From Pararhizobium sp. IMCC3301 (GTDB taxonomy: Bacteria; Pseudomonadota; Alphaproteobacteria; Rhizobiales; GCA-2746425), in assembly GCF_030758315.1 (NCBI RefSeq), contig NZ_CP132336.1, forward strand, positions 2,385,001-2,449,000: a stretch of 64,000 nucleotides of DNA. Reading direction: 5' to 3'. The position numbers and the translations under genes were made by a program. Of the stretch, positions 1 to 64,000 are shown one piece after another. Position 1 is the first letter of the stretch, and every line of letters starts with the position of its first letter. The notes under the pieces were generated by a model. It made no database searches and was not told the DNA's origin. It worked only from the letters and a program-made list of their open reading frames with translations.

Positions 1-311
1 ATCATTGTCACTGATCCCACCGGCAGTTCTTGCCCCGACAAAGGGCGTCCCAGCAACACCACTGCACCTGGCAGACCGGCTCCGCTGCCAATATCAAGCC
101 AGTGGGCGTTGACAGGAGCGTATTGCAGTAATTGATAACAATCAGAAATATGGCGCTTCCAGAGCCCGTCCAGGGTCGAGCCAGAAACAAGATTCTTTGC
201 CCGCTGCCATTCGATCAGCAAAGCTGCATAACGCTCGAGCCGGGCCATGACATCCGGTTGAACATCATAAAACTGCTGGAAAGCTTCACGCTCTGCCACG
301 CCGCCGTTCAT
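1..311 (-). CDS. rsmG: 16S rRNA (guanine-527-N7)-methyltransferase RsmG, N-terminal part
   Basis: The gene runs off the left edge, so only about the first 103 residues are present. RsmG methylates N7 of G527 in 16S rRNA using SAM. The fragment carries the family's N-terminal helices and the SAM-binding motif LDIGSGAGLPG near residues 80-90. I chose the ATG at 311 because the product then begins as typical RsmG proteins do (MNGGVAEREAFQQFYDV). An in-frame ATG at 410 would overlap mnmG by 29 bp and add a tail the family does not normally have. It lies 70 bp downstream of mnmG, the usual alphaproteobacterial order, with parA and parB expected just outside the window. Confidence 0.9.
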   Translation of the reverse strand, partial: MNGGVAEREAFQQFYDVQPDVMARLERYAALLIEWQRAKNLVSGSTLDGLWKRHISDCYQLLQYAPVNAHWLDIGSGAGLPGAVVLLGRPLSGQELPVGSVTM

Positions 312-381
312 CGCTGGTATCTCGCCGCCACAGGAAATTTGGAACGCGGCACTGCCGATCCCGCGCGCCATACACAACACA

Positions 382-2235
382 TCAGGCTGCGGTGCCACGC
401 CGTTTGACATAAGCCAGCAACAAAGTCAGCGCAGCCGGTGTCACGCCTTCAATACGCGACGCCTGTCCCAGTGTCGCGGGTTTCGCAATCGTCAGTTTCT
501 GACTGACCTCATTGGAGATACCCGGCAACTGGCTGAAATCAAGATCCATCGGTAAGGCAATTTGTTCATCCCGTCTGAAAGCGTGAATATCAGCCTTCTG
601 CCGATCCAGATAAACCGCATATTTTGCTTCTGTTTCCAGCTGTTGTTTTAATCTTGGGCTAAATCCCGCAATCTGCGGCCAGAAGTCGATCAGTGATTCC
701 AGTGATACAGTCGGATAAGACAGCAACCCAAACAAATCCCGGCGCCGCCCATCCTGGTTGATCTTGATTCCGGCTCTTGCCAGAGCAGACGGCAGCACGT
801 CGATAGATTGGGCATGTGCCACGGTTGTGGCAAACTCTGACTGCCAGGCACTGTAACGGCGCCAACGCCCATCGCCCACAATCCCGCAGGCATAACCTTT
901 CTCCGTGAGGCGGAGATCGGCGTTGTCTGCCCGCAACGACAAGCGGTATTCAGCGCGCGATGTGAACATCCGATAAGGTTCGGTCACACCCCGTGTTGTC
1001 AGATCATCACACATGACACCCAGATAGGCTTCCGACCGGTCGAAAATGATTTCGCTCGCGTCCCCGGCTTTCCGCGCTGCATTCAGTCCGGCAATCAGTC
1101 CCTGGCCGCCAGCTTCCTCATAGCCGGTGGTGCCGTTGATCTGCCCAGCCAGATAAAGACCGGGCAGTGCGATGGTTTCCAGTGTCGGCTTTAACTCACG
1201 CGGGTCAACATGGTCATATTCAATTGCATAACCAGATTGCAAAATATTGACCTGCTCAAGCCCGGGAATGCTGCGAACAAATAGATCCTGGACGTCACGA
1301 GGCAGGCTGGTAGAGATGCCATTGGGATAGATCGTATGATCGGTGAGACCTTCCGGTTCCAGAAAGATCTGATGGTGATCCCGCTCGGCAAAGCGCACAA
1401 TCTTGTCCTCGATCGACGGGCAATAACGCGGGCCAACCCCTGAGATCTGTCCGGAATACATCGCCGATTTCAACAGATTATCAGCGATAATCTTATGGGT
1501 TTCCGGAGTTGTCCGTGTGAGATGGCAGGTTACCTGCGGCGTTGTGATCTCATCATTCATAAACGAAAACGGCACTGGTGTTTCATCGCCGGGCTGCTGC
1601 TGCAGCTGCCCCCAGTCAATGGTCCGGCCATCCAATCGCGGAGGTGTCCCGGTTTTCAGGCGGCCAAGTTTGAAGCCGTGGGCCAGAAAGGATTGCGCCA
1701 GGCCGATGGAAGGTGCCTCGCCAACGCGCCCGGCCTCAACGCGCTCATTTCCCATATGGATCAAGCCACGCAGAAACGTTCCCGTAGTGATCACCAGAGC
1801 AGCGCAGTGCAGCGTTTCGCCAGTGTCCAACAGCAAGCCGCTGATGCCGGCGGAGTCGGTCAGGATCTGCTCTGCCGAAGCTTCAATTACTCTGAGACCG
1901 GCCTGAGCAGTGATTTCCCGCTGCATAGCCCTTTTATATAATCCGCGATCAATTTGCGCGCGCGGACCCTGCACTGCCGGGCCTTTGCGCTGATTGAGCA
2001 TACGGAACTGAATGCCGGCCTCATCCGCCACACGGCCCATCAATCCATCCAGAGCATCAATTTCGCGCACCAGATGTCCCTTGCCAAGCCCGCCGATGGC
2101 GGGATTGCACGACATTGCCCCGATCGTATTAAACGAATGTGTGACCAGCGCCGTTTTGGCGCCAAACCGCGCCGACGCAGCGGCGGCTTCGCAGCCCGCA
2201 TGCCCGCCACCGATTACGATAACATCAAAGCGCAT
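382..2235 (-). CDS. mnmG: tRNA uridine-5-carboxymethylaminomethyl modification enzyme MnmG (GidA)
   Basis: MnmG is the FAD- and NADH-dependent partner of MnmE; together they make the cmnm5 modification on U34 of several tRNAs. The 617-residue product has the family's usual length. The Rossmann motif GGGHAG (residues 9-14) binds FAD, and the [18 protein letters not shown] signature follows near residue 45. The C-terminal helical domain is intact. The ATG at 2235 is preferred over the in-frame GTG at 2241, because the protein then begins [11 protein letters not shown]. It sits between mnmE and rsmG on the same strand, so the modification complex is encoded as neighbours and transcribed away from the putative origin. 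Confidence 0.96.
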
Positions 2236-2338
2236 TGTCACTTACCCGCGAGACCGGGTCCCGTTCTAAAGATTATCTTCAAGTGTCAGCAAACCTGGCC
2301 GGACATTTCGTCTCAGGGCCGGTCCGTTGGCGACAGTA

Positions 2339-3715
2339 TCATTTGCCGATACAGAATTCAGAAAAGATATGGCCGAGAATATCCTCAACGTCAATCCGGC
2401 CAAGGATCTGCCCCAGGGCATCTGAAGCAGTTCGCAGATACTCGACCCGGATCTCCAGCGGCAGATGGTCATCCCCCGCCTGCGTCAGCGACTCCACGCA
2501 ACTTTGCAAAGCCAGCCTGTGCCGGGTGCGCGTGATCAGTGGATTGTTGCGGTTTTCCCCACTGGTCAAATCAGAAACGGAACCGAATCGAATAAGTGCA
2601 GCAATCAGCGCATCCAATCCTCGCCCATCCTTGATCGATACACCAATTTCGTCAGCCGCTTCAACCTCAAAGGTTCCACCTGTCCGCGCCGTATCGATCA
2701 AATCATATTTGGTCCGCACCTTCAGAACAGGTGGAAAATTAGTGTCACTCTCCGGGTCAAATACGACATGAGACCCCGGTTGATCAGCCGGGCAGAGCGA
2801 CAGAACCAGATCCGCTTGACGTGCAGCTTCTTCCGCGCGCCGCATGCCTTCCTGTTCAATTGTATCCTCGCTTTCCCGCAGCCCAGCCGTATCCGAAAGG
2901 ATGACCAGTTGATCCCCGAGATTGAGCGACACCGTTAAAACGTCCCGTGTAGTCCCTGGAATCTCGGTAACAATGGCAACATCCTTTTGTGCAAGGGCAT
3001 TCAACAGACTGCTCTTTCCGGCATTAGGTAGACCAATGAGAACCACCCGCAATCCATTACGGATGATTTCGCCGCGCCGGCCATCATTCAGATGCTGTTC
3101 GATCTGCCGCGCCAGTGACAGCGCATCTTCAGAGACGTATTCCGCGACGGAACCTGGTACGTCTTCTTCATCGGAAAAGTCAAAATCTGCCTCGACAGAA
3201 GCGCGAAGGATCAACAGGGACTGCCGCCAGCTATCATACAGCGTGCGCAGACTACCGGAATACTGACTCAGGGCTTGGCGGCGCTGGCTTTCCGTCTGTG
3301 CTGCGAGCAGATCACCAAGGCCTTCGATCTCGGTCAGATCCATCTTGCCATTTTCAAACGCCCGGCGGGCAAATTCCCCCGGTTCTGCCATCCGCCAATT
3401 GCGCAAGGTACCCAATTGCTGAAATACGGCATTCAGGACTGCAGCGCTGCCATGAAGATGGAACTCTACCACATCTTCACCGGTGAAACTGGCGGGTCCA
3501 GGAAACCAGAAGACCAGCGCCTGATCTATGGGATCGCCGTCGCTGTTGCTGAGGACGGTCAAGTGCGCCCGCCGCGGCACAGTTTGTTTCACGTGAAACA
3601 CTTCAAGCGCGGATGCAGCATCACGGCCACTGATGCGCACAACCGCCACGCCACTTGGCGTAGCGCCACTGGCCAGGGCAAAAATCGTATCTCGGAACAA
3701 TGCGGTATCAGCCAT
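2339..3715 (-). CDS. mnmE: tRNA modification GTPase MnmE (TrmE)
   Basis: MnmE is the K+-stimulated GTPase that works with MnmG on wobble U34 and binds a formyl-folate derivative through its N-terminal domain. The P-loop GLPNAGKSS is at about residues 228-236, followed by the GTTRD switch II region and DTAGLRE. The protein ends in the family's hallmark CIGK motif with the catalytic-site cysteine. An in-frame GTG lies one codon upstream at 3718; the ATG at 3715 gives the usual MADT-type start. The coding sequence also carries a perfect 16-bp parS site (3585-3600), which encodes FHVK in a poorly conserved part of the N-terminal domain. Confidence 0.96.
   Translation of the reverse strand: MADTALFRDTIFALASGATPSGVAVVRISGRDAASALEVFHVKQTVPRRAHLTVLSNSDGDPIDQALVFWFPGPASFTGEDVVEFHLHGSAAVLNAVFQQLGTLRNWRMAEPGEFARRAFENGKMDLTEIEGLGDLLAAQTESQRRQALSQYSGSLRTLYDSWRQSLLILRASVEADFDFSDEEDVPGSVAEYVSEDALSLARQIEQHLNDGRRGEIIRNGLRVVLIGLPNAGKSSLLNALAQKDVAIVTEIPGTTRDVLTVSLNLGDQLVILSDTAGLRESEDTIEQEGMRRAEEAARQADLVLSLCPADQPGSHVVFDPESDTNFPPVLKVRTKYDLIDTARTGGTFEVEAADEIGVSIKDGRGLDALIAALIRFGSVSDLTSGENRNNPLITRTRHRLALQSCVESLTQAGDDHLPLEIRVEYLRTASDALGQILGRIDVEDILGHIFSEFCIGK
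3585..3600. promoter_or_regulatory. parS centromere site inside mnmE
   Basis: The sequence TGTTTCACGTGAAACA matches the conserved bacterial parS palindrome at all 16 positions. ParB binds such sites and loads SMC to segregate newly replicated origins. It lies wholly inside mnmE, about 3.6 kb left of the putative oriC. A second site lies about 3.1 kb to the right. The identity is read directly from sequence; ParB occupancy is inferred. Confidence 0.9.
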
Positions 3716-3797
3716 CACAATGCCTGAATGTCAAAAATCCTGACCGGATTGACATAGTTACGGGGACGAATCGAATCCGGCTCGCCCTTGTATCCAA

Positions 3798-5063
3798 TCA
3801 AGTATTCATGGAATCAAAGAAATCTTCATTGGATTTTGTCTGTTTCAGCTTATCGAGGAGGAACTCAATTGCGTCAACTGTCCCCATGGAAGACAGGATA
3901 CGGCGCAGTACAAACACTTTCTGCAGCTCGGCTTTACCCATCAGCAGATCTTCTTTCCGCGTGCCGGATTTCAGAATATCCATCGACGGGAAGGTCCGCT
4001 TGTCAGCAACTTTTCGATCCAGCACCAGTTCCGAGTTGCCGGTGCCTTTGAATTCCTCAAAGATCACTTCGTCCATACGGCTACCGGTATCAATCAAAGC
4101 CGTCGCAATAATGCTCAGCGAGCCACCCTCTTCGATATTACGAGCCGCGCCAAAGAAACGCTTCGGCCTTTGCAGCGCATTGGCATCGACACCCCCAGTC
4201 AGGACCTTGCCGGAACTCGGCACCACCGTATTATAGGCCCGGCCCAGGCGCGTGATCGAATCCAGCAGGATCACGACATCGCGGCCGTGTTCGACCAGAC
4301 GCTTGGCCTTTTCAATTACCATCTCCGCAACCTGAACGTGGCGTGTCGCCGGTTCATCAAAGGTCGATGAAATTACTTCGCCATCAACTGAGCGCTGCAT
4401 GTCCGTCACTTCTTCCGGCCGCTCATCGATCAACAATACAATGAGATAGCATTCCGGATGATTGGCGGCGATTGAATTGGCAATGTTCTGCAGCAGCACA
4501 GTCTTACCGGTGCGTGGCGGTGCCACGATAAGAGCACGCTGACCCTTGCCCAGCGGAGCCACCAGATCAATCACCCGACCAGACAGATCCTTGCGTGTCG
4601 GATCATTGATCTCCATCCGAAATCTTTCATCGGGATAAAGCGGCGTCAGATTATCAAAATGGGTCTTGTGGCGCGCCTGATCCGGATCAGCAAAATTGAT
4701 TGTATTGACGCGCAGCAGCGCGAAATAACGCTCACCATCTTTGGGGCTTCTGATATGCCCTTCAACCGTATCCCCGGTGCGCAGCGAAAATCGGCGAATC
4801 TGTGAAGGCGAAATATAGATATCATCAGGACCAGGCAGGTAATTCGACTGTGGCGAGCGCAAAAAGCCGAAACCATCCTGCAGCAATTCCACAACGCCTT
4901 CGCCTATGATTTCGACTTCTTCCTCAGCCAGTTGCTTTAAAATCGCAAACATCAGCTCCTGCTTGCGCATCGTGCTGGCGTTCTCGATATCATGCCGCTC
5001 TGCCATCAGCAGCAATTCAGTGGGGCTGGTCAGTTTCAGATCGGAGAGTTTCATCTCGGCCAT
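3798..5063 (-). CDS. rho: Transcription termination factor Rho
   Basis: Rho is the hexameric RNA-dependent ATPase helicase that terminates transcription. The N-terminal helix bundle ([28 protein letters not shown]) is followed by an OB-fold RNA-binding domain (GFGFLRSP). Walker A APPRTGKT is at about residues 181-188 and [13 protein letters not shown] follows. The 421-residue length is normal. The frame can be extended to a TTG at 5075, but the ATG at 5063 gives the usual [10 protein letters not shown] start, with AAGGA upstream though rather distant. It stands alone: a 314-bp gap separates it from hemJ, and mnmE follows 82 bp downstream. Confidence 0.97.
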
Positions 5064-5377
5064 TTGTGTGTTCAAATCCTTGCGCGGCGCTCGCGCATTA
5101 ATCGGTTAATAAATCTGTTGTGAAAGTTGCAAACGAGCCCAGCGAACCAAACAACCATGCCACATCTGGCACCAAGCCTGTTTCAGTTGATTAAGTCGCT
5201 TTTGTGTTCAAGAGCCATGCGTGCGGATGAACATTCTGTTACGTTTGTGAAAGCGCCCCTAATCGGGCCAAAGGTGGGTTTTTCCTGAAATAGCGATAAA
5301 TCCGCCGATTCACAAGAGCTTTTTGAATTTCATGCAAATTCAGCCCATTTAAAACAGCCCGTAAAACAGCCCGCAAC
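5064..5377. other. Gap between hemJ and rho
   Basis: This 314-bp stretch holds no convincing reading frame. It is AT-richer than its surroundings and probably carries the rho promoter and leader on the minus strand, but I could not fix a -35/-10 pair. Next to the hemJ stop it contains two adjacent 12-bp copies of AAAACAGCCCG[T/C] (5351-5374). Confidence 0.5.
5351..5374. repeat. Two-copy 12-bp tandem repeat downstream of hemJ
   Basis: AAAACAGCCCGT (5351-5362) is followed directly by AAAACAGCCCGC (5363-5374), 11 of 12 bases identical. It lies in the gap between hemJ and rho. Probably a small slippage duplication; no function is visible. Confidence 0.6.
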
Positions 5378-5806
5378 CTAAAACGGCTTGACCACCACAA
5401 GGATGACAATCCCAACCATTATCACCGCAGGAACTTCATTGATAATGCGGAAATAACGCTCAGAGTGCCGGTTCTGATCGGAAGCAAACTGCTTCACATG
5501 CCACGCCAGCCGAAAATGCACTGCGCTCATCAGGATCACCAGCAGCAACTTGCCATGCAGCCAATAGGTACCGTCACCCAGATAGCCGCCAGCCCCAATC
5601 AGATAGAGCCCCAACGCCCAGCTGACAAGCATCGCCGGCGTCCCGATTCCGCGTAACAACCGCCGTTGCATGATCTTGAAGGTTTCCGATTGCTCACTCC
5701 CGGCCGCCGCTGAACAATGATACACCATCAACCGTGGCAGGTAGAGCAATGTCGCCATCCACGAGATCACCGCTAAAATATGGAAAGCCTTCAGCCACAA
5801 ATACAT
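5378..5806 (-). CDS. hemJ: Protoporphyrinogen IX oxidase HemJ
   Basis: HemJ is the small membrane-bound enzyme that oxidises protoporphyrinogen IX to protoporphyrin IX in bacteria lacking HemY or HemG. The 142-residue product has four hydrophobic segments. It carries the conserved His near the N-terminus (LKAFHILAVISWMA) and the His/Lys pair in WLHGKLLLVILM, the residues linked to haem binding and activity in this family. It starts 9 bp after the hemE stop on the same strand, so the two haem genes are very likely co-transcribed. The older label 'conserved membrane protein of the CopD family' refers to the same protein. Confidence 0.92.
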   Translation of the reverse strand: MYLWLKAFHILAVISWMATLLYLPRLMVYHCSAAAGSEQSETFKIMQRRLLRGIGTPAMLVSWALGLYLIGAGGYLGDGTYWLHGKLLLVILMSAVHFRLAWHVKQFASDQNRHSERYFRIINEVPAVIMVGIVILVVVKPF

Positions 5807-5815
5807 CTGAAATTC

Positions 5816-6850
5816 CTAACCCGCACGAACCTGTTCAATCATCGCTGATACGTGATCCACCGGGGTTTCCGGGGTAATACCATGTCCCAGATTGAACACA
5901 AACCGCGCACCTTTGGCAGCGTCCAGAATATCGCTGATCCCCTCATGCAGGGCGGTACCTCCAGCCACCAGCCGGGTCGGATCAAGGTTACCCTGCAAAA
6001 CCACACTGGAACTCAACTGCTGTTTCGCCAATGCCATCGGATAGGTCCAGTCAAGCCCGACACAATCAATCCCGGTCTCCCTCACGTAACGCTCATAATG
6101 CAGAGAAGCGCCCTTCGGAAACCCAATCACGGGCGTGCCGGGATGACGTGCTTTCACACCGGCAACAATCTGTTTCATTGGCTCAAGGCAAAACTCGATA
6201 AAATCAGCTTCTCCAAGAATCCCCGACCAGCTGTCAAACACCTGAACCGCATCTGCGCCGGCCTCAATCTGTGCCGACAGATACTCAATCGACATCGCGG
6301 TCAGCACTTCAATCAGATCACGAAACTCCGCCCTGTATTTATGAACAAAAACCCGTGTCGGAGCCTGATCCGACGTCCCCCGCCCAGCCACCATATATGT
6401 CGCAACCGTCCAGGGCGCACCGCAGAAACCAAGCAATGTGGTCTCTGCCGGCAACGCAGCGCGAATATCACTGACCGCCTGCAAAACCGGTTGCAGGTGA
6501 TCCAAAGCCCCATTCAGGCTAAGCGCTACAATTTCTCCAGGATTGATCGGATCCAGCCGCGGCCCGACACCACTTTCAAAACTGACTTTGCGGCCCAACG
6601 CATCCGGCACAACCAGAATGTCGGAAAACAGGATTGCGCCGTCAAACCCAAACCTGCGGATCGGCTGCAGCGTGACTTCTTTGGCAAATTTCGGCGAATA
6701 GCACAAATCCAGAAATGAACCCGCTTCCGCTCTGGTCTTCCTGTATTCAGGCAGATATCGTCCAGCCTGACGCATCATCCAGATCGGAGGCGGCCAAAGC
6801 GCATCGTCTTCAGGGCCACTTTGTAAAACCTGCAGCAGGCACTTGTTCAT
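5816..6850 (-). CDS. hemE: Uroporphyrinogen decarboxylase HemE
   Basis: HemE decarboxylates the four acetate side chains of uroporphyrinogen III to give coproporphyrinogen III. The 344-residue product has the two family signatures: PIWMMRQAGRYLPEYR near the start, and a glycine-rich GFCGAPWTVATYMVAG segment. The frame opens back to 6949, but the ATG at 6850 gives the normal start (MNKCLLQVL); the extra 33 residues have no family counterpart. It is the first gene left of the putative replication origin, the position hemE holds next to oriC in Caulobacter, Sinorhizobium and other alphaproteobacteria. Confidence 0.96.
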   Translation of the reverse strand: MNKCLLQVLQSGPEDDALWPPPIWMMRQAGRYLPEYRKTRAEAGSFLDLCYSPKFAKEVTLQPIRRFGFDGAILFSDILVVPDALGRKVSFESGVGPRLDPINPGEIVALSLNGALDHLQPVLQAVSDIRAALPAETTLLGFCGAPWTVATYMVAGRGTSDQAPTRVFVHKYRAEFRDLIEVLTAMSIEYLSAQIEAGADAVQVFDSWSGILGEADFIEFCLEPMKQIVAGVKARHPGTPVIGFPKGASLHYERYVRETGIDCVGLDWTYPMALAKQQLSSSVVLQGNLDPTRLVAGGTALHEGISDILDAAKGARFVFNLGHGITPETPVDHVSAMIEQVRAG

Positions 6851-6956
6851 AGATGATCCGATAGGCCACCGGGGCAGTGGCAAAGGTTTGAATTTCCGAC
6901 TTGCGACAGCGTTCTGTCTAGCACAGGCGCTGATCGTTTCATTCCCCAAAAATTCC

Positions 6957-6971
6957 CTAATAAAGTCTTAA
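6957..6971. promoter_or_regulatory. CtrA-box-like site, one mismatch
   Basis: CTAA-N7-TTAA differs by one base from the CtrA consensus TTAA-N7-TTAA. It lies at the hemE-proximal edge of the putative origin, inside the most AT-rich block, where CtrA could block origin firing or tune hemE transcription. Confidence 0.5.
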
Positions 6972-7125
6972 TTTCTTATTGTTTATATTATTTGTCTGTG
7001 AGTAACGGGGATTCAATGACACTCACACTTTTCCCGGCTCTTACCTGAAATTATCTCATCTTTCAAAGCGGCTATAACCCCAGCCTGAATTCCCCGAACA
7101 CTGAGGAGATCAAATTTCACAATCA

Positions 7126-7140
7126 TTAACAAAACCTTAA
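7126..7140. promoter_or_regulatory. CtrA box, perfect
   Basis: TTAACAAAACCTTAA matches the alphaproteobacterial CtrA recognition sequence TTAA-N7-TTAA exactly. In Caulobacter, CtrA bound to such sites at the origin represses replication initiation. Binding here is inferred from the match and its location. Confidence 0.7.
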
Positions 7141-7163
7141 CCGCCACTTCAAATCGAATAAAT

Positions 7164-7172
7164 TGTGGAATA
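7164..7172 (+). promoter_or_regulatory. DnaA-box-like site
   Basis: TGTGGAATA matches the reverse complement of the DnaA box consensus TTWTNCACA at 8 of 9 positions. It lies between the two perfect CtrA boxes. Weak alone, but plausible in an origin. Confidence 0.4.
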
Positions 7173-7230
7173 AAGTTGGACAAACCTGCACAACTCTTTA
7201 TCCCCGCACTTCATCCGGTGAAACCGGGAA

Positions 7231-7239
7231 TTTTACACA
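7231..7239 (+). promoter_or_regulatory. DnaA box
   Basis: TTTTACACA matches the TTWTNCACA DnaA-box consensus at all nine positions, 13 bases before the second perfect CtrA box. This spacing could let CtrA and DnaA compete. Confidence 0.55.
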
Positions 7240-7251
7240 GAGCACAATTTG

Positions 7252-7266
7252 TTAATCTATTATTAA
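7252..7266. promoter_or_regulatory. CtrA box, perfect
   Basis: TTAATCTATTATTAA is a second exact TTAA-N7-TTAA match. It is followed by CC, a common extension of CtrA half sites. Confidence 0.7.
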
Positions 7267-7354
7267 CCATCGGCAACAAGCTGCGCCGCTGGACATTTCG
7301 CCAGGACTTCTCCAAAACTCATTCATGATTCGTCAACAGGGTTCGCCCACAGTT

Positions 7355-7363
7355 TGTGGATAT
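7355..7363 (-). promoter_or_regulatory. DnaA-box-like site in front of ppsR
   Basis: Read on the minus strand, ATATCCACA differs from the strong DnaA box TTATCCACA at one position. It ends 5 bases before the proposed GTG start of ppsR, so it would also sit in that gene's ribosome-binding region. Confidence 0.5.
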
Positions 7364-7368
7364 CTTAC

Positions 7369-8205
7369 GTGAAAAAATCCACCTTCTTCCATCTGCACCT
7401 GGTCTCGGACGCCACCGGTGAAACTTTGATCAATGTCGGCCGTGCGGCTGCCGCGCAATATGATTCCGCCCAGGCGCGGGAGCATATCTACACTATGGTG
7501 CGCAGCGAAAAAGATATCACGAAGGTGGTAGCCGAAATCGAAACCGCACCGGGCATCGTCCTGTATACTCTGATCGAGCCGGAACACGCAGCCATGCTGG
7601 AGGAGAGCTGCCGCGAGCTCGGCGTTCCGGCGCTGTCGGTTCTGGACCCGATTCTAAGCTTGTTTCAGACCTATCTCGGAGCCAAATCAGCCAAGCGGGC
7701 AGGGGCGCAACATGCGCTTGATACCGAGTATTTCCGCCGCATCGATGCTCTGAACTTCACCTTGTCCCATGATGATGGCCAGCTCAGCAACGAGCTTCAT
7801 GAAGCTGACGTCATCCTTCTGGGAATCAGCCGCACATCGAAGACACCAACCTCGATTTATCTGGCAAATCGCGGCATCAAGGCGGCCAATATTCCGCTCG
7901 TTCCCGACGTTCCGCTGCCTGATGCCCTCGACAAGATGTCAACCGCGTTCATAGTCGGACTGATTGCCAGTCCCGACCGGATCGTGCAGATTCGCCAGCA
8001 CCGACTTTTGTCGATCAATGCGGATACGAAGGACACAGCCTATATCGACAAACACGCAGTGGCCGAAGAAATTGCCCTGACGCGCCGGCTGTGTGCCCGC
8101 CGTGGCTGGCCGATTATCGATGTCACGAGGCGATCGATCGAGGAAACCGCCGCCGCAATTCTGACGCTGTACAACACCCACAAGACAAGACAGGAAACAC
8201 CATGA
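7369..8205 (+). CDS. ppsR: Pyruvate,phosphate dikinase / PEP synthase regulatory protein (DUF299 family)
   Basis: This family contains bifunctional serine/threonine kinases and Pi-dependent phosphorylases that switch PEP synthase or pyruvate,phosphate dikinase off and on. The 278-residue product begins with the family motif FHLHLVSDATGETL. Its nucleotide-binding loop GISRTSKTPTS is at about residues 152-162. I chose the GTG at 7369: the next in-frame upstream start is a TTG at 7354, which would add five residues the family lacks. It is the first gene right of the putative origin. Its TGA overlaps the next gene's ATG (ATGA), so translation with maf is probably coupled. Which enzyme it controls cannot be told from the window. 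Confidence 0.92.
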   Translation: MKKSTFFHLHLVSDATGETLINVGRAAAAQYDSAQAREHIYTMVRSEKDITKVVAEIETAPGIVLYTLIEPEHAAMLEESCRELGVPALSVLDPILSLFQTYLGAKSAKRAGAQHALDTEYFRRIDALNFTLSHDDGQLSNELHEADVILLGISRTSKTPTSIYLANRGIKAANIPLVPDVPLPDALDKMSTAFIVGLIASPDRIVQIRQHRLLSINADTKDTAYIDKHAVAEEIALTRRLCARRGWPIIDVTRRSIEETAAAILTLYNTHKTRQETP

Positions 8206-8822
8206 CAACCACTTATGGGGAATTTCAGCACGCCCCTCTTGTCCTCGCCTCCAAAAGCCCGGCGCGCGCGGGCCTGTTGCGCGCTGCCGGTCTGAAAATA
8301 ACAACAGCCGAGGCCGATATCGACGAGCGCAGTGTCGAGGCCGCCGTCGGAAGCGACCTTGAAGGCGAGGATCTTGCTCTGATCCTGGCTCAGGCCAAAG
8401 CTGCTAATGTCGCGCCCCAATTCGCTGATACCCACATCATAGGCGCAGATCAGACCCTGACTTGCGAGGGTCGGATTATTCACAAAGCCGAGGATGATCA
8501 GGACCTGCGCAAGAAACTGCTGTGGCTCAGCGGCAGGACGCATACTCTCAGCGCCGCGCTGGTGGTTGTGTATAATGGCGAGACGGTCTGGCAGCATACT
8601 TCCCAGGCCCATATGACAATGCGCATATTAACGCCCGAATTTGTTGGCCGATATGTCGCAGCAACCCGCCCGGATTCGCTCGACAGTGTCGGAGGGTATC
8701 AGCTGGAAGGTCCCGGCTCACAATTGTTCGACAGCATAGATGGTGATTATTTCACCATTCTCGGATTGCCGCTTCTGCCCTTGCTGGCCTGGCTGCGGTC
8801 CGAGAAAATCCTGATATCATGA
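8202..8822 (+). CDS. maf: Maf-like nucleoside triphosphate pyrophosphatase
   Basis: Maf proteins hydrolyse non-canonical or modified nucleoside triphosphates (dTTP/UTP or m7GTP, depending on subgroup). The 206-residue product has the N-terminal LVLASKSPARAGLLRAAG phosphate-binding motif and the IIGADQTL motif with the metal-binding Asp. It overlaps ppsR by 4 bp. The subgroup, and hence the preferred nucleotide, cannot be fixed by eye. The frame is open further upstream, but that part is out-of-frame ppsR sequence. Confidence 0.9.
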   Translation: MTTTYGEFQHAPLVLASKSPARAGLLRAAGLKITTAEADIDERSVEAAVGSDLEGEDLALILAQAKAANVAPQFADTHIIGADQTLTCEGRIIHKAEDDQDLRKKLLWLSGRTHTLSAALVVVYNGETVWQHTSQAHMTMRILTPEFVGRYVAATRPDSLDSVGGYQLEGPGSQLFDSIDGDYFTILGLPLLPLLAWLRSEKILIS

Positions 8823-8841
8823 GTGTTGCGGCTCCGAATCG

Positions 8842-9717
8842 ATGACCGGGTCTCCTGACATACGAGCCTGCGTGATCGGGTTTCCCATCACCCACTCCCG
8901 TTCACCGCAGTTGCATACCTATTGGCTCGACCAATATGGCATTGATGGATGTTACGCAGCCGAATCAATTGCGCCCGACGGACTGCCGGATTTTCTGCTG
9001 TCGGTGAAGCAGGACGCAGCAGGTTATTGCGGCGGCAATGCAACCATTCCCCACAAGGAGGCTTTGCTGGCGCTGGCCGACAAGGCTGATGCGACCGCGC
9101 GAATTCTGGGTGCGGCAAACACCTTCTGGTCCGAACATGGCGCACTCCATGTCAGCAACACCGACACATACGGATTTCTCGCCAATCTGGACGCCGCAGT
9201 GCCGCAATGGGATCGGCGTCCCGCGGATATCAGCCGCAAAGCCGTCGTGCTGGGCGCCGGCGGCGCTGCACGAGCAATTGTGTTTGGTCTGATCAGCCGC
9301 GGCTTCACTGAAATCGTCCTCGCCAATCGCACACTGTCGCGAGCCGAAAAGCTGGTCGGGCATTTTGCCGCAGCCGCAGAACAGCAGAATTGCCGACTTC
9401 TGCCGTTGACACTTGCGGATGCCGAGGCCGCTCTGGTCCACACGGATCTGCTGGTCAACGCAACCAGCCTTGGTATGGTGGGTCAGGATGAGCTAGAGAT
9501 TTCACTCACCCGGCTTCCGGTCAGCGCGGTCGTGACCGATATCGTCTACACACCTCTGCAGACCGGATTGCTGTCAGCTGCACAAGGCCGGGGCAACCGC
9601 ACAGTAGACGGACTGGGTATGTTGCTGCATCAGGCCGTGCCCGGCTTTGAAAGATGGTTTGGCATTCGCCCGCAGGTCACAGAGGCATTGCACCGCCATA
9701 TGCTGCAGGATCTATGA
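8842..9717 (+). CDS. aroE: Shikimate 5-dehydrogenase AroE
   Basis: AroE reduces 3-dehydroshikimate to shikimate with NADPH in aromatic amino-acid synthesis. The 291-residue product shows the substrate-binding GFPITHSRSP motif and NATIPHKEA with the catalytic Lys. The NADPH-binding loop GAGGAARAI, the LANRT segment and NATSLGM follow. It starts 19 bp after maf, and its stop overlaps the coaE start (ATGA). The ppsR-maf-aroE-coaE-dnaQ order is standard for alphaproteobacteria. Confidence 0.95.
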   Translation: MTGSPDIRACVIGFPITHSRSPQLHTYWLDQYGIDGCYAAESIAPDGLPDFLLSVKQDAAGYCGGNATIPHKEALLALADKADATARILGAANTFWSEHGALHVSNTDTYGFLANLDAAVPQWDRRPADISRKAVVLGAGGAARAIVFGLISRGFTEIVLANRTLSRAEKLVGHFAAAAEQQNCRLLPLTLADAEAALVHTDLLVNATSLGMVGQDELEISLTRLPVSAVVTDIVYTPLQTGLLSAAQGRGNRTVDGLGMLLHQAVPGFERWFGIRPQVTEALHRHMLQDL

Positions 9718-10358
9718 ACGATCTCAAAACCGGGCCTCAGTCAAATCCCCCTGCCGGGCCGGGCCGGCAGGGTGGCACAACTGTGCTCGGTCTGACCGGC
9801 TCCATCGGCATGGGTAAATCAACAACGGCGGAGCTGTTCCGGCAGGAAGGCGCTGCGGTATTCGATGCCGACGCAGCAGTGCATGAGCTGTATTCCGGAC
9901 CTGCCGTTTCGCCGGTCGCTGCCAGATTTCCCGATGCGCTCCGGGACGCAACGATTGATCGGGAGGCATTGGCCCGCCTTGTTGTCGGCGATCAGCAGGC
10001 TTTGTCCGATCTGGAAGCAATCATTCACCCTCTGGTGCGCCAGGCGGAGCTTGATTTCATCGCGCAGCACAAGAGCCAGGGCACAGAATTCGTCGTTCTC
10101 GATATCCCCCTTCTGTTTGAAAGCAATGGCGATGAGGTGTGTGACAAGACGGTGGTGGTCAGCGCACCGGCAAGGGTCCAGCAGACCAGGGTTCTGGCAC
10201 GCAAAGGCATGACCAAGGCGCGGTTCGACCAGCTCCTGTCCCGGCAGATGAGCGATGCGGAAAAGCGCGCCAGAGCGGATTTCATTGTATCCACCGACAA
10301 GGGTCTGAAGGATGCAAAGCGCCAGGTTCTCGACATTTTGAGCCAGTTGCGCAAATGA
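9714..10358 (+). CDS. coaE: Dephospho-CoA kinase CoaE
   Basis: CoaE phosphorylates the ribose 3'-hydroxyl of dephospho-CoA, the last step of CoA synthesis. The P-loop GLTGSIGMGKST is at residues 26-37. The family's DADAAVHELY and VVLDIPLLFE motifs are present. At 214 residues it carries about 20 extra N-terminal residues, low in complexity and rich in Pro/Gly. The ATG at 9714 overlaps the aroE stop. The stop codon lies inside a parS-like sequence. Confidence 0.94.
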   Translation: MNDLKTGPQSNPPAGPGRQGGTTVLGLTGSIGMGKSTTAELFRQEGAAVFDADAAVHELYSGPAVSPVAARFPDALRDATIDREALARLVVGDQQALSDLEAIIHPLVRQAELDFIAQHKSQGTEFVVLDIPLLFESNGDEVCDKTVVVSAPARVQQTRVLARKGMTKARFDQLLSRQMSDAEKRARADFIVSTDKGLKDAKRQVLDILSQLRK

Positions 10359-10371
10359 TTCACGTGAAACA
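10356..10371. promoter_or_regulatory. parS site at the end of coaE
   Basis: TGATTCACGTGAAACA matches the 16-bp parS consensus at 15 positions (A for T at position 3). Its first three bases are the coaE stop codon. It lies about 3.1 kb right of the putative oriC and mirrors the perfect site in mnmE. Confidence 0.8.
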
Positions 10372-10437
10372 ATCGCCTCCACTGGACAACAGGTTCGCGA
10401 AGCAGATATGGCTTGATCCTGTCGGAGTGAACCAGCC

Positions 10438-11169
10438 ATGCGCGAAATAGTCTTTGATACGGAGACCACAGGGCTAGACGCCCGCAAGGGCGACAAGCTG
10501 ATCGAGATTGGCTGCGTGGAACTGGTCAACCGGTTTCCCACGGGAAAGACCTATCACCAGTATATCAACCCCGAGCGCGAGGTCAGCCCCGGCGCTTTTG
10601 ATGTTCATGGCCTGTCCTGGGACAGTCTCAAAGACAAACCGGTGTTTGCCGATATTGCCGCCGGTTTTATGGAATTTGTCGGTGAGGATGGCATTCTGGT
10701 GGCCCACAATGCCAGTTTCGACATGGGCTTCGTCAACACCGAACTGGCGGCGATCGGCCAGTCAGCCTATCCCGATGAACGGGTCGTCGATACGCTGGTG
10801 CTGGCACGGCGCAAAAATCCGGCCGGTCCTAATTCGCTCGATGCGCTGTGCACCCGTTTCGGCGTTAACAACAACCACCGCACTTTCCACGGCGCTCTGC
10901 TTGACGCCGAATTGTTGGCGAAGGTCTATCTTGAACTGCTTGGTGGCGCACAGGCGGACCTTGGACTGAATGCAGCCAATCCCGAAGAGGGCCTTGATGA
11001 AGATGGCAATCTCTGGCATCCGAAGCCAAGACCAGACCCCTTGCCGCCGCGTTTGAGTGATGATGAGCGTGCCGCTCACGCTGTATATGTAGCGACTTTT
11101 GCTGTGGAATCGCTCTGGTCGATCTATCAGCCCCGCACCCGGCGGACGCCGCGAACCGGCCGGACATAG
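10438..11169 (+). CDS. dnaQ: DNA polymerase III epsilon subunit (3'-5' proofreading exonuclease)
   Basis: DnaQ is the proofreading exonuclease of the replicative polymerase core. The three exonuclease motifs are complete: DTETTG at residues 6-11, NASFDMGF, and HGALLDAE with the catalytic His and Asp. The C-terminal tail beyond about residue 190 is the variable region that binds the polymerase alpha subunit. The 243-residue length is normal. Unlike many relatives, no secB follows; the next gene is an efflux adaptor 216 bp away, suggesting rearrangement at this point. Confidence 0.95.
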   Translation: MREIVFDTETTGLDARKGDKLIEIGCVELVNRFPTGKTYHQYINPEREVSPGAFDVHGLSWDSLKDKPVFADIAAGFMEFVGEDGILVAHNASFDMGFVNTELAAIGQSAYPDERVVDTLVLARRKNPAGPNSLDALCTRFGVNNNHRTFHGALLDAELLAKVYLELLGGAQADLGLNAANPEEGLDEDGNLWHPKPRPDPLPPRLSDDERAAHAVYVATFAVESLWSIYQPRTRRTPRTGRT

Positions 11170-11385
11170 CGGCAAAATTCGTCCTCACTGGCCGAATACT
11201 GCGACAATCCGTTACACGTTTCTCTGCAGATGACCGGAATTTCATTTTGCATTCTCACGCGAATGCGTCAAATAATCGCCTGATCCTTCGTCTAGGCGTC
11301 TGGCTCCGGTCCCAATGTCCGGACTTGATCCTGTGCAGCAATGTTCCCGGCGTGTCGCAGGACAGCAGAAACGGAGATGGCCTTG

Positions 11386-12996
11386 ATGGATACCGAACTG
11401 CCGGACCAGCATGCGGACAGACCTTCAAAGGAACTGGCAAAGGAGTTGGCCAGACCCGGTGCCGAGAGAACACCTATGGTTGGGCCTGCAGATAGCGGCC
11501 CGTCCGAACTTTCCGGCAAAAAGCGGATCAGACCGGTGTTTCTGCTCCTGCAGGGCATCATTGCAATCGCCATCGTATTTGGCGCCGCGCTGATCATGCT
11601 GCAGATGCTGACCGAAAAAGCCGCCCCGATGCAGCGCCCGGTGCGTGAACAGGTTTTTACGGTGGAGACAATTGCGCTGGAACGCGGCAACTTTCAGCCC
11701 GAAATTTCAGTCTTTGGAACGATCATTGCCGGTAATATTATCGAGCTGCGCAGCGAATTATCCGGCCCTTTGATCTCGGTCAATCCTTTGCTTCGCAGCG
11801 GTTCCGTCCTCAGCGCCGGTACAGAAATCGCAAGCATCGACCCATTTGAGTATCAGACGGCTCTCGCAGAAGCCGATATTGATATTCTCGATTCAGAGGC
11901 CAAATTGCTGGAAGCGCAGGCCCGGTTGTCGGCGGTCAAAGCCGATGTGACGAATACCGAAGCCCAGCTGGAACTGGCTGAACGGGATCTGGAACGGGCG
12001 CAAGCCTTGGTCGCTAAAGGATCGGCAACCCGTCAGACAGCTGACCAGCGCCAGCAGGCGCTTCTGCAGATCAGGGCAGCGCTTGATGGCGCCCGCTCGA
12101 ATCTGAAGGTGGAAGAAGCAAAACTTGCGCAGCAGAAGGCAGCCATGGACCGGCTCGCGCTGAAGCGCACACGGGCACAACGCAACCTCGATCAAACCGT
12201 TCTGAAAGCACCTGCCGATGCAGTTATCGACACCGAATCGATGACTCTCGGGCAGATGGTCACCGCAAACCAGGTCGTCGCCGAATTGCTCGATCTGTCA
12301 GCATTTGAGGTCCGCTTTACCCTGTCCGACGGGCAATATGGCCGGCTCACACGCCAGGCCGATGACCAGAACGGCCAACAGACCGGTCAACAAATAGGAC
12401 AACTGCCCGGAACCCGGATAAAGGTGCGGTGGACTGTCGGCTCCCGCCAGGAAACAGTCCCGGCAACGATCAGCCGGACGGCATCGACCATTGCTGCGGA
12501 TCGCGGCGGTATCACTCTTTTTGCTGCCCTTGACCCATTGCCGGCAGAGACGGATTTGCGGCCAGGCGCTTTTGTTGAGGTCAGCCTGCCAGATCAGGTT
12601 TACGCCAATGCGATCAGGGTTCCCGAAGCCGCATTGTATGATGAACAGCGCATTTATGTTGCCGAAGAGGGCCGGCTGCGCTCGGTGCCGGTTTCGGTGC
12701 TGACGTTTTCCGGAACGAATGTTCTTCTGCAAGCCGATCCGGCCGATCTGGCCGGTGGCGCAAGGGTCCTGACAACCCGCATCGCCGAGGTTGGGGACGG
12801 ACTGCGCGTTCGCGAAGCCGGCAGCGCAGCGCCGGAAACAGAGCGCGGCGGCAGAGGCGAGGGTGCCGGCAGAGGCGAGGGTGCCGGCAGAGGCGAGGGT
12901 GCCGGCAGAGGCGAGGGTGCCGGCAGGGGCGAGGGCGGCCGCAGAGGTGAAGGTGGTCGTCCTCGGGGCGGCCACGGCGGCGGGTCAAGATTATGA
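11386..12996 (+). CDS. RND efflux periplasmic adaptor (membrane fusion protein)
   Basis: This HlyD/AcrA-type adaptor links an inner-membrane RND pump to an outer-membrane channel. One membrane anchor lies near residues 50-70, followed by a lipoyl/barrel-sandwich hybrid and a long coiled-coil hairpin of about 110 residues rich in Glu, Gln and Ala. The tail carries six 6-residue repeats of the GRGEGA type before a Gly/Arg-rich end (repeat tract 12850-12957). I chose the ATG at 11386 for its GGAG nine bases upstream; ATG 11377 and 11341 are in frame. Its stop overlaps the permease start. No outer-membrane channel gene is nearby. Substrate unknown. Confidence 0.88.
   Translation: MDTELPDQHADRPSKELAKELARPGAERTPMVGPADSGPSELSGKKRIRPVFLLLQGIIAIAIVFGAALIMLQMLTEKAAPMQRPVREQVFTVETIALERGNFQPEISVFGTIIAGNIIELRSELSGPLISVNPLLRSGSVLSAGTEIASIDPFEYQTALAEADIDILDSEAKLLEAQARLSAVKADVTNTEAQLELAERDLERAQALVAKGSATRQTADQRQQALLQIRAALDGARSNLKVEEAKLAQQKAAMDRLALKRTRAQRNLDQTVLKAPADAVIDTESMTLGQMVTANQVVAELLDLSAFEVRFTLSDGQYGRLTRQADDQNGQQTGQQIGQLPGTRIKVRWTVGSRQETVPATISRTASTIAADRGGITLFAALDPLPAETDLRPGAFVEVSLPDQVYANAIRVPEAALYDEQRIYVAEEGRLRSVPVSVLTFSGTNVLLQADPADLAGGARVLTTRIAEVGDGLRVREAGSAAPETERGGRGEGAGRGEGAGRGEGAGRGEGAGRGEGGRRGEGGRPRGGHGGGSRL
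12850..12957 (+). repeat. 18-bp tandem repeat in the adaptor's C-terminal coding region
   Basis: Four identical 18-bp units GGCAGAGGCGAGGGTGCC (12850-12921) are followed by two diverged copies to 12957. Each unit encodes GRGEGA, so copy-number changes would keep the frame. The tract lies 36 bp upstream of the permease start. Confidence 0.9.
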
Positions 12997-15900
12997 AACA
13001 GCCGCAGATCCCTGGAAACGAACCGGGCCGTCCGGCACGCAAAAGCCCTTTGCCGCGCATCGGCGCATCCTATGAATTTGCGCGAAAACGCGGCGGTCTG
13101 ATCGGATTGTTTGTTCGTCACAAAAACGCAGCGAATCTGTTGATGATTCTGATGCTTCTGGGCGGCATAGCCGCGATCAGCCGGATCAATACCCAGGTCT
13201 TTCCCTCAATTGAAGTCAATTCAGTGAGCGTCATCATCAACTGGCCTGGCGCCAGCGCTGAAGATGTTGCCGAAAATATTCTGGCCAATGTGGAACCTGC
13301 CTTGCGGTTTCTGGAAGGCGTTGAGGATATGCGCTCCAATGCCCGTGAGGGGGCGGCGTCTATCCGGCTTGAACTGGAGCCCGGCACAAATCTGCAGGAT
13401 ACCCAGGACAAGGTGGAACAGGCACTGAATGGCATTTCCACGCTTCCCGATGAGGCGGAAACGCCCCGACTCTCGACGCCGCGGTTTTTCGATATTCTGG
13501 CCCGGCTTTCAATTTCCGGTCCGTTTCCGGAAAGTTCGCTGAAAGTCTTTGCCAGACGGATCAGGGACGATCTGCTTGGGCTTGGCATCGACAAGGTTGA
13601 TTTCTCCGGTTTCCGCGACACCGAAATTGGTATTGAACTTGATGAACGCAGCCTGAGGCGCGTCGATCTGACCGTCGCGGATGTGGCTGCAGCCGTTCAG
13701 GCCAATACCCGCGACCGGCCTTCCGGCAGCCTCGATAGTGATGTGGAGCGGCAATTGCGGGTGGTGGCCGGCGATCTTGACTCCGAGGCGCTGCGTGACC
13801 TGCCGCTGCGGTCCGCAGCCAATGGCGAGACCATCCGGCTGGGCGATATCGGCCGTGTCAGAATGGGCTTCAATGACGATCAGGTGCGCGGTCTCGCCAA
13901 TGGTGAAACCGGCATTGAAATGACGATCCAGACCGGAACCGGCAAGGACACGCTGCAAACCGCCGCTATATTGCAGACCTATCTGGACGAACTGAAGCCG
14001 ACTTTACCGCGTAATCTGAAACTCCAGCTCTATGATCTTCGCTCCGATCGCCTCAATGACCGCATCATGCTTCTGGTGAAAAATGGCGCAACAGGACTTG
14101 CCCTCGTACTCGTCATTCTGTTCGTATTCCTCAATGCGCGGACCGCTTTCTGGGTGGCAGCAGGTATCCCGGTTGCCCTGCTTATCACCATCGGAGCGCT
14201 CTATCTGATGGGCGAAACCATCAATATGCTGTCGCTGTTTGCCCTGATCATGATGCTCGGCATCATTGTCGATGATGCAATTGTCGTTGCAGAACACACC
14301 GAAACCCGGTTCAAGAGCGGCGAACCGCCGATGATGGCGGCGGAAAATGGTGCTGGTCGCATGATGATGCCTGTCATGGCGGCGGCGCTTACAACCATCG
14401 CAGCCTTTGCACCGATCCTGTTGCTCGGCGGCACGATCGGAGCCTTTATGGGGGTCCTGCCTCTGGTCGTCATTGCGGTTCTGATTGCCAGTCTGATTGA
14501 GTGTTTTCTCATCTTGCCGGGTCATCTGGCACACGCCATGACGCGGGCCGGTCAGCGGCGTTGGTCCCACTGGCGGATGATTTTCATTGCGCTGTCCCTG
14601 CTGTCGTTGCTGACGGTGGCCAATACGCTGCCACTGCCGGGGACAGCCGGAAAGCTGCAGGCTATCATTGAAGCCTGGCCAACGCTGGCGCTGGCCGGTG
14701 TTTTCTCCGCGATCAGCCTGTTAATTGCGGTTGTGATTGAAGCTGTAGTCTATCAGCTTGCAAAGCCCCATGCCTCCGGACGCGCCGGGTTGGGCGCGCG
14801 CACACGCGCAGCCTTTGACGATGGCTTCAACCGGTTTCGCGACGGCCCCTTTGCCGCGCTGGCAGAGGCTGCCTATGCCGGGCGTTACATCACCGTCGCC
14901 TTCACAATTGCAGCGATGATTATCGCGCTGGCCTTTGTCCAGTCCGGCCGGGTCAGCTTCACATTTTTCCCGTCGCCTGAGGCGGAATCAATCGGTGCCG
15001 GAGTGGAATTCAACGCCGGCATTACACAAATAGAAGCACTGCAACGTCTCCGAATACTGGAACAGGCTCTGTTTTCAGTGGAAGCATCGCTGGCTGAACC
15101 CGGCGCGTTGATCCGCTCAAGCTTCCTGACATTGGGAAGTTCAGGGCGCAGTCGCGGCGATAATGTCGCGAGCTTTCGCGTCCAGCTGACAGCGTCGGAG
15201 GATCGCGATATCCGGACGTCTGAAATTATTTCCGAATGGCGCGCGGCAGTTCCCGATATGCCCGGGCTGAAACGCTTTGCTGTTGCGCGGCACCGCGGCG
15301 GCCCGCCCGGACGGGATATCGACGTGCGGCTGAAAGGCAGCGATCCCACAATTCTGAAAACCGCCGCGGCAGAGCTGATTGTCCTGATAAATTCATTTCC
15401 CGGTGTCAGTGGCGCCGAAGATGATCTGCCATATGGCAAGCCGGAACTGGTGATGCGTCTGAAAGACAGAGGAGCCTCGCTTGGCTTTACCGTTGACCGG
15501 GTTGGCGAACAGTTGCGCAATGCGTTTGAAGGCACCATTGCACGACGGTTTTCCAATGGGGACGAGGAAATCGCCATTCGCATCAGTGAAAAGCGTGCTC
15601 TGGAAGGCACTGCCGCCTTGCGCGAGCTGGATCTGCGCGCGCCTGACGGGCGTTATGTGCCGATCACTGAAGTGGTCAGCCTGTCGGAGCGCCAGGGCTT
15701 TGCCGCCATCCAGCGGCGCGATGGCCGCACCACCATATCGATAACAGCTGATGTCGATGACCAGGTGACCAACGCCAATGCCATTCTGGAACAGCTTGAA
15801 ACCGATGGCCTGGAGGCCATCGCCACGCGCTACGGAGTGGATTACAAATTGTCCGGCCGGGCTGAAGAGCAGGACAGATCCTTCAGCGAATTGCGCCTTG

Positions 15901-16427
15901 GCACGGCCGCAGCGATGCTGGTGATTTACATCATTCTTGCCTGGGTCTTTGCCAGCTATACAAGGCCGCTTGTGGTGATGATGATTATCCCCTTCGGCTT
16001 TGTCGGCACGGTGTTCGGGCACTGGCTGCTTGGCTTTGACCTGACGGTCCTGTCGGTCATCGGCCTGCTCGGCCTGTCGGGCATTCTGGTCAATGATTCG
16101 ATCATTCTGGTCAGCCGGCTGGAGGAACGCCTCGCCGATGGTGATGTCCCGCGCGCCGCTGCCACAGGGGCGAGTCGCGACAGGCTGCGGGCAGTGTTGC
16201 TGACATCGCTCAGTACCATTGGCGGCCTTGCGCCATTGTTGTTTGAAACCAGTCTTCAGGCCCAGTTCCTGATGCCAATGGCAATTACCATGGTGTTCGG
16301 CCTGGCCTTCGCCACCCTGCTGGTTCTGTTTCTGGTGCCCGCCCTGATTGGTGTCGGCGAGGATTTCACCCGGCTGCGCCGGACCATATATGGCAGTCCT
16401 ATGAGCGCCAGAAGCGCGGCAGAATAA
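12993..16427 (+). CDS. RND-family efflux permease (HAE1/AcrB-like)
   Basis: This is a proton-driven inner-membrane efflux transporter that pairs with the adaptor before it (ATGA overlap). It is 1144 residues long, against about 1030-1050 for AcrB. The two porter-domain halves and two membrane halves are recognisable. TM4 carries the proton-relay Asp pair in GIIVDDAIV, and the second half has the matching GILVNDSI. The extra length lies mainly between TM6 and TM7 (about residues 516-632), which contains two further hydrophobic stretches. Its 3' end overlaps the convergent trkH by 29 bp. Substrates cannot be predicted. Confidence 0.92.
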   Translation: MKQPQIPGNEPGRPARKSPLPRIGASYEFARKRGGLIGLFVRHKNAANLLMILMLLGGIAAISRINTQVFPSIEVNSVSVIINWPGASAEDVAENILANVEPALRFLEGVEDMRSNAREGAASIRLELEPGTNLQDTQDKVEQALNGISTLPDEAETPRLSTPRFFDILARLSISGPFPESSLKVFARRIRDDLLGLGIDKVDFSGFRDTEIGIELDERSLRRVDLTVADVAAAVQANTRDRPSGSLDSDVERQLRVVAGDLDSEALRDLPLRSAANGETIRLGDIGRVRMGFNDDQVRGLANGETGIEMTIQTGTGKDTLQTAAILQTYLDELKPTLPRNLKLQLYDLRSDRLNDRIMLLVKNGATGLALVLVILFVFLNARTAFWVAAGIPVALLITIGALYLMGETINMLSLFALIMMLGIIVDDAIVVAEHTETRFKSGEPPMMAAENGAGRMMMPVMAAALTTIAAFAPILLLGGTIGAFMGVLPLVVIAVLIASLIECFLILPGHLAHAMTRAGQRRWSHWRMIFIALSLLSLLTVANTLPLPGTAGKLQAIIEAWPTLALAGVFSAISLLIAVVIEAVVYQLAKPHASGRAGLGARTRAAFDDGFNRFRDGPFAALAEAAYAGRYITVAFTIAAMIIALAFVQSGRVSFTFFPSPEAESIGAGVEFNAGITQIEALQRLRILEQALFSVEASLAEPGALIRSSFLTLGSSGRSRGDNVASFRVQLTASEDRDIRTSEIISEWRAAVPDMPGLKRFAVARHRGGPPGRDIDVRLKGSDPTILKTAAAELIVLINSFPGVSGAEDDLPYGKPELVMRLKDRGASLGFTVDRVGEQLRNAFEGTIARRFSNGDEEIAIRISEKRALEGTAALRELDLRAPDGRYVPITEVVSLSERQGFAAIQRRDGRTTISITADVDDQVTNANAILEQLETDGLEAIATRYGVDYKLSGRAEEQDRSFSELRLGTAAAMLVIYIILAWVFASYTRPLVVMMIIPFGFVGTVFGHWLLGFDLTVLSVIGLLGLSGILVNDSIILVSRLEERLADGDVPRAAATGASRDRLRAVLLTSLSTIGGLAPLLFETSLQAQFLMPMAITMVFGLAFATLLVLFLVPALIGVGEDFTRLRRTIYGSPMSARSAAE

Positions 16428-18003
16428 GCACCAGTATCGTAAAGAACTCTAGCCGTCCCACCAGCATACCCAGGATCAGCAGCCATTTGGCGGTATCGCT
16501 CAATGGCGCAAAATTGCCGGACGGTCCGATGATTTCTCCAAGTCCCGGACCAACATTTGACAGCGAGGTGGCGGCTCCTGACATGGCGGTCAGCGTGTCC
16601 AGACCAGTCAGCGACAGCAACACCGCCAACACTGCAAAACTCAAAAGATAGAGAAAGAAAAACGCCATCACCGATTGCGAGACGCTGCCCGGGATCGGTC
16701 GCCCGTTGAAGCGGCGGATGAAAATGCCATTGGGAAAGGCCAGACGATTGAGATGCTGTTTTAAATCCATGAACAGCACCTGAACGCGGAACACTTTCAG
16801 GCCGCAGGATGTTGATCCGGCGCAACCGCCGATAAAGGTGATGACAAAGAACAGGGCCACCGAAAATGGTCCCCATGCACCGTAATCATCATTGGCGTAG
16901 CCGGTTCCGGTCATGATCGAAATCACATTGAAAGCGCCATAACGCAGGCCATCCAGCCCGAAATGGGCTTCATTCCAGCTCTCATAGGCCCAGATGGCAA
17001 GAATGAACATCAGCAGAATGCCGAAAAAAGCCCGCACCTGCTGGTCCGTCCAGATTGGTTTGAGCCGGCCCTGAAACACCTGTACCCAAAGCAGAAAGGG
17101 CAGGCTGCCCGCAATCATGAACACCATTGCGATTGTATCAATCAGCGCGCTGTCGAAAAAGGCCAGCGACGTGTCCTTGGTGGAAAACCCGCCCGTGGCG
17201 ACAGTTGTCATGGCGTGAAACAACGCGTCGGATAAACTCATTCCGGCAATGAAATAGGCAAAGGTGCACAATACGGTCAGGCTAATGTAGATCATGCTCA
17301 TTGCACCGGAGATCTGTGTTACCCGCGGCAGGATTGCATCTGTGGAATCAAATGCTTCCGCCTTGAATATCTGCATGCCGCCGATCTGCAACATCGGCAG
17401 AATGGCGACCGCCATGACGATGATTCCGAGCCCGCCAAGCCATTGCAGAATAGCTCGCCAGAACAGAATGCCAGGCGGCGTCGCCTCCAGATGCGTAATC
17501 ACCGTCGCGCCAGTGGTCGTCAATCCTGACATGGCTTCAAAGAAGGCGTCGGTGAAGCTCGGCACCACGCCGGACAGATAGATTGGCAGGGCCCCGAACG
17601 TTGTCAGCACAAGCCAGGCGGATACGGTCATCATGAAGGCCTGGCGCGTGCCCAGACCGCGCACGGTTCCGCGCGTCGCCAGCCACAATCCCAGTCCGAA
17701 CAGGGTGGTTATCAAAGACGCTACAGAGAAGCTGCGCCAGTCCGCATTGCCGAGCGCCGCATCGACAATGGCAGGGGCCATCATGGTGACGCCCAGAATC
17801 GCGGTCAGAATGCCGATCACCAGCAGCACGGGCCGGATATCCAGCGCTGACTGGGCTGGGATCAGGGGATCTGTTGCGAAAGCCGCCCCGGCCCGGCCGT
17901 CACTCTGCAAGCCCATAATATCTGGCGTCTGCATGCGGTTACGTCTTGCGGGCGGCAATTCAGCCATATCGGATTCTGACAACCTGTGAAGGACGGAAAG
18001 CAC
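16399..18003 (-). CDS. trkH: TrkH/KtrB-type potassium uptake transporter, membrane subunit
   Basis: TrkH forms the K+ pathway of the Trk system and normally needs the cytoplasmic TrkA subunit, not encoded here. The product is hydrophobic throughout and shows the four pore-loop filters: GLTTTGATV, ATGGFST, MTGTGYA and the C-terminal GGCAGSTSCG. The 534 residues include an N-terminal extension of about 50 residues. In-frame ATGs at 17967 (MAELPP) and 17934 (MQTPDI) are alternative starts. Convergent with the RND permease, overlapping its end by 29 bp. Confidence 0.93.
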   Translation of the reverse strand: MLSVLHRLSESDMAELPPARRNRMQTPDIMGLQSDGRAGAAFATDPLIPAQSALDIRPVLLVIGILTAILGVTMMAPAIVDAALGNADWRSFSVASLITTLFGLGLWLATRGTVRGLGTRQAFMMTVSAWLVLTTFGALPIYLSGVVPSFTDAFFEAMSGLTTTGATVITHLEATPPGILFWRAILQWLGGLGIIVMAVAILPMLQIGGMQIFKAEAFDSTDAILPRVTQISGAMSMIYISLTVLCTFAYFIAGMSLSDALFHAMTTVATGGFSTKDTSLAFFDSALIDTIAMVFMIAGSLPFLLWVQVFQGRLKPIWTDQQVRAFFGILLMFILAIWAYESWNEAHFGLDGLRYGAFNVISIMTGTGYANDDYGAWGPFSVALFFVITFIGGCAGSTSCGLKVFRVQVLFMDLKQHLNRLAFPNGIFIRRFNGRPIPGSVSQSVMAFFFLYLLSFAVLAVLLSLTGLDTLTAMSGAATSLSNVGPGLGEIIGPSGNFAPLSDTAKWLLILGMLVGRLEFFTILVLILPRFWRS

Positions 18004-18059
18004 TTTCTAGCCGGTTGAAGCTGGTTTGTCCCGCGTCATCATCACAAAGCGTATCTGGA

Positions 18060-18986
18060 TCACACTGCATATCTGGCCGCATCTGCACCATAATGCCGGA
18101 TATAACGCTCATCAATCTCGGAAACCGGCAGAATAATCAGAACGTCGGTTGTGCCGAATTGGAAATCCAGCACTGCGCCGTCGCCGATCTTCGCGCCGAC
18201 ACGCAAATATCCCTTTATCAGCGACGGCAAATTGCGCAGCGCCGCTTTCACCGGAACCTCGTCCCTCGGCAAGCGATTCATAGCGGTATACCGCGCCGGC
18301 AGCGCCTTCACCCTCCACTGCGGCGCCGCTGCTGCATGGTGATGCAGGAATGACAGTGCGACAGCATTGTCGTCCGGTTCTGTACCGGCAAAAGAGGCAC
18401 AGCCAAACAGCACATCAATATTGTGCGCCAGGACGTAGGACCAGATACCATGCCACAGCAATTCAACCGTGCGGCTGTTGCGATAATCTGGCAATACGCA
18501 GGACCGGCCCAGCTCGAGAAATTTACGGTGGGAATGAAGCTTCAAAAGTGGCTCGATGTCATATTCGCCGGCGCTGTAGAAGCCGCCATGCGCATCGGCA
18601 ACCTCCTGTCGCAGCAGGCGGTAGGTTCCCACAATTCGGGGCTGTTTGCGGCGGTTCAGATTTCCATGATCGAGCACCAGAAGGTGGTCGCAGATCCGGT
18701 CGAAACGGTCTTCATCGCGGCGCCAAAAGCGGGTTCTGGCGTCAGCAACCGCGTCCATTTCCCGGTAAAAAACCTGGTAGCGCAACGCCTGCGTCTTGCG
18801 CAATTCAACTGGCGTTGCGGCCAGCCGCACTTCCAGATTGCCGATCCGGCCGCCAATCGGCATCGGGCCCAGCACCGGGCTCACTGGCAGAGAGGACAGA
18901 AAACCGGGGCCACGCGCCCATGAGGCGGATCGCAACCGCTGCCAGGCCGATATCGGTGTGCCCAACCCCGTTCGCATCACAAGCAT
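18060..18986 (-). CDS. olsB: L-ornithine N(alpha)-acyltransferase OlsB (lyso-ornithine lipid synthase)
   Basis: OlsB acylates ornithine with a 3-hydroxy fatty acid from ACP, the first step in ornithine-lipid synthesis. The 308-residue product has the GNAT-like core, with RLLRQEVADAHGGFYSAGEYDI, ELGRSCVLPDYR and the LFGCASFAGTEP segment typical of OlsB and haemolysin-like acyltransferases. The start at 18986 is supported by AAGGGGAG just upstream. The second-step enzyme OlsA is not in the window. In rhizobia OlsB is often induced by phosphate starvation; I saw no clear Pho box here. Confidence 0.86.
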   Translation of the reverse strand: MLVMRTGLGTPISAWQRLRSASWARGPGFLSSLPVSPVLGPMPIGGRIGNLEVRLAATPVELRKTQALRYQVFYREMDAVADARTRFWRRDEDRFDRICDHLLVLDHGNLNRRKQPRIVGTYRLLRQEVADAHGGFYSAGEYDIEPLLKLHSHRKFLELGRSCVLPDYRNSRTVELLWHGIWSYVLAHNIDVLFGCASFAGTEPDDNAVALSFLHHHAAAAPQWRVKALPARYTAMNRLPRDEVPVKAALRNLPSLIKGYLRVGAKIGDGAVLDFQFGTTDVLIILPVSEIDERYIRHYGADAARYAV

Positions 18987-19244
18987 TACTCCCCTTGAGT
19001 CCTACCACCTGTTGGAGACGGGACCTGTTTGCAAACCCGCTGTTCGGCATATAAGCGTGATTCGCCTGCGCACAAAACGCTTTATAACCGGTATTTGACC
19101 AACAGATGACACCGGCGCGGTCGACACGTCCCGCAAGTTCAGCACAGCCGGACCTTCGCTTCACGCCATTGCCCATCCGGCATCTCAGATCATGGGTAAA
19201 CTCCTGAATTGTGGGCATCAGCTAAACGCTGACCGAGAATTTCT

Positions 19245-20444
19245 CTACGTGCGGGCCGCCAGCCGATAGGAAACAACATACATCGCGCACCCGATAATCG
19301 CCAGTCCGGCCAGCAAGCTCAAGAGCGTGTCATATCCCCCAATTTCCCAAATGAGGGCACCCAAAAAGGGTGCAAACGCAGACCCGGCCAAATACGGAAG
19401 CGCCAATGCACCGGATTTCGCACCAAAGTTTTGTGAGCCAAGAATTTCGCGGGCAATCAATGGTCGAAGAATACTCACAGTGCCATATGCGCCACCAAAC
19501 AGTATGATTGAAGTCGACAGAAATGCAGGCGAACTGCCGCTTAGCATCAGTAACAACACAGCTGCACCCATCAGCATAAAGGCCGCAACTGCGATGCTGT
19601 GATTGGACGTGTATTTGTCTGCTGCCATCATCGCCAGTCGTCCTGCAATCTGCATGGGACCAATGAATGAAGCAGCCAACACCGCTATTTCGCTGGAAAG
19701 ACCATACTCGTTCAGGATTGGGAGCAGATGGTGCAGTGTTGCTCCGTGCACAATTGCGACAAAGCTGAAGCCGACTGCAAGAAACCAGAATGCCGGTCGT
19801 TTCAAAAACGCCTCGGAAGCATCTGTTCCCGCCGTTGATCGAGCGGGATCGATGTCCCTTGCAAATTCGATCTGCCGGGCTCCCAGCCAAAGCAGCGGAG
19901 ATACAATCAGTATCACCAGAAGTCCGAAACAGACCACGGTTGTTCGCCAGCCATACGCTTCTGCCAGCGTGTAAACGAGGGGGAAACTGATGGTGCTGGC
20001 GAATCCGGCTATGAGCGTGATGAAGATGATACTGCGTTTCGCGTCAGCTCCACGTGCGCGAGTAACAAGCGCAAAGCAGGGTTCGTAGAGGCATCCGGAC
20101 ATTGCCAGACCGATAATGGCCCATATCGCATAGAACTGCCAAAGTGTGGACACCATCGATAGAAATACAAGAGCAACTCCCCCCAAAATCGCTGAAAGCG
20201 CCATTAATGAAGGTCCACGACCGCGATCAATGAAATGACCCGCAAGTGGTGACACGAGCCCTGAAATCAGGACTGCCATGGTTATTGCAGCCATGAGATC
20301 AGGCTTGGACCAGCCCAGTTCGCGCTCCCAACGCAAAAGCATCGCAGGAAATGAATAGTACAGACCGGCCCATGCCAGGGTCTGCCCAATTGCAAGAAGC
20401 ACAATTCCTCGGTCCCTGAACATTCCCGGGGTCCCTTCCGCCAT
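19245..20444 (-). CDS. Major facilitator superfamily transporter
   Basis: This is a twelve-helix MFS carrier of about 399 residues with the loop 2-3 motif GHFIDRGRGPSLM and a central loop near residue 195. The substrate is unknown; it resembles the broad group of MFS proteins often annotated as monocarboxylate/oxalate-like carriers. I chose the ATG at 20444, with AGGG six bases ahead and 22 bp after the comM stop. ATG 20489 (overlapping comM) and ATG 20423 (strong GGAAGGG ahead) are alternatives. It reads in the same direction as comM and may be co-transcribed. Confidence 0.82.
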   Translation of the reverse strand: MAEGTPGMFRDRGIVLLAIGQTLAWAGLYYSFPAMLLRWERELGWSKPDLMAAITMAVLISGLVSPLAGHFIDRGRGPSLMALSAILGGVALVFLSMVSTLWQFYAIWAIIGLAMSGCLYEPCFALVTRARGADAKRSIIFITLIAGFASTISFPLVYTLAEAYGWRTTVVCFGLLVILIVSPLLWLGARQIEFARDIDPARSTAGTDASEAFLKRPAFWFLAVGFSFVAIVHGATLHHLLPILNEYGLSSEIAVLAASFIGPMQIAGRLAMMAADKYTSNHSIAVAAFMLMGAAVLLLMLSGSSPAFLSTSIILFGGAYGTVSILRPLIAREILGSQNFGAKSGALALPYLAGSAFAPFLGALIWEIGGYDTLLSLLAGLAIIGCAMYVVSYRLAART

Positions 20445-20466
20445 CCTTTGCCCTAACGCTTCTGGA

Positions 20467-21999
20467 TTACGCCACTGCCCTTCCGGCATCCCCCATCATG
20501 CGATAGCTCAGGGCTTCTGCCAGATGCACCCGGCCGGGTTGGTCCGCGCCTTCCAGATCGGCCAGTGTTCGCGCGATTTTCAGAACACGGTGATAACCTC
20601 TGGCACTGAGATGCATCGCTTCAGCGGCATCCTTTAGCAGAGCCAGACCAGCCGCATCGGGCTGCGCAACCACGCTGATAAGATCGGCCGGCGCTTCGGA
20701 AATACTGCGGATATTCGGGTGGCCAAGGGCGCTGAACCGCTCTGCCTGTAACCGCCGCACGCTGGCGACCCGCTCTGCCACCGCCTTGCTTGGCTCGCTG
20801 GGTTTTGGCGCTATCAGGTCACTTGCCGTGACAGCCGGGACAGCGATACGGATGTCGATGCGATCCAGAAACGGGCCGGAAATGCGGGCCTGATAGTCGC
20901 TGGCGCAGCGTGGGCCTCTGGCACATTTATATCCTGGTTCCCCGGCGCGCCCGCATTTGCACGGGTTCATCGCAGCAATCAGCTGAAACCGCGATGGATA
21001 GGTCAGGCGGTAATTGACACGGGCAATCGAAGTTTCGCCCTTTTCCAGAGGCTGGCGCAGACTGTCCAGCACCTGCGGCGCAAATTCGGGTAATTCGTCG
21101 AGAAACAGAATACCATGATGGGCCAGCGACACCTCGCCAGGTCGTGCCCTTATGCCGCCTCCGACCATCGCCGCCATCGAGGCGGAATGGTGCGGCTCGC
21201 GAAACGGGCGCCGGTCTGACAGGCCGCCCGATGACAGGGTTCCCGCAATCGACGCGATCATCGAAACTTCCAGAAGCTCCCGGGGAGCCAGCGGTGGCAG
21301 GATGGAGGGCAATCTCGCCGCCAGCATTGATTTTCCTGCTCCCGGCGGTCCGACCATCAGCATATTATGCCCACCGGCGGCGGCCACTTCCAGGGCCCGT
21401 CTTGCGGTTTCCTGACCTTTGATGTCAGCCAGATCAGGCAGGTTCCCGGCGGCAGCGTGAATCGCCGGCTCCGGGTTGGACAGCACCTGTGTGCCCTTGA
21501 AATGATTGGCAAGCTGAAGCAGGTTTTCCGGGGCGAGAACCTCCAGATCGGTGCCCGCCCAGGCAGCTTCCGGACCGCTGGAGGCAGGACAGATCAGACC
21601 CTTTTGCATGGCATTTGCGGCAATGGCAGCCGGCAGCGCGCCAGTGACGGCGGCAATGCTGCCATCCAGCGCCAGCTCTCCCAGCACCACAAATCGGCTG
21701 AGAAACTCTCCCGGAAGCGCCCCGATTGCGGCCATTAGTCCAAGGGCGATCGGCAGATCGTAATGGCTGCCTTCCTTGGGCAGATCCGCCGGTGCCAGAT
21801 TGACGGTGATGCGGCGCGGTGGCAATGACAGGCCCGAGGCATGCAGAGCGCCGCGCACCCGTTCCCGGCTTTCCGCAACCGCCTTGTCCGGCAAGCCGAC
21901 AATGGTAAAGGCCGGCAGTCCAGGAGCCAGCAGGACCTGAACATCCACTGGCAGGGCCTCAATGCCCTGAAAACTCACTGTGGTGACACGCGCAACCAT
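20467..21999 (-). CDS. comM: YifB/ComM family Mg-chelatase-like AAA+ ATPase
   Basis: ComM is an AAA+ hexameric helicase that promotes branch migration during natural transformation where characterised; in most other bacteria its role is untested. The 510-residue product has the N-terminal lon-protease-like fold (AFTIVGLPDKAVAESRERVR), Walker A GPPGAGKSM at about 220, and the central MgChel domain with FLDELPEF (Walker B). The four-cysteine cluster CKCGRAGEPGYKCARGPRC is present near residue 350. The C-terminal Mg_chelatase_C domain is intact. Confidence 0.92.
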   Translation of the reverse strand: MVARVTTVSFQGIEALPVDVQVLLAPGLPAFTIVGLPDKAVAESRERVRGALHASGLSLPPRRITVNLAPADLPKEGSHYDLPIALGLMAAIGALPGEFLSRFVVLGELALDGSIAAVTGALPAAIAANAMQKGLICPASSGPEAAWAGTDLEVLAPENLLQLANHFKGTQVLSNPEPAIHAAAGNLPDLADIKGQETARRALEVAAAGGHNMLMVGPPGAGKSMLAARLPSILPPLAPRELLEVSMIASIAGTLSSGGLSDRRPFREPHHSASMAAMVGGGIRARPGEVSLAHHGILFLDELPEFAPQVLDSLRQPLEKGETSIARVNYRLTYPSRFQLIAAMNPCKCGRAGEPGYKCARGPRCASDYQARISGPFLDRIDIRIAVPAVTASDLIAPKPSEPSKAVAERVASVRRLQAERFSALGHPNIRSISEAPADLISVVAQPDAAGLALLKDAAEAMHLSARGYHRVLKIARTLADLEGADQPGRVHLAEALSYRMMGDAGRAVA

Positions 22000-22116
22000 C
22001 CGGGGGGATCCTGATTCTCGGGTAATCGGTATCTCAATATCGCGGGAATCGAATGATTTGGCAAAATACGTCTGAGCTGAGCGCCAATATTCGTCTCCGG
22101 CGGAAACCGAGTTCGA

Positions 22117-22935
22117 CTAATTGGCCTCCAGAACGGCGCTCAGGAATTGCTGAGTGCGTTCTTTTTCGGGGGTGTCGAACAACATGTCGGGAGAACCCTG
22201 TTCTTCGATGTTACCATCAAAAAAGAAGCAGACCCGGTCTGAGATTTCCCTGGCGAAACCCATTTGGTGCGTGACCATCAGCATGGTGAGGTTGTGCTGA
22301 TCCACCAGCTTGCGGATCACACTTGTCACTTCGCTAATGACCTCGGGATCAAGCGCCGAAGTGACTTCGTCGAACAGCATCACCTTGGGACGCATGGCCA
22401 GCGCGCGTGCGATCGCCACACGTTGCTGCTGACCACCTGACAAGCGAGCGGGATGCTGATCACGTTTTTCGGCCATGCCGACCATGTCGAGAAGGTCCAG
22501 GGCGCGCTCTTCGGCTTCTTTTTTCGGCAGGCCCAGAACCTGCACCGGCCCTTCCATACAGTTTCCAAGGGCAGTCATGTGCGGAAATAGGTTGAAATGC
22601 TGGAAACACATTCCGATCTTGGTTCGCATCCGGCGCATATGGGCGACGTTTGCGCGCACGAGGCGGCCGTTCTTTTCCATGTGGGTCAGGGGCTCGCCGT
22701 TCACATAGATTACGCCGCTGTCGATTTTTTCCAGCGTCATCAGCATGCGCAGCACGGTTGTCTTGCCCGATCCGGAGGGGCCGATGATCGTCACCATCTC
22801 CCCTGTTGCAACGTCAAGGTTCAGCCGGTCAAGCACCGTCAGATCGCCGTATGTTTTGCTGACATTCTGGAAACGCACCATTGGCGCGTCTTCACCTTCC
22901 AGCGTCAGGGGATATTGGCTCATGTCGTCTGTCAT
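22117..22935 (-). CDS. ehuA: Polar amino-acid/ectoine-type ABC transporter, ATP-binding protein
   Basis: This is the cytoplasmic ATPase of the uptake system encoded just upstream on the same strand. Walker A GPSGSGKT is at about residues 53-60; the Q-loop (CFQHFNLFPHMT), signature LSGGQQQR, Walker B VMLFDEVTSALDP and H-loop (VTHQMGFA) are all present. The 272-residue length includes a short N-terminal extension. Its ATG overlaps the stop of the second permease (ATGA). The ectoine assignment rests on the binding protein; by itself this subunit would only be called a PAAT-family ATPase. Confidence 0.85.
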   Translation of the reverse strand: MTDDMSQYPLTLEGEDAPMVRFQNVSKTYGDLTVLDRLNLDVATGEMVTIIGPSGSGKTTVLRMLMTLEKIDSGVIYVNGEPLTHMEKNGRLVRANVAHMRRMRTKIGMCFQHFNLFPHMTALGNCMEGPVQVLGLPKKEAEERALDLLDMVGMAEKRDQHPARLSGGQQQRVAIARALAMRPKVMLFDEVTSALDPEVISEVTSVIRKLVDQHNLTMLMVTHQMGFAREISDRVCFFFDGNIEEQGSPDMLFDTPEKERTQQFLSAVLEAN

Positions 22936-23603
22936 TTGATCAGTCCCAGTTTGCGGCGTATTGCCGTCTCAAATCGGCCGATAAACCAGGCCGTCGGCAG
23001 CGATATCGCAAGGAAGATGAGGCCAACGATCGTGTAGGGCTCCAGATAGCGATAGTTTTCAGCACCGATAGAATTGGCAGCATGCATCAGCTCACCAACC
23101 CCGATCACTGACAGCATCGGCGTGTCCTTGAAGATGCCGACCAGATAGTTTCCCATTCCTGCCAGTGCCGGGGGTAGCGCCTGTGGGATGACGATGCGCC
23201 GATAGGTCTGGGCTGTCGAAAGGTTGATCGCCTTTGCGGCTTCCCACTGGCCCTTGGGCACGCCTTCGATCCCGCCGCGGTAGACCTCGGATAGATAAGC
23301 GGCATAGTGCACTCCGATTGCAATCAACCCGGCCGTCCAGGGCGACAGGCGCAGTCCAAACTGCGGACCGACATAGTAGATAAAGAATACCTGCAGCAGC
23401 AGTGGGGTCGAGCGAATGAATTCGACCAGTTCACGGGTCACCATCGTCAACAAACGCAAGGGCGTGCGTTGCGCCAGCGCAAACACCAATCCCAGCACAA
23501 GCGCCACCGCATAGCCACCACCCGCCGCCAGAAGCGTGTTGCCCGTTGCTTCCACAAGGCGTGGCAGTATTTCCCAGGTAAAGTCCCATTTCCAGCCGAT
23601 CAT
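22932..23603 (-). CDS. ehuD: Polar amino-acid/ectoine-type ABC transporter permease (second subunit)
   Basis: This is a 223-residue inner-membrane permease of the HisM/GlnP type. It has about five hydrophobic segments and the EAA loop (EGVPKGQWEAAKAINLS) that contacts the ATPase. It starts three bases after the stop of the first permease, and its stop overlaps the ATPase start. The two permeases probably form a heterodimer. Confidence 0.85.
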   Translation of the reverse strand: MIGWKWDFTWEILPRLVEATGNTLLAAGGGYAVALVLGLVFALAQRTPLRLLTMVTRELVEFIRSTPLLLQVFFIYYVGPQFGLRLSPWTAGLIAIGVHYAAYLSEVYRGGIEGVPKGQWEAAKAINLSTAQTYRRIVIPQALPPALAGMGNYLVGIFKDTPMLSVIGVGELMHAANSIGAENYRYLEPYTIVGLIFLAISLPTAWFIGRFETAIRRKLGLIK

Positions 23604-23606
23604 CAG

Positions 23607-24272
23607 TCAGGCCCTTCCAATCTTGCGGGCCATGACCCGTTCCATCCAACGCATGAGCGGCGTGATCAGGAAGCGGGCAAAGACGTAGTAGATGATCAGC
23701 GCGGTGCCGAACGCCTGCGCCGACAAAAAAGTGTTGTTGTTGATCTGGCGGGTTTCAAACATCAGGTCCGTGACAGAGATCAACGCAACCAGCGCCGTGC
23801 CCTTCAGGATTTCGACCATCAGATTGCCCCAGGGAGGCAGCATCCCCACCAGCGCTTGTGGCAGGATAATCCGCCACATTCGGCGCATGGGCGACATGTT
23901 CAGCGCCACCGCCGCTTCCCACTGGCCCTTGGGCACCGAAAGAATCGCGCCGCGCACCAATTCGGCACCGTAGGCACCATAGCAAAGGCCCACGGTGACA
24001 AAGCCCGCCGTGAACTTGTCGAGAGAGATCCCGAACAGGGGCAGGGCGAAGAATACCCAGTAAAGCTGCACCAGCAGCGAGGTGCCACGAAAAATCTCGA
24101 TATAGATAGTGGCGATGCCGCGCAATGGCTGCGACGGGGCCAGCTTCATCAGCCCTGACAGCACCGCCGCCATAACGGCCACAAGTGCCGCCAGCACGAA
24201 TTGCGCAATGGTGATCAGCGTACCGGCGACAAGGCGATCACTGTGGGTGACAACAAAATCCAGATAAGACAT
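23607..24272 (-). CDS. ehuC: Polar amino-acid/ectoine-type ABC transporter permease (first subunit)
   Basis: This is a 221-residue permease with the same architecture as its neighbour; its EAA loop reads LSVPKGQWEAAVALNMSPMRR. It lies 90 bp downstream of the binding-protein gene, and a strong hairpin (24307-24333) separates them. This arrangement commonly gives more binding protein than membrane components. Confidence 0.85.
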   Translation of the reverse strand: MSYLDFVVTHSDRLVAGTLITIAQFVLAALVAVMAAVLSGLMKLAPSQPLRGIATIYIEIFRGTSLLVQLYWVFFALPLFGISLDKFTAGFVTVGLCYGAYGAELVRGAILSVPKGQWEAAVALNMSPMRRMWRIILPQALVGMLPPWGNLMVEILKGTALVALISVTDLMFETRQINNNTFLSAQAFGTALIIYYVFARFLITPLMRWMERVMARKIGRA

Positions 24273-24306
24273 GTGAGGGTGAGGTTCCGTGACACGTAAA
24301 AATAAA

Positions 24307-24333
24307 CCGGACGGCGAAAACTCCGCCGTCCGG
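24307..24333 (-). terminator. Hairpin between binding-protein and permease genes
   Basis: A perfect 10-bp GC-rich stem (CCGGACGGCG / CGCCGTCCGG) has a 7-base loop. On the minus strand it is followed by TTTATTTTTA, so it looks like an intrinsic terminator. Because the permease genes continue downstream, it probably acts as a partial terminator or mRNA-stabilising hairpin. Confidence 0.8.
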
Positions 24334-24362
24334 CTGTTCGGTACTATCTTTTTTGAACAGGG

Positions 24363-25211
24363 TCAGTCAGCCTTGCAGGCTTCTGCTGTGGTCTGTCCAT
24401 CGGGCAGGAACACCGCAGTGTAATTTTCCGCCGCGACCTTCTCCATCATTTCGTCCGAGCCGAGATATTTGGCCAATTCCGCATTGAATTCCTCGCGGAA
24501 GGCGTCATCCTCGGGGTGGAAGCCAACGCCGACCGGCGTACGGCTGTTAGCCGGAAACGCCAGCGGATCGGTCATTTCGACCGCGTCCGACATGTCCTGC
24601 ACGCGTTGCGCCTCAAGCGCATTGGTTGCGCCTGCATCGGCACGTCCTGCGCGCACTGCGGCCAGCATTTCTGTGGTGCCGGGCACTTCCATGATGTTGG
24701 CTTCGGGAACGCCCGCCGCCTTGGCATCGGCAATGGTGTTATAGCCCGAGGGCGACACCATCACCAGGTCCTGATCAATGATGTCCTGATAGGTGCCGAT
24801 CCCCTTCGGGTTGCCGGCAGGCACGACGAATGCGTCACCGAACACGCCGATCGGCTCTGAGAAATCCATATTCTCGCAGCGTGCGGCCAGAATATACATC
24901 CCCCCGGTTACGATATCGACCCGTGAAGCGATGATGCTGGGGATCAGACCCGCCCAATCGGTTAGCACAGGTTCGACATTCGTATGCCCCATGCGCTCCA
25001 GAACGGCGATCGTAATATCGTTAACGAAACCTTTGGCGGACCCATCCTCACCGGCATAGGCCCAAGGCGGCGCAGCGGCAAAGCCCAGACGTATCGGCTC
25101 TCCGGCTTCCAAACGATCGGCCAACGGACCGGCCTGCGCGGTAGCGGCGGCAATCGTGGCACCCAGTATGAATCCCAGTGTTCTCGTGATCGTAGTTCGT
25201 ATTAAGTTCAT
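24363..25211 (-). CDS. ehuB: Extracellular solute-binding protein, family 3 (EhuB-like ectoine/hydroxyectoine binder)
   Basis: This is the periplasmic receptor of the ABC system. The ATG at 25211, with AAGGA eight bases ahead, gives a 282-residue precursor with a signal peptide ending near the QAG after residue 27. Features shared with EhuB are the IRLGFAAAPPWAYAGEDG start, the FVNDITIAVLERMG helix, LTDWAGLIPSI, and MYILAARCENMDFSEPIGVFGDAFVVPAGNP. No ectoine catabolic genes (eut/doe) are nearby, so the ligand could be used as an osmoprotectant. Other polar amino acids cannot be excluded. Confidence 0.75.
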   Translation of the reverse strand: MNLIRTTITRTLGFILGATIAAATAQAGPLADRLEAGEPIRLGFAAAPPWAYAGEDGSAKGFVNDITIAVLERMGHTNVEPVLTDWAGLIPSIIASRVDIVTGGMYILAARCENMDFSEPIGVFGDAFVVPAGNPKGIGTYQDIIDQDLVMVSPSGYNTIADAKAAGVPEANIMEVPGTTEMLAAVRAGRADAGATNALEAQRVQDMSDAVEMTDPLAFPANSRTPVGVGFHPEDDAFREEFNAELAKYLGSDEMMEKVAAENYTAVFLPDGQTTAEACKAD

Positions 25212-25579
25212 CGGTTTTCCTTGTTTTAGCGCCTGTGCGGCGTCCGAAGGGAAATGGTCTGAAGCGGAAAATCCCGCCAGAGTTGGCATAGCCTTGCAAG
25301 GCTATCACCCCGCGCCGAATGCGCGGTTCCCAAGCTCACAACTATGCAACTTCCCTTCTGGTTCCGCAACCGGGTCGATCCACCTCACAGACCGGATCAC
25401 TATATTTGAAGGCGAAACAGACATTGAAATTTGGCGTTTTGGCGTGATCTGCCCGAGTGCTATGGCCCATATACCACTTGCTACAAACGGTTCGAACGAT
25501 GGCGTTGCACAGGCGTTCAGGATCGTATCCTGGCCGCCATCTCGCATCGGGAAGAAACCGGGATGTGACTTCTGCAGCT
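25212..25579. other. Upstream region of the ehu-like operon
   Basis: This is a 368-bp gap between the binding-protein start and the gshB stop. It holds an 18-bp perfect palindrome (25288-25305) and a small GC hairpin (25310-25326). I see no convincing gene; the frames present lack family features and have no good ribosome site. Confidence 0.5.
25288..25305. promoter_or_regulatory. 18-bp perfect palindrome upstream of ehuB, candidate operator
   Basis: ATAGCCTTGCAAGGCTAT is self-complementary over all 18 bases and lies 77 bp upstream of the ehuB start. Its length and symmetry fit a dimeric repressor or activator site. The regulator is unknown; no candidate regulator gene is adjacent. Confidence 0.5.
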
Positions 25580-26518
25580 TTAAACCTTGGCCTCGATGGC
25601 ATCCCAGATCAGCGAAGCGATGTCAGCGCCGCCGAATTTTTTCACTTCCCGTATGCCGGTTGGGGAGGTGACATTGATTTCCGTCATGTAATCGCCAATG
25701 ACATCAATGCCGACAAAGATGAAACCGCGCTGCTTCAGCGCCGGGCCGATGCGCTCGCAGATTTCATGCTCGCGTGCCGTCATGCCAATGGCTTCCGCCC
25801 GGCCGCCGACATGCATGTTCGACCGCGCCTCGCCTTCGGCAGGCACCCGGTTGATCGCACCGACGGCAACCCCGTCGACCAGAATGATGCGTTTGTCACC
25901 GGCCCGCACATCAGGCAGGTATTGCTGCACCATGAACGGCTCGGGAAACGCCTGTTCGAACATTTCCAGCAGCGAAGCCAGATTCTGGTCCGCGCCTGTC
26001 AGTCGGAACACACCGGCGCCGCCATTGCCGTACAGTGGTTTCAGAATAATATCGCCGTGCTCCTGTCGGAAGGCCCTTATATCATCACGATTTCTCGAAA
26101 TCAGCGTTTTCGGCATCAGATCGGGAAACTCGGTGACGAAGATTTTTTCCGGCGCGTTGCGCACGTGAAACGGGTCGTTGACGACAAGGGTCTGCGGATG
26201 CACCCGTTCCAGCAGATGTGTCGTGGTGATGTAATTCATGTCGAATGGCGGGTCCTGACGCAGCAGCACCACGTCCAGATCCGCCAGATTTCGCATTTCC
26301 TCGTCGCCGAGAGAGAAATGGTCACCCTTCACATCCTGGACGGTCAGCGGTGCCATTCGCGCCCGGACAGTGCCATCAAGCATCATCAGCTGCGCCGGTT
26401 CATAATGATGCAGGACATGGCCGCGTCTGGAGGCTTCCAGCAACAGGGCAAAGCTCGAATCGCCACCAATCTGAACAGTGGAAATATGGTCCATCTGGAC
26501 CGCGACCTGGAGTGACAT
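25580..26518 (-). CDS. gshB: Glutathione synthetase GshB
   Basis: GshB joins glycine to gamma-glutamylcysteine with ATP, the second step of glutathione synthesis. The 312-residue product has the prokaryotic family's N-terminal domain ([25 protein letters not shown]), the catalytic loop in [30 protein letters not shown], and the C-terminal [11 protein letters not shown] metal-binding region. It follows yraN by 9 bp and is likely in an rsmI-yraN-gshB operon, as in many alphaproteobacteria. Confidence 0.95.
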
Positions 26519-26527
26519 AGACGTACC

Positions 26528-26905
26528 TCAGAAGGGATCAGGAGTGTCGAAAGCCTGTTTCAGATGGACCGGCCAGCGCCATGGCGCAAGGGCTACCACA
26601 TCAAAGCGCGTATTGTAATTTGCGAATTTCGGATGCCGTGACAGCCAATGATCAGCCGCGCGGGCAATGCGCGCCTGGGCGGTGGGGTGGATCGATTCCA
26701 GTCCAGCGTCAATAGTGCTGCGCCATTTGACTTCGACAAACACCACAAGCTGGCCCCGGCCCGCCACAAGATCAATTTCTCCGACGGGGGTTCTGTAACG
26801 CCGGCTCAAAATGGCAAACCCCTTGGCCCGCAACAACAGGGCGGCTTTTGTTTCGGCTTGTCTGCCACGGGTTTCAGCCCGTTGGCGTCGATCAGGCCGG
26901 CTCAT
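26528..26905 (-). CDS. yraN: UPF0102/YraN family nuclease-fold protein
   Basis: This is a 125-residue member of the YraN family, which has a Holliday-junction-resolvase-like endonuclease fold; its biological role is not established. The signature RTPVGEIDLVA (Glu-Ile-Asp) and VVFVEVKWR (Glu-x-Lys) supply the expected metal-binding acidic residues. Its ATG overlaps the rsmI stop by 4 bp, and gshB follows after 9 bp. Confidence 0.92.
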   Translation of the reverse strand: MSRPDRRQRAETRGRQAETKAALLLRAKGFAILSRRYRTPVGEIDLVAGRGQLVVFVEVKWRSTIDAGLESIHPTAQARIARAADHWLSRHPKFANYNTRFDVVALAPWRWPVHLKQAFDTPDPF

Positions 26906-27822
26906 TCGCCATCGCGCAACTGCAAAGCGCGCTGGTAAATTTGGCGGCGTTTCAGGCCACTGATCATCATCACATCATCCACCGCCTGTTTCAGCGACAC
27001 CTTCGCCAGGCGCTCGGCCAGCGCACCATCCAGATCAAACGCGTCGCCCTGTTGTGTGCCGCGCCCGATCAGCAGCACGATTTCCCCTTTGGGAGAAGGC
27101 GCGGCGTCAAATTCCCCGGCCAGTTGACCCAGCGTGCCGCGATAAAATGTCTCAAACCGTTTGGTCAGCTCGCGTCCCACCACCGCCGGACGGTCTGCGC
27201 CCAGTACATTGACAGCGGTTTTCAGGCTGGCCGCGATCCGCTTCGGGCTGTCATAGAAAATCACGGTTGCAGCAAGAGCGCCGGCGGATCGAATCAAGTC
27301 AGCTCGGGCTTTTTCCTTGCTCGGCAAAAACCCGATGAAATGGAACTGGCTGTCACCAAGATCCGCCGCCACCAACGCCGCCAGAACGGCAGATGCGCCT
27401 GGCACAGGAACAACCTGATGTCCCGCTTCCAGAACCTGGCTCACCAGCCGGCTGCCGGGATCAGAGACCAGCGGTGTGCCGGCATCACTGATCAGCGCCA
27501 CTGGCCCGCTGTCCAGAGCTTCGATAATTTTGCGCCCGGCCGTCTCCGCATTGTGCTCATGATAGGCCATCATCGGCGTGGTGATGCCGTAATGCGACAG
27601 CAGAACCCGGCTGACACGGGTGTCTTCACAGGCAATCAGATGCGCGCTTGCCAGGGTTTCAAGAGCCCGCAGCGTAATGTCCTTGAGATGCCCAATAGGT
27701 GTGGAAACCAGATACAGCCCCGCTTCCAGGCGCGGGGCATGCAGCCGATGCCCACCGATGGAAAACCCGCCTGATTCAGCTATCCTGCCATTATCTGCTA
27801 TCTTGTCGGCGGGTAGCGCCAT
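26902..27822 (-). CDS. rsmI: 16S rRNA (cytidine-1402-2'-O)-methyltransferase RsmI
   Basis: RsmI 2'-O-methylates C1402 in the ribosomal decoding centre. The 306-residue product has the tetrapyrrole-methylase fold: LYLVSTPIGHLKDIT near residue 38, ACEDTRVSRVLL, ALISDAGTPLVSDPG and VPGASAVLAAL. An N-terminal extension of about 35 residues precedes the fold. It heads a minus-strand operon and diverges from an LppC-type lipoprotein gene, the standard arrangement. Confidence 0.95.
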   Translation of the reverse strand: MALPADKIADNGRIAESGGFSIGGHRLHAPRLEAGLYLVSTPIGHLKDITLRALETLASAHLIACEDTRVSRVLLSHYGITTPMMAYHEHNAETAGRKIIEALDSGPVALISDAGTPLVSDPGSRLVSQVLEAGHQVVPVPGASAVLAALVAADLGDSQFHFIGFLPSKEKARADLIRSAGALAATVIFYDSPKRIAASLKTAVNVLGADRPAVVGRELTKRFETFYRGTLGQLAGEFDAAPSPKGEIVLLIGRGTQQGDAFDLDGALAERLAKVSLKQAVDDVMMISGLKRRQIYQRALQLRDGE

Positions 27823-28066
27823 TCAAAAACCCTTTTAATCACGATTGCCGGTCAAGAGATATTCGCTGAACGTTTAAAAGTTTACTGGATTTTTTACCTG
27901 CAGCACGGTGGAGAGGAGATAATTATGCAATTTGTTACTTTGTTGTGTTCCCATTTCTCGCGCTTTTGCCGTAAAAGGCAAGGGCGGTTTCCCGATTGGC
28001 TCTGCAAGTGAGTCCGGTCAGCCGGCTGCGGACAGGTCCGGGCCGCGAAAACAGTGTGGTATTGCT

Positions 28067-29287
28067 ATGGCTTTTGTAGATTTGTTTAAGCGTCAATGGA
28101 TTCGGACAGCAGTGCTGGTCGCTGCCGGTGCCGCGTTGAGCGGATGCCTGCCGTCCGGTTTTGGCGGTGGCGGTGGCGGCTCCGGTTTCCGCAATCAGGG
28201 CTCGCCACTTGCAGGTCCGACCCAGTCGCCAGGCGGTGAAGTGATCGGCTCCGGCTCGGTGCGTATCGCCCTGCTTGTGCCGCAGAGCGCCACAGGCAAT
28301 GCCGGCACCATTGGCACATCTTTCAAGAATGCAGCCGCGCTCGCCATAAGCGATTTCCCGAATGCCAATATCCAGATACTGGTCAAGGATACTCAGGGCA
28401 CGCCGCAAGGTGCCCAGGCAGCCGCAAATGCAGCTTTGTCACAAGGTGTTGAGCTTATTCTCGGGCCGGTTTTCGGTGATGCGGTAAAGCCCGTCGCGGC
28501 GCTCGCCGTTCCGCGCTCGGTTCCGGTTATTTCGTTTTCAACCCGCACCGAGGTCGCGACCCGCGGCGCCTTTCTGATGGGCTTCCTGCCCAGAGATCAG
28601 GTCTATCGTGCCGCCGCCTATGCCTCCGAGCAGGGCAAAAAGTCATTTGCGGTGCTGGTCCCCAACACCCAGCCGGGTCTCATTTATGAAGGTCTGTTCC
28701 GCGAGGCGGCAGCGTCGTTCGGCATTCGCGTGGCTACCATTGCACGCTATGAGCAGGATCGCACATCAATGCAGCAAAAGGTTGCGGAGGTCGCCAAATT
28801 ATCCTCGTCAATTGACGGTATCTTCATGCCGGACAGCGCCGGATCTGTCACGTTCCTGGCTCAACTTCTGGCGGCGGCAGGAATGCAGTCACCGCGCGTG
28901 CTCTATGTCGGATCAGGTCAATGGGATGATCCGAAAATTCCGGCAGAACCGGCCTTGCGCGGAGCGATTTATGCTTCAGCGCCGAATGATCGTTTCCAGC
29001 AATTTTCCAGCCGCTACCAGCAGGCCTACGGCTCGCCACCGCCGCGAAATGCCTCCCTGGCTTATGATGCTGCAATACTCGCGGCAGGCCTGACGGCGCG
29101 ATTCGGTGACCAGAAATTCAGCCAGCGGGTGCTGACCAATCCAGATGGATTTGCCGGTTTAGATGGCGTGTTCCGGTTCAATTCAGACGGCACAAATACC
29201 CGCGCCATGGCCGTTTACGAGGTTCAGTCCGGTGGCGCGCGGGTTGTCAGCCCGGCCCCGACAAGTTTGAGCAATCGCGGTTTCTAA
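28067..29287 (+). CDS. Penicillin-binding protein activator, LppC/LpoA family lipoprotein
   Basis: This outer-membrane or periplasmic lipoprotein belongs to the LppC/YraM family, whose E. coli member LpoA activates PBP1A. The ATG at 28067 gives a signal peptide ending in the lipobox ALSGC, followed by a Gly-rich linker and a Leu/Ile/Val-binding-protein-like fold (RIALLVPQSATGNAG, then LILGPVFGDAVKPVA). The frame is open upstream to 27932, but that part precedes the signal peptide. At 406 residues it lacks the N-terminal TPR domain of gammaproteobacterial LpoA, normal for alphaproteobacteria. It diverges from rsmI. Confidence 0.86.
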   Translation: MAFVDLFKRQWIRTAVLVAAGAALSGCLPSGFGGGGGGSGFRNQGSPLAGPTQSPGGEVIGSGSVRIALLVPQSATGNAGTIGTSFKNAAALAISDFPNANIQILVKDTQGTPQGAQAAANAALSQGVELILGPVFGDAVKPVAALAVPRSVPVISFSTRTEVATRGAFLMGFLPRDQVYRAAAYASEQGKKSFAVLVPNTQPGLIYEGLFREAAASFGIRVATIARYEQDRTSMQQKVAEVAKLSSSIDGIFMPDSAGSVTFLAQLLAAAGMQSPRVLYVGSGQWDDPKIPAEPALRGAIYASAPNDRFQQFSSRYQQAYGSPPPRNASLAYDAAILAAGLTARFGDQKFSQRVLTNPDGFAGLDGVFRFNSDGTNTRAMAVYEVQSGGARVVSPAPTSLSNRGF

Positions 29288-29337
29288 AGCGGTTGATGAA
29301 TAGCGAACCAGAGTGTTCAATGTAATCATCAAATGCG

Positions 29338-30603
29338 CTAAATCGCCAGATCGGCGACCACTGCGTCCAGCACGATGGCACCATCTTTAGTGGCGCGGAT
29401 GCGGTCTTCACTGTTGGAGCCTGCGGCAATCGGCGCAAGCCGTTCGATCATGTTATGGCTCAGCAAATCTTCCACCCGTCGTGGATCGATGCGGCGGCCT
29501 GACAGCGCCTGATAGCGGGCCAGATCGATGCCCTCATGCAGCCGCAACCCCATCACCAGAAATTCGTCACCCTGTTCTTCAGCCAGCAATTCATCATCGG
29601 TAATGGTGCCGTGCTGGTTGGCTTCCACCAGCGACAGCCAGCGTTCAGGATTGCGTTCCGTTGCCGTTGCAAAGCGTGACCGGCCATTCGTCCCCACAAG
29701 CCGGCCGTGAGCACCGGGGCCGACACCGACATATTCGCCATAGCGCCAGTATATCAAATTGTGCCGGCTTTCAGCGCCGGGTACAGCGTGGTTGGAGGTT
29801 TCATAGGCCGGCAATCCGGCCTCTTCGCAGATGGCTTGCGTCACCTGGTAGAGCTCTGCCGCTTCGTCTTGACTGGGAACCACCAGTTTGCCGGCGTGTT
29901 GTAGCGCCCAGAACGGTGTCTCCTGCTCGATGGTCAGTTGATACAGCGACAGATGGTCAGCCGCGTAATCGAGCGCCCGTTTCAACTCCTCCGTCCAGTC
30001 TTTCACATTCTGGCCGGGCCGGGCATAAATCAGATCAAACGACAGCCGCGGAAAGGTCTGGCGCGCCAGTTCGATGGCATTGACGGCTTCGTCGACATTA
30101 TGCAGTCGGCCGAGGAATTTCAGATCGCCATCATTGAGGGCCTGCACACCCAGCGACAGCCGGTTGATGCCAGCCTTGCGATAGGCCTTGAACCGGTCTG
30201 CCTCAACCGATTGCGGATTGGCTTCCATGCTGATTTCCGCTTCCGGCTCGACTGCCCAGTGCCAGTGAATGGCGTCCAGTATACCGGCGAGAATTTCCGG
30301 TTCCATCAGGGATGGTGTGCCGCCTCCGAAGAAAATGCTTGAAACCTGTCTGTCCGGTGTGCGCTCGGCAAAATGGGCGATTTCGGATTTGAAAGCGGCC
30401 AGAAACCGCGCCTGATCAACCGGCTTGTGGCGGACATGGGAATTAAAGTCACAATAAGGGCATTTCGCAGCACAAAACGGCCAGTGCACGTAAATCCCGA
30501 ACCCGGCATTCCGGGTTGGATGGTCAGGCCCGCCGCTGCCGGAGCGCACTGCAGCGGCAAGTGCGCGCCCTTCCGGTTTGGGGTTGTCAGAATAATGTTC
30601 CAT
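29338..30603 (-). CDS. hemW: Haem chaperone HemW (radical SAM, HemN-like)
   Basis: HemW is a radical-SAM relative of HemN that inserts haem into target proteins and lacks coproporphyrinogen oxidase activity. The cluster motif CAAKCPYCDF fits the HemW pattern CxxxCxxCxF. The haem-binding HNLIYW motif is present near residue 290, along with FFGGGTPS and EANPQS. The start is uncertain: ATG 30603 lacks a close ribosome site, while a GTG at 30612 has AGGA about 10 bases ahead. The gene lies 34 bp downstream of rdgB, its usual partner. Confidence 0.92.
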   Translation of the reverse strand: MEHYSDNPKPEGRALAAAVRSGSGGPDHPTRNAGFGIYVHWPFCAAKCPYCDFNSHVRHKPVDQARFLAAFKSEIAHFAERTPDRQVSSIFFGGGTPSLMEPEILAGILDAIHWHWAVEPEAEISMEANPQSVEADRFKAYRKAGINRLSLGVQALNDGDLKFLGRLHNVDEAVNAIELARQTFPRLSFDLIYARPGQNVKDWTEELKRALDYAADHLSLYQLTIEQETPFWALQHAGKLVVPSQDEAAELYQVTQAICEEAGLPAYETSNHAVPGAESRHNLIYWRYGEYVGVGPGAHGRLVGTNGRSRFATATERNPERWLSLVEANQHGTITDDELLAEEQGDEFLVMGLRLHEGIDLARYQALSGRRIDPRRVEDLLSHNMIERLAPIAAGSNSEDRIRATKDGAIVLDAVVADLAI

Positions 30604-30637
30604 CAGTGTCACACGACCGCAATCCTGTTCGTGGAGG

Positions 30638-31279
30638 TCACAGCCCGAATTTCTCAAACAAAGCAAAAGCACGCGCCCGGTGCGACAGACCCGGCTCACC
30701 GCCGGGCCGCGGCCCGTGCTTTTGCTGCGGGGTCATTTCCCCGAATGTTTTATTATGATTCTCGGGCAAAAAAATCGGATCATAGCCAAATCCCTGTGTA
30801 CCTCTTGGTGGCCAGACGATTTCACCTCTGACAATTCCCTCAAACAGGAACGTTTCACCATCAGGATAGGCCAGACAGAGCGCACTGACAAATTCGGCAC
30901 CCCGGGCGGCCGGGCTGGTTGCGCCTTTTGCCATCAGCGCCTCCTGAACATTGCGCATGGCCATCATGAAATCCCGGTCCGGTCCGGCCCATCTTGCCGA
31001 GTAAATTCCCGGATCGCCGTCCAGAGTGTCAACGGACAGCCCGGAATCATCGGACAATGCGGGCAGGCCCGTGGCATGGGTCGCGGCCAGAGCCTTCAAT
31101 TCTGCATTAGCGGCAAAACTGGTGCCGGTTTCTTCCGGCTCCGGCAAATCCAGCTCTGCCGCTGAGACCACTTCAATGCCATGGGGTGCGACAAGATCGC
31201 GGATTTCGCGAAGCTTGCCCTCGTTGTGACTGGCCAGCACCAGCTTGCCACCATTGAGTTTGCGAGCCGGGCGGTTCAT
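30638..31279 (-). CDS. rdgB: XTP/dITP diphosphatase RdgB
   Basis: RdgB hydrolyses the aberrant purine nucleotides dITP and XTP to monophosphates, keeping them out of DNA and RNA. The 213-residue product begins with [14 protein letters not shown]. It has [23 protein letters not shown], the FEGIVRGEI region and [11 protein letters not shown]. The ATG directly follows the rph stop (TAA then ATG, no gap), so rph-rdgB-hemW form an operon. Confidence 0.95.
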
Positions 31280-31993
31280 TTACATGATCGCCATGTTCTG
31301 CAGCGAAACCAATTGGCTGATCCCGGATTTCGCCAGCTCCAGCAGCTGATTCAACTGGCCTTCGGTAAACGGTTCCTGTTCTGCCGTACCCTGGATTTCA
31401 ACAATGCCGCCGGAACCCGTCATGACGAAATTGGCGTCGGTGTCGGCCGCCGAATCCTCATCATAGTCAAGATCCAGCACAGGCGTTCCCTGGTAAATGC
31501 CGCAGGAAATGGCCGCAACATTATCTTTCAGCACGGTGCCGGTGATCAGATTTCGCTGGCGCATCCAGCTCAGACAATCGCTCAAGGCGACCCAGGCCCC
31601 GGTGATCGCCGCCGTGCGTGTGCCGCCATCCGCCTGGATGACGTCGCAATCCAGCGTGATTTGGCGTTCGCCGAGCGCCTGCATATCCACCACGGCGCGC
31701 AATGAGCGCCCGATCAGGCGCTGGATTTCCTGGGTTCTGCCCGACTGTTTGCCGCTGGCCGCCTCGCGGCGCATGCGCCCGCCGGTGGAGCGCGGCAACA
31801 TGCCGTATTCTGCGGTCACCCAGCCTTTGCCGCCACCGCGCAGCCAGGGCGGCACGTTTTCGGCAAGACTGGCAGTACACAGCACATGGGTATCGCCGAA
31901 TTTCACCAGGCACGACCCTTCAGCGTGTTTTGAGACATTGCGGTCCAGAGAAACGGCACGCAGGGCATCGGCGGTACGATTGGATGGTCTCAT
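31280..31993 (-). CDS. rph: Ribonuclease PH
   Basis: RNase PH is a phosphate-dependent 3'-5' exoribonuclease that trims tRNA 3' ends. The 237-residue product is full length, with the conserved [16 protein letters not shown]-type segment near the start (here [12 protein letters not shown]). [33 protein letters not shown] and the C-terminal [12 protein letters not shown] motifs follow. It starts the minus-strand rph-rdgB-hemW operon and diverges from hrcA across a 166-bp gap. Confidence 0.96.
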
Positions 31994-32159
31994 GGGTCTT
32001 TAATCTCTTCATTTTCAGCGATTCACGCATCTTGATAGACAAGCCGGACCGGAAAGCAAAGCAGAGAAACCGTAAGATGGTTAGGGCTGTCACAAGTTTC
32101 ACTTTTCATGATGCCCGGCAGACACTAAGTTCTATACCTGTAATCCGAGTTTCTGCGGA

Positions 32160-33242
32160 ATGGTGACGATGGCCTCTGTCAATCACTTGTTTGATCAAGA
32201 TCTGGACGAACGCTCCCGTCAGGTGTTCCGGCGGATTGTCGATGCGTATATGGAAGATGGTGCGCCGGTTGGCTCACGCAATCTGTCGCGCAGCCTGGCA
32301 CTCAACCTCTCGCCTGCCTCGATCCGCAACGTCATGTCCGATCTGGAACAGATGGGTTTGATCTATGCGCCGCATATCAGCGCCGGTCGTCTGCCGACGG
32401 AACGCGGGTTGCGGTTTTTTGTCGATGCGATGATGGAAATAGGCGATCTCGACGAGCAGTCACGCCAACAGATCGATGCCCAGTTTGGCAGTCCCAGAAC
32501 TGATAATCCTGGCGAAACGCTGCTCGCCGATGCCAGCCGCATGCTGTCCGGCGTGTCGCGCGGGGCAGGGCTTGTTCTGACCGGAAAACGCGAAGTGCCT
32601 TTGAAGCATATCGAGTTTGTCCGCATTGAGGATGGCCGCGCCCTGGTGGTGCTGGTGGCGCAGGATGGTGCGGTGGAAAACCGCATCATCGAGATTCCAA
32701 AAGGCATGCCGGCGTCAGCTCTGGTCGAAGCATCGAATTATCTCAATGAAGGATTGCGCGGCCGCACCCTTCCCGAAGCGCGCCAGGAACTGCAGCAGAT
32801 GCTGGACTCTCAGCGCCGCGAACTGGATGATCTGACTGCACGGCTGGTAGAAGCGGGACTGGCGACCTGGGCCGGTGTCAACAAGGGCGCGCGCAACGCC
32901 CAGAATCTGATTGTCCGGGGCCGTGCCAATCTGCTGGAAGATGTCAGTCAGGGCGAGGATCTGGATCGCATCCGCCTGTTGTTTGAAGATCTGGAGAGCA
33001 AGTCCGACCTGATTGAACTGCTGGGTTCCACCGAAAGCGGCGACGGTGTGCGGATTTTCATCGGCTCGGAAAACAGCTTGTTTTCCATGTCCGGATCATC
33101 GCTTGTGGTCGCGCCCTATCACAATGCGGAAGACAATGTTGTGGGCGTGCTCGGCGTCATCGGACCAACCCGCCTGAATTACGGCCGCATCATCCCTGTT
33201 GTCGATTATACCGCCCAGCTTTTGGGAAAAATGCTCAGTTAG
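32160..33242 (+). CDS. hrcA: Heat-inducible transcription repressor HrcA
   Basis: HrcA represses chaperone genes by binding CIRCE elements and depends on GroEL. The 360-residue product has an N-terminal winged helix ([57 protein letters not shown]) and the C-terminal GAF-like dimerisation region. An ATG nine bases downstream (32169) is an equally good start. grpE follows after 79 bp, the usual pairing. I found no CIRCE inverted repeat (TTAGCACTC-N9-GAGTGCTAA) in front of grpE, dnaK or dnaJ, so its target here is probably groESL elsewhere. Confidence 0.94.
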
Positions 33243-33321
33243 ACCGATTGAAGGTTGATTTTTCACTTGCAAGCTTCGATATCCCGACCATCAGATTAAA
33301 TCGAAAAGACCGTGATCGATC

Positions 33322-34002
33322 ATGAGTGACGAAACCAGAAAAATTGATGAATTGAAAAACCAGGCGGCGGACATTGATATGTCAGAAACCGGCGCGCAGG
33401 ACGAAGCTGCCGCAAACAGCGCGTCGGAAGCCGCTGATACTGCGCAGCGATCGCCGGAAGAAGTGATAGATGCGCTGTTGCAGGAGAACCAGGATCTGCG
33501 CGACGAAAAAGACGCGGCGAAGGACCGGATGCTGCGCGTTGCCGCCGACATGGAAAATCTGCGCCGCCGCACCCAGCGCGATGTTGCGGATGCCCGGCAA
33601 TATGCGATTTCAAACTTCGCCCGTGATGTATTGAGCATCGGCGATAATCTGGACCGCGCCATTTCCACAGTGTCCGACGAGGAAAAGGAAAATGCCGGAA
33701 CCACGCTGGCAGCTCTGGTGGAAGGTGTAGAAATGACCGGCCGCGAAATGGTTCGGGTATTTGCCAAACACGGTGTCACCAAGGAAGAACCGGTCGGCCA
33801 GAAATTTGATCCGAACCGCCATCAGGCGATGTTCGAAGTACCGGATGCCTCGGTTTCCAGCGGCACTGTCGTGCAGGTTATGCAGGCCGGCTACATGCTC
33901 GGCGACCGGGTCTTGAGGCCTGCCATGGTCGGTGTCGCCAAAGGTGGTCCGAAGATGTCCCCGAAAGCCGGCCCTGCAGAGGACACTGAAGACGAGGCGT
34001 AG
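33322..34002 (+). CDS. grpE: Nucleotide exchange factor GrpE
   Basis: GrpE releases ADP from DnaK in the chaperone cycle. The 226-residue product has an acidic disordered N-terminus, a long coiled coil (about residues 50-90, [20 protein letters not shown], then [14 protein letters not shown]), the helical hairpin and the C-terminal beta domain with [14 protein letters not shown]. The C-terminal tail is slightly extended. It follows hrcA and is convergent with alkB, only 6 bp away. Confidence 0.95.
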
Positions 34003-34008
34003 AGCGTA

Positions 34009-34647
34009 TCAGACCAAGCGCTGCTCCGTCTCGACCGGTTCTTCATGGACGCGCCGCAGTGTCAGATTAATCCGGCCCGGTGCCTTCAGCAGGGTTGATG
34101 TGCCGGGATAGATTCGGTCGACGCCGTGAAACGCCAGGCGTTGCTCGCCGCCCATCACCAGAACATCCCCGGATTGCAGCTTGAAACTTTGTGTCGCACC
34201 ACCTCTGTTGACGCCGCCGATGCGGAACCGGCATGTATCGCCCAGTGAGACAGATACAACGGGCGCCGTGAACATGGTCTCGTCGCGGTCCTGATGCAGG
34301 CCCATCTTCGCGCCTGGCTCGTAATAATTGATCAGGCAGGCCTGCGGTGCCGGCGCTTGCTCAGCAACGTTGACCCAAAGTTCCTGCAGCATGGCCGGCA
34401 TGGTTGGCCATGGCTGCCCTGTGACAGGATGCCGGGATTGATAGCGATAGCCCTGCCGGTCTGCGACCCAGCCCAGAGCTCCGCAATTGCTCATCTTTAC
34501 CGACAGTGCTTTGCCGGTTTTTGGCATGGTGGGTTGAAACAGTGGGGCCTGCAGAACAATATCGCGGACCGCGTCGCGAAGCGCGATCTGGGCCTCCCGA
34601 TCAAAGTACTCGCGGTAAAGCAACACGCCGCCGCCAAGGTCGATCAT
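34009..34647 (-). CDS. alkB: Alpha-ketoglutarate-dependent DNA dealkylase AlkB
   Basis: AlkB is an Fe(II)/2-oxoglutarate dioxygenase that removes methyl groups from 1-methyladenine and 3-methylcytosine. The 212-residue product has the HxD iron motif in LHQDRDE (near residue 125) and the distal His in LAFHGVDRI. The Arg of RINLTLRRV binds 2-oxoglutarate. NYYEPGAKMG and TCRFRIGG are family features. Read from 34647, it diverges from dnaK and converges on grpE, so an alkylation-repair gene sits inside a chaperone neighbourhood. No Ada box was recognised. Confidence 0.93.
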   Translation of the reverse strand: MIDLGGGVLLYREYFDREAQIALRDAVRDIVLQAPLFQPTMPKTGKALSVKMSNCGALGWVADRQGYRYQSRHPVTGQPWPTMPAMLQELWVNVAEQAPAPQACLINYYEPGAKMGLHQDRDETMFTAPVVSVSLGDTCRFRIGGVNRGGATQSFKLQSGDVLVMGGEQRLAFHGVDRIYPGTSTLLKAPGRINLTLRRVHEEPVETEQRLV

Positions 34648-34996
34648 GAGTCGGTGATCATAAGTTTTTTGATGTCTTTCATCCGCAGTTTTATCTTTGC
34701 CGGTAGGCCGATCCTGATCATCAAAAAGATCAATGTAACTATCAAACCAACCAGCTTCTTAAAAAACCGCCCATTCCGGCGCTTGCAGGTATCGGCCTGC
34801 TCTCTTATATACGCCTCGACGCACGGTGACGCCGGATTTTTCCACTGTTTCACGGAACCCTCCCGGCCCACATCAAACGTGCAGTAACAAAGCTGTTGAA
34901 CAAAGGGGATTTGATCCTAAGTCGTGAAAACAACAACCGATGCCTTGAGGTCGGTGCGATGAAACGGTTCATATCCGCCAAATAAGGAGAGTAAGC
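34648..34996. other. alkB-dnaK divergent control region
   Basis: This 349-bp gap carries an RpoH-type promoter for dnaK (34782-34810) and a leader of about 180 nt. On the minus strand a 75-codon open frame with one hydrophobic stretch (34644-34871) overlaps the alkB start; I regard it as doubtful because the dnaK promoter lies within it. Confidence 0.55.
34782..34810 (+). promoter_or_regulatory. RpoH (sigma-32)-type promoter for dnaK
   Basis: CTTG (34782-34785), an 18-base spacer and CTTATAT (34804-34810) match the alphaproteobacterial RpoH promoter pattern CTTG-N17/18-CYTATNT. It reads toward dnaK, predicting a transcript start near 34817 and a leader of about 180 nt. Assignment is by pattern and context. 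Confidence 0.65.
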
Positions 34997-36910
34997 ATGG
35001 CGAAAGTCATTGGTATTGATTTGGGAACTACCAATTCATGTATTGCCGTTATGGACGGTAAAGCCCCGAAAGTTATTGAAAACGCCGAAGGTGCCCGGAC
35101 CACACCATCCATGGTCGGTTTCAGCGAGGACGGTCAACGTCTGGTCGGTCAGTCCGCCAAGCGTCAGGCAGTCACCAATCCTGAAAACACAGTGTATGCT
35201 GTCAAGCGTCTTGTTGGCCGTCGCTTCAATGATCCGATGGTGACGAAAGACAAAAAGCTGGTGCCTTACCAGATTGTCAAAGCCGACAATGGCGACGCCT
35301 GGGTCAAAGCCCAGGGCGAAACCTATTCACCCTCCCAGGTCTCTGCCATGATCCTTCAGAAAATGAAGGAAACTGCGGAAGCCTATCTGGGTGAAAGCGT
35401 AACCCAGGCGGTTATTACCGTTCCGGCCTATTTCAACGACGCCCAGCGTCAGGCCACCAAAGATGCCGGCAAGATCGCCGGCCTCGAAGTGCTGCGCATC
35501 ATCAACGAGCCGACTGCAGCGGCCCTTGCCTATGGTCTGGACAAGAACGATGGCAAGACCATCGCTGTCTACGATTTGGGCGGCGGTACTTTTGACGTGT
35601 CGATACTGGAAATCGGCGACGGCGTGTTTGAAGTGAAATCCACCAATGGTGATACCTTCCTCGGCGGTGAAGATTTTGACATGCGTCTGGTCGATTATCT
35701 GGCAGACGAGTTCAAGAAGGATCAGGCCATTGATCTGCGCGGTGACAAGCTGGCGCTGCAGCGTCTGAAGGAAGCTGCCGAGAAAGCCAAGATCGAGCTG
35801 TCCTCTTCAAGTCAGACCGAAGTCAATCTGCCGTTTATCACGGCCGATGCTTCAGGACCAAAACACCTGACCATCAAACTCACCCGCGCCAAGCTGGAAT
35901 CTCTCGTTGAGGATCTGGTTCAGCGTACGGTTGGCCCTTGCAAATCGGCTCTGAAAGATGCCGGCCTGTCAGCCGGCGAGATTGACGAAGTGGTTCTGGT
36001 TGGCGGCATGACCCGCATGCCGAGAATCCAGGAAGTGGTAAAAGAGTTCTTCGGCAAGGAGCCACATAAGGGCGTCAATCCGGACGAAGTGGTTGCCATG
36101 GGCGCTGCCATTCAGGCTGGTGTTCTGCAGGGTGATGTCAAGGATGTGCTGTTGCTGGATGTGACACCATTGTCGCTTGGTATTGAAACTCTTGGCGGCG
36201 TGTTCGATCGTTTGATCGAACGCAACACCACCATTCCGACCAAGAAGCAGAAGGTCTATTCAACCGCTGAAGACAATCAGAATGCGGTCACTATCCGGGT
36301 CTTCCAGGGTGAACGCGAAATGGCTGCAGACAACAAGGTTCTTGGTCAGTTCGACCTGGCCGGAATTCCGCCTGCACCACGTGGCATGCCTCAGATCGAG
36401 GTGACATTCGACATTGATGCCAATGGTATCGTCAATGTGTCGGCCAAGGATAAGGGCACCGGCAAGGAGATGCAGATCCAGATTCAGGCCTCCGGCGGTC
36501 TGTCTGATGGTGAGATTGACAATATGGTCAAGGACGCTGAGGCGAATGCTGATGCGGACAAGAAACGCAAGGAATCCGTTGAGGCCAAAAACCACGCGGA
36601 AGCCTTGCTCAATACGACCGAGAAGTCGCTTGAGGAGCATGGTGACAAGCTCCCTGAAGACGACAAGACGGCCATCGAGATGGGCATTGCCGATCTGAAA
36701 ACAGCGGTTGAAGGTGATGATTCAGAAGAAATCATGACCAAGACTCAGGCGCTGGCAACTGTATCCATGAAGCTTGGCGAAGCGATTTACAAAGCTTCCC
36801 AGGAAGAGGCCGATGAGGCCGACGGATCAGATGCTGGTGATGAAGATGTCATCGACGCTGATTTTGAAGAAGTCTCCGACGACGATGCGGATGAGCAAAA
36901 ATCCGCATAA
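34997..36910 (+). CDS. dnaK: Molecular chaperone DnaK (Hsp70)
   Basis: DnaK is the ATP-dependent Hsp70 that folds nascent and stress-damaged proteins with DnaJ and GrpE. The 637-residue product is full length: [11 protein letters not shown] at the start, [42 protein letters not shown], and [17 protein letters not shown] leading into the substrate-binding domain. It ends with a long acidic tail, [22 protein letters not shown] lies 8 bases before the ATG. The likely promoter is the RpoH-type site upstream. Confidence 0.98.
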
Positions 36911-37300
36911 GGTCGATGCCAACTGATCGGGCAGGTGCCTTCGGGCGCCTGCCCGCATTCGGGTGTGGTTGTTGATGACCGGTTCCGCTCCACACTTGTC
37001 CGCATTCTATATGGCTCGCCGACAGCGCGGCGGAAGGTGCAGACAGGCAGGGCAATCTGATCCGTCCTCCGGGGCGCTGCGCTGAAAGTTGATGCGACGA
37101 ATCGTGATGTTGCAGAGCCGGCGGTGATGTCCGCCAGGCACCATCATCAAGGGTGCCGGACCGATTGATTATTGAAACAGGACGGGGTGAATCGAAAGTG
37201 CTGGAATTGTGTGTTGTGAACGGTTACTCACTGCTTGATCGCACCCGGATGCCTGTCGGTCCGAGCCTTTCTGATCCCGCCAGAGACGAGTAGATTTCCG
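36911..37300. other. dnaK-dnaJ gap
   Basis: This 390-bp gap has no recognisable gene. It starts with a strong UUCG hairpin (36929-36954). The rest is moderately GC-rich with no clear promoter. The gap is longer than is common between these two genes. Confidence 0.5.
36929..36954 (+). terminator. Stable UUCG hairpin downstream of dnaK
   Basis: GGGCAGGTGCC pairs with GGCGCCTGCCC across a TTCG tetraloop: 11 pairs including one G-T. It begins 18 bp after the dnaK stop. No run of T follows, so it may be a partial terminator or an mRNA-stabilising element that reduces dnaJ expression relative to dnaK. Confidence 0.6.
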
Positions 37301-38440
37301 ATGTCCAAACGCGATTTTTACGACGTGCTGGGAGTTGACCGGAGTGCCGACGACAAGGTTCTCAAAGGCGCATACCGCAAGAAAGCGATGCAGTATCACC
37401 CGGACCGCAATCCTGGGGATGCAGCCGCAGAATCCAATTTCAAAGATATCAATGCCGCCTATGAGGCTCTGAAGGACCCGCAGAAACGCGCCGCCTATGA
37501 CCGTTTCGGCCATGCCGCCTTTGAACAGGGCGGGCCCGGTGCCGGAATGGGAGGCGACTTCGGCGCCTCGATGTCGGATATATTTGAAGATATTTTCGGG
37601 GATTTCATGGGCGCTGGCGGACGCCGCGGCCGGACTGCCAGCAATCGCGGCGCGGATCTGCGCTACAATCTTGAAATCAGTCTTGAAGATGCCTTTGCCG
37701 GCAAGACCGTCGACATTGACATTCCAACGTCAATCGCCTGCGACAAATGTGCCGGAAGTGGCGCCAACCCCGGGTCCTCCCCGACTTCCTGTGCCACCTG
37801 TGGCGGCATTGGCAAAGTCCGCGCGGCGCAGGGATTTTTCACCATTGAGCGCACCTGTCCGACCTGTCAGGGTCGTGGCGAGATCATCAGCAATCCGTGC
37901 GACAAATGTTCCGGCCAGGGCCGCGTTCACGAACAGCGGTCCCTGTCTGTCAACATCCCGGCAGGCATTGAGGACGGTACCCGCATCCGCCTCGCCAATG
38001 AAGGTGAAGCCGGAGAACGCGGCGGCCCGACCGGTGATCTTTATATATTCGTCTCATTGAAGCCGCATGATTTCTTCCAGCGCGACGGCGCGGACATATT
38101 TTGCCGGGTTCCGATTTCCCTGACAACGGCTGCGCTGGGCGGCCAGTTTGATGTGCCGACGGTTGATGGCGGAAAGACCCGCGTCAAGGTACCTGACGGC
38201 AGTCAGACCGGCAAACAGTTCCGCTTGCGCGGCAAGGGTATGAGTGTATTGCGCTCCAAACAGCGCGGTGACATGTACATTCAGATCGCGGTCGAAACAC
38301 CGAGCAATCTGAGCAAACGGCAGAGAGAGCTGTTGCAGGAATTCGAAAAAGAAAGTTCTGCCGACAACAGCCCGCAGTCTCACGGTTTTTTTGCAAGAAT
38401 GCGCGATTTTTTTGAAAATCTGGGCGGCGAAGCGTCCTGA
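37301..38440 (+). CDS. dnaJ: Molecular chaperone DnaJ (type I Hsp40)
   Basis: DnaJ delivers substrates to DnaK and stimulates its ATPase. The 379-residue product has the J domain (residues 1-70, HPDRNPGD with the HPD motif), a Gly/Phe region, and the zinc domain with four CxxCxGxG-type repeats ([32 protein letters not shown]). The C-terminal substrate domains follow. The ATG at 37301 gives the normal [12 protein letters not shown] start; the upstream open frame is not conserved. pmtA begins 31 bp downstream. Confidence 0.97.
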
Positions 38441-38471
38441 CAGGCGCGGCCGGGTTCATCTGGGAGGTTTT

Positions 38472-39164
38472 GTGACAGAGAGTGACAAACACTCCAAGAC
38501 TGACGGACACACCGGACCGTCCGCGAAGACGGGGGAGGCCGGATCATCTCAGGAAAATTGTGCAAGGGACCCGCGCCGCGATCGACTTTTGCGCGGCCTG
38601 AAAGATGACGCCCGGTTTCTGAAAAACTGGGCCTCCCGGCCGCTGACAACCGGTGCGGTTTCACCGTCCGGAAAAGCCCTGGCTGAACGCATGGCGCGGA
38701 CGGTTGATCTGCAATCGGACCTGCCGGTGGTGGAGCTGGGACCGGGCACCGGAGCTGTAACCAAGGCGCTGTTGCAAAGAGGCGTGCCTCCGCAGCGCAT
38801 TATTGCCCTCGAGTTCAATCGCGATTTCTGCAAATTGCTCCGCAATCGATTTCCCGGTTGCCGGATTTTGCAGGGTGATGCCTATGCGCTTGGCAAAACG
38901 CTGCAGGACCACGGCATTACGCAAGCTGCCTGTTTCGTGTCCAGCCTGCCGCTGTTCACCCGTCCGCTGGCTGATCGTATTGCGCTGATCAACGCCGCTC
39001 TGTCGCTGATGCCCCGGGGCGGGGAATTTATTCAGTTCTCCTATGCACTGGTGCCACCTGTCAGAAGCGGTGAGTTGCAAAGCCCCTGCGAATTGAATGT
39101 CAGCCCCTGGATCATGCTCAATCTGCCTCCGGCACGGGTGTGGCGCTACGCCACCATTTTATGA
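38472..39164 (+). CDS. pmtA: Phosphatidylethanolamine N-methyltransferase PmtA
   Basis: PmtA methylates phosphatidylethanolamine three times with SAM to make phosphatidylcholine. The 230-residue product, starting at GTG 38472 with GGGAGG four bases ahead, has the Sinorhizobium-type sequence FLKNWASRPLTTGAVSPSGKALA. The SAM motif VVELGPGTGAVT and SSLPLFTRP follow. An N-terminal polar extension of about 40 residues precedes the core. The dnaJ-pmtA-pyrF order is typical of rhizobia. Together with olsB it points to a PC- and ornithine-lipid-containing envelope. Confidence 0.9.
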   Translation: MTESDKHSKTDGHTGPSAKTGEAGSSQENCARDPRRDRLLRGLKDDARFLKNWASRPLTTGAVSPSGKALAERMARTVDLQSDLPVVELGPGTGAVTKALLQRGVPPQRIIALEFNRDFCKLLRNRFPGCRILQGDAYALGKTLQDHGITQAACFVSSLPLFTRPLADRIALINAALSLMPRGGEFIQFSYALVPPVRSGELQSPCELNVSPWIMLNLPPARVWRYATIL

Positions 39165-39239
39165 CGGTGCCAAGATCAAACTCTTCCATTTAACCTCCTG
39201 ATTGAGTCCAGAGACTAACTCTACGAAAGGTAAAACTGA

Positions 39240-39959
39240 ATGCGACCCGAACATTTGACAGCCAGGGACCGTGTCATCGTTGCCCTCGACTATTCAGGCA
39301 CTGACGAAGCCAGAGCTTTGGTGGAAACACTGGGAGACAGTGCATCTTTTTACAAAATTGGCTATCAGCTTGCCTTTGCCGGTGGTCTGGCTCTGGTCGC
39401 GGAGTTGAAAGCGGCCGGAAAGCGGGTGTTTCTCGATCTGAAGCTGCTCGATATCGACAACTCGATCAAGGGCGGTGTCAGCAGTATTGCAGCGCTTGGC
39501 GCGGATATGTTGACGCTGCATGCCTATCCCAAAGCCATGGCCGCTGCAGTGGCCGCGAAAAAGGAAACCCCGGCGGCCGCCGATCTGAGCCTGCTTGGTG
39601 TTACGGTTTTGACCAGTATGGATGATGATGATCTGCAGGATGCCGGTTATCACGCCAGCGCTTCGGATCTGGTTGCCAGCCGCGGCGCACAGGCCTTGTC
39701 TGCGGGCATGGACGCTCTGGTCTGTTCATCACTGGAAGCCAGCGCTCTGCGCGCCATCGTCGGTGACAACATGGCCCTGGTGGTGCCGGGCATCCGCCCC
39801 AAGGGCAGTGATCATGGCGACCAGAAACGGGTCATGACACCGGCGCAGGCGGTCAATGCCGGTGCCGATTATCTGGTGATCGGGCGGCCGATCAATGCCG
39901 CAGAAAATCCTGTCGCGGTGATGCAAGCCATTGTGGCCGAACTGGAAGGCAGCAGTTGA
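39240..39959 (+). CDS. pyrF: Orotidine 5'-phosphate decarboxylase PyrF
   Basis: PyrF decarboxylates OMP to UMP, the last step of UMP synthesis. The 239-residue product has VIVALDYSG, the catalytic DLKLLDI (DxKxxD with the Lys-Asp network), VTVLTSM, and the phosphate-binding VVPGIRPKG...GADYLVIGRPI. GAAAGG is upstream of the ATG. Other de novo pyrimidine genes (pyrB and a pyrC homologue) lie about 6 kb downstream. Confidence 0.96.
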   Translation: MRPEHLTARDRVIVALDYSGTDEARALVETLGDSASFYKIGYQLAFAGGLALVAELKAAGKRVFLDLKLLDIDNSIKGGVSSIAALGADMLTLHAYPKAMAAAVAAKKETPAAADLSLLGVTVLTSMDDDDLQDAGYHASASDLVASRGAQALSAGMDALVCSSLEASALRAIVGDNMALVVPGIRPKGSDHGDQKRVMTPAQAVNAGADYLVIGRPINAAENPVAVMQAIVAELEGSS

Positions 39960-39989
39960 ATTCGAAATTCAACCACGCCGCCGCACCTC

Positions 39990-40892
39990 TCAGGGCGAAC
40001 CGGGTCCGATGGGCCGCCGCCGGCTGATCGCCAGTTTGCGTTCTCGGTAAAGCGTGAAAAGACCGCTGCAGACGACAATGATACTGCCGATGATCATGGC
40101 CAGATCGGGAATGTCACCAAAGGCCATATATCCCAGCAGGACAGCCCAGATCAGAGCGGTATACCGGAAAGGAGAGGTAAAACTGACATCTCCGAACCGC
40201 ATCGCCTGAATCGAACAGAAATAAGCTGTCAGCAGAAAAAACGTAGAACCGCTCAACTTTACAAGGGTCAGAGCCGAGACCGGCTGCCATGTCCCGAAAA
40301 GGGTGACGAGCGCTCCCATGATCATCACCGCGCAACTGGCATAGAATGAAATGAAATTTGCCGATATGTTGCGCGGTATCTGGCGGGTCGCCAGATCTCG
40401 CAGAACAAGGCAAAACACGGCTGCGAGTGCAGACAAAGAAAAGATATTGAATCCCTCGCCACCGGGGCGGATGATGATCAGCACGCCGACCAGACCGACA
40501 GCAATGGCGCTGTAGCGCCGCCAGCCGACCGCTTCGCGCAGTACCACCGCGGCTGCCAGCGTAACGATCAGTGGCATAGCCTGCAAAATGGCGGCGGCGT
40601 TGGCCAGTTCCATGTTGAACAGGGCCGTCAGAAAAAACACGGTCCCGGCCAGCTCTCCAATGGTGCGCAGCACCAGATGCCTGTCAAACGCGGCCCGCCT
40701 GTCGGAGAATCCACCACTGCGCCAGGTCAGAATACCCATCAATGCAGTGGCCAGAATGCCGCGCAGAAAAATTGCCTGAAACAGACCGATGTCCACATTG
40801 GCGAGTTTCATTAACGCGTCATTCAGCGTGAAGCCCAGCATGGCCAAAACCATGAATCCGGCACCGCGCATATTATCACCAATCTGGGGCAT
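39990..40892 (-). CDS. EamA/DMT-superfamily transporter
   Basis: This is a ten-helix membrane protein of 300 residues with two EamA repeats, a drug/metabolite exporter type. The first repeat begins GAGFMVLAMLGFTLNDALMKLA and the second ends near YMAFGDIPDLAMIIGSIIVVCSG. Such proteins export amino acids, nucleosides or other metabolites, but the substrate cannot be inferred. Convergent with pyrF (30 bp apart). An internal ATG at 40871 is an alternative start. Confidence 0.86.
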   Translation of the reverse strand: MPQIGDNMRGAGFMVLAMLGFTLNDALMKLANVDIGLFQAIFLRGILATALMGILTWRSGGFSDRRAAFDRHLVLRTIGELAGTVFFLTALFNMELANAAAILQAMPLIVTLAAAVVLREAVGWRRYSAIAVGLVGVLIIIRPGGEGFNIFSLSALAAVFCLVLRDLATRQIPRNISANFISFYASCAVMIMGALVTLFGTWQPVSALTLVKLSGSTFFLLTAYFCSIQAMRFGDVSFTSPFRYTALIWAVLLGYMAFGDIPDLAMIIGSIIVVCSGLFTLYRERKLAISRRRPIGPGSP

Positions 40893-41101
40893 CTGGGTCG
40901 ATCCTGTAAGATGATGTCAGCCATATCGCTCACATCCCTGAATTGACAGATATTTCTCACGTCTGAGCGCCCGGCTCTGTGGCTTCACTGACATTCGCGG
41001 AGCTTGCGAAAGCGGGAATTGCAAATTGCATCAGGAAGAGGCATCCTGTCTGTGATAGTTTGATCGCCGGAAACGGATGGCGCGCGAATCAGGAGAAACT
41101 G

Positions 41102-42100
41102 ATGGCCGGATTGCAGTCAATTATCAAAATTGGTGCCCTTATCGGGACCGCCCTTCTGATCGCTGGAACTGGTCTGTCATCGGCTTTTGCCGCCAAACAT
41201 CAGCCCGCCAATCGATTGTTCAGCAGCCGCGATGTTCCGGCTGATCTGAACGCCAACGCCGTCGGGTTTTATACCAAGGGCTGTCTTGCCGGTGGTGCGG
41301 CACTGTCCGAGGATGGACCTTACTGGCAGGCCATGCGCCTTTCGCGCAACCGCAACTGGGGTCATCCGGTCCTGATTGAATATCTGGAAAAACTGGCGGA
41401 GGCTGCAGCCACCAAAGATGGCTGGAATGGTTTGATGGTGGGCGATCTGTCACAGCCGCGCGGCGGGCCCATGATGACCGGCCATGCCTCTCACCAGATT
41501 GGTCTGGACGCTGATATCTGGTTGCGGCCGCTGCCGGACCAGCGGTTGAGCCGGCAGGAACGCGAAGAGATTTCAGCCATTTCGATGCTCAAGGACGACA
41601 CGTTGGTCGTCGATGATGCTGTCTGGACCGATGCACAATTCCGTATTTTGAAACGCGCCGCCTCTTACAATGAAGTAGCGCGGATTTTTGTGCATCCTGG
41701 CATCAAGCGCAAGCTCTGCGACACAGCCGGAGATGATCGCGGCTTTCTACAAAAAATCCGGCCCTGGTACGGGCATTACTACCACTTCCATGTTCGTCTG
41801 AAATGCCCGTCAGGGTCTGAAGGCTGCAAAGATCAAGCGGCCCCTCCACCTGGCGATGGCTGCGGAGCGCCGCTGGCCTACTGGTTTACCGATGCGCCGT
41901 GGAAACCGGCCAAGCCCAAAGATCCGAACGCCAAGCCGGTCACGCAGCGTCACACCCAGCTCAGTGAACTGCCGAATTCCTGCACCGCAGTGCTGGATGC
42001 CCCGGCTCCCGGCGGTGTCTCTGTGCGCAGGCTGGCGCTGAGTTGGCCGCCCTATCCGTGGAACACTGCGCCGCCCCCGAAGGCGCGTCCTGTCAGATAG
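41102..42100 (+). CDS. mepA: Penicillin-insensitive murein endopeptidase MepA
   Basis: MepA is a periplasmic LAS-family zinc endopeptidase that cuts D-Ala-mDAP cross-links in peptidoglycan. The 332-residue precursor has a signal peptide (GALIGTALLIAGTGLSSAFA). The zinc ligands are in HASHQIGLDADIW and in the C-terminal YHFHVRLKCP (HxH). AGGAGA lies 6 bases before the ATG at 41102. The frame opens upstream to 40979 but that stretch precedes the signal peptide. The C-terminal tail is Pro/Lys-rich. Convergent with gatA, four bases apart. Confidence 0.93.
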   Translation: MAGLQSIIKIGALIGTALLIAGTGLSSAFAAKHQPANRLFSSRDVPADLNANAVGFYTKGCLAGGAALSEDGPYWQAMRLSRNRNWGHPVLIEYLEKLAEAAATKDGWNGLMVGDLSQPRGGPMMTGHASHQIGLDADIWLRPLPDQRLSRQEREEISAISMLKDDTLVVDDAVWTDAQFRILKRAASYNEVARIFVHPGIKRKLCDTAGDDRGFLQKIRPWYGHYYHFHVRLKCPSGSEGCKDQAAPPPGDGCGAPLAYWFTDAPWKPAKPKDPNAKPVTQRHTQLSELPNSCTAVLDAPAPGGVSVRRLALSWPPYPWNTAPPPKARPVR

Positions 42101-42104
42101 GTCC

Positions 42105-43586
42105 CTACCACCATTTTTTTGGTGAAAACCGGCCTGCAGCCTGTTCCAGCACTTCGCCGAGCGAGAACAGGGTCTCTTCGTCAAACGCCTTGCCGATCAG
42201 TTGCAGGCCAAGCGGCAGCCCCTCGCCATTGATACCGGCGGGCACAGCCAGGCCCGGCAGACCGGCCATGTTGACTGTGACAGTGAAGATATCATTGAGA
42301 CACATTTTCACCGGGTCGGACTTCATTGTTTCATCGCCGATGGGAAACGCGGCGCTCGGTGTGGTCGGCGTCAGAATCGCATCCACGCCATCGGCGAAGA
42401 CAGTTTCAAAATCACGCTTGATCAGAGTGCGGACCTTCTGCGCGCGCAGGTAATAAGCGTCATAATAGCCTGCCGACAGCACATAGGTGCCGATCAGCAC
42501 CCGGCGCTTGACCTCGGCGCCAAATCCGGCGGCACGGGTTTTTTCATACATGTCGATAATATCATCACCCTCGACCCGGAGCCCGTAACGCACGCCATCA
42601 TAGCGCGCCAGATTGGAGGAGGCTTCTGCCGGCGCCACAATATAATAGGCCGGCAGGGCGTATTTGGAGTGGGGCAGTGCGATCGGCACAATTTCAGCTC
42701 CGGCATCTTTCAGCCAGGCTTTGCCCTGTTCCCACATCGCTGTAATATCATCCGGCATGCCGTCAACGACATATTCCGCCGGAATCCCGATCCGCATGCC
42801 CTTGATGCTCCTGCCCACAGCGGCTTCATAATCGGGCACCGGAATATCGGCGGATGTGGTGTCCTTGTCATCGACCGATGCCATGGATTTCAGCATGATC
42901 GCTGAATCGCGCACCGTTCTGGTAATCGGTCCGGCCTGATCCAGCGATGAGGCAAAGGCAACCATGCCCCAGCGCGAGCAGCGGCCATAGGTTGGCTTGA
43001 TACCGACTGTGCCGGTGAAGGCGGCGGGCTGGCGGATCGAGCCGCCTGTATCAGTGGCGGTCGCCCCGGCGCAAAGCTGCGCGGCAACGGCGGCGGCCGA
43101 TCCGCCGGACGAGCCGCCCGGCACCAGCGGCTGATTGCTACCATTGGCCTGCCACGGATTGGTCACGGGGCCGTAATAGGATGTCTCATTCGACGATCCC
43201 ATGGCGAATTCGTCCATGTTGAGCTTACCCAGCATCACCGCGCCATCGGCCCACAGATTAGCGGTCACCGTGCTTTCATATCTCGGCTTGAACCCATCCA
43301 GAATATGGCTGCATGCTTGGCTGTGAACGCCTTCCGTGCAGAACAGATCTTTGATGCCAAGGGGAATGCCTTCCAGCGCACCGCCGGACCCGGAAGCAAG
43401 CCGCTCGTCAGATGCCTTGGCCATGGCGCGCGCCTTGTCAAAGGTCAGTGCCACATAGACATTGAGGCTGTCATTGGCGGTCTCGATGGCACCGATATAG
43501 CTGTCGGTCAGCTCGGCAGATGAAATTTCCTTTTGCAACAGTTTCTCACGCGCGTCGGCGATGGTCAGTTTGGTCAACTCATTCAT
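42105..43586 (-). CDS. gatA: Asp-tRNA(Asn)/Glu-tRNA(Gln) amidotransferase subunit A
   Basis: GatA is the amidase subunit that supplies ammonia from glutamine for transamidation of mischarged Glu-tRNA(Gln) and Asp-tRNA(Asn). The 493-residue product has the amidase signature with the Ser-cisSer-Lys triad: GIKDLF (Lys), and [13 protein letters not shown] ... [14 protein letters not shown]-like (here [14 protein letters not shown]). The ATG at 43586 has GGAG eight bases ahead; a GTG at 43595 overlapping the gatC stop is the alternative. gatC precedes it; gatB is not in the window. Confidence 0.95.
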
Positions 43587-43591
43587 GATGC

Positions 43592-43879
43592 TCACTCCAC
43601 CACTTTCGGAACGGCAAAGAAATGGTCTTCGCTCAAGGGCGAATTGGCTACGATATCGTCCGGTTTACCGCCATCGGTGATGATATCCTTGCGCTGTTTC
43701 GCCGCCATCGGCAGCGCCGATATCATGGGCTCAACGCCATCAATTTCGACCTCGTTCAATTGTTCAAAGAAACCCAGAATTGCATTGAATTCGCCGGTCA
43801 TGGTTTCGGCCTGTTCTTCGCTGACCGCAATGTGGGCAAGCCGCGCCACGCGCTTGACGGTGTCTGTATCGACGGACAT
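43592..43879 (-). CDS. gatC: Asp-tRNA(Asn)/Glu-tRNA(Gln) amidotransferase subunit C
   Basis: GatC is the 95-residue linker subunit that wraps around GatA and GatB in the amidotransferase. The sequence [39 protein letters not shown] and the C-terminal [13 protein letters not shown] are typical. It is directly upstream of gatA and diverges from ruvX across a 198-bp gap. Confidence 0.95.
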
Positions 43880-44077
43880 GAAAATCCCTTAATCGTTGGG
43901 GGCTGTGCGGATGAGAAGTGCGCCCCGGCCATAGCAGATGCCTTGTGGACGATGCAATGGTTTTGGGCAAATCGGACTGCCCTGCCGGCGCAATTCCGGA
44001 AAAATCAGCCGAAATCGCGGCTGCGCACTAGCGTCGCAGGCGGATGCGGTGCTAACGCAGGGAAAAAGAGAATTGTG

Positions 44078-44539
44078 ATGCCCCTTCTTGACCTTTCCGA
44101 ATTTGCCCAAGCCGCGTCCGGCCGCCGCCTGATCGGTCTTGATCTGGGCACCAAGACCATCGGTATTGCGCTCAGCGATGCCGGACATCGCATCGCATCG
44201 CCGATGGAGACAATCCGCCGCACCAAATTCACCAAGGATGCGGAACGGCTGCAGGATATCTGCACAGAACACGATATTGGCGGGCTGGTGATCGGGCTGC
44301 CGCTTAACATGGATGGCAGCGAGGGCCCCCGTGCCCAGGCAACCCGCGCCTTTCAACGCAACCTCTCGCAAAAGATCGACCGTGCCATGATGTTCTGGGA
44401 CGAGCGGCTGACAACGGTCGCGGCAGAGCGCGCCATGCTGGAAGCGGATCTGTCGCGCAAGAAACGTGCAGCCCGCATCGATGCGGCGGCAGCAGGGCTG
44501 ATCTTACAGGGCGTGCTGGACCGCCTGCGGGGGCTGTAG
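44078..44539 (+). CDS. ruvX: Putative pre-16S rRNA nuclease / Holliday junction resolvase-like RuvX (YqgF)
   Basis: YqgF proteins have an RNase H-like fold and are needed for 16S rRNA 5'-end maturation in E. coli. The 153-residue product has [17 protein letters not shown] with the first catalytic Asp, [28 protein letters not shown] and the C-terminal [10 protein letters not shown] with the last Asp. The ATG at 44078 is chosen because the family core begins shortly after; the frame opens farther upstream without conservation. An AEC transporter gene starts 5 bp after its stop. Confidence 0.93.
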
Positions 44540-44544
44540 AAGCG

Positions 44545-45471
44545 GTGCTGGAAAGCTTTGAAACTCTGCTGCCGGTGTTCATCGTCATTGTTCTGGGCGT
44601 TATCATGCGCCGCAAAATGGTGACCGATCCGGCTTTCTGGCTGGGCGCGGAACGGCTTACCTATTGGATTCTGCTGCCCTCGCTGCTGGCCAAAACACTG
44701 ATTGACGCCAATCTGAAGGGCGGTCAGGCCAGCACTCTGGCGCTCGCGTTGTTTGTTGCTGTCTTCATTTATGGATTTGTTATCCTGGCCCTGAAACCGC
44801 TGCTTGTCCGGGGTCTGGGCATGAGCATTCCGGCCTATTCGACAATCTATCAGGTCTCCACACGCTGGAGCGGCTTTATTGCGCTGGCCATAGTGGAAAA
44901 GCTCTATGATGAAAGCGGCGTCAGCCTCGTGGCAGTGGCGCTTGCTGCCATGGTACCAATCGTCAATCTGCAGAATGTGACAATCCTCACGCTGCTGCTG
45001 TCGGATAAGCGCCCCTCGATCCTGCGTCTGTCCCAATCCGTTTTCAGCAATCCGCTGATCCTGGGCTGCATGATCGGGCTGGTGATCAATCTTCTGTCCA
45101 TCCCGATCTATCAACCCGTCCTGACCACACTTGATATTCTGGGCAGTGCGGCCCTTGGTGTTGCCCTTATTCTGGTCGGCACCGGACTGAAACTGCGGGC
45201 AGCGCTAAAGCCCTCACGCGATGTCTGGATAGGCGTGTTCCTGAAACTCATCCTGTTTCCGGCCCTCGTCGCCGTGCTTGCCTTCATCTTCGGGCTGACC
45301 GGCGAAGCGCTGGCCATTGCCATCATCTGTGCAAGCGTTCCCACAGCCATGAACGGCTACCTTCTGGCCAAGGAACTGGGCGGCGATGCGCCGCTTTATG
45401 CAGCGGTGACCACAATCCAGACGGCTGTCAGCTTTGTCACCATCCCGCTTTTTCTCTCGATGGTTTCTTAA
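44545..45471 (+). CDS. AEC family transporter (auxin efflux carrier-like)
   Basis: This is a hydrophobic protein of 308 residues with about ten helices in two inverted halves, as in the bile/arsenite/auxin efflux carrier superfamily. The first helix is [16 protein letters not shown]; the second half carries [12 protein letters not shown] and ends [18 protein letters not shown]. Bacterial relatives transport organic acids such as malate, but the substrate is unknown. It starts with GTG and is tightly linked to ruvX upstream and pyrB downstream. Confidence 0.87.
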
Positions 45472-45515
45472 GCGGCTTGCACGATCAAAAATTTATGCTT
45501 AAAGCTCGGCTTTTA

Positions 45516-46478
45516 ATGAGCACAGCAACCAAAACCCAGTTTTACCCGCACCGCCACCTTCTTGGCATCGAGGGCCTGTCGGCCCAAGACATCGCCGTTC
45601 TGCTGGATTTCGCCGAACAGCAGATTGATGTCAGCCGCCAGGTCGAGAAGAAGAAATCCGTGTTGCGCGGGCGCACCCAGATCAATCTTTTCTTTGAAGC
45701 ATCGACCCGCACCCAGTCCTCGTTTGAACTGGCAGGCAAGCGCCTTGGCGCCGATGTGATGAACATGTCGGTTTCATCCTCATCGGTCAAAAAGGGCGAA
45801 ACCCTGGTCGATACCGCGATGACGCTGAACGCCATGAACCCGGATATTCTGGTGATGCGGCACCATTCCGCAGGCGCTGCCGCACTGCTGGCGCAGCAAG
45901 TCGATTGCTCGGTGATCAATGCCGGAGACGGAGCCCATGAGCACCCCACCCAGGCTTTGCTTGATGCCCTCACCATCCGCCGCCACAAGGGCTCGCTGGC
46001 AGGTCTCACAGTGGCGATCTGCGGCGATGTGATGCACAGCCGAGTTGCCCGCTCCAACATATTATTGCTCAACGCCATGGACGCCCGGGTCCGGGTTGTC
46101 GCGCCGTCCACCCTGTTGCCTGCCGGGATCGAGCGTCTCGGTGTGGACGTTTTTCGCGACATGAAACCCGGCCTGAAAGACGCCGATGTCGTGATGATGC
46201 TGCGGCTGCAGCGCGAACGCATGGCCGGGGCCTTCGTGCCGTCGGTGCGCGAATATTTCCGCTATCACGGCCTGGATGCGGAGAAACTGGCCTGGGCGAA
46301 ACCGGATGCGCTGGTGATGCATCCCGGACCGATGAATCGCGGTGTTGAAATCGATCCAGCTGTTGCCGATGGTCCTAACAGCGTCATTCGCGAACAGGTG
46401 GAAATGGGTGTGGCCGTGCGCATGGCTGTTCTGGAAGCGCTGTCGCAGCATCTGCCAAATCGCGACAGGCGGGGGTAA
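45516..46478 (+). CDS. pyrB: Aspartate carbamoyltransferase catalytic subunit PyrB
   Basis: PyrB condenses carbamoyl phosphate with aspartate, the committed pyrimidine step. The 320-residue product has the carbamoyl-phosphate loop [20 protein letters not shown], the HPTQAL motif, [11 protein letters not shown] and the [11 protein letters not shown] segment. ATG 45516 is favoured by comparison with family starts ([18 protein letters not shown]); ATG 45495 is in frame. It ends 2 bp before the dihydroorotase homologue. No pyrI regulatory subunit is present; in class A ATCases a DHOase-like protein takes a structural role. Confidence 0.95.
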
Positions 46479-46480
46479 TC

Positions 46481-47785
46481 ATGGCAATCTCCGGCAACTC
46501 CGTTCATATCCGCAATGGCCGCCTTGTCTGCGCCCGGCAGAAACTCGATGAGATCAGTGATTTGCTGATTATTGACGGCCGCATCGCGGCGATGGGCCCG
46601 GCGGGGAAGCTGGCGGTTTCAAACGAAAACATTCCGCCATTCGATGCTGCCGGAAAGCTTGTCCTGCCCGGTTTTGTCGATATGCAGGTCAATGTCGGTG
46701 AACCCGGCGAAGAGCATAAGGAAACCCTGGCCACAGCCAGCGCAGCGGCGGCGGCTGGCGGCATCACCACCATCGTCACTACGCCGGATACCGACCCGGT
46801 GATTGATGATCCGGCGCTGGTCGATTTCATGCTGCGCCGGGCGCGCGATACAGCCAGCGTCAAAGTCCATCCCGCAGCGGCACTGACCAAGGCGCAGGCG
46901 GGTCAGGAAATGACCGAATTCGGACTGCTCAAGGAAGCTGGCGCCGTGGCGTTTTCCAGCGGCCGCAGAGCGCTGCAGAATGCGCTTATTCTGCGCCGCG
47001 CTCTGACCTATGCCCGCGACTTTGACTGTCTCATCATTCACCATGCCGAAGATCCCGATCTGGCTGCGGGCGGGGTCATGAATGAGGGCGAAAACGCGAC
47101 GCGTCTGGGTCTGCCCGGCATTCCTCACGAGGCCGAGCTGATCATGATTGACCGCGATATCCGCCTCGCGGCCCTGACCGGCAGCCGCTGCCACATCGCG
47201 CAGCTCTCCACCGCTGCGGGCGTTGCCGCAATTCGCACGGCAAAAGCCGCCGGTATACCGGTCACCGCCGGTGTGTCGGTCAACCACCTGTCGCTCAATG
47301 AAATCGACATTGGCGCTTACCGGACCTTCTTCAAACTGTCGCCGCCCCTGCGCCTGGAAGATGACCGTCAGGCCCTGATTGACGGGGTTGCCGACGGCAC
47401 GATTGATGTGATTGTTTCAAATCACGACCCGCAGAATGTCGAGGCCAAGCGCCATCCCTTTGCCGAGGCGGAAAGCGGGGCCATCGGCCTTGAAACCCTG
47501 TTTTCCGCCACCATGCGGCTGGTTCATGATGAGCGTCTGAGCCTGATCGATCTGGTGCGCGCAGCCAGTGACACACCGGCCCGTCTGCTCGGCCTTGCTG
47601 CCGGATCGCTGGAAGTCGGCAGCGCTGGCGACATCGCCATTGCCGATCCCGATGCGCCCTGGATTGCCAGCGAAGACCAGTTCCGCTCGCGCTCCAAAAA
47701 CACCGCCTTTGAAGACGCCCGCTTCAGTGGCCGCATCGTTCGGACATTTGTCGATGGCAAGTGCGTTTTCAACCTTGATACTTAA
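46481..47785 (+). CDS. pyrC: Dihydroorotase homologue, probably non-catalytic (PyrC-prime/PyrX type)
   Basis: This 434-residue protein has the dihydroorotase TIM-barrel and overall sequence, but key residues are missing. The metal-binding DxHxHxREPG motif reads DMQVNVGEPG (residues 67-76): both His and the substrate Arg are gone. The HIxH motif reads HIAQ (238-241), and the catalytic Asp of TDHAPH is Asn in SNHDPQ (314). HHAEDP is kept. In Pseudomonas a similar inactive DHOase forms a dodecamer with PyrB and is needed for ATCase activity. The 2-bp spacing from pyrB fits that role. A functional dihydroorotase should be encoded elsewhere. Confidence 0.87.
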   Translation: MAISGNSVHIRNGRLVCARQKLDEISDLLIIDGRIAAMGPAGKLAVSNENIPPFDAAGKLVLPGFVDMQVNVGEPGEEHKETLATASAAAAAGGITTIVTTPDTDPVIDDPALVDFMLRRARDTASVKVHPAAALTKAQAGQEMTEFGLLKEAGAVAFSSGRRALQNALILRRALTYARDFDCLIIHHAEDPDLAAGGVMNEGENATRLGLPGIPHEAELIMIDRDIRLAALTGSRCHIAQLSTAAGVAAIRTAKAAGIPVTAGVSVNHLSLNEIDIGAYRTFFKLSPPLRLEDDRQALIDGVADGTIDVIVSNHDPQNVEAKRHPFAEAESGAIGLETLFSATMRLVHDERLSLIDLVRAASDTPARLLGLAAGSLEVGSAGDIAIADPDAPWIASEDQFRSRSKNTAFEDARFSGRIVRTFVDGKCVFNLDT

Positions 47786-48162
47786 GACAGGCCCAGTTCG
47801 CCGCGCAGTTTTTTGGTCAGCTTGGCGCTGATGATGCGGTGGGCTTCGGCTATATAGGCTTTCCGGTCCGCGTCACTGAACGCTGCATCTGCTTCCACGC
47901 GCACCCATTTGGCCCGCGCCAGATAGGGTGCCGGAATGATCCCGGGCAGGTCTGTCAGCATGCGGTAGGACATGTCGCCGCATTTGAATGCCAGCGCGAT
48001 GCCTGCACCTTCAGGGCGCGTTGCCTCGCCCGCTCCGCTGCCAAGCTCGGAAATCGCAAAGATCCTGCCGCCGACTTTCCACACATGGGAGCCGCCCCAC
48101 TGCACCACATAAGTGGAGGCAGGGAGGCTGCCGCAGAATGCATTATACTCGTCAAGCGTCAT
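47782..48162 (-). CDS. MmcQ/YjbR family DNA-binding-fold protein
   Basis: This 126-residue protein has the CyaY-like/YjbR fold. Family features are WGGSHVWKVGGRIFAI, LAFKCGDMSYRML and the closing APYLARAKWVRVE and AHRIISAKLTKKLR helix. Function is unknown in most bacteria. The last 4 bp overlap the convergent dihydroorotase homologue. msrA lies 22 bp upstream on the same strand. Confidence 0.85.
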   Translation of the reverse strand: MTLDEYNAFCGSLPASTYVVQWGGSHVWKVGGRIFAISELGSGAGEATRPEGAGIALAFKCGDMSYRMLTDLPGIIPAPYLARAKWVRVEADAAFSDADRKAYIAEAHRIISAKLTKKLRGELGLS

Positions 48163-48175
48163 TGGGATACGTCAT

Positions 48176-48204
48176 CCGGCGCTGTCAGGATGCGACAGCG
48201 CCGG
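48176..48204 (-). terminator. Hairpin spanning the msrA stop codon
   Basis: CCGGCGCTGTC and GACAGCGCCGG form a perfect 11-bp stem around a 7-base loop. The stem includes the last msrA codons and the stop codon. No U-tract follows on either strand, so termination is uncertain; it may protect the 3' end or affect coupling to the next gene. Confidence 0.5.
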
Positions 48205-48847
48205 GAACCGGGCAACTGACGCCGGTGCCGCCAATGCCGCAATAACCGGTCGGATTTTTCGCCAGATATTGCTGATGATCCTCTTCGGCATAGAAGAACT
48301 CCGGCGCATCCATCACCTCGCTGGTGATGGTTGATCTGCCGGCACCCTTGAGCGCTTTTTCATACAGGGTCCGGCTTTCCTGTGCTGCTGCCAATTGCTC
48401 GGGCGATGTGGTGTAGACGCCAGAGCGGTATTGCGTGCCGCTGTCATTGCCCTGGCGCATGCCCTGTGTCGGATCATGGCTTTCCCAGAAGGTTTTCAGC
48501 AAGCTGTCAAACGACACCAGTTTGGGGTCATACACCACCAGCACGGCTTCGGTGTGGCCGGTCTGGCCGCTGCACACTTCCCGGTAATTCGGGTTCGGGG
48601 TGTGGCCGGCCATATAGCCGACGGCGGTGGTATAAACCCCGTCGAGTTTCCAGAAAATCCGCTCCGCGCCCCAGAAGCAGCCCAGCGCAAAATAGGCTTT
48701 TTCCAGATGGTCGGGAAACGGGCCTTTCAGCACATTGCCATTGACGAAATGCTGGCTTGCCGTTGGCAGCGCCTCGCTGCGCCCCGGCAGAGCATCGCCT
48801 TTGGCGGGAATGCTGATCTTGTTCTGCAGACGATTGAATGAAAACAT
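48185..48847 (-). CDS. msrA: Peptide-methionine (S)-S-oxide reductase MsrA
   Basis: MsrA reduces methionine-S-sulfoxide in proteins and as free amino acid. The 220-residue product has the catalytic GCFWGAE (near residue 57), [26 protein letters not shown], and C-terminal Cys residues ([12 protein letters not shown]) that probably resolve the disulfide. AAAGGA precedes the ATG. The N-terminal 45 residues are the extension common to proteobacterial MsrA, not a signal peptide. Confidence 0.95.
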
Positions 48848-48892
48848 CTCGATTCCTTTCCAGATCTGGCCTCCCAGATCACGCTTCCCGGA

Positions 48893-49204
48893 TCAGGCCT
48901 CAACAACACTGCGCCGTTTCTTGCCGATCAGAATAAACAGCAATGCGATAATGCCCACTACCAGCCAGGTCGGCGCCTGCAGGATGGAGATCATCACCGG
49001 GTCCCACAGATATGGGTGCACATTGCGCTGAATAACAGCCTGCGCCAGATTGAGAGAACCGGAATGCAGTTCAAACCAAGTGCTGCCTGCCGGGGTAACG
49101 ATCAGAGCGCCACTGGTGATGGAACGGGCGCCGTCAAGCACCAGCGCGACAAAGGCACCGGCAAACAGCCAGAAGCCGAGAATGCGGAATATAAAACGTA
49201 TCAT
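48893..49204 (-). CDS. Small inner-membrane protein of unknown function
   Basis: This is a 103-residue protein with two membrane segments (IRFIFRILGFWLFAGAFVALVL near the start; PTWLVVGIIALLFILIG near the end) and a basic C-terminus (GKKRRS). Between them is a conserved-looking polar region, STWFELHSGSLNLAQAVIQR. The ATG at 49204 has AGGACC upstream; an in-frame ATG at 49231 is less likely. I know of no function. It stands upstream of msrA on the same strand. Confidence 0.75.
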   Translation of the reverse strand: MIRFIFRILGFWLFAGAFVALVLDGARSITSGALIVTPAGSTWFELHSGSLNLAQAVIQRNVHPYLWDPVMISILQAPTWLVVGIIALLFILIGKKRRSVVEA

Positions 49205-49323
49205 GTGAGGTCCTGTTTGGTTTTCAGGCATATAGACCGCCGCCCTTTTATCAGCAAATCAAGCGTCTTCACAGTTGCGCGAGAAAAAACATCTGCGACG
49301 GCCTAAAAGATAGGCTCTGCACC

Positions 49324-49351
49324 TTGCGCAAGGCCTTGTGATCAGTATAAA
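49324..49351 (+). promoter_or_regulatory. Possible promoter of tRNA-Ser
   Basis: TTGCGC (49324-49329), a 16-base spacer and TATAAA (49346-49351) lie about 45 bp upstream of the tRNA. The -10 element is good and the -35 weak. Confidence 0.35.
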
Positions 49352-49397
49352 GCTCTCGCGCTGATTAAACGGTCCGGTCTCCGGCACGTTTCCTCAA

Positions 49398-49487
49398 GGA
49401 GAGGTGGCCGAGTGGTCGAAGGCGCACGCTTGGAAAGCGTGTAGGCGGGTAACTGTCTCCAGGGTTCGAATCCCTGTCTCTCCGCCA
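49398..49487 (+). tRNA. tRNA-Ser (anticodon GGA)
   Basis: This is a 90-base class II tRNA with encoded CCA. The acceptor stem GGAGAGG pairs with TCTCTCC before discriminator G. The anticodon loop TTGGAAA (anticodon GGA at 49432-49434) is closed by CACGC/GCGTG. A long variable arm and the GGTTCGAATCC T-arm follow. It reads UCC and UCU serine codons. The 3' ends of such tRNAs are common integration sites, and the accessory region begins just after it. Confidence 0.97.
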
Positions 49488-49495
49488 CGCACCCT

Positions 49496-49523
49496 TATAA
49501 CTCATTGTTTCAAATGAGTTATA
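49496..49523. terminator. Hairpin immediately downstream of tRNA-Ser
   Basis: TATAACTCATT and AATGAGTTATA form a perfect 11-bp stem with the 6-base loop GTTTCA, starting 8 bases after the tRNA CCA. It probably terminates tRNA transcription, although no T-run follows. Confidence 0.55.
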
Positions 49524-49543
49524 TTGAGCAGCAAGTCCGCTGA

Positions 49544-49684
49544 TCAATCCAATTCAACCGCGACATACCGAGCTGTTTGAGCATCTATCTCAGCCATAGT
49601 CTGGGAAAGTAGTAGGGCGCGCTGACGGATTGTGAAGTTTGAAATACCCTCAGGTCGACACTTATAAAGGTTATGCCTCGGCAT
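49544..49684 (-). CDS. Short open frame of unknown nature (doubtful)
   Basis: This is a 46-residue frame starting MPRHNLYKCRPEG and ending AQTARYVAVELD. The frame stays open upstream of the ATG into the IS3 remnant. I recognise no family and no good ribosome site. It could be a fragment of an inserted element or chance. Confidence 0.2.
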   Translation of the reverse strand: MPRHNLYKCRPEGISNFTIRQRALLLSQTMAEIDAQTARYVAVELD

Positions 49685-49730
49685 CCTGGTTCTAAACCAG
49701 GCTAAATCCGCTCCGCGACACACCGGTACA

Positions 49731-49886
49731 TCACAGTTGGTGCCTGGTGAAGTAGGCTGCGGCCTTTTTCAAGATGGCGCGCTCTGCTTTGAGTTGTGCG
49801 ACTTTCCGTCTCAGGCTGCGACGCTCCTCATCGTTCGGCTTCAATTGGCCTTCGCCGGGAAAGACATCCGGCTCGTTCGATCCAAA
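49731..49886 (-). pseudogene. IS3-family transposase OrfA, C-terminal remnant
   Basis: Translated on the minus strand, this 51-codon stretch reads ...DVFPGEGQLKPNDEERR followed by SLRRKVAQLKAERAILKKAAAYF. This is the leucine-zipper end of an IS3-type OrfA (typical pattern LRRExxxLxxERDILKKAAAYFA). An in-frame TAG at 49887-49889 cuts it off upstream, and no orfB integrase core follows downstream. It marks past IS insertion next to the tRNA. Confidence 0.75.
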
Positions 49887-50007
49887 CTACTGCACCCATC
49901 TGCGCCTGCGTGATAGTCCGTGCAGAGAAAGAGCCATTTTTGGTCAGTGGGAACCATGCTGGAGAGCAAAGCCAAGACAGACGGCCAAACAAATTTTGGT
50001 ATCTGCA

Positions 50008-50415
50008 TCATCCTTTACGCAGCGATTTTTCGATATCGTCTGTTGGCGAGTTGATCAGTGTTTTGGACAACTCCATGATGATCTTGTCTGTCACTTCTTG
50101 ATGCAACTGAGGTCGCATTTCTCCCAGCGTATCGGGGTCGGCCACTAGCACCAGCTTGTCGAATTTTCCAGCATGAGCTTCCTTGTAGAGATGGTTTGAT
50201 AAAATTTTGGAAAACGTTGCTTCATTGTTTTCCTGGTCCGAATGATCCGGTGGCATTTTGCCTGAAGGTCCTTCGTCTGCCATATCGCCGGGGGTCATTG
50301 TCCTTTCGGCTTTAAGTTTGATGGTGCCCTGTTTGCCCTCATTGCGAAAGAATTTGGCTTCTTCGCCAGTTGCGATAACGATCAGTGCACCGTGTGGAAT
50401 TAGTTGGTCAGTCAT
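50008..50415 (-). CDS. Host attachment family protein (PF10116-like)
   Basis: This 135-residue protein resembles the 'protein required for attachment to host cells' family first named in Agrobacterium. Features are the N-terminal HGALIVIATGEEAKFFRN, the central KLVLVADPDTLGEMRPQLH and the C-terminal VTDKIIMELSKTLINSPTDDIEKSL. The family resembles archaeal release factor-like (baeRF) folds; the true biochemical role is unclear. The ATG at 50415 has GGAG ahead. It lies 21 bp after the PG-binding-like gene and probably shares its EcfG-type promoter. Confidence 0.75.
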   Translation of the reverse strand: MTDQLIPHGALIVIATGEEAKFFRNEGKQGTIKLKAERTMTPGDMADEGPSGKMPPDHSDQENNEATFSKILSNHLYKEAHAGKFDKLVLVADPDTLGEMRPQLHQEVTDKIIMELSKTLINSPTDDIEKSLRKG

Positions 50416-50436
50416 GTGATTTCTCCGCTCCAAGTG

Positions 50437-50712
50437 TTATTTTGTCAATTTAACTTTGCCGTCTTGACCCAATCCGTTGATCCGTTCGTACGCCATTATC
50501 GCTGACGTTGTGTTTGGACCATCCTGACCGTCGACAACACTTGGCGAAGCTACCGCGTAATCGAGCAAAACTTGTAGTTTAATTGTAGCAGCTAATGACA
50601 TTTCATCGATCGGCTCGGCTGCATTAATATCATCGACATTAAGCGTATTAGCATACGAAACCGAAGGGTACGCGACGCCTGCCGGCACAGTCATAAAACT
50701 TTTCATGATCAT
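50437..50712 (-). CDS. Small exported protein with a peptidoglycan-binding-like domain
   Basis: This is a 91-residue protein. The second half (LQVLLDYAVASPSVVDGQDG, then TTSAIMAYERINGL and DGKV) follows the PG_binding_1 pattern LQxxL...PGxxDGxxGxxTxxAIxxFQ...GL.xDG. The first 24 residues look like a weak signal sequence. Starts at 50712 or 50706 (MKSFMTV) are both possible; neither has a strong ribosome site. An EcfG-type promoter match lies 19 bp upstream of the start. It forms a two-gene unit with the host-attachment family gene. Confidence 0.6.
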   Translation of the reverse strand: MIMKSFMTVPAGVAYPSVSYANTLNVDDINAAEPIDEMSLAATIKLQVLLDYAVASPSVVDGQDGPNTTSAIMAYERINGLGQDGKVKLTK

Positions 50713-50730
50713 TCATTTCTATCTGGAACA

Positions 50731-50755
50731 AACGCATCAGGAGCTTGATCGTTCC
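50731..50755 (-). promoter_or_regulatory. EcfG (general stress sigma factor) promoter, perfect match
   Basis: On the minus strand GGAAC (50755-50751), 16 bases, then CGTT (50734-50731) fits the alphaproteobacterial EcfG/RpoE2 consensus GGAAC-N16/17-CGTT exactly. Transcription would start near 50724, just ahead of the 50712 start codon. This puts the PG-binding-like and attachment genes in the general stress response, by inference. Confidence 0.7.
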
Positions 50756-50969
50756 ACCTGACACAACGCTTCACTCCTCCCGGACTCCTCCCAACAAATC
50801 CTGGAATTTGCTTTCATGTTTTACATCGAGAACGAAAACACCGCCGTTTCAGTCAATACCTACGACAAGTACCTGATCGAGATTGGCGACAATAGCTCCG
50901 CCAATAGATTTCCCAGAAAAGCTTTCCGATGACGTCTTCACGCACAAGCGAACTCGCCTAATTTGATAT

Positions 50970-50995
50970 GGAACCATTTACCTCATGTAACAATT
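50970..50995 (+). promoter_or_regulatory. EcfG/RpoE2-type promoter, looser match
   Basis: GGAACC starts at 50970, and 19 bases after GGAAC a TT lies at 50994-50995. This fits the Sinorhizobium RpoE2 pattern GGAAC-N18/19-TT but lacks the CG before TT. It points to the plus-strand cluster that begins at 51046. Confidence 0.45.
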
Positions 50996-51045
50996 TAGTG
51001 AACAGCGGGCGCGCACATGTCGCTCCGACAATTGAGGAAAGTCCC

Positions 51046-51114
51046 ATGCACAACGTTTTCTACGTCATCGGTGTGATTGTCGTCGTTCTGGCCGTCATCG
51101 GTTTTGTATTTTGA
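51046..51114 (+). CDS. 22-residue single-pass membrane peptide
   Basis: This very short gene encodes MHNVFYVIGVIVVVLAVIGF followed by VF and a TGA. It is almost entirely one transmembrane helix with a polar N-terminus. GAGGAAAG lies about 7 bases upstream, a good ribosome site. It resembles tiny one-helix proteins often annotated in Rhizobiales near stress genes. It starts the plus-strand cluster, 20 bp before the next gene, under a possible EcfG-type promoter. No function is known. Confidence 0.6.
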   Translation: MHNVFYVIGVIVVVLAVIGFVF

Positions 51115-51134
51115 ACATGAAAAGGAGAAACACC

Positions 51135-51620
51135 ATGACTACTTCCAACATATCACCGAGCAAGTCCGACCAGTCGGTCGCGGACAAGGCCAGGAACACG
51201 GCGGGCAACCTTGCGGAAAAGGCAAGGGATACTGCTGAGGACGCCGTACACAGTGCGACAAAGGCTGCGGTCTCGCGGGCCGACGCCGCGAAATCTTCCG
51301 TCGCCGACGAAGTGTCCGGTGTTGCCTCGGCACTTAGGACGGCAGCCGAAGAGATGCGCAGCGGCTCGCCGCAGGAACGTACTTTCGGACAGATTGCAGA
51401 AGGACTTGCAGACGCATCGGATGCGCTGCGTCAAAAGGACCTCAGCACCATGGTGGAGGATGTCACCCGCTTCGCTCGCAAGAACCCGCTGGTCTTTCTG
51501 GGCGGTGCGGCGCTGATCGGCTTTGCCGCGACGCGTTTTGCGAAGGCGTCTGGGGAGCCCGAAACAACCGGTTCCGGCCAGTACACATCCTCAACATCAA
51601 CCCATGGTGACATGTCATGA
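51135..51620 (+). CDS. LEA/DUF883-like stress protein with C-terminal membrane anchor
   Basis: This 161-residue protein has a long charged amphipathic helical region with Ala/Lys/Asp repeats (KARNTAGNLAEKARDTAEDA), reminiscent of LEA, ElaB/YqjD and CsbD-type stress proteins. A single membrane segment follows near residues 120-140 (NPLVFLGGAALIGFAATRFA), then a Ser/Thr-rich tail. AAGGAG lies 8 bases before the ATG. Its stop overlaps the next start (ATGA), and the three genes 51135-53129 behave as one operon. Confidence 0.75.
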   Translation: MTTSNISPSKSDQSVADKARNTAGNLAEKARDTAEDAVHSATKAAVSRADAAKSSVADEVSGVASALRTAAEEMRSGSPQERTFGQIAEGLADASDALRQKDLSTMVEDVTRFARKNPLVFLGGAALIGFAATRFAKASGEPETTGSGQYTSSTSTHGDMS

Positions 51621-52018
51621 GTGATACCACCCCAAACAAAAGCGTCGGCAGTCTGCTGTCGGACGCGATGAGTAACATCAGCTCGCTGGTGCGCAGCGAG
51701 GTCGATCTGGCCCGCGCGGAAATCAATGAGAACATCACCAGGGCAGGCGTAGCAATCGGCATGATCGCCGGAGCGGCCATCATCGCGCTGGTGACATTGA
51801 ATTTGCTTGTCGCAGCATTGGTTGCGGCCCTGACCGAGGCCGGTCTGGAGGCAGGCTGGTCAGCGCTGATCGTCGGCGTGATCCTCGCCGTCATTGCCTT
51901 TGTCCTGTTCGGAAAAGGTATCAACGATCTTAAACTCTCGAGCCTCGCCCCGACACGGACCGTCAAGAATGTGAAACGCGACGCTGAAGCCGTAAAGGAA
52001 GCTTACAATGACAAGTGA
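51617..52018 (+). CDS. Phage holin superfamily III-like / YqjE membrane protein
   Basis: This 133-residue protein has an N-terminal amphipathic helix (SLLSDAMSNISSLVRSEVDLARAEI) and two membrane helices (GMIAGAAIIALVTLNLLVAALVAAL; SALIVGVILAVIAFVLFG). This is the layout of the 'putative Actinobacterial holin-X' family that includes E. coli YqjE. In E. coli the elaB/yqjD-yqjE-yqjK set is a stationary-phase membrane unit; the partner order here is similar. It overlaps both neighbours by 4 and 11 bp, implying translational coupling. Confidence 0.8.
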   Translation: MSDTTPNKSVGSLLSDAMSNISSLVRSEVDLARAEINENITRAGVAIGMIAGAAIIALVTLNLLVAALVAALTEAGLEAGWSALIVGVILAVIAFVLFGKGINDLKLSSLAPTRTVKNVKRDAEAVKEAYNDK

Positions 52019-53129
52019 ACACCGCACCCCGAAGGAAATCGAACGCGAGATTGAATCTCAACGCTCGGAATTGACCTCAAACCTCGAAGGCTTGCAGGAC
52101 AAATTTTCGATCGATACGCTGGTTCGCCAAATTAGCGATCAATTTCGCGAACATGGCGGTGATCTTGGACGGTCCATCAGCGATCAGGCCAAGGCAAACC
52201 CGATCCCGCTGGCGCTGACCGGGATTGGCCTCGCATGGATGATGTTTGGCCATGGGCTGAAGTCTGCGTCCTCCAGTGGTTATAGCAGCGCTGAAGAGGA
52301 TTTCCGGCGTTCACGGCTGGATCAGGGTCGCCCCTATACCCCGCCGGTCAGACCTGTTGTGAACTATGACACCGGCCCATCATGGGCGCGAGAGCAACAT
52401 GACGACGAATCGTCAATAGCGGGTCGTCTCTCGGACCGGGCCACCAGCGTAAAAGATAGCGCTTCGCAGCGCGCGGATGCTGTGCGTGCGGGTGTAACCT
52501 CTGCTGCCGCTTCGGCATCAAATAGTGTATCAAACGCCGGATCATCCGTGGCTGACGCCGCATCTTCTGCTGGATCGACGATCGCAAGTCATGCAAAATC
52601 GGTCCGGAGCAGCATTGCCGAAGCGGGCAGTCGCATCGCGGAAGGCACAGAGACACTTACAGAAGAAGGTCGTCAGCGTGTGGTCGCGGCGCGCAGGAAG
52701 GCACTGGAAATGCGCCGCAATACAGCGCGATCCATCAGCCAAGGCACAGATGCAGCGGCTGATTTCTATGACCGTCAGCCTCTGGTCATCGGCGCGCTGG
52801 CCCTTGCGGTTGGTGCTGCCTTGGGCGGGGCGCTGCCCCGTACGAAAACTGAAGACGGCCTGATGGGCAGTCAAAGCGATATGCTCTATGATGAAGCGGA
52901 ACGGATTTTCAAAGAAGAAAAGTCCAAGGCGATGGAAGTTGCCAAATCCGTCAAGAACGAGGTCATGGATATTGTGGACGAGACAAAATCCGACCTGGAC
53001 AGCGGCGTGCCCGGTGATAAGACTGCGGCGCAGGCTTTGGGCGAAGAGGCCAAATCGGTCGCCGACCGCGTTGCCGTTGCCGCAAAGACGACCGCCAAAG
53101 AGCAAAATCTTGGCAAGCCAACGACCTGA
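52008..53129 (+). CDS. DUF3618 domain protein with Ala/Ser-rich LEA-like region
   Basis: The first 80 residues (TPKEIEREIESQRSELTSNL, then a hydrophobic IPLALTGIGLAWMMFG) are a DUF3618 domain, which anchors at the inner membrane. Residues about 145-230 are low-complexity Ala/Ser repeats (SAAASASNSVSNAGSSVADA). A second membrane segment (PLVIGALALAVGAALGGALP) and a charged C-terminal helix follow. It is 373 residues long and overlaps the preceding gene by 11 bp. A strong terminator closes the transcript 10 bp after the stop. The function of DUF3618 is not known. Confidence 0.8.
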   Translation: MTSEHRTPKEIEREIESQRSELTSNLEGLQDKFSIDTLVRQISDQFREHGGDLGRSISDQAKANPIPLALTGIGLAWMMFGHGLKSASSSGYSSAEEDFRRSRLDQGRPYTPPVRPVVNYDTGPSWAREQHDDESSIAGRLSDRATSVKDSASQRADAVRAGVTSAAASASNSVSNAGSSVADAASSAGSTIASHAKSVRSSIAEAGSRIAEGTETLTEEGRQRVVAARRKALEMRRNTARSISQGTDAAADFYDRQPLVIGALALAVGAALGGALPRTKTEDGLMGSQSDMLYDEAERIFKEEKSKAMEVAKSVKNEVMDIVDETKSDLDSGVPGDKTAAQALGEEAKSVADRVAVAAKTTAKEQNLGKPTT

Positions 53130-53139
53130 TAGGGTTCGT

Positions 53140-53168
53140 GAAGGGGGCTTAAATGCCCCCTTCTTTTA
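53140..53168 (+). terminator. Intrinsic terminator after the DUF3618 gene
   Basis: GAAGGGGGC and GCCCCCTTC form a perfect 9-bp stem around TTAAAT, followed by TTTTA. It ends the 51046-53129 transcript, so the YihY gene at 53194 needs readthrough or its own promoter. Confidence 0.9.
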
Positions 53169-53193
53169 AGTCCTGAGCACGAAGGAGACGCCC

Positions 53194-54138
53194 ATGTCCC
53201 GCGGCCGCCGCGCCGAAACACCAGCTGAAATCCCTGCCGTCGGGTGGAAAGACGTAGCGTTCCGCGTCAAGGATGAGCTGGCCACCGACCGTGTGGGTCT
53301 GCTTGCCGCTGGCGTCGCTTTCTACGGATTGCTGGCGTTATTCCCGGCCATCACGGCAGTGATTGCCATCAGCGGCCTGCTGGTAGAGCCGAGCCAGATC
53401 ATCGATCAGTTGGAAGGGCTTTCAGGTCTCGTGCCCGAGGAGGTCCTCACCATCGTCACTGATCAGGCTACGTCCGTGGCGGGATCTCGTTCCGGTGGTC
53501 TGGGCCTTGTGGCCGTTATCGGCCTCTTGATTGCGCTCTACTCTGCATCTAAAGGAATGGCGAGCCTGATCCAGGGCCTCAACGTCGCCTATGACGAAGA
53601 CGAAAGCCGTGGCTTCTTTAAGCTGAAACTGGTGACTTTTGGCCTGACGTTACTCCTGATCGTCGGGTTGCTAATTGGGCTTGGTGCCACTCTTGCGGTT
53701 CCGGCAGTTTTGGCGTTCGTGGATTTGGGTCCGGTCGGCGCAATCGCAATCGCGGCGTTACCGTGGATCGGATTGATTGCACTGACAATCTCTGGCCTTT
53801 CAGCTCTTTACCGCTACGCGCCCTCGCGCGATGCTCCGGAATGGAAATGGGCGTCCGCCGGTGCAATTGTCGGTTCTCTGCTTTGGATCGTGGCATCGGC
53901 TGGTTTTGCCTTCTATGTGGGTAATTTCGGGTCTTACAATGAAAGCTTCGGCGCGCTGGCTGGGGTTGTCGTGCTGCTCATGTGGTTCTGGATATCAGCA
54001 TTCATCATCCTGCTGGGCGCAGAACTGAATGCGGAGCTTGAGGCGCAGACACGCGCGGATTCGACCGTTGGTCCTGACCGTCCGATGGGACAGCGCGACG
54101 CGGTAAAAGCCGACAATCTGGGCAGAGAGGCCGGCTAG
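53194..54138 (+). CDS. YihY/virulence factor BrkB family membrane protein
   Basis: This 314-residue integral membrane protein has six predicted helices and the family motifs LLAAGVAFYGLLALFPAITA near the start, LYSASKGMASLIQGLNVAYDEDE in the middle and LMWFWISAFIILLGAELNAE at the end. The family was once called RNase BN by mistake; its function remains unknown. AAGGAG lies 8 bases before the ATG. It often accompanies DUF3618/holin-X genes in alphaproteobacterial stress clusters. Confidence 0.88.
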   Translation: MSRGRRAETPAEIPAVGWKDVAFRVKDELATDRVGLLAAGVAFYGLLALFPAITAVIAISGLLVEPSQIIDQLEGLSGLVPEEVLTIVTDQATSVAGSRSGGLGLVAVIGLLIALYSASKGMASLIQGLNVAYDEDESRGFFKLKLVTFGLTLLLIVGLLIGLGATLAVPAVLAFVDLGPVGAIAIAALPWIGLIALTISGLSALYRYAPSRDAPEWKWASAGAIVGSLLWIVASAGFAFYVGNFGSYNESFGALAGVVVLLMWFWISAFIILLGAELNAELEAQTRADSTVGPDRPMGQRDAVKADNLGREAG

Positions 54139-54896
54139 GTGATTGCTCTGGTCCCCGCAAGTTGAATCTACTCATGTAGATCCTCGCGTTGACGGAAGAG
54201 TCTGAATTGGGATTCCCTGGTCACCCCGACAAAATCATCGCCGCCGTCAGACGTAGGCACCAGGCGTTAGATTCGTTCCACTATGGGGGACTTCTTCCAA
54301 GTGGACTTGCCCCGATAAAGTAGAGAGGTTTTCACTCACGCAATCGAAACCTTCCTGCCAGAAATTCAGGATGATGTTCTCCTAAACTAAACATTGTCCT
54401 GATAAGGCGTGACGAGCCCGTAGGTCCTCACCCCGGCGCTTTTGAACGCTTCACCGGGATCGACCGGAACCATCCTCGCGGCCGCGAAGAGCTACTGCAC
54501 CTATCGTCCGTCCCGGCACATCGGGATCACCTGATCCAAAAGGACCAGCCCTGATCCTGAGCGCTTCGTGGCGGGTCACGTCATTGTTTCGAGGTCCTGC
54601 AGCGCAGGCTGTGGCTGTAGGGTTATAGTGGCGGCGGGCACCATGCGTTGACCGCTTACAGGGATATTTGGAAAGCGGTGGTTCGTTGCACGCGCTGAAG
54701 CACCTGGGCGCCTTGGCGCCTGGGCGGAAGCGGGAATTGGCACATTTATCTTGGCTCGAACGCATGGAAAGCAGGTTCAAGTGAGCTTCGTCTGTGCTCG
54801 ACTGATATTGGATCTGCTGCCGGATCTGTGCACCCGCCACCCCGCACAGCAAGATGCAAAGGGTCGACCTGACGGTCTGCCTTGGAGTCAAATCCC

Positions 54897-54923
54897 TTGA
54901 CGGATGAGTTAACGGTCTATACT
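54897..54923 (+). promoter_or_regulatory. Possible promoter of the oligopeptide-type transporter operon
   Basis: TTGACG (54897-54902) and TATACT (54918-54923) resemble sigma-70 boxes, but the spacer is 15 bp, shorter than ideal. The predicted start (about 54930) lies just ahead of the operator-like sequence at 54943-54956. Confidence 0.45.
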
Positions 54924-54942
54924 TTTTAATTAGGGAATTTGT

Positions 54943-54956
54943 TCCACAATAAGGGA
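54943..54956. promoter_or_regulatory. Diverged copy of the IclR-associated palindrome
   Basis: TCCACAATAAGGGA matches the 14-bp palindrome TCCATAATTATGGA found before the IclR gene at 11 of 14 positions. It ends 10 bases before the first transporter gene and overlaps its ribosome-binding region, a position suited to repression. Confidence 0.5.
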
Positions 54957-54966
54957 GTAGGGACCA

Positions 54967-56490
54967 ATGAAGAAACGGACGATGAATTCCAAATCCGCGC
55001 TTTTTGCACTTTTGGCCAGCGCAGCACTGGCGTTGCCCGCCACCGCACAAACCAAGCTCGATATCGCCATCGTGGGTGAGGCTGATACCTTTGACCCGAT
55101 GATGTCGACCAAGGATGTGGTCAGCATCATAACCCAGCATTTCGTCGAAACGCTCTATACGTTTGACGCCAATTGGGGCGTGGCCCCCTTGCTGGCGACC
55201 GAGTTGCCGACGATCAGTGCCGATGGCCTAACCTATACGATTGGCATCCGTGAAGGCATTACCTTCCACGATGGGTCTGCCATGGACAGCGCCGATGTAG
55301 TTGCCTCCCTGGAACGGTGGAAAGCCCAATCACCGCGCGGAAAAGGCGTTGCCGACAAGATCGCCTCGATCACCGCTAGCGGGCCGTTTGAAGTGACTAT
55401 CCAGATGAGCGCACCGTACTCGCCGCTTCTGTCACTGTTGGCGTTTTCAAACTCGGCGGCGGTGGTCTATCCGTCAGAAATCATCGCCGAGACGATCGAG
55501 AATGTCATCGGCACCGGCCCTTACCAGATTGCAGAACACGTGCCGGACCAATACCTGCAACTGACAAGATTTGAAGATTATGTATCGCGAACAGAACCGT
55601 CCTCAGGGTCGGCAGGTGCGCGCCAACAACTGGCAGATGAGATACGTTTTGTCCCGGTACCGGATGCCAATACCCGCGTTGAAGGGCTGCTGTCCGGTCA
55701 GTTCGACTTTGCCGATGGTCTGCCTGCCGAAAGCCTTGCACGGATTGAGGCAAGCGATGCCGCCGACCCGATGCTGCTGCGCCCTTTTGGCTGGCCAATC
55801 TTCGCGATCAACCACAAGGCCGGGTTGCTGACTGATCTCAAGACACGCCAAGCCCTGCAAGCGGCACTGCCAATAGACGACATGCTGTTCGCAGCCTTTG
55901 GTGACGATAATTTCTTTGTCGTCGATGGCCCGATGTATCCTGAAGGTTGGACATGGCGCTCGGACGCTGGAACCGACCAGTATAACCAGAACGATCAGGC
56001 CAAAGCCGCTGCGCTGCTGAAGGAAACCGGCTATGACGGCACGCCGTTGCGCATCCTGACTTCGCGCCAGTATGAGTTCCATTTCAAGATGGCCGAAGTT
56101 GCCAAGGTCGCCCTGGAGGCGGCGGGCTTCAAGGTTGAAATGAATGTCGTGGATTGGGCGACACTGGGCCAGCAGCGCAATGACCCGGCACTGTGGGATA
56201 TCTATATCACCCATTCTCCATTCCTGCCGGAACCGGCGTTGACCAATCTTTATTCTGCCACCTCGCGACTGGGCTGGGCGGAGCCGGAAAAGGAGGCGAT
56301 TCTTGCCAAGTTTACCGTCGAGACCGATCAGGCAAAGCGGCAAGAGCTGTTTGCCCAATTGCAGCAAAAGCTGTTTGACGATGTGGGCTTCATCAAAATT
56401 GGCGGTTTCAACGCGCTGATGGGGACGCGCAAAGGACTGACGGGTGTAACCCCTTCGCCTTGGCCTTTCTTCTGGAACGCTGCGAAGTAA
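54967..56490 (+). CDS. ABC transporter substrate-binding protein, family 5 (dipeptide/oligopeptide type)
   Basis: This is the periplasmic receptor of a Dpp/Opp-type ABC system. The 507-residue precursor has a signal peptide ending ALPATAQ near residue 28. SBP_bac_5 features follow: LDIAIVGEADTFDPM, GVAPLLATELPTISADGLTYT, FHDGSAMDSADVVASLERW, and NVIGTGPYQI. GGGAG and AGGGACC precede the ATG. Family 5 receptors bind peptides but also many other ligands (glycosides, nickel chelates, opines), so the ligand is open. It is the first gene of a seven-gene plus-strand operon ending at 61935. Confidence 0.9.
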   Translation: MKKRTMNSKSALFALLASAALALPATAQTKLDIAIVGEADTFDPMMSTKDVVSIITQHFVETLYTFDANWGVAPLLATELPTISADGLTYTIGIREGITFHDGSAMDSADVVASLERWKAQSPRGKGVADKIASITASGPFEVTIQMSAPYSPLLSLLAFSNSAAVVYPSEIIAETIENVIGTGPYQIAEHVPDQYLQLTRFEDYVSRTEPSSGSAGARQQLADEIRFVPVPDANTRVEGLLSGQFDFADGLPAESLARIEASDAADPMLLRPFGWPIFAINHKAGLLTDLKTRQALQAALPIDDMLFAAFGDDNFFVVDGPMYPEGWTWRSDAGTDQYNQNDQAKAAALLKETGYDGTPLRILTSRQYEFHFKMAEVAKVALEAAGFKVEMNVVDWATLGQQRNDPALWDIYITHSPFLPEPALTNLYSATSRLGWAEPEKEAILAKFTVETDQAKRQELFAQLQQKLFDDVGFIKIGGFNALMGTRKGLTGVTPSPWPFFWNAAK

Positions 56491-56565
56491 CCAACGCCCC
56501 GCCGCTGACGGTCCAACAAGGCCTTGCGGCGGGGATTTCCATCGACCGAAAATCGGAGACAGGGC

Positions 56566-57507
56566 GTGACTGCCTATATTCTCAAACGGATCGTAGGGCT
56601 GATGGTCGTGATCTTCTTGGTCCTGACCATTGCTTTCGTGATCGTGCGCCTTGCCCCTGGCGACCCGGCGGCCTTGATGCTTGGCCCTGAGGCCAGCGCG
56701 GAAGATGCCGCACGGCTGCGCGCGCAACTTGGTCTGGATCGCCCAATTCTGGTGCAGTATCTCACCTTTTTGTTCAATGCGGTGCAGGGTGATTTGGGCA
56801 CCTCGATCTTTTTCAACCAACCCGTGACGCAAGTATTGCTGGGCCGGGCAGAGCCTACGATCTTTCTGTCGCTGTTTTCTCTTCTCATCGCCCTGGTCAT
56901 TGCCACTCCCATCGGCATCTATGCGGCTTACCGTCGGGGGTCTTGGCTGGATCAGGGTGCGATTTCCACGGCAATGCTGGCGGCCTCGATCCCCAGTTTC
57001 TGGACCGGCTTGATGTTCCAACGCTATCTCGCGACAGAGTTGGGTTGGTTCCCCGCCTCGGGCTATGGCGGGCCGGACGCGGATTTCTGGATGAGGATGG
57101 GGCATCTTGCGCTGCCGTCCATTGTGCTGGGTATTGTCAATTCGGCGTTGATCATTCGGTTCACCCGCGCCTCCATGCTGGACATTCTGGGCGAGGATTA
57201 TATCCGAACAGCACGGTCCAAAGGTATGGGCGAGGCGCGTGTGGTGCTGCGCCACGCACTGAAAAATGCAGCGATTCCGATCATTACAGTGGTTGGCCTT
57301 ACCTTCGCACTGCTGGTGTCGGGGGCTGTTGTGACCGAACGCGTGTTCAACATACCCGGTATGGGCAATTTGATCGTTTCGGCGGTGCTGCGACGGGATT
57401 ATCCGGTGATCCAAGGCACGTTGATCGTCGTTGCGACGCTTTATGTGCTGATAAATCTTGCGACCGACCTGCTTTACCTGCTGGTCGACAAGCGCGTGAA
57501 ATACTGA
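56566..57507 (+). CDS. Dipeptide/oligopeptide-type ABC permease (DppB-like)
   Basis: This 313-residue inner-membrane permease starts at GTG 56566 with CGGAGAC ahead; the frame opens to 56524 but family members begin YILKRIVGL. It shows the N-terminal helix, VIVRLAPGDPAALMLG, LGLDRPILVQYL and the EAA loop (EDYIRTARSKGMGEARVVLRHALKNA), and ends TDLLYLLVDKRVKY. The 75-bp gap after the receptor gene has no strong terminator. It pairs with the DppC-like protein downstream. Confidence 0.91.
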   Translation: MTAYILKRIVGLMVVIFLVLTIAFVIVRLAPGDPAALMLGPEASAEDAARLRAQLGLDRPILVQYLTFLFNAVQGDLGTSIFFNQPVTQVLLGRAEPTIFLSLFSLLIALVIATPIGIYAAYRRGSWLDQGAISTAMLAASIPSFWTGLMFQRYLATELGWFPASGYGGPDADFWMRMGHLALPSIVLGIVNSALIIRFTRASMLDILGEDYIRTARSKGMGEARVVLRHALKNAAIPIITVVGLTFALLVSGAVVTERVFNIPGMGNLIVSAVLRRDYPVIQGTLIVVATLYVLINLATDLLYLLVDKRVKY

Positions 57508-57520
57508 GGCAGGGGACAGT

Positions 57521-58375
57521 ATGGCCGCTGCAACCACCGATGACGCCAGTTTTTTGGACGTGCTGTTTTCACGTCGCAACGTGCTGGCTGCGCTGATCAT
57601 TTTTGTGATTATCGCGGCACTTTGCCTGCTGGCCCCGATCATCGCACCATCCGATCCGTTCAAAATGTCCGTCCGGGCACGGTTGACTGAACCGGGAGCA
57701 CAGTTCTGGCTGGGCGCTGATGCTTTTGGCCGTGATGTGGCATCTCGTCTGCTTTATGCCGGGCGGGTGTCGCTGGCAATCGGATTGGGGGTCGCGGCAT
57801 TTTCAAGTGTGATTGGCATCGCGATTGGCCTGATTGCAGGTTTCTTCCGCAAACTCGATGCGCCTATGTCGCGGCTGATTGATGCGATGATGGCCTTTCC
57901 CGATATCCTGTTGGCGATTGCGCTGGTGTCAATTCTTGGCGGCTCGATGGTAAACGTGATGATTGCGTTGTCCATCGTCTATGCCCCCCGCATCGCCCGT
58001 ATCGTGCGCGCGTCTACCCTGGTGATCCGCGAGTTGCCCTATGTCGAGGCTGCGCGCGCGCTTGGCTCCTCGACCTTTACGATCATGACAACCCACGTGC
58101 TGCGCAACATCCTGTCTCCAATCATTGTGCAGGCGACCTTCATTTTCGCCTATGCCATGCTGGCCGAAGCGGGGTTGTCTTTCCTCGGAGTGGGGGTTGA
58201 CCCAGCCACGCCCACTTGGGGAACGATGATCAATGAGGGTCGACAATACATTGATCAGGCCGCGTTTCTTATCGTCTTTCCTGGTTTGGCCATCTCGGCC
58301 TCTGTTCTGTCCCTGCAACTTATCGGCGACGGGCTGCGAGATGCGCTGGACCCCCGTTTGGCCAAGGACCTTTGA
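57521..58375 (+). CDS. Dipeptide/oligopeptide-type ABC permease (DppC-like)
   Basis: This 284-residue permease has the OppC N-terminal domain (FLDVLFSRRNVLAALIIF; LAPIIAPSDPFKM; FWLGADAFGRDVASRLLYAGRVSL). The EAA loop is VEAARALGSSTFTIMTTHVLRN, and it ends LQLIGDGLRDALDPRL. It starts 13 bp after the DppB-like gene and stops 1 bp before the amidohydrolase, placing that enzyme inside the transporter operon. Confidence 0.92.
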   Translation: MAAATTDDASFLDVLFSRRNVLAALIIFVIIAALCLLAPIIAPSDPFKMSVRARLTEPGAQFWLGADAFGRDVASRLLYAGRVSLAIGLGVAAFSSVIGIAIGLIAGFFRKLDAPMSRLIDAMMAFPDILLAIALVSILGGSMVNVMIALSIVYAPRIARIVRASTLVIRELPYVEAARALGSSTFTIMTTHVLRNILSPIIVQATFIFAYAMLAEAGLSFLGVGVDPATPTWGTMINEGRQYIDQAAFLIVFPGLAISASVLSLQLIGDGLRDALDPRLAKDL

Positions 58376-58376
58376 C

Positions 58377-59492
58377 ATGGCAATTACGCTCACCAATTTC
58401 CGCGCCACGGGGCTTGGCAATGCTCCTGACACAATTCACATCACCGATGCCGGATTGGTAGCTGACACAGCGCAAACCGGCGCGCAGATCGTGGATTGCA
58501 ATGGCGCCTATCTGTCGCCCGGCTGGTGCGATCTTCATGTTCATGTTTGGCACGGCGGCACCGATATTTCCGTTCGCGCGTCCGAGGCGGGGCGCCCCAC
58601 GGGTGTGACCGCAATGGCGGACGCCGGATCGGCTGGGGAGGCAAATTTTCATGGACTGCGCGAATATATTATCGAACCCCATGCCGAAACCATTCGCGCT
58701 TTTCTGAATATCGGCTCCATTGGTCTAGTGGCTTGCAACCGTGTGTCGGAATTGATCGATGATCGGTCTATCGATATTGACCGCACGTTTGCGGTGATCG
58801 AGGCAAACCGCGATGTCATCTGCGGCGTCAAGGTTCGAGCAAGCCAGGTCATCGTGGGAGCATGGGGCGTGGCTCCGGCAAAAATCGCCAAACGTGTAGC
58901 CGAAATTGCGGGCTTGCCCTTGATGGTCCATGTGGGGGAGCCAGGGCCGCTGATTGACGAAGTGTTCGACATTCTAACCCCCGGTGACATTGTAACCCAT
59001 TGCTTTAACGGAAAAAGAGCGGGCTCCATCCGTGACACGGCCGCGCTCTTTGCCCAGGCCAAACGAATGGCGGAAAACGGTATCCTGATGGATATCGGCC
59101 ACGGCCAAGCCTCGTTCGATTTCAAGACCGCTCGGGATTCGGTGGCCGATGGGTTGCTGCCCTACAGTATTTCAACCGACCTGCATTTGCGCAATATCAA
59201 AGGCCCCGTGCATGACTTGGCGACCACTATGTCCAAGCTGTTGTCCGTGGGCGTGCCGTTTGACGAATGTATCGCCGCCGTCACGCAACGCCCCCGGGAT
59301 GTCCTGGGACTTGACAGTGTGAAGTGTGCCAGCCCCGGAATCCGGGCTGATTTCACGGTATTTGATTTGGCCGAAACCGAAGTGATCGCAACCGACAGTT
59401 CCGGTAACTCCCTTGCTCTGAACCAGATGTTTGAACCGCGGCTGACCGTGATCGGCACCAGCGTGGAGCCCTCTGCCAGGAGGGGACAATGA
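58377..59492 (+). CDS. Metal-dependent amidohydrolase of the cog3964 group
   Basis: This 371-residue amidohydrolase-superfamily enzyme belongs to a group often misannotated as dihydroorotase or adenine deaminase. Characterised relatives from Agrobacterium (Atu3266) and Ochrobactrum hydrolyse acetyl-(R)-mandelate and similar esters. All metal ligands are visible: HxH in DLHVHVWHGG (His54, His56), the bridging Lys152 in GVKVRAS, His185 in MVHVGEPG, His208 in VTHCFNG and Asp268 in STDLHL. It lies between the permease and ATPase genes (1-bp gap; 4-bp overlap with the first ATPase), so it probably acts on the imported compound. Cytoplasmic, no signal peptide. Confidence 0.85.
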   Translation: MAITLTNFRATGLGNAPDTIHITDAGLVADTAQTGAQIVDCNGAYLSPGWCDLHVHVWHGGTDISVRASEAGRPTGVTAMADAGSAGEANFHGLREYIIEPHAETIRAFLNIGSIGLVACNRVSELIDDRSIDIDRTFAVIEANRDVICGVKVRASQVIVGAWGVAPAKIAKRVAEIAGLPLMVHVGEPGPLIDEVFDILTPGDIVTHCFNGKRAGSIRDTAALFAQAKRMAENGILMDIGHGQASFDFKTARDSVADGLLPYSISTDLHLRNIKGPVHDLATTMSKLLSVGVPFDECIAAVTQRPRDVLGLDSVKCASPGIRADFTVFDLAETEVIATDSSGNSLALNQMFEPRLTVIGTSVEPSARRGQ

Positions 59493-60484
59493 CTAAAACC
59501 GTCCTTGATGTGTCCAACCTCCGCGTGAGTTTTCGCGCCCGCCGAAGCAGCCTGACCGCACTGCGCGATGTCAGCTTTCAGTTGCCGGCGGGCAAGACAC
59601 TGGCCTTGGTAGGCGAAAGCGGGTCGGGTAAATCGGTTACATCACTGGCCATAATGGGATTGCTGCCACCCAATGGCGAGGTTACGGGCGGGGCTATCAC
59701 TTATGCACGACGCGATGGACAAAGCATCAATCTGACCCGAACGACCGAAGCCGAGATGCGTCGCCTGCGTGGCACGGAAATGGCAATGATCTTTCAAGAG
59801 CCCATGTCCTCGCTCAATCCGCTTTTTACCATCGGCGATCAGATCGGCGAAATGTTATTGCTGCACACGGCGCTGGATGCCACAGCGCGCCGCAAACGTG
59901 TCATTGAGATGCTGGAGTTGGTCGAAATTCCTGCGGCGGCTTCACGGGTCGATACCTATCCGCATGAACTTTCGGGCGGCATGCGTCAGCGGGTGATGAT
60001 TGCCTTGGCCATGGTCTGCAACCCGTCGCTTTTGATCGCCGATGAACCGACAACCGCACTGGATGTCACCATTCAAGCGCAAATCCTTGATCTGATGCGG
60101 CGCCTGCAAAGAGACTTGGGAATGTCCATTCTGTTCATCACCCATGACATGGGAGTTGTCGCGGAAATGGCCGACGACGTTGCGGTAATGTATGCGGGTG
60201 CTGTGGTCGAGCAAGGACCTGCGCACGCGGTTTTTGGTGCCACGCAGCATCCCTATACGCAGGGGCTGTTGGCCTCGATCCCCGTTCCGGGACGGGCAGA
60301 GGGAGAATTGCTGGTTCCCATTCCCGGTTCTGTGCCGCCCTTGCACGCGATGCCTCCTGGATGTGCCTTTGCGCCGCGGTGCCGCCTGGCGGATAGGGCC
60401 TGCGATGCGCCTGTCAGCCTGCAGGACACGGGAGCAAACCACCACGTTGCCTGCATACATGCCTTGGGGAGTGCCCATGGCTGA
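59489..60484 (+). CDS. Dipeptide/oligopeptide-type ABC ATPase (DppD-like)
   Basis: This 331-residue ATPase has Walker A GESGSGKS (near residue 40), Q-loop FQEPMSSLNPLFTIGDQ, signature LSGGMRQR, Walker B LLIADEPTTALD, H-loop ITHDMG and the oligopeptide C-terminal extension with four Cys-containing motifs (PPGCAFAPRC). It overlaps the amidohydrolase by 4 bp and the second ATPase by 8 bp. Confidence 0.93.
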   Translation: MTKTVLDVSNLRVSFRARRSSLTALRDVSFQLPAGKTLALVGESGSGKSVTSLAIMGLLPPNGEVTGGAITYARRDGQSINLTRTTEAEMRRLRGTEMAMIFQEPMSSLNPLFTIGDQIGEMLLLHTALDATARRKRVIEMLELVEIPAAASRVDTYPHELSGGMRQRVMIALAMVCNPSLLIADEPTTALDVTIQAQILDLMRRLQRDLGMSILFITHDMGVVAEMADDVAVMYAGAVVEQGPAHAVFGATQHPYTQGLLASIPVPGRAEGELLVPIPGSVPPLHAMPPGCAFAPRCRLADRACDAPVSLQDTGANHHVACIHALGSAHG

Positions 60485-61457
60485 CCAGACCCACCGTCAA
60501 CCACTTTTGCAAATTCAAAACCTGTCAAAGCGATTTCACACGCCCCATGGCCCTGTTCACGCGGTAAATGATGTCAATTTTGATATTCCGCGCGGCTCCA
60601 TCACCGGGTTGGTCGGGGAAAGCGGATCGGGCAAAACCACGCTGGGCCGCACATTGCTGCGTTTGGTGGAACCGTCCGAGGGCAAGACCCTGTTCGACGG
60701 CCAGGATCTCAACGCGCTTGACGTCGCGCACATGCGAAAGATGCGCCAGCGCATGCAGATCATCTTTCAAGATCCGGTGTCATCCCTGAATCCGCGCCTG
60801 CGGGTGGGCCATATCATCGCCGAAGGGCTGGTCGCTCATGGCATTGGCACCAAGCCGGAGCGCCGCGACCGGGTGGCCGCCTTGCTGGAGGAGGTTGGGC
60901 TTCGCGCCGACCAAATGACCCGCTTCCCGCATGAATTTTCAGGCGGACAACGCCAGCGGATCGGGATTGCCCGGGCGTTGGCGCTGGAACCGGAATTCAT
61001 CGTCGCCGATGAAAGCGTTTCTGCACTGGATGTCTCCATTCAGGCGCAAGTGCTGAATCTGCTGCTTGAGCTAAGACAAAAGCGCAATCTAACCATGCTT
61101 TTCATCGCGCATGATTTGTCAGTGGTGGAATATCTCTGTGATCAGATCGTGGTGATGTATCTTGGCAAGGTGGTGGAGATCGGCCCGGCGCGAGCGCTTT
61201 ATGCTACCCCCTCGCACCCCTATACAAAGGCGTTACTGTCAGCGATACCGCTGCCCGACCCGGAGCTGGAACGCACTCGCACCATTCTGCGCGGTGATAT
61301 TCCCAGCCCACTTGACCCACCTTCGGGATGTGTCTTTCGCACGCGCTGCCCCCATGCAGCGGAAATTTGCGCGGCTGGTGTTCATGAACCCGTGACCGTC
61401 GCGCCCGCCCATCAAAGTTACTGCAAACGACTGAAAGAGCTTCATGAATCAATTTGA
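60477..61457 (+). CDS. Dipeptide/oligopeptide-type ABC ATPase (DppF-like)
   Basis: This 326-residue ATPase has Walker A GESGSGKT, Q-loop FQDPVSSLNPRLRVG, signature FSGGQRQR, Walker B FIVADESVSALD, H-loop IAHDLS and the C-terminal SGCVFRTRCPHA motif. It pairs with the DppD-like ATPase to energise the transporter. The ATG at 60477 lies inside the end of the preceding gene; the longer upstream frame is out-of-frame DppD sequence. Its end overlaps the RidA gene by 14 bp. Confidence 0.93.
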   Translation: MADQTHRQPLLQIQNLSKRFHTPHGPVHAVNDVNFDIPRGSITGLVGESGSGKTTLGRTLLRLVEPSEGKTLFDGQDLNALDVAHMRKMRQRMQIIFQDPVSSLNPRLRVGHIIAEGLVAHGIGTKPERRDRVAALLEEVGLRADQMTRFPHEFSGGQRQRIGIARALALEPEFIVADESVSALDVSIQAQVLNLLLELRQKRNLTMLFIAHDLSVVEYLCDQIVVMYLGKVVEIGPARALYATPSHPYTKALLSAIPLPDPELERTRTILRGDIPSPLDPPSGCVFRTRCPHAAEICAAGVHEPVTVAPAHQSYCKRLKELHESI

Positions 61458-61935
61458 ACGTACGGATACGGCGGAGAAGCGTCTGGCAGCCCTTGGAATT
61501 TCCTTGCCCCAAGCAGCCCCATCGCCAATCGGTTCCTTTTGCAATGTGCGGGAAAGCCGGGGGTTGATTTATGTGTCGGGTCAAGGCCCGATAGAGGCTG
61601 ATGGCCACCTGCATTGCGGCAAGGTCGGCAGCGATGTGACGGCAGAACAGGCCCGCGCCCATGCCACGCTGACCGCCATCAATATTCTGGCCGCGTTGCG
61701 TGGGCATTTGGGCAGCCTTGACCGGGTTGGCGGCGTGATCAAACTGCTTGGCCTGGTGAACGCCACGCCCGATTTCGCCCGCCATCCCTTTGTGATCGAC
61801 GGCGCGTCCGAGCTGATGGCCGCTGTTTTTGGCAACTGCGGCATACATGCGCGGTCTGCATTTGGTGTCGGATCCTTGCCCAATCAAATCACGGTAGAGA
61901 TCGAGGCGATATTTGAGGTGAAGGGCGCGGAATGA
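61444..61935 (+). CDS. RidA/YjgF family enamine/imine deaminase
   Basis: RidA proteins hydrolyse reactive enamine/imine intermediates released by PLP enzymes to the keto acid and ammonia. This 163-residue member belongs to the longer subgroup often found in catabolic operons. LIYVSGQGPIEADG, AHATLTAINILAALRGHLGSLDRV and LMAAVFGNCGIHARSAFGVGSLP mark the fold. The RidA active-site Arg appears as HARSAFGV, matching the RxA...V pattern of RidA proteins. It overlaps the ATPase gene and ends the operon; a SelA-like PLP enzyme on the far side of the regulator could supply its substrate. Confidence 0.87.
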   Translation: MNQFERTDTAEKRLAALGISLPQAAPSPIGSFCNVRESRGLIYVSGQGPIEADGHLHCGKVGSDVTAEQARAHATLTAINILAALRGHLGSLDRVGGVIKLLGLVNATPDFARHPFVIDGASELMAAVFGNCGIHARSAFGVGSLPNQITVEIEAIFEVKGAE

Positions 61936-61940
61936 CCCGA

Positions 61941-62711
61941 CTAAGCCGCGCGGCGCCCCAGCGCTCGCTCAACCGCTTCAGCCGCGCGCTGCACTTCGCC
62001 GGTCAGTTCCTCCAACCGTTCGAACACCCGTTGCTCCGGCAGAACGATAGACATGGTGGACACGCAGACGCCGTCGGGATCACGTATCGGGGCGGCGATG
62101 CAGGCAACAGAATATTCGGAATTTCCGGTTTGCAGCGCCAGGCGCTGCAAATAATCGTCGCGCGACTGCTGTGCCAGGGTTTCGGGGTCTGTTTCGGCAA
62201 TTCCGGTCTGCGACGACCGTGCGCTCTTGCGAAACGCGGCAAGCCGTTCTGCATCCGGCAGATGACCCAAAAGCAGCCGCCCCGAGGCAGTCCAGTTCAA
62301 AGGCACTCGCGTGCCAACATACGAGGTGACGCGGAAATGCCCTTCGCCCTCGGCCATGGCGATCACCACCATCATGCCGTCATCACGCGCGCAGACCTGC
62401 ACGGTCTCACCCGTCCGCTTGCTCAGCGCCAGCATCTCGCGCCGCGCTTCGGCGAACATGTTCATCTGCGATCGGTAGACCAGCCCATAGCGCATCAATC
62501 GCGGCCCCAGCCAGATGCGGGTTTCATCCGCCCGCGACAGCACTTCGCGTTCCACCAAATCATCCACAATTCGGTAAATCGTCGAAACCGGAGCACCGAC
62601 CGATTTAGCCAATTCATATGCGCTCATCGGTGTCTGACGTTCGGTCAGAATATCCATGACCTGCAACGCGCGATCAATACCGCTGGTCCGCTTGCGCGTT
62701 TCGTCATTCAT
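61941..62711 (-). CDS. IclR family transcriptional regulator
   Basis: This 256-residue regulator has an N-terminal winged HTH (about residues 10-70: SGIDRALQVMDILTE, MSAYELAKSVGAPVSTIYRIVDDL) and a C-terminal IclR effector domain (LNWTASGRLLLGHLPD, YSVACIAAPIRDPDG). I chose ATG 62711 because GGAG lies 8 bases ahead. ATG 62744 has no ribosome site and falls inside a 14-bp palindrome that is probably the operator. It converges on the transporter operon and diverges from the SelA-like gene. IclR proteins usually sense a pathway metabolite. Confidence 0.9.
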   Translation of the reverse strand: MNDETRKRTSGIDRALQVMDILTERQTPMSAYELAKSVGAPVSTIYRIVDDLVEREVLSRADETRIWLGPRLMRYGLVYRSQMNMFAEARREMLALSKRTGETVQVCARDDGMMVVIAMAEGEGHFRVTSYVGTRVPLNWTASGRLLLGHLPDAERLAAFRKSARSSQTGIAETDPETLAQQSRDDYLQRLALQTGNSEYSVACIAAPIRDPDGVCVSTMSIVLPEQRVFERLEELTGEVQRAAEAVERALGRRAA

Positions 62712-62739
62712 TGCCAAACTCCGCAATAGTGCTTCATGT

Positions 62740-62753
62740 TCCATAATTATGGA
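62740..62753. promoter_or_regulatory. 14-bp perfect palindrome, candidate IclR operator
   Basis: TCCATAATTATGGA is fully self-complementary and lies in the 70-bp gap between the divergent IclR and SelA-like genes. A site here could control both. A diverged copy lies in front of the transporter operon at 54943-54956. Confidence 0.65.
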
Positions 62754-62781
62754 TGTTTAGCCCAACTTTCAAGGTAAGCCC

Positions 62782-63999
62782 ATGCAAGATTTCGACACTC
62801 CTGACGACTACTTCGCTTGGTATGATGCCAACGGGTTTTCCCGCATTATCAATGTCAACGGCACCATGACTTCACTTGGTGGTTCGATCACCAGAGGCAC
62901 GGTTCGGCGTGCCACCGTCGATGTGATGGGCCGGTTCGTCAAGATGAATGAATTGCAAACCAAAGCCAGTCGCGTGATCGCGCAGCTGACCGGGGCGCAA
63001 TCGGGTTGTATTACTGCTTCTGCCAGTGCGGGCATCTCGCTCGCCGTCGCTGGGGCAATAACCGGGATGAACCCTGTTGCAGCCGAAAATCTGCCGCGCG
63101 CAGTGGGCTCGCGATCAGACGTGGTCGTGCAATTAGGCCATCTGTGCAACTACGGCGCACCGCTTGCCACCGCGATCGAATTGACGGGTGCGCGCGTCGT
63201 GGCCGCTGGGCAATCAACTCTTTGCACGGACTATCAATTTGACGCGACCCTGACAGAGAACACTGCCGCCGCCGTCTACGTTGTTTCCCATCACGTTGTC
63301 GCTTACGGCCAAATCCCCTTTGCACGTTTTGCCCGTATCGCCCACGCCAAAGGCGTGCCGGTGATTGTTGATGCTGCCTCGGAATATGATCTGACGCGCT
63401 TTATCGCAGAAGGGGCAGATATTGCCATTTATTCCGGTCACAAGTTTCTCGGAGGCCCCACATCAGGCATCATCGCGGGCAACACCGATTTGGTTCGCGC
63501 CGCTTACTTGCAAAATGTGGGTATCGGGCGCGGTATGAAGGTGGGCAAAGAGAGCATTGCAGGCGTGATTGCGGCGATGGAGGCGTGGATGCAGCGCGAC
63601 CATGACGGCATACGCGCCGAGGAAGACGCAGCGCTGACGCTTTGGCAAGGGGCGGTGGAGGGCCTGCCCGGTATCGCAGCCCTCAAAATCGATGACCCCA
63701 CGGGCAACCCGCTGCAGCGGCTGCAAATCATCGTCGATCCAACCCGTGCCGGGGCCAGCGCCGCTACCTTTGCGCGCGCTTTGGGACAGGAAGATCCCGC
63801 AATTATCGTGCGCAATCATGAAGTCGAGTTGGGTTATTTCCAGCTTGATCCCTGCAACCTGACACCCGGCCAAGCGCCGCTTGTGGCCGACACACTGTCG
63901 CGCGTCCTCGCCCAAGGCAGCAGCCTTACCGCCAATGAGGATGACTTTGCCAGCGCCCGAAATGGCGGGACTGACGCTTATATGAATTGGAAGGGCTAG
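62782..63999 (+). CDS. SelA/DgaE-like PLP-dependent enzyme
   Basis: This 405-residue fold-type I PLP enzyme belongs to the SelA-related group that includes the D-glucosaminate-6-phosphate ammonia-lyase DgaE. INVNGTMTSLGGS opens the protein. The PLP Lys is Lys221 in SGHKFLGGPTSG, with Asp197 in VIVDAASEYDL to hold the pyridine N. Relatives are often encoded beside cog3964 amidohydrolases. It probably eliminates ammonia or another group from an amino-acid-like substrate, but the reaction is unproven. AAGG precedes the ATG; the stop is one base before the window edge. Confidence 0.84.
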   Translation: MQDFDTPDDYFAWYDANGFSRIINVNGTMTSLGGSITRGTVRRATVDVMGRFVKMNELQTKASRVIAQLTGAQSGCITASASAGISLAVAGAITGMNPVAAENLPRAVGSRSDVVVQLGHLCNYGAPLATAIELTGARVVAAGQSTLCTDYQFDATLTENTAAAVYVVSHHVVAYGQIPFARFARIAHAKGVPVIVDAASEYDLTRFIAEGADIAIYSGHKFLGGPTSGIIAGNTDLVRAAYLQNVGIGRGMKVGKESIAGVIAAMEAWMQRDHDGIRAEEDAALTLWQGAVEGLPGIAALKIDDPTGNPLQRLQIIVDPTRAGASAATFARALGQEDPAIIVRNHEVELGYFQLDPCNLTPGQAPLVADTLSRVLAQGSSLTANEDDFASARNGGTDAYMNWKG

Positions 64000-64000
64000 A

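Follow-up and report, generated by a model that had tools for sequence, protein, structure and literature searches.

Does the gap between hemE and a ppsR-like gene in this genome contain the chromosomal replication origin, and do its CtrA boxes gate replication? A sequence-only reading of the region had proposed both. The window that we analyzed, that is, the whole stretch of DNA under study, spans 64 kb and corresponds to bases 2,385,001–2,449,000 of a genome that forms a single contig with a length of 4,583,537 bases. The order to which the organism belongs is probably Hyphomicrobiales.

The hemE–ppsR Gap and Its Flanking Genes

The gap and its immediate surroundings are laid out as follows, in window coordinates.

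5816–6850, minus strand: hemE, uroporphyrinogen decarboxylase, directed leftward; above the cut-off of TIGR01464 (NCBIfam)
6851–7368 (genome 2391851–2392368), no strand: putative chromosomal origin, the hemE–ppsR intergenic gap, 518 bp
6958–6997, no strand: AT-rich block, candidate unwinding element; 85% AT, overlapping CtrA box a
7309–7363, no strand: block conserved in the genus, with a DnaA-like site at its end; 35 of 55 columns invariant
7369–8205, plus strand: ppsR-like gene (DUF299/COG1806 kind) of the PPDK/PEP synthase regulator family, directed rightward; above the cut-off of NF003742

The two flanking genes diverge around the gap, hemE on the minus and ppsR on the plus strand, and both this arrangement and the AT-rich block agree with what had been read from the sequence. 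The ppsR-like gene scores above the cut-off for the PPDK/PEP-synthase regulator subfamily and below that of the PpsR equivalog model NF049928. NCBIfam cut-offs are also passed by mnmG, mnmE, rho, and dnaQ; the neighboring maf falls below its own. The AT content of the gap is 57%, against 43% for the window; it is 41–47% in 19 of 20 sampled stretches and 58% in the remaining one.

Some compositional features lie at a distance from the gap. Stretch L014 (genome 2,070,001–2,090,000) has a GC content of 42%, against 53–59% in the other 19 sampled stretches, and may be an island, 300 kb from the origin. Within the window, a tRNA-Ser gene (49398–49487) stands beside a dip in GC to 49.5% (49001–51000), a possible integration site, and about six 18-bp tandem repeats at 12849–12955 give a Gly/Arg/Glu-rich tail to an ORF that we presume to be an efflux adaptor.

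Evidence That the Gap Is Probably the Chromosomal Origin

Several lines of evidence, namely synteny, the parB/parS neighborhood, and a coarse strand asymmetry, lead us to conclude that the hemE–ppsR gap is very probably the chromosomal replication origin. First, hemE and COG1806/DUF299 genes also flank the origin of Caulobacter crescentus, Cori, in the available text of three papers (PMC1914354, PMC4468827, PMC8959179). Second, two parS sites in the window lie on either side of the gap.

3585–3600, no strand: parS, exact TGTTTCACGTGAAACA, left of the gap
10356–10371, no strand: parS with one mismatch, right of the gap (ppsR side); a like site lies on the ppsR side in genomes G001 and G003

We take the site at 10356–10371 to sit at the end of a coaE-like ORF. 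Genome-wide there are three near-consensus parS sites (up to two mismatches), 7.2 and 3.5 kb to the left and 3.2 kb to the right of the center of the gap. The same neighborhood is found in all 15 complete genomes, this one included, where 36 parS sites (up to one mismatch) all lie within 28 kb of ppsR. Twelve other complete genomes were compared for the side on which the sites fall: ten carry them exclusively on the hemE side and G130 exclusively on the ppsR side, while G118 has them on either side. parB and a ParA-like ORF lie left of the window, beside mnmG; ParB is above a domain cut-off and the model match of the ParA-like ORF is below its cut-off. The dnaA gene is 315 kb from the gap.

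Third, the chromosome arms differ in the sign of their GC skew. Eight of nine 20-kb stretches between 460 kb and 2.32 Mb are negative, the ninth being +0.0007, and of eleven such stretches running from 2.53 Mb through the contig end to 250 kb, nine are weakly positive and two weakly negative; the skew of the window itself is −0.016. Over the contiguous 2.2–2.6 Mb, the cumulative-skew minimum falls at 2,416,921, which is 25 kb to the right of the gap. The curve hardly changes between 2.417 and 2.60 Mb, and the minimum is accordingly poorly located. It had been predicted that the skew would switch at about 7.1 kb of the window; this holds only coarsely, for the arms, and not for the local minimum. 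One paper, in the part available, notes that the GC-skew shift may be spread over a sizeable region and that not every element of hemE–COG1806 origins need occur in each genome (PMC1914354). Among the first 100 listed of 238 forward KOPS matches, 48 fall in the first 388 kb, 17 between that point and the gap, and 35 between the gap and 2.98 Mb. Near the gap the orientations are mixed, with 10 reverse and 4 forward to the left and 2 reverse and 7 forward to the right (Fisher p 0.036). Skew and KOPS were thus too coarse to map the origin finely, and the earlier assignment of an origin to this gap stands on the synteny, the parB/parS sites, and the coarse asymmetry.

CtrA Boxes in the Gap

Four matches to the CtrA pattern TTAA-N7-TTAA occur in the gap.

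6957–6971, no strand: CtrA box a, one mismatch; exact in G004
7126–7140, no strand: CtrA box b, exact; one mismatch in G001–G004
7137–7151, no strand: CtrA box with one mismatch, overlapping box b
7252–7266, no strand: CtrA box c, exact; exact also in G001, G002, and G003

The sequence-only reading had listed two exact boxes and one near-exact box, which are indeed present at 7126, 7252, and 6957, and had left out the second one-mismatch box at 7137. Counted from the first base of the gap, boxes a, b, and c start at 107, 276, and 402. The exact pattern occurs at 24 places in the 4,583,537-base genome, against 90 for the reversed control, and two of these are in the gap, their starts 126 bases apart; by simple proportion, about 0.003 would be expected in 518 bases. 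Only 1 of 500 dinucleotide shuffles reached the exact-box count of the gap, which is 4 rather than 2 in this comparison, as both strands of the palindromic pattern are scored.

Conservation within the genus points in the same direction. We aligned the gap with those of four congeners, making five species with pairwise identities of 47–83%, each of which has at least one exact box. Boxes a, b, and c together have 24 half-site columns, 20 of which are invariant, against 146 of 518 across the gap, and random placement of three boxes gave at least 20 invariant columns in 2 of 20,000 trials, a test that somewhat favors the boxes since they were picked by motif in one of the sequences. As far as sequence comparison can tell, the CtrA boxes of the gap look selected, and both this footprinting within the genus and the survey of the order described below back the CtrA sites first proposed.

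DnaA and IHF Matches

7231–7239, plus strand: DnaA site, exact TTWTNCACA (TTTTACACA); the least conserved of the four across the genus, with 3 of 9 columns invariant
6997–7005, minus strand: DnaA-like site with one mismatch (TTACTCACA); 5 of 9 columns do not vary within the genus
7164–7172, minus strand: DnaA-like site with one mismatch (TATTCCACA); TGTGGA shared by four of the five genus members
7355–7363, minus strand: DnaA-like site, one mismatch (ATATCCACA); the best kept, 7 of 9 columns, and exact (TTATCCACA) in G001

The single exact TTWTNCACA site had been correctly identified, and its near matches number three (6997, 7164, 7355) rather than the two reported. As a cluster, these few matches are weak and do not reach significance: they were equaled in 47 of 500 shuffles (exact) and in 36 of 500 (up to one mismatch). 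The 64-kb window contains three exact TTWTNCACA sites, all between 7231 and 8575, two of which are within the maf ORF. The alphaproteobacterial form of the DnaA site, YBRTCCACA, has no exact match in the gap, nor does the IHF consensus WATCAN5WTR match there; a stricter IHF form gives three one-mismatch matches in the gap, a number that 30 of 500 shuffles equaled.

Distribution of CtrA Boxes across the Order and Class

The order draw covered 51 families. A ppsR match, and hence a gap, was lacking in 21 of 140 genomes in one of the two rounds of the order draw and in 48 of 153 of the class draw. Outside the genus, 117 genomes of the order had a ppsR match; 104 gaps were fetched and 98 used after 6 without a hemE match had been dropped. 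The corresponding numbers for the class outside the order are 102 genomes, 87 gaps fetched, 9 dropped, and 78 used. In family f12, the sole ppsR match of genomes G015, G061, G092, and G120 is very divergent (33–36% identity) and is perhaps a different or replaced copy.

Exact TTAA-N7-TTAA boxes occur at 41 sites in 37 of the 98 order gaps, leaving 61 without one, whereas the fifteen remaining spacings in the range 0–15 gave between 0 and 6 sites apiece. Shuffled gaps yielded a mean of 0.8 gaps with a box and a maximum of 2 in 20 rounds, and the flanking sequence of the surveyed loci contains one exact box in 201,476 bases. Order gaps with and without a box are alike in median GC and length. 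At least one genome has a box in 16 of the 40 families outside the window's genus, and 22 of the 41 boxes fall within the middle fifth of their gap. Under the one-mismatch rule of PMC1914354, as given in the available text, the N7 spacing yields 61 sites, spread over 44 of the 98 order gaps, and other spacings yield 3–17; in the class N7 has only 22 sites against 6–15. In the rest of the class, 11 exact boxes are distributed over 10 of 78 gaps, where shuffles give 1.7 gaps with a box. With their orders pooled, the class gaps are therefore also enriched in boxes.

To follow box presence among relatives, we used a quick single-gene tree, built with a simple model from 102 HemE proteins, drawn from the genus and the order; four gaps were omitted because their HemE was too short, including a single one from the order. 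Box presence requires 17 changes on this tree, or at least 13 by its well supported branches, compared with 32.5 when labels are shuffled (none of 500 shuffles was as low), although near relatives help this clustering. One supported group of 20 rows is entirely without a box. Box presence in the order is clustered yet patchy, the box-bearing gaps including near relatives, so that the counts are not independent events, and the numbers of changes do not separate gain from loss.

Only 1 of 32 CtrA boxes in the order gaps lies within 25 bp of YBRTCCACA, against 20% for random placement, and no pattern of CtrA boxes overlapping DnaA boxes was found in these gaps. The overlap with DnaA sites known from Caulobacter is thus not a general rule in the order. 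YBRTCCACA itself is present in 68 of 98 order gaps, and on the plus strand it gathers 25–50 bp before ppsR and 75–125 bp from hemE, a clustering that suggests a fixed DnaA layout.

How CtrA Would Act at the Origin

Two components of a putative CtrA relay are encoded in the genome. A CtrA homolog of 233 residues is above its NCBIfam cut-off, with residues 1–118 aligning gap-free to CtrA chain 4qpj_C, and a ChpT-type protein (PF10090 above cut-off) is encoded about 2 kb from ctrA. On the chromosome, ctrA is roughly equidistant from the gap and from the KOPS switch near 0.39–0.5 Mb, an arrangement described for Rhizobiales in the available part of PMC8116508; this placement and the 51 families drawn for the order underlie its probable assignment to Hyphomicrobiales.

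We favor, with a probability of roughly 60%, the hypothesis that the gap is the origin and is held shut by CtrA~P at three boxes until CtrA~P falls. The CckA–ChpT–CtrA relay would phosphorylate CtrA, and CtrA~P on the three spaced TTAA-N7-TTAA boxes would keep the origin closed; once CtrA~P drops, DnaA, bound to the weak boxes in the gap, would open the AT-rich block at 6958–6997. Box a overlaps this block, just downstream of a promoter-like match aimed into hemE, and would be the likeliest point of repression by CtrA~P, with boxes b and c placed among the DnaA-like sites. Caulobacter CtrA is described, in the text available, as keeping DnaA off the origin (PMC8116508, PMC8959179). Since the boxes of this order do not lie beside YBRTCCACA, repression, if CtrA exerts it, would more likely work by preventing opening or transcription toward hemE than by occupying such a DnaA box. 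We infer CtrA binding and repression, DnaA binding, and unwinding at the AT block from the anatomy and conservation of the sequence, the parS neighborhood, and the CtrA and ChpT-type homologs, and on this analysis CtrA-gated replication in this organism is plausible.

Alternatively, the gap could be the origin while its boxes, as promoter or operator elements, control the transcription of hemE, ppsR, or a small RNA within the gap, without directly gating replication. Precedent comes from Caulobacter, where, in the part of PMC8959179 available, CtrA can repress hemE transcription and the origin contains a small RNA gene (CcnA) flanked by CtrA boxes. In this genome, 19 of the 22 other exact boxes lie between genes according to a simple ORF call, 18 of the 19 have an ORF start within 200 bp, and a promoter-like match points toward hemE at 7016–6987. 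However, three boxes spaced as these are would be ill-suited to a single promoter, and the preference for the middle fifth of the gap in the order is likewise at odds with promoter sites. Promoter-like matches in 6700–7500 are near chance (2 against 0.9), and a small RNA in the gap is without Rfam support, no family reaching its gathering score. We therefore regard this alternative as possible but doubtful.

The neighbors of the other exact boxes, 20 of which were searched against Pfam with 18 giving a match, include a diguanylate cyclase, a D-Ala-D-Ala ligase, a penicillin-binding transglycosylase, a lytic transglycosylase, and outer-membrane proteins, as well as an aminotransferase and a transporter. 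They are compatible with a CtrA regulon but do not test it. Two further close pairs of exact boxes occur (L251, 1473 and 1516; L253, 1410 and 1579), one near a DUF1465 gene and one between acyltransferase and penicillin-binding transglycosylase genes.

That the boxes of the origin are mere relics, or that CtrA binds them to no effect, is improbable. Such a reading would accommodate the patchy distribution, with 13 or more changes on the HemE tree, and the report of a Sinorhizobium meliloti origin without CtrA boxes (PMC4433202, in the part available), but it fits poorly with half-site columns conserved far above background in five species whose gaps are only 47–83% identical. Still less probable is an origin at another site, with the gap a divergent promoter region of the usual kind. 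The displaced skew minimum and the distant dnaA gene might suggest this, but the synteny, the placement of parS here and in 14 other complete genomes, and the flatness of the skew curve speak against it.

Relation to Known Origins

The chromosomal origin of S. meliloti also lies on the hemE side, and the sequence-only reading had invoked this together with Caulobacter. The comparison with Caulobacter holds beyond synteny: in the available text, Cori likewise combines several spaced TTAA-N7-TTAA boxes with an AT-rich region, mostly weak DnaA boxes, and a linked par locus (PMC1914354, PMC4468827, PMC8959179). Cori has five CtrA sites, where the gap studied here has two exact and two near ones, and unlike Cori this gap has no IHF consensus and no CtrA box over a DnaA match, and dnaA is 315 kb away. 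The comparison with S. meliloti holds for location but not for CtrA, as that origin is reported, in the available part of PMC4433202, to be without CtrA motifs and not bound by CtrA; depletion of CtrA raises DNA content there by a likely indirect route.

Other systems resemble this gap in part. In Hyphomonas neptunium, which probably belongs to another order, a CtrA ChIP-seq signal is described at a site adjoining the origin (PMC7200025, in the part available); binding was measured there, whereas the sites here are predicted. Wolbachia, Rickettsia, and related bacteria have hemE-adjoining origin gaps with predicted CtrA, DnaA, and IHF sites, the CtrA sites numbering zero to seven under a rule that permits one mismatch, and Wolbachia is without the hemE–COG1806 pair (PMC1914354, in the part available).

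The hemE–COG1806 origin type is already known, with CtrA boxes in Caulobacter. A 2015 review states, in the text available, that CtrA sites in origins have not been seen beyond the Caulobacters and possibly Rickettsia (PMC4468827), and our literature search, which mostly excluded subscription journals, found no report of CtrA boxes in origins across this order. Given that generalization, and S. meliloti without boxes, what is new here is the distribution across the order. The sequences contradict the published generalization, in that 37 of 98 order gaps contain an exact box, with half-site pairs concentrated at N7 and box presence clustered on the tree. Whether direct CtrA control of the origin is a widespread trait of the order, repeatedly gained or lost, with S. 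meliloti on the side without it, rather than a peculiarity of Caulobacter, we consider evenly balanced. The order-wide distribution of boxes merits a binding test, and close relatives with and without boxes provide a test set for how a cell-cycle regulator is wired to, or unwired from, the control of replication.
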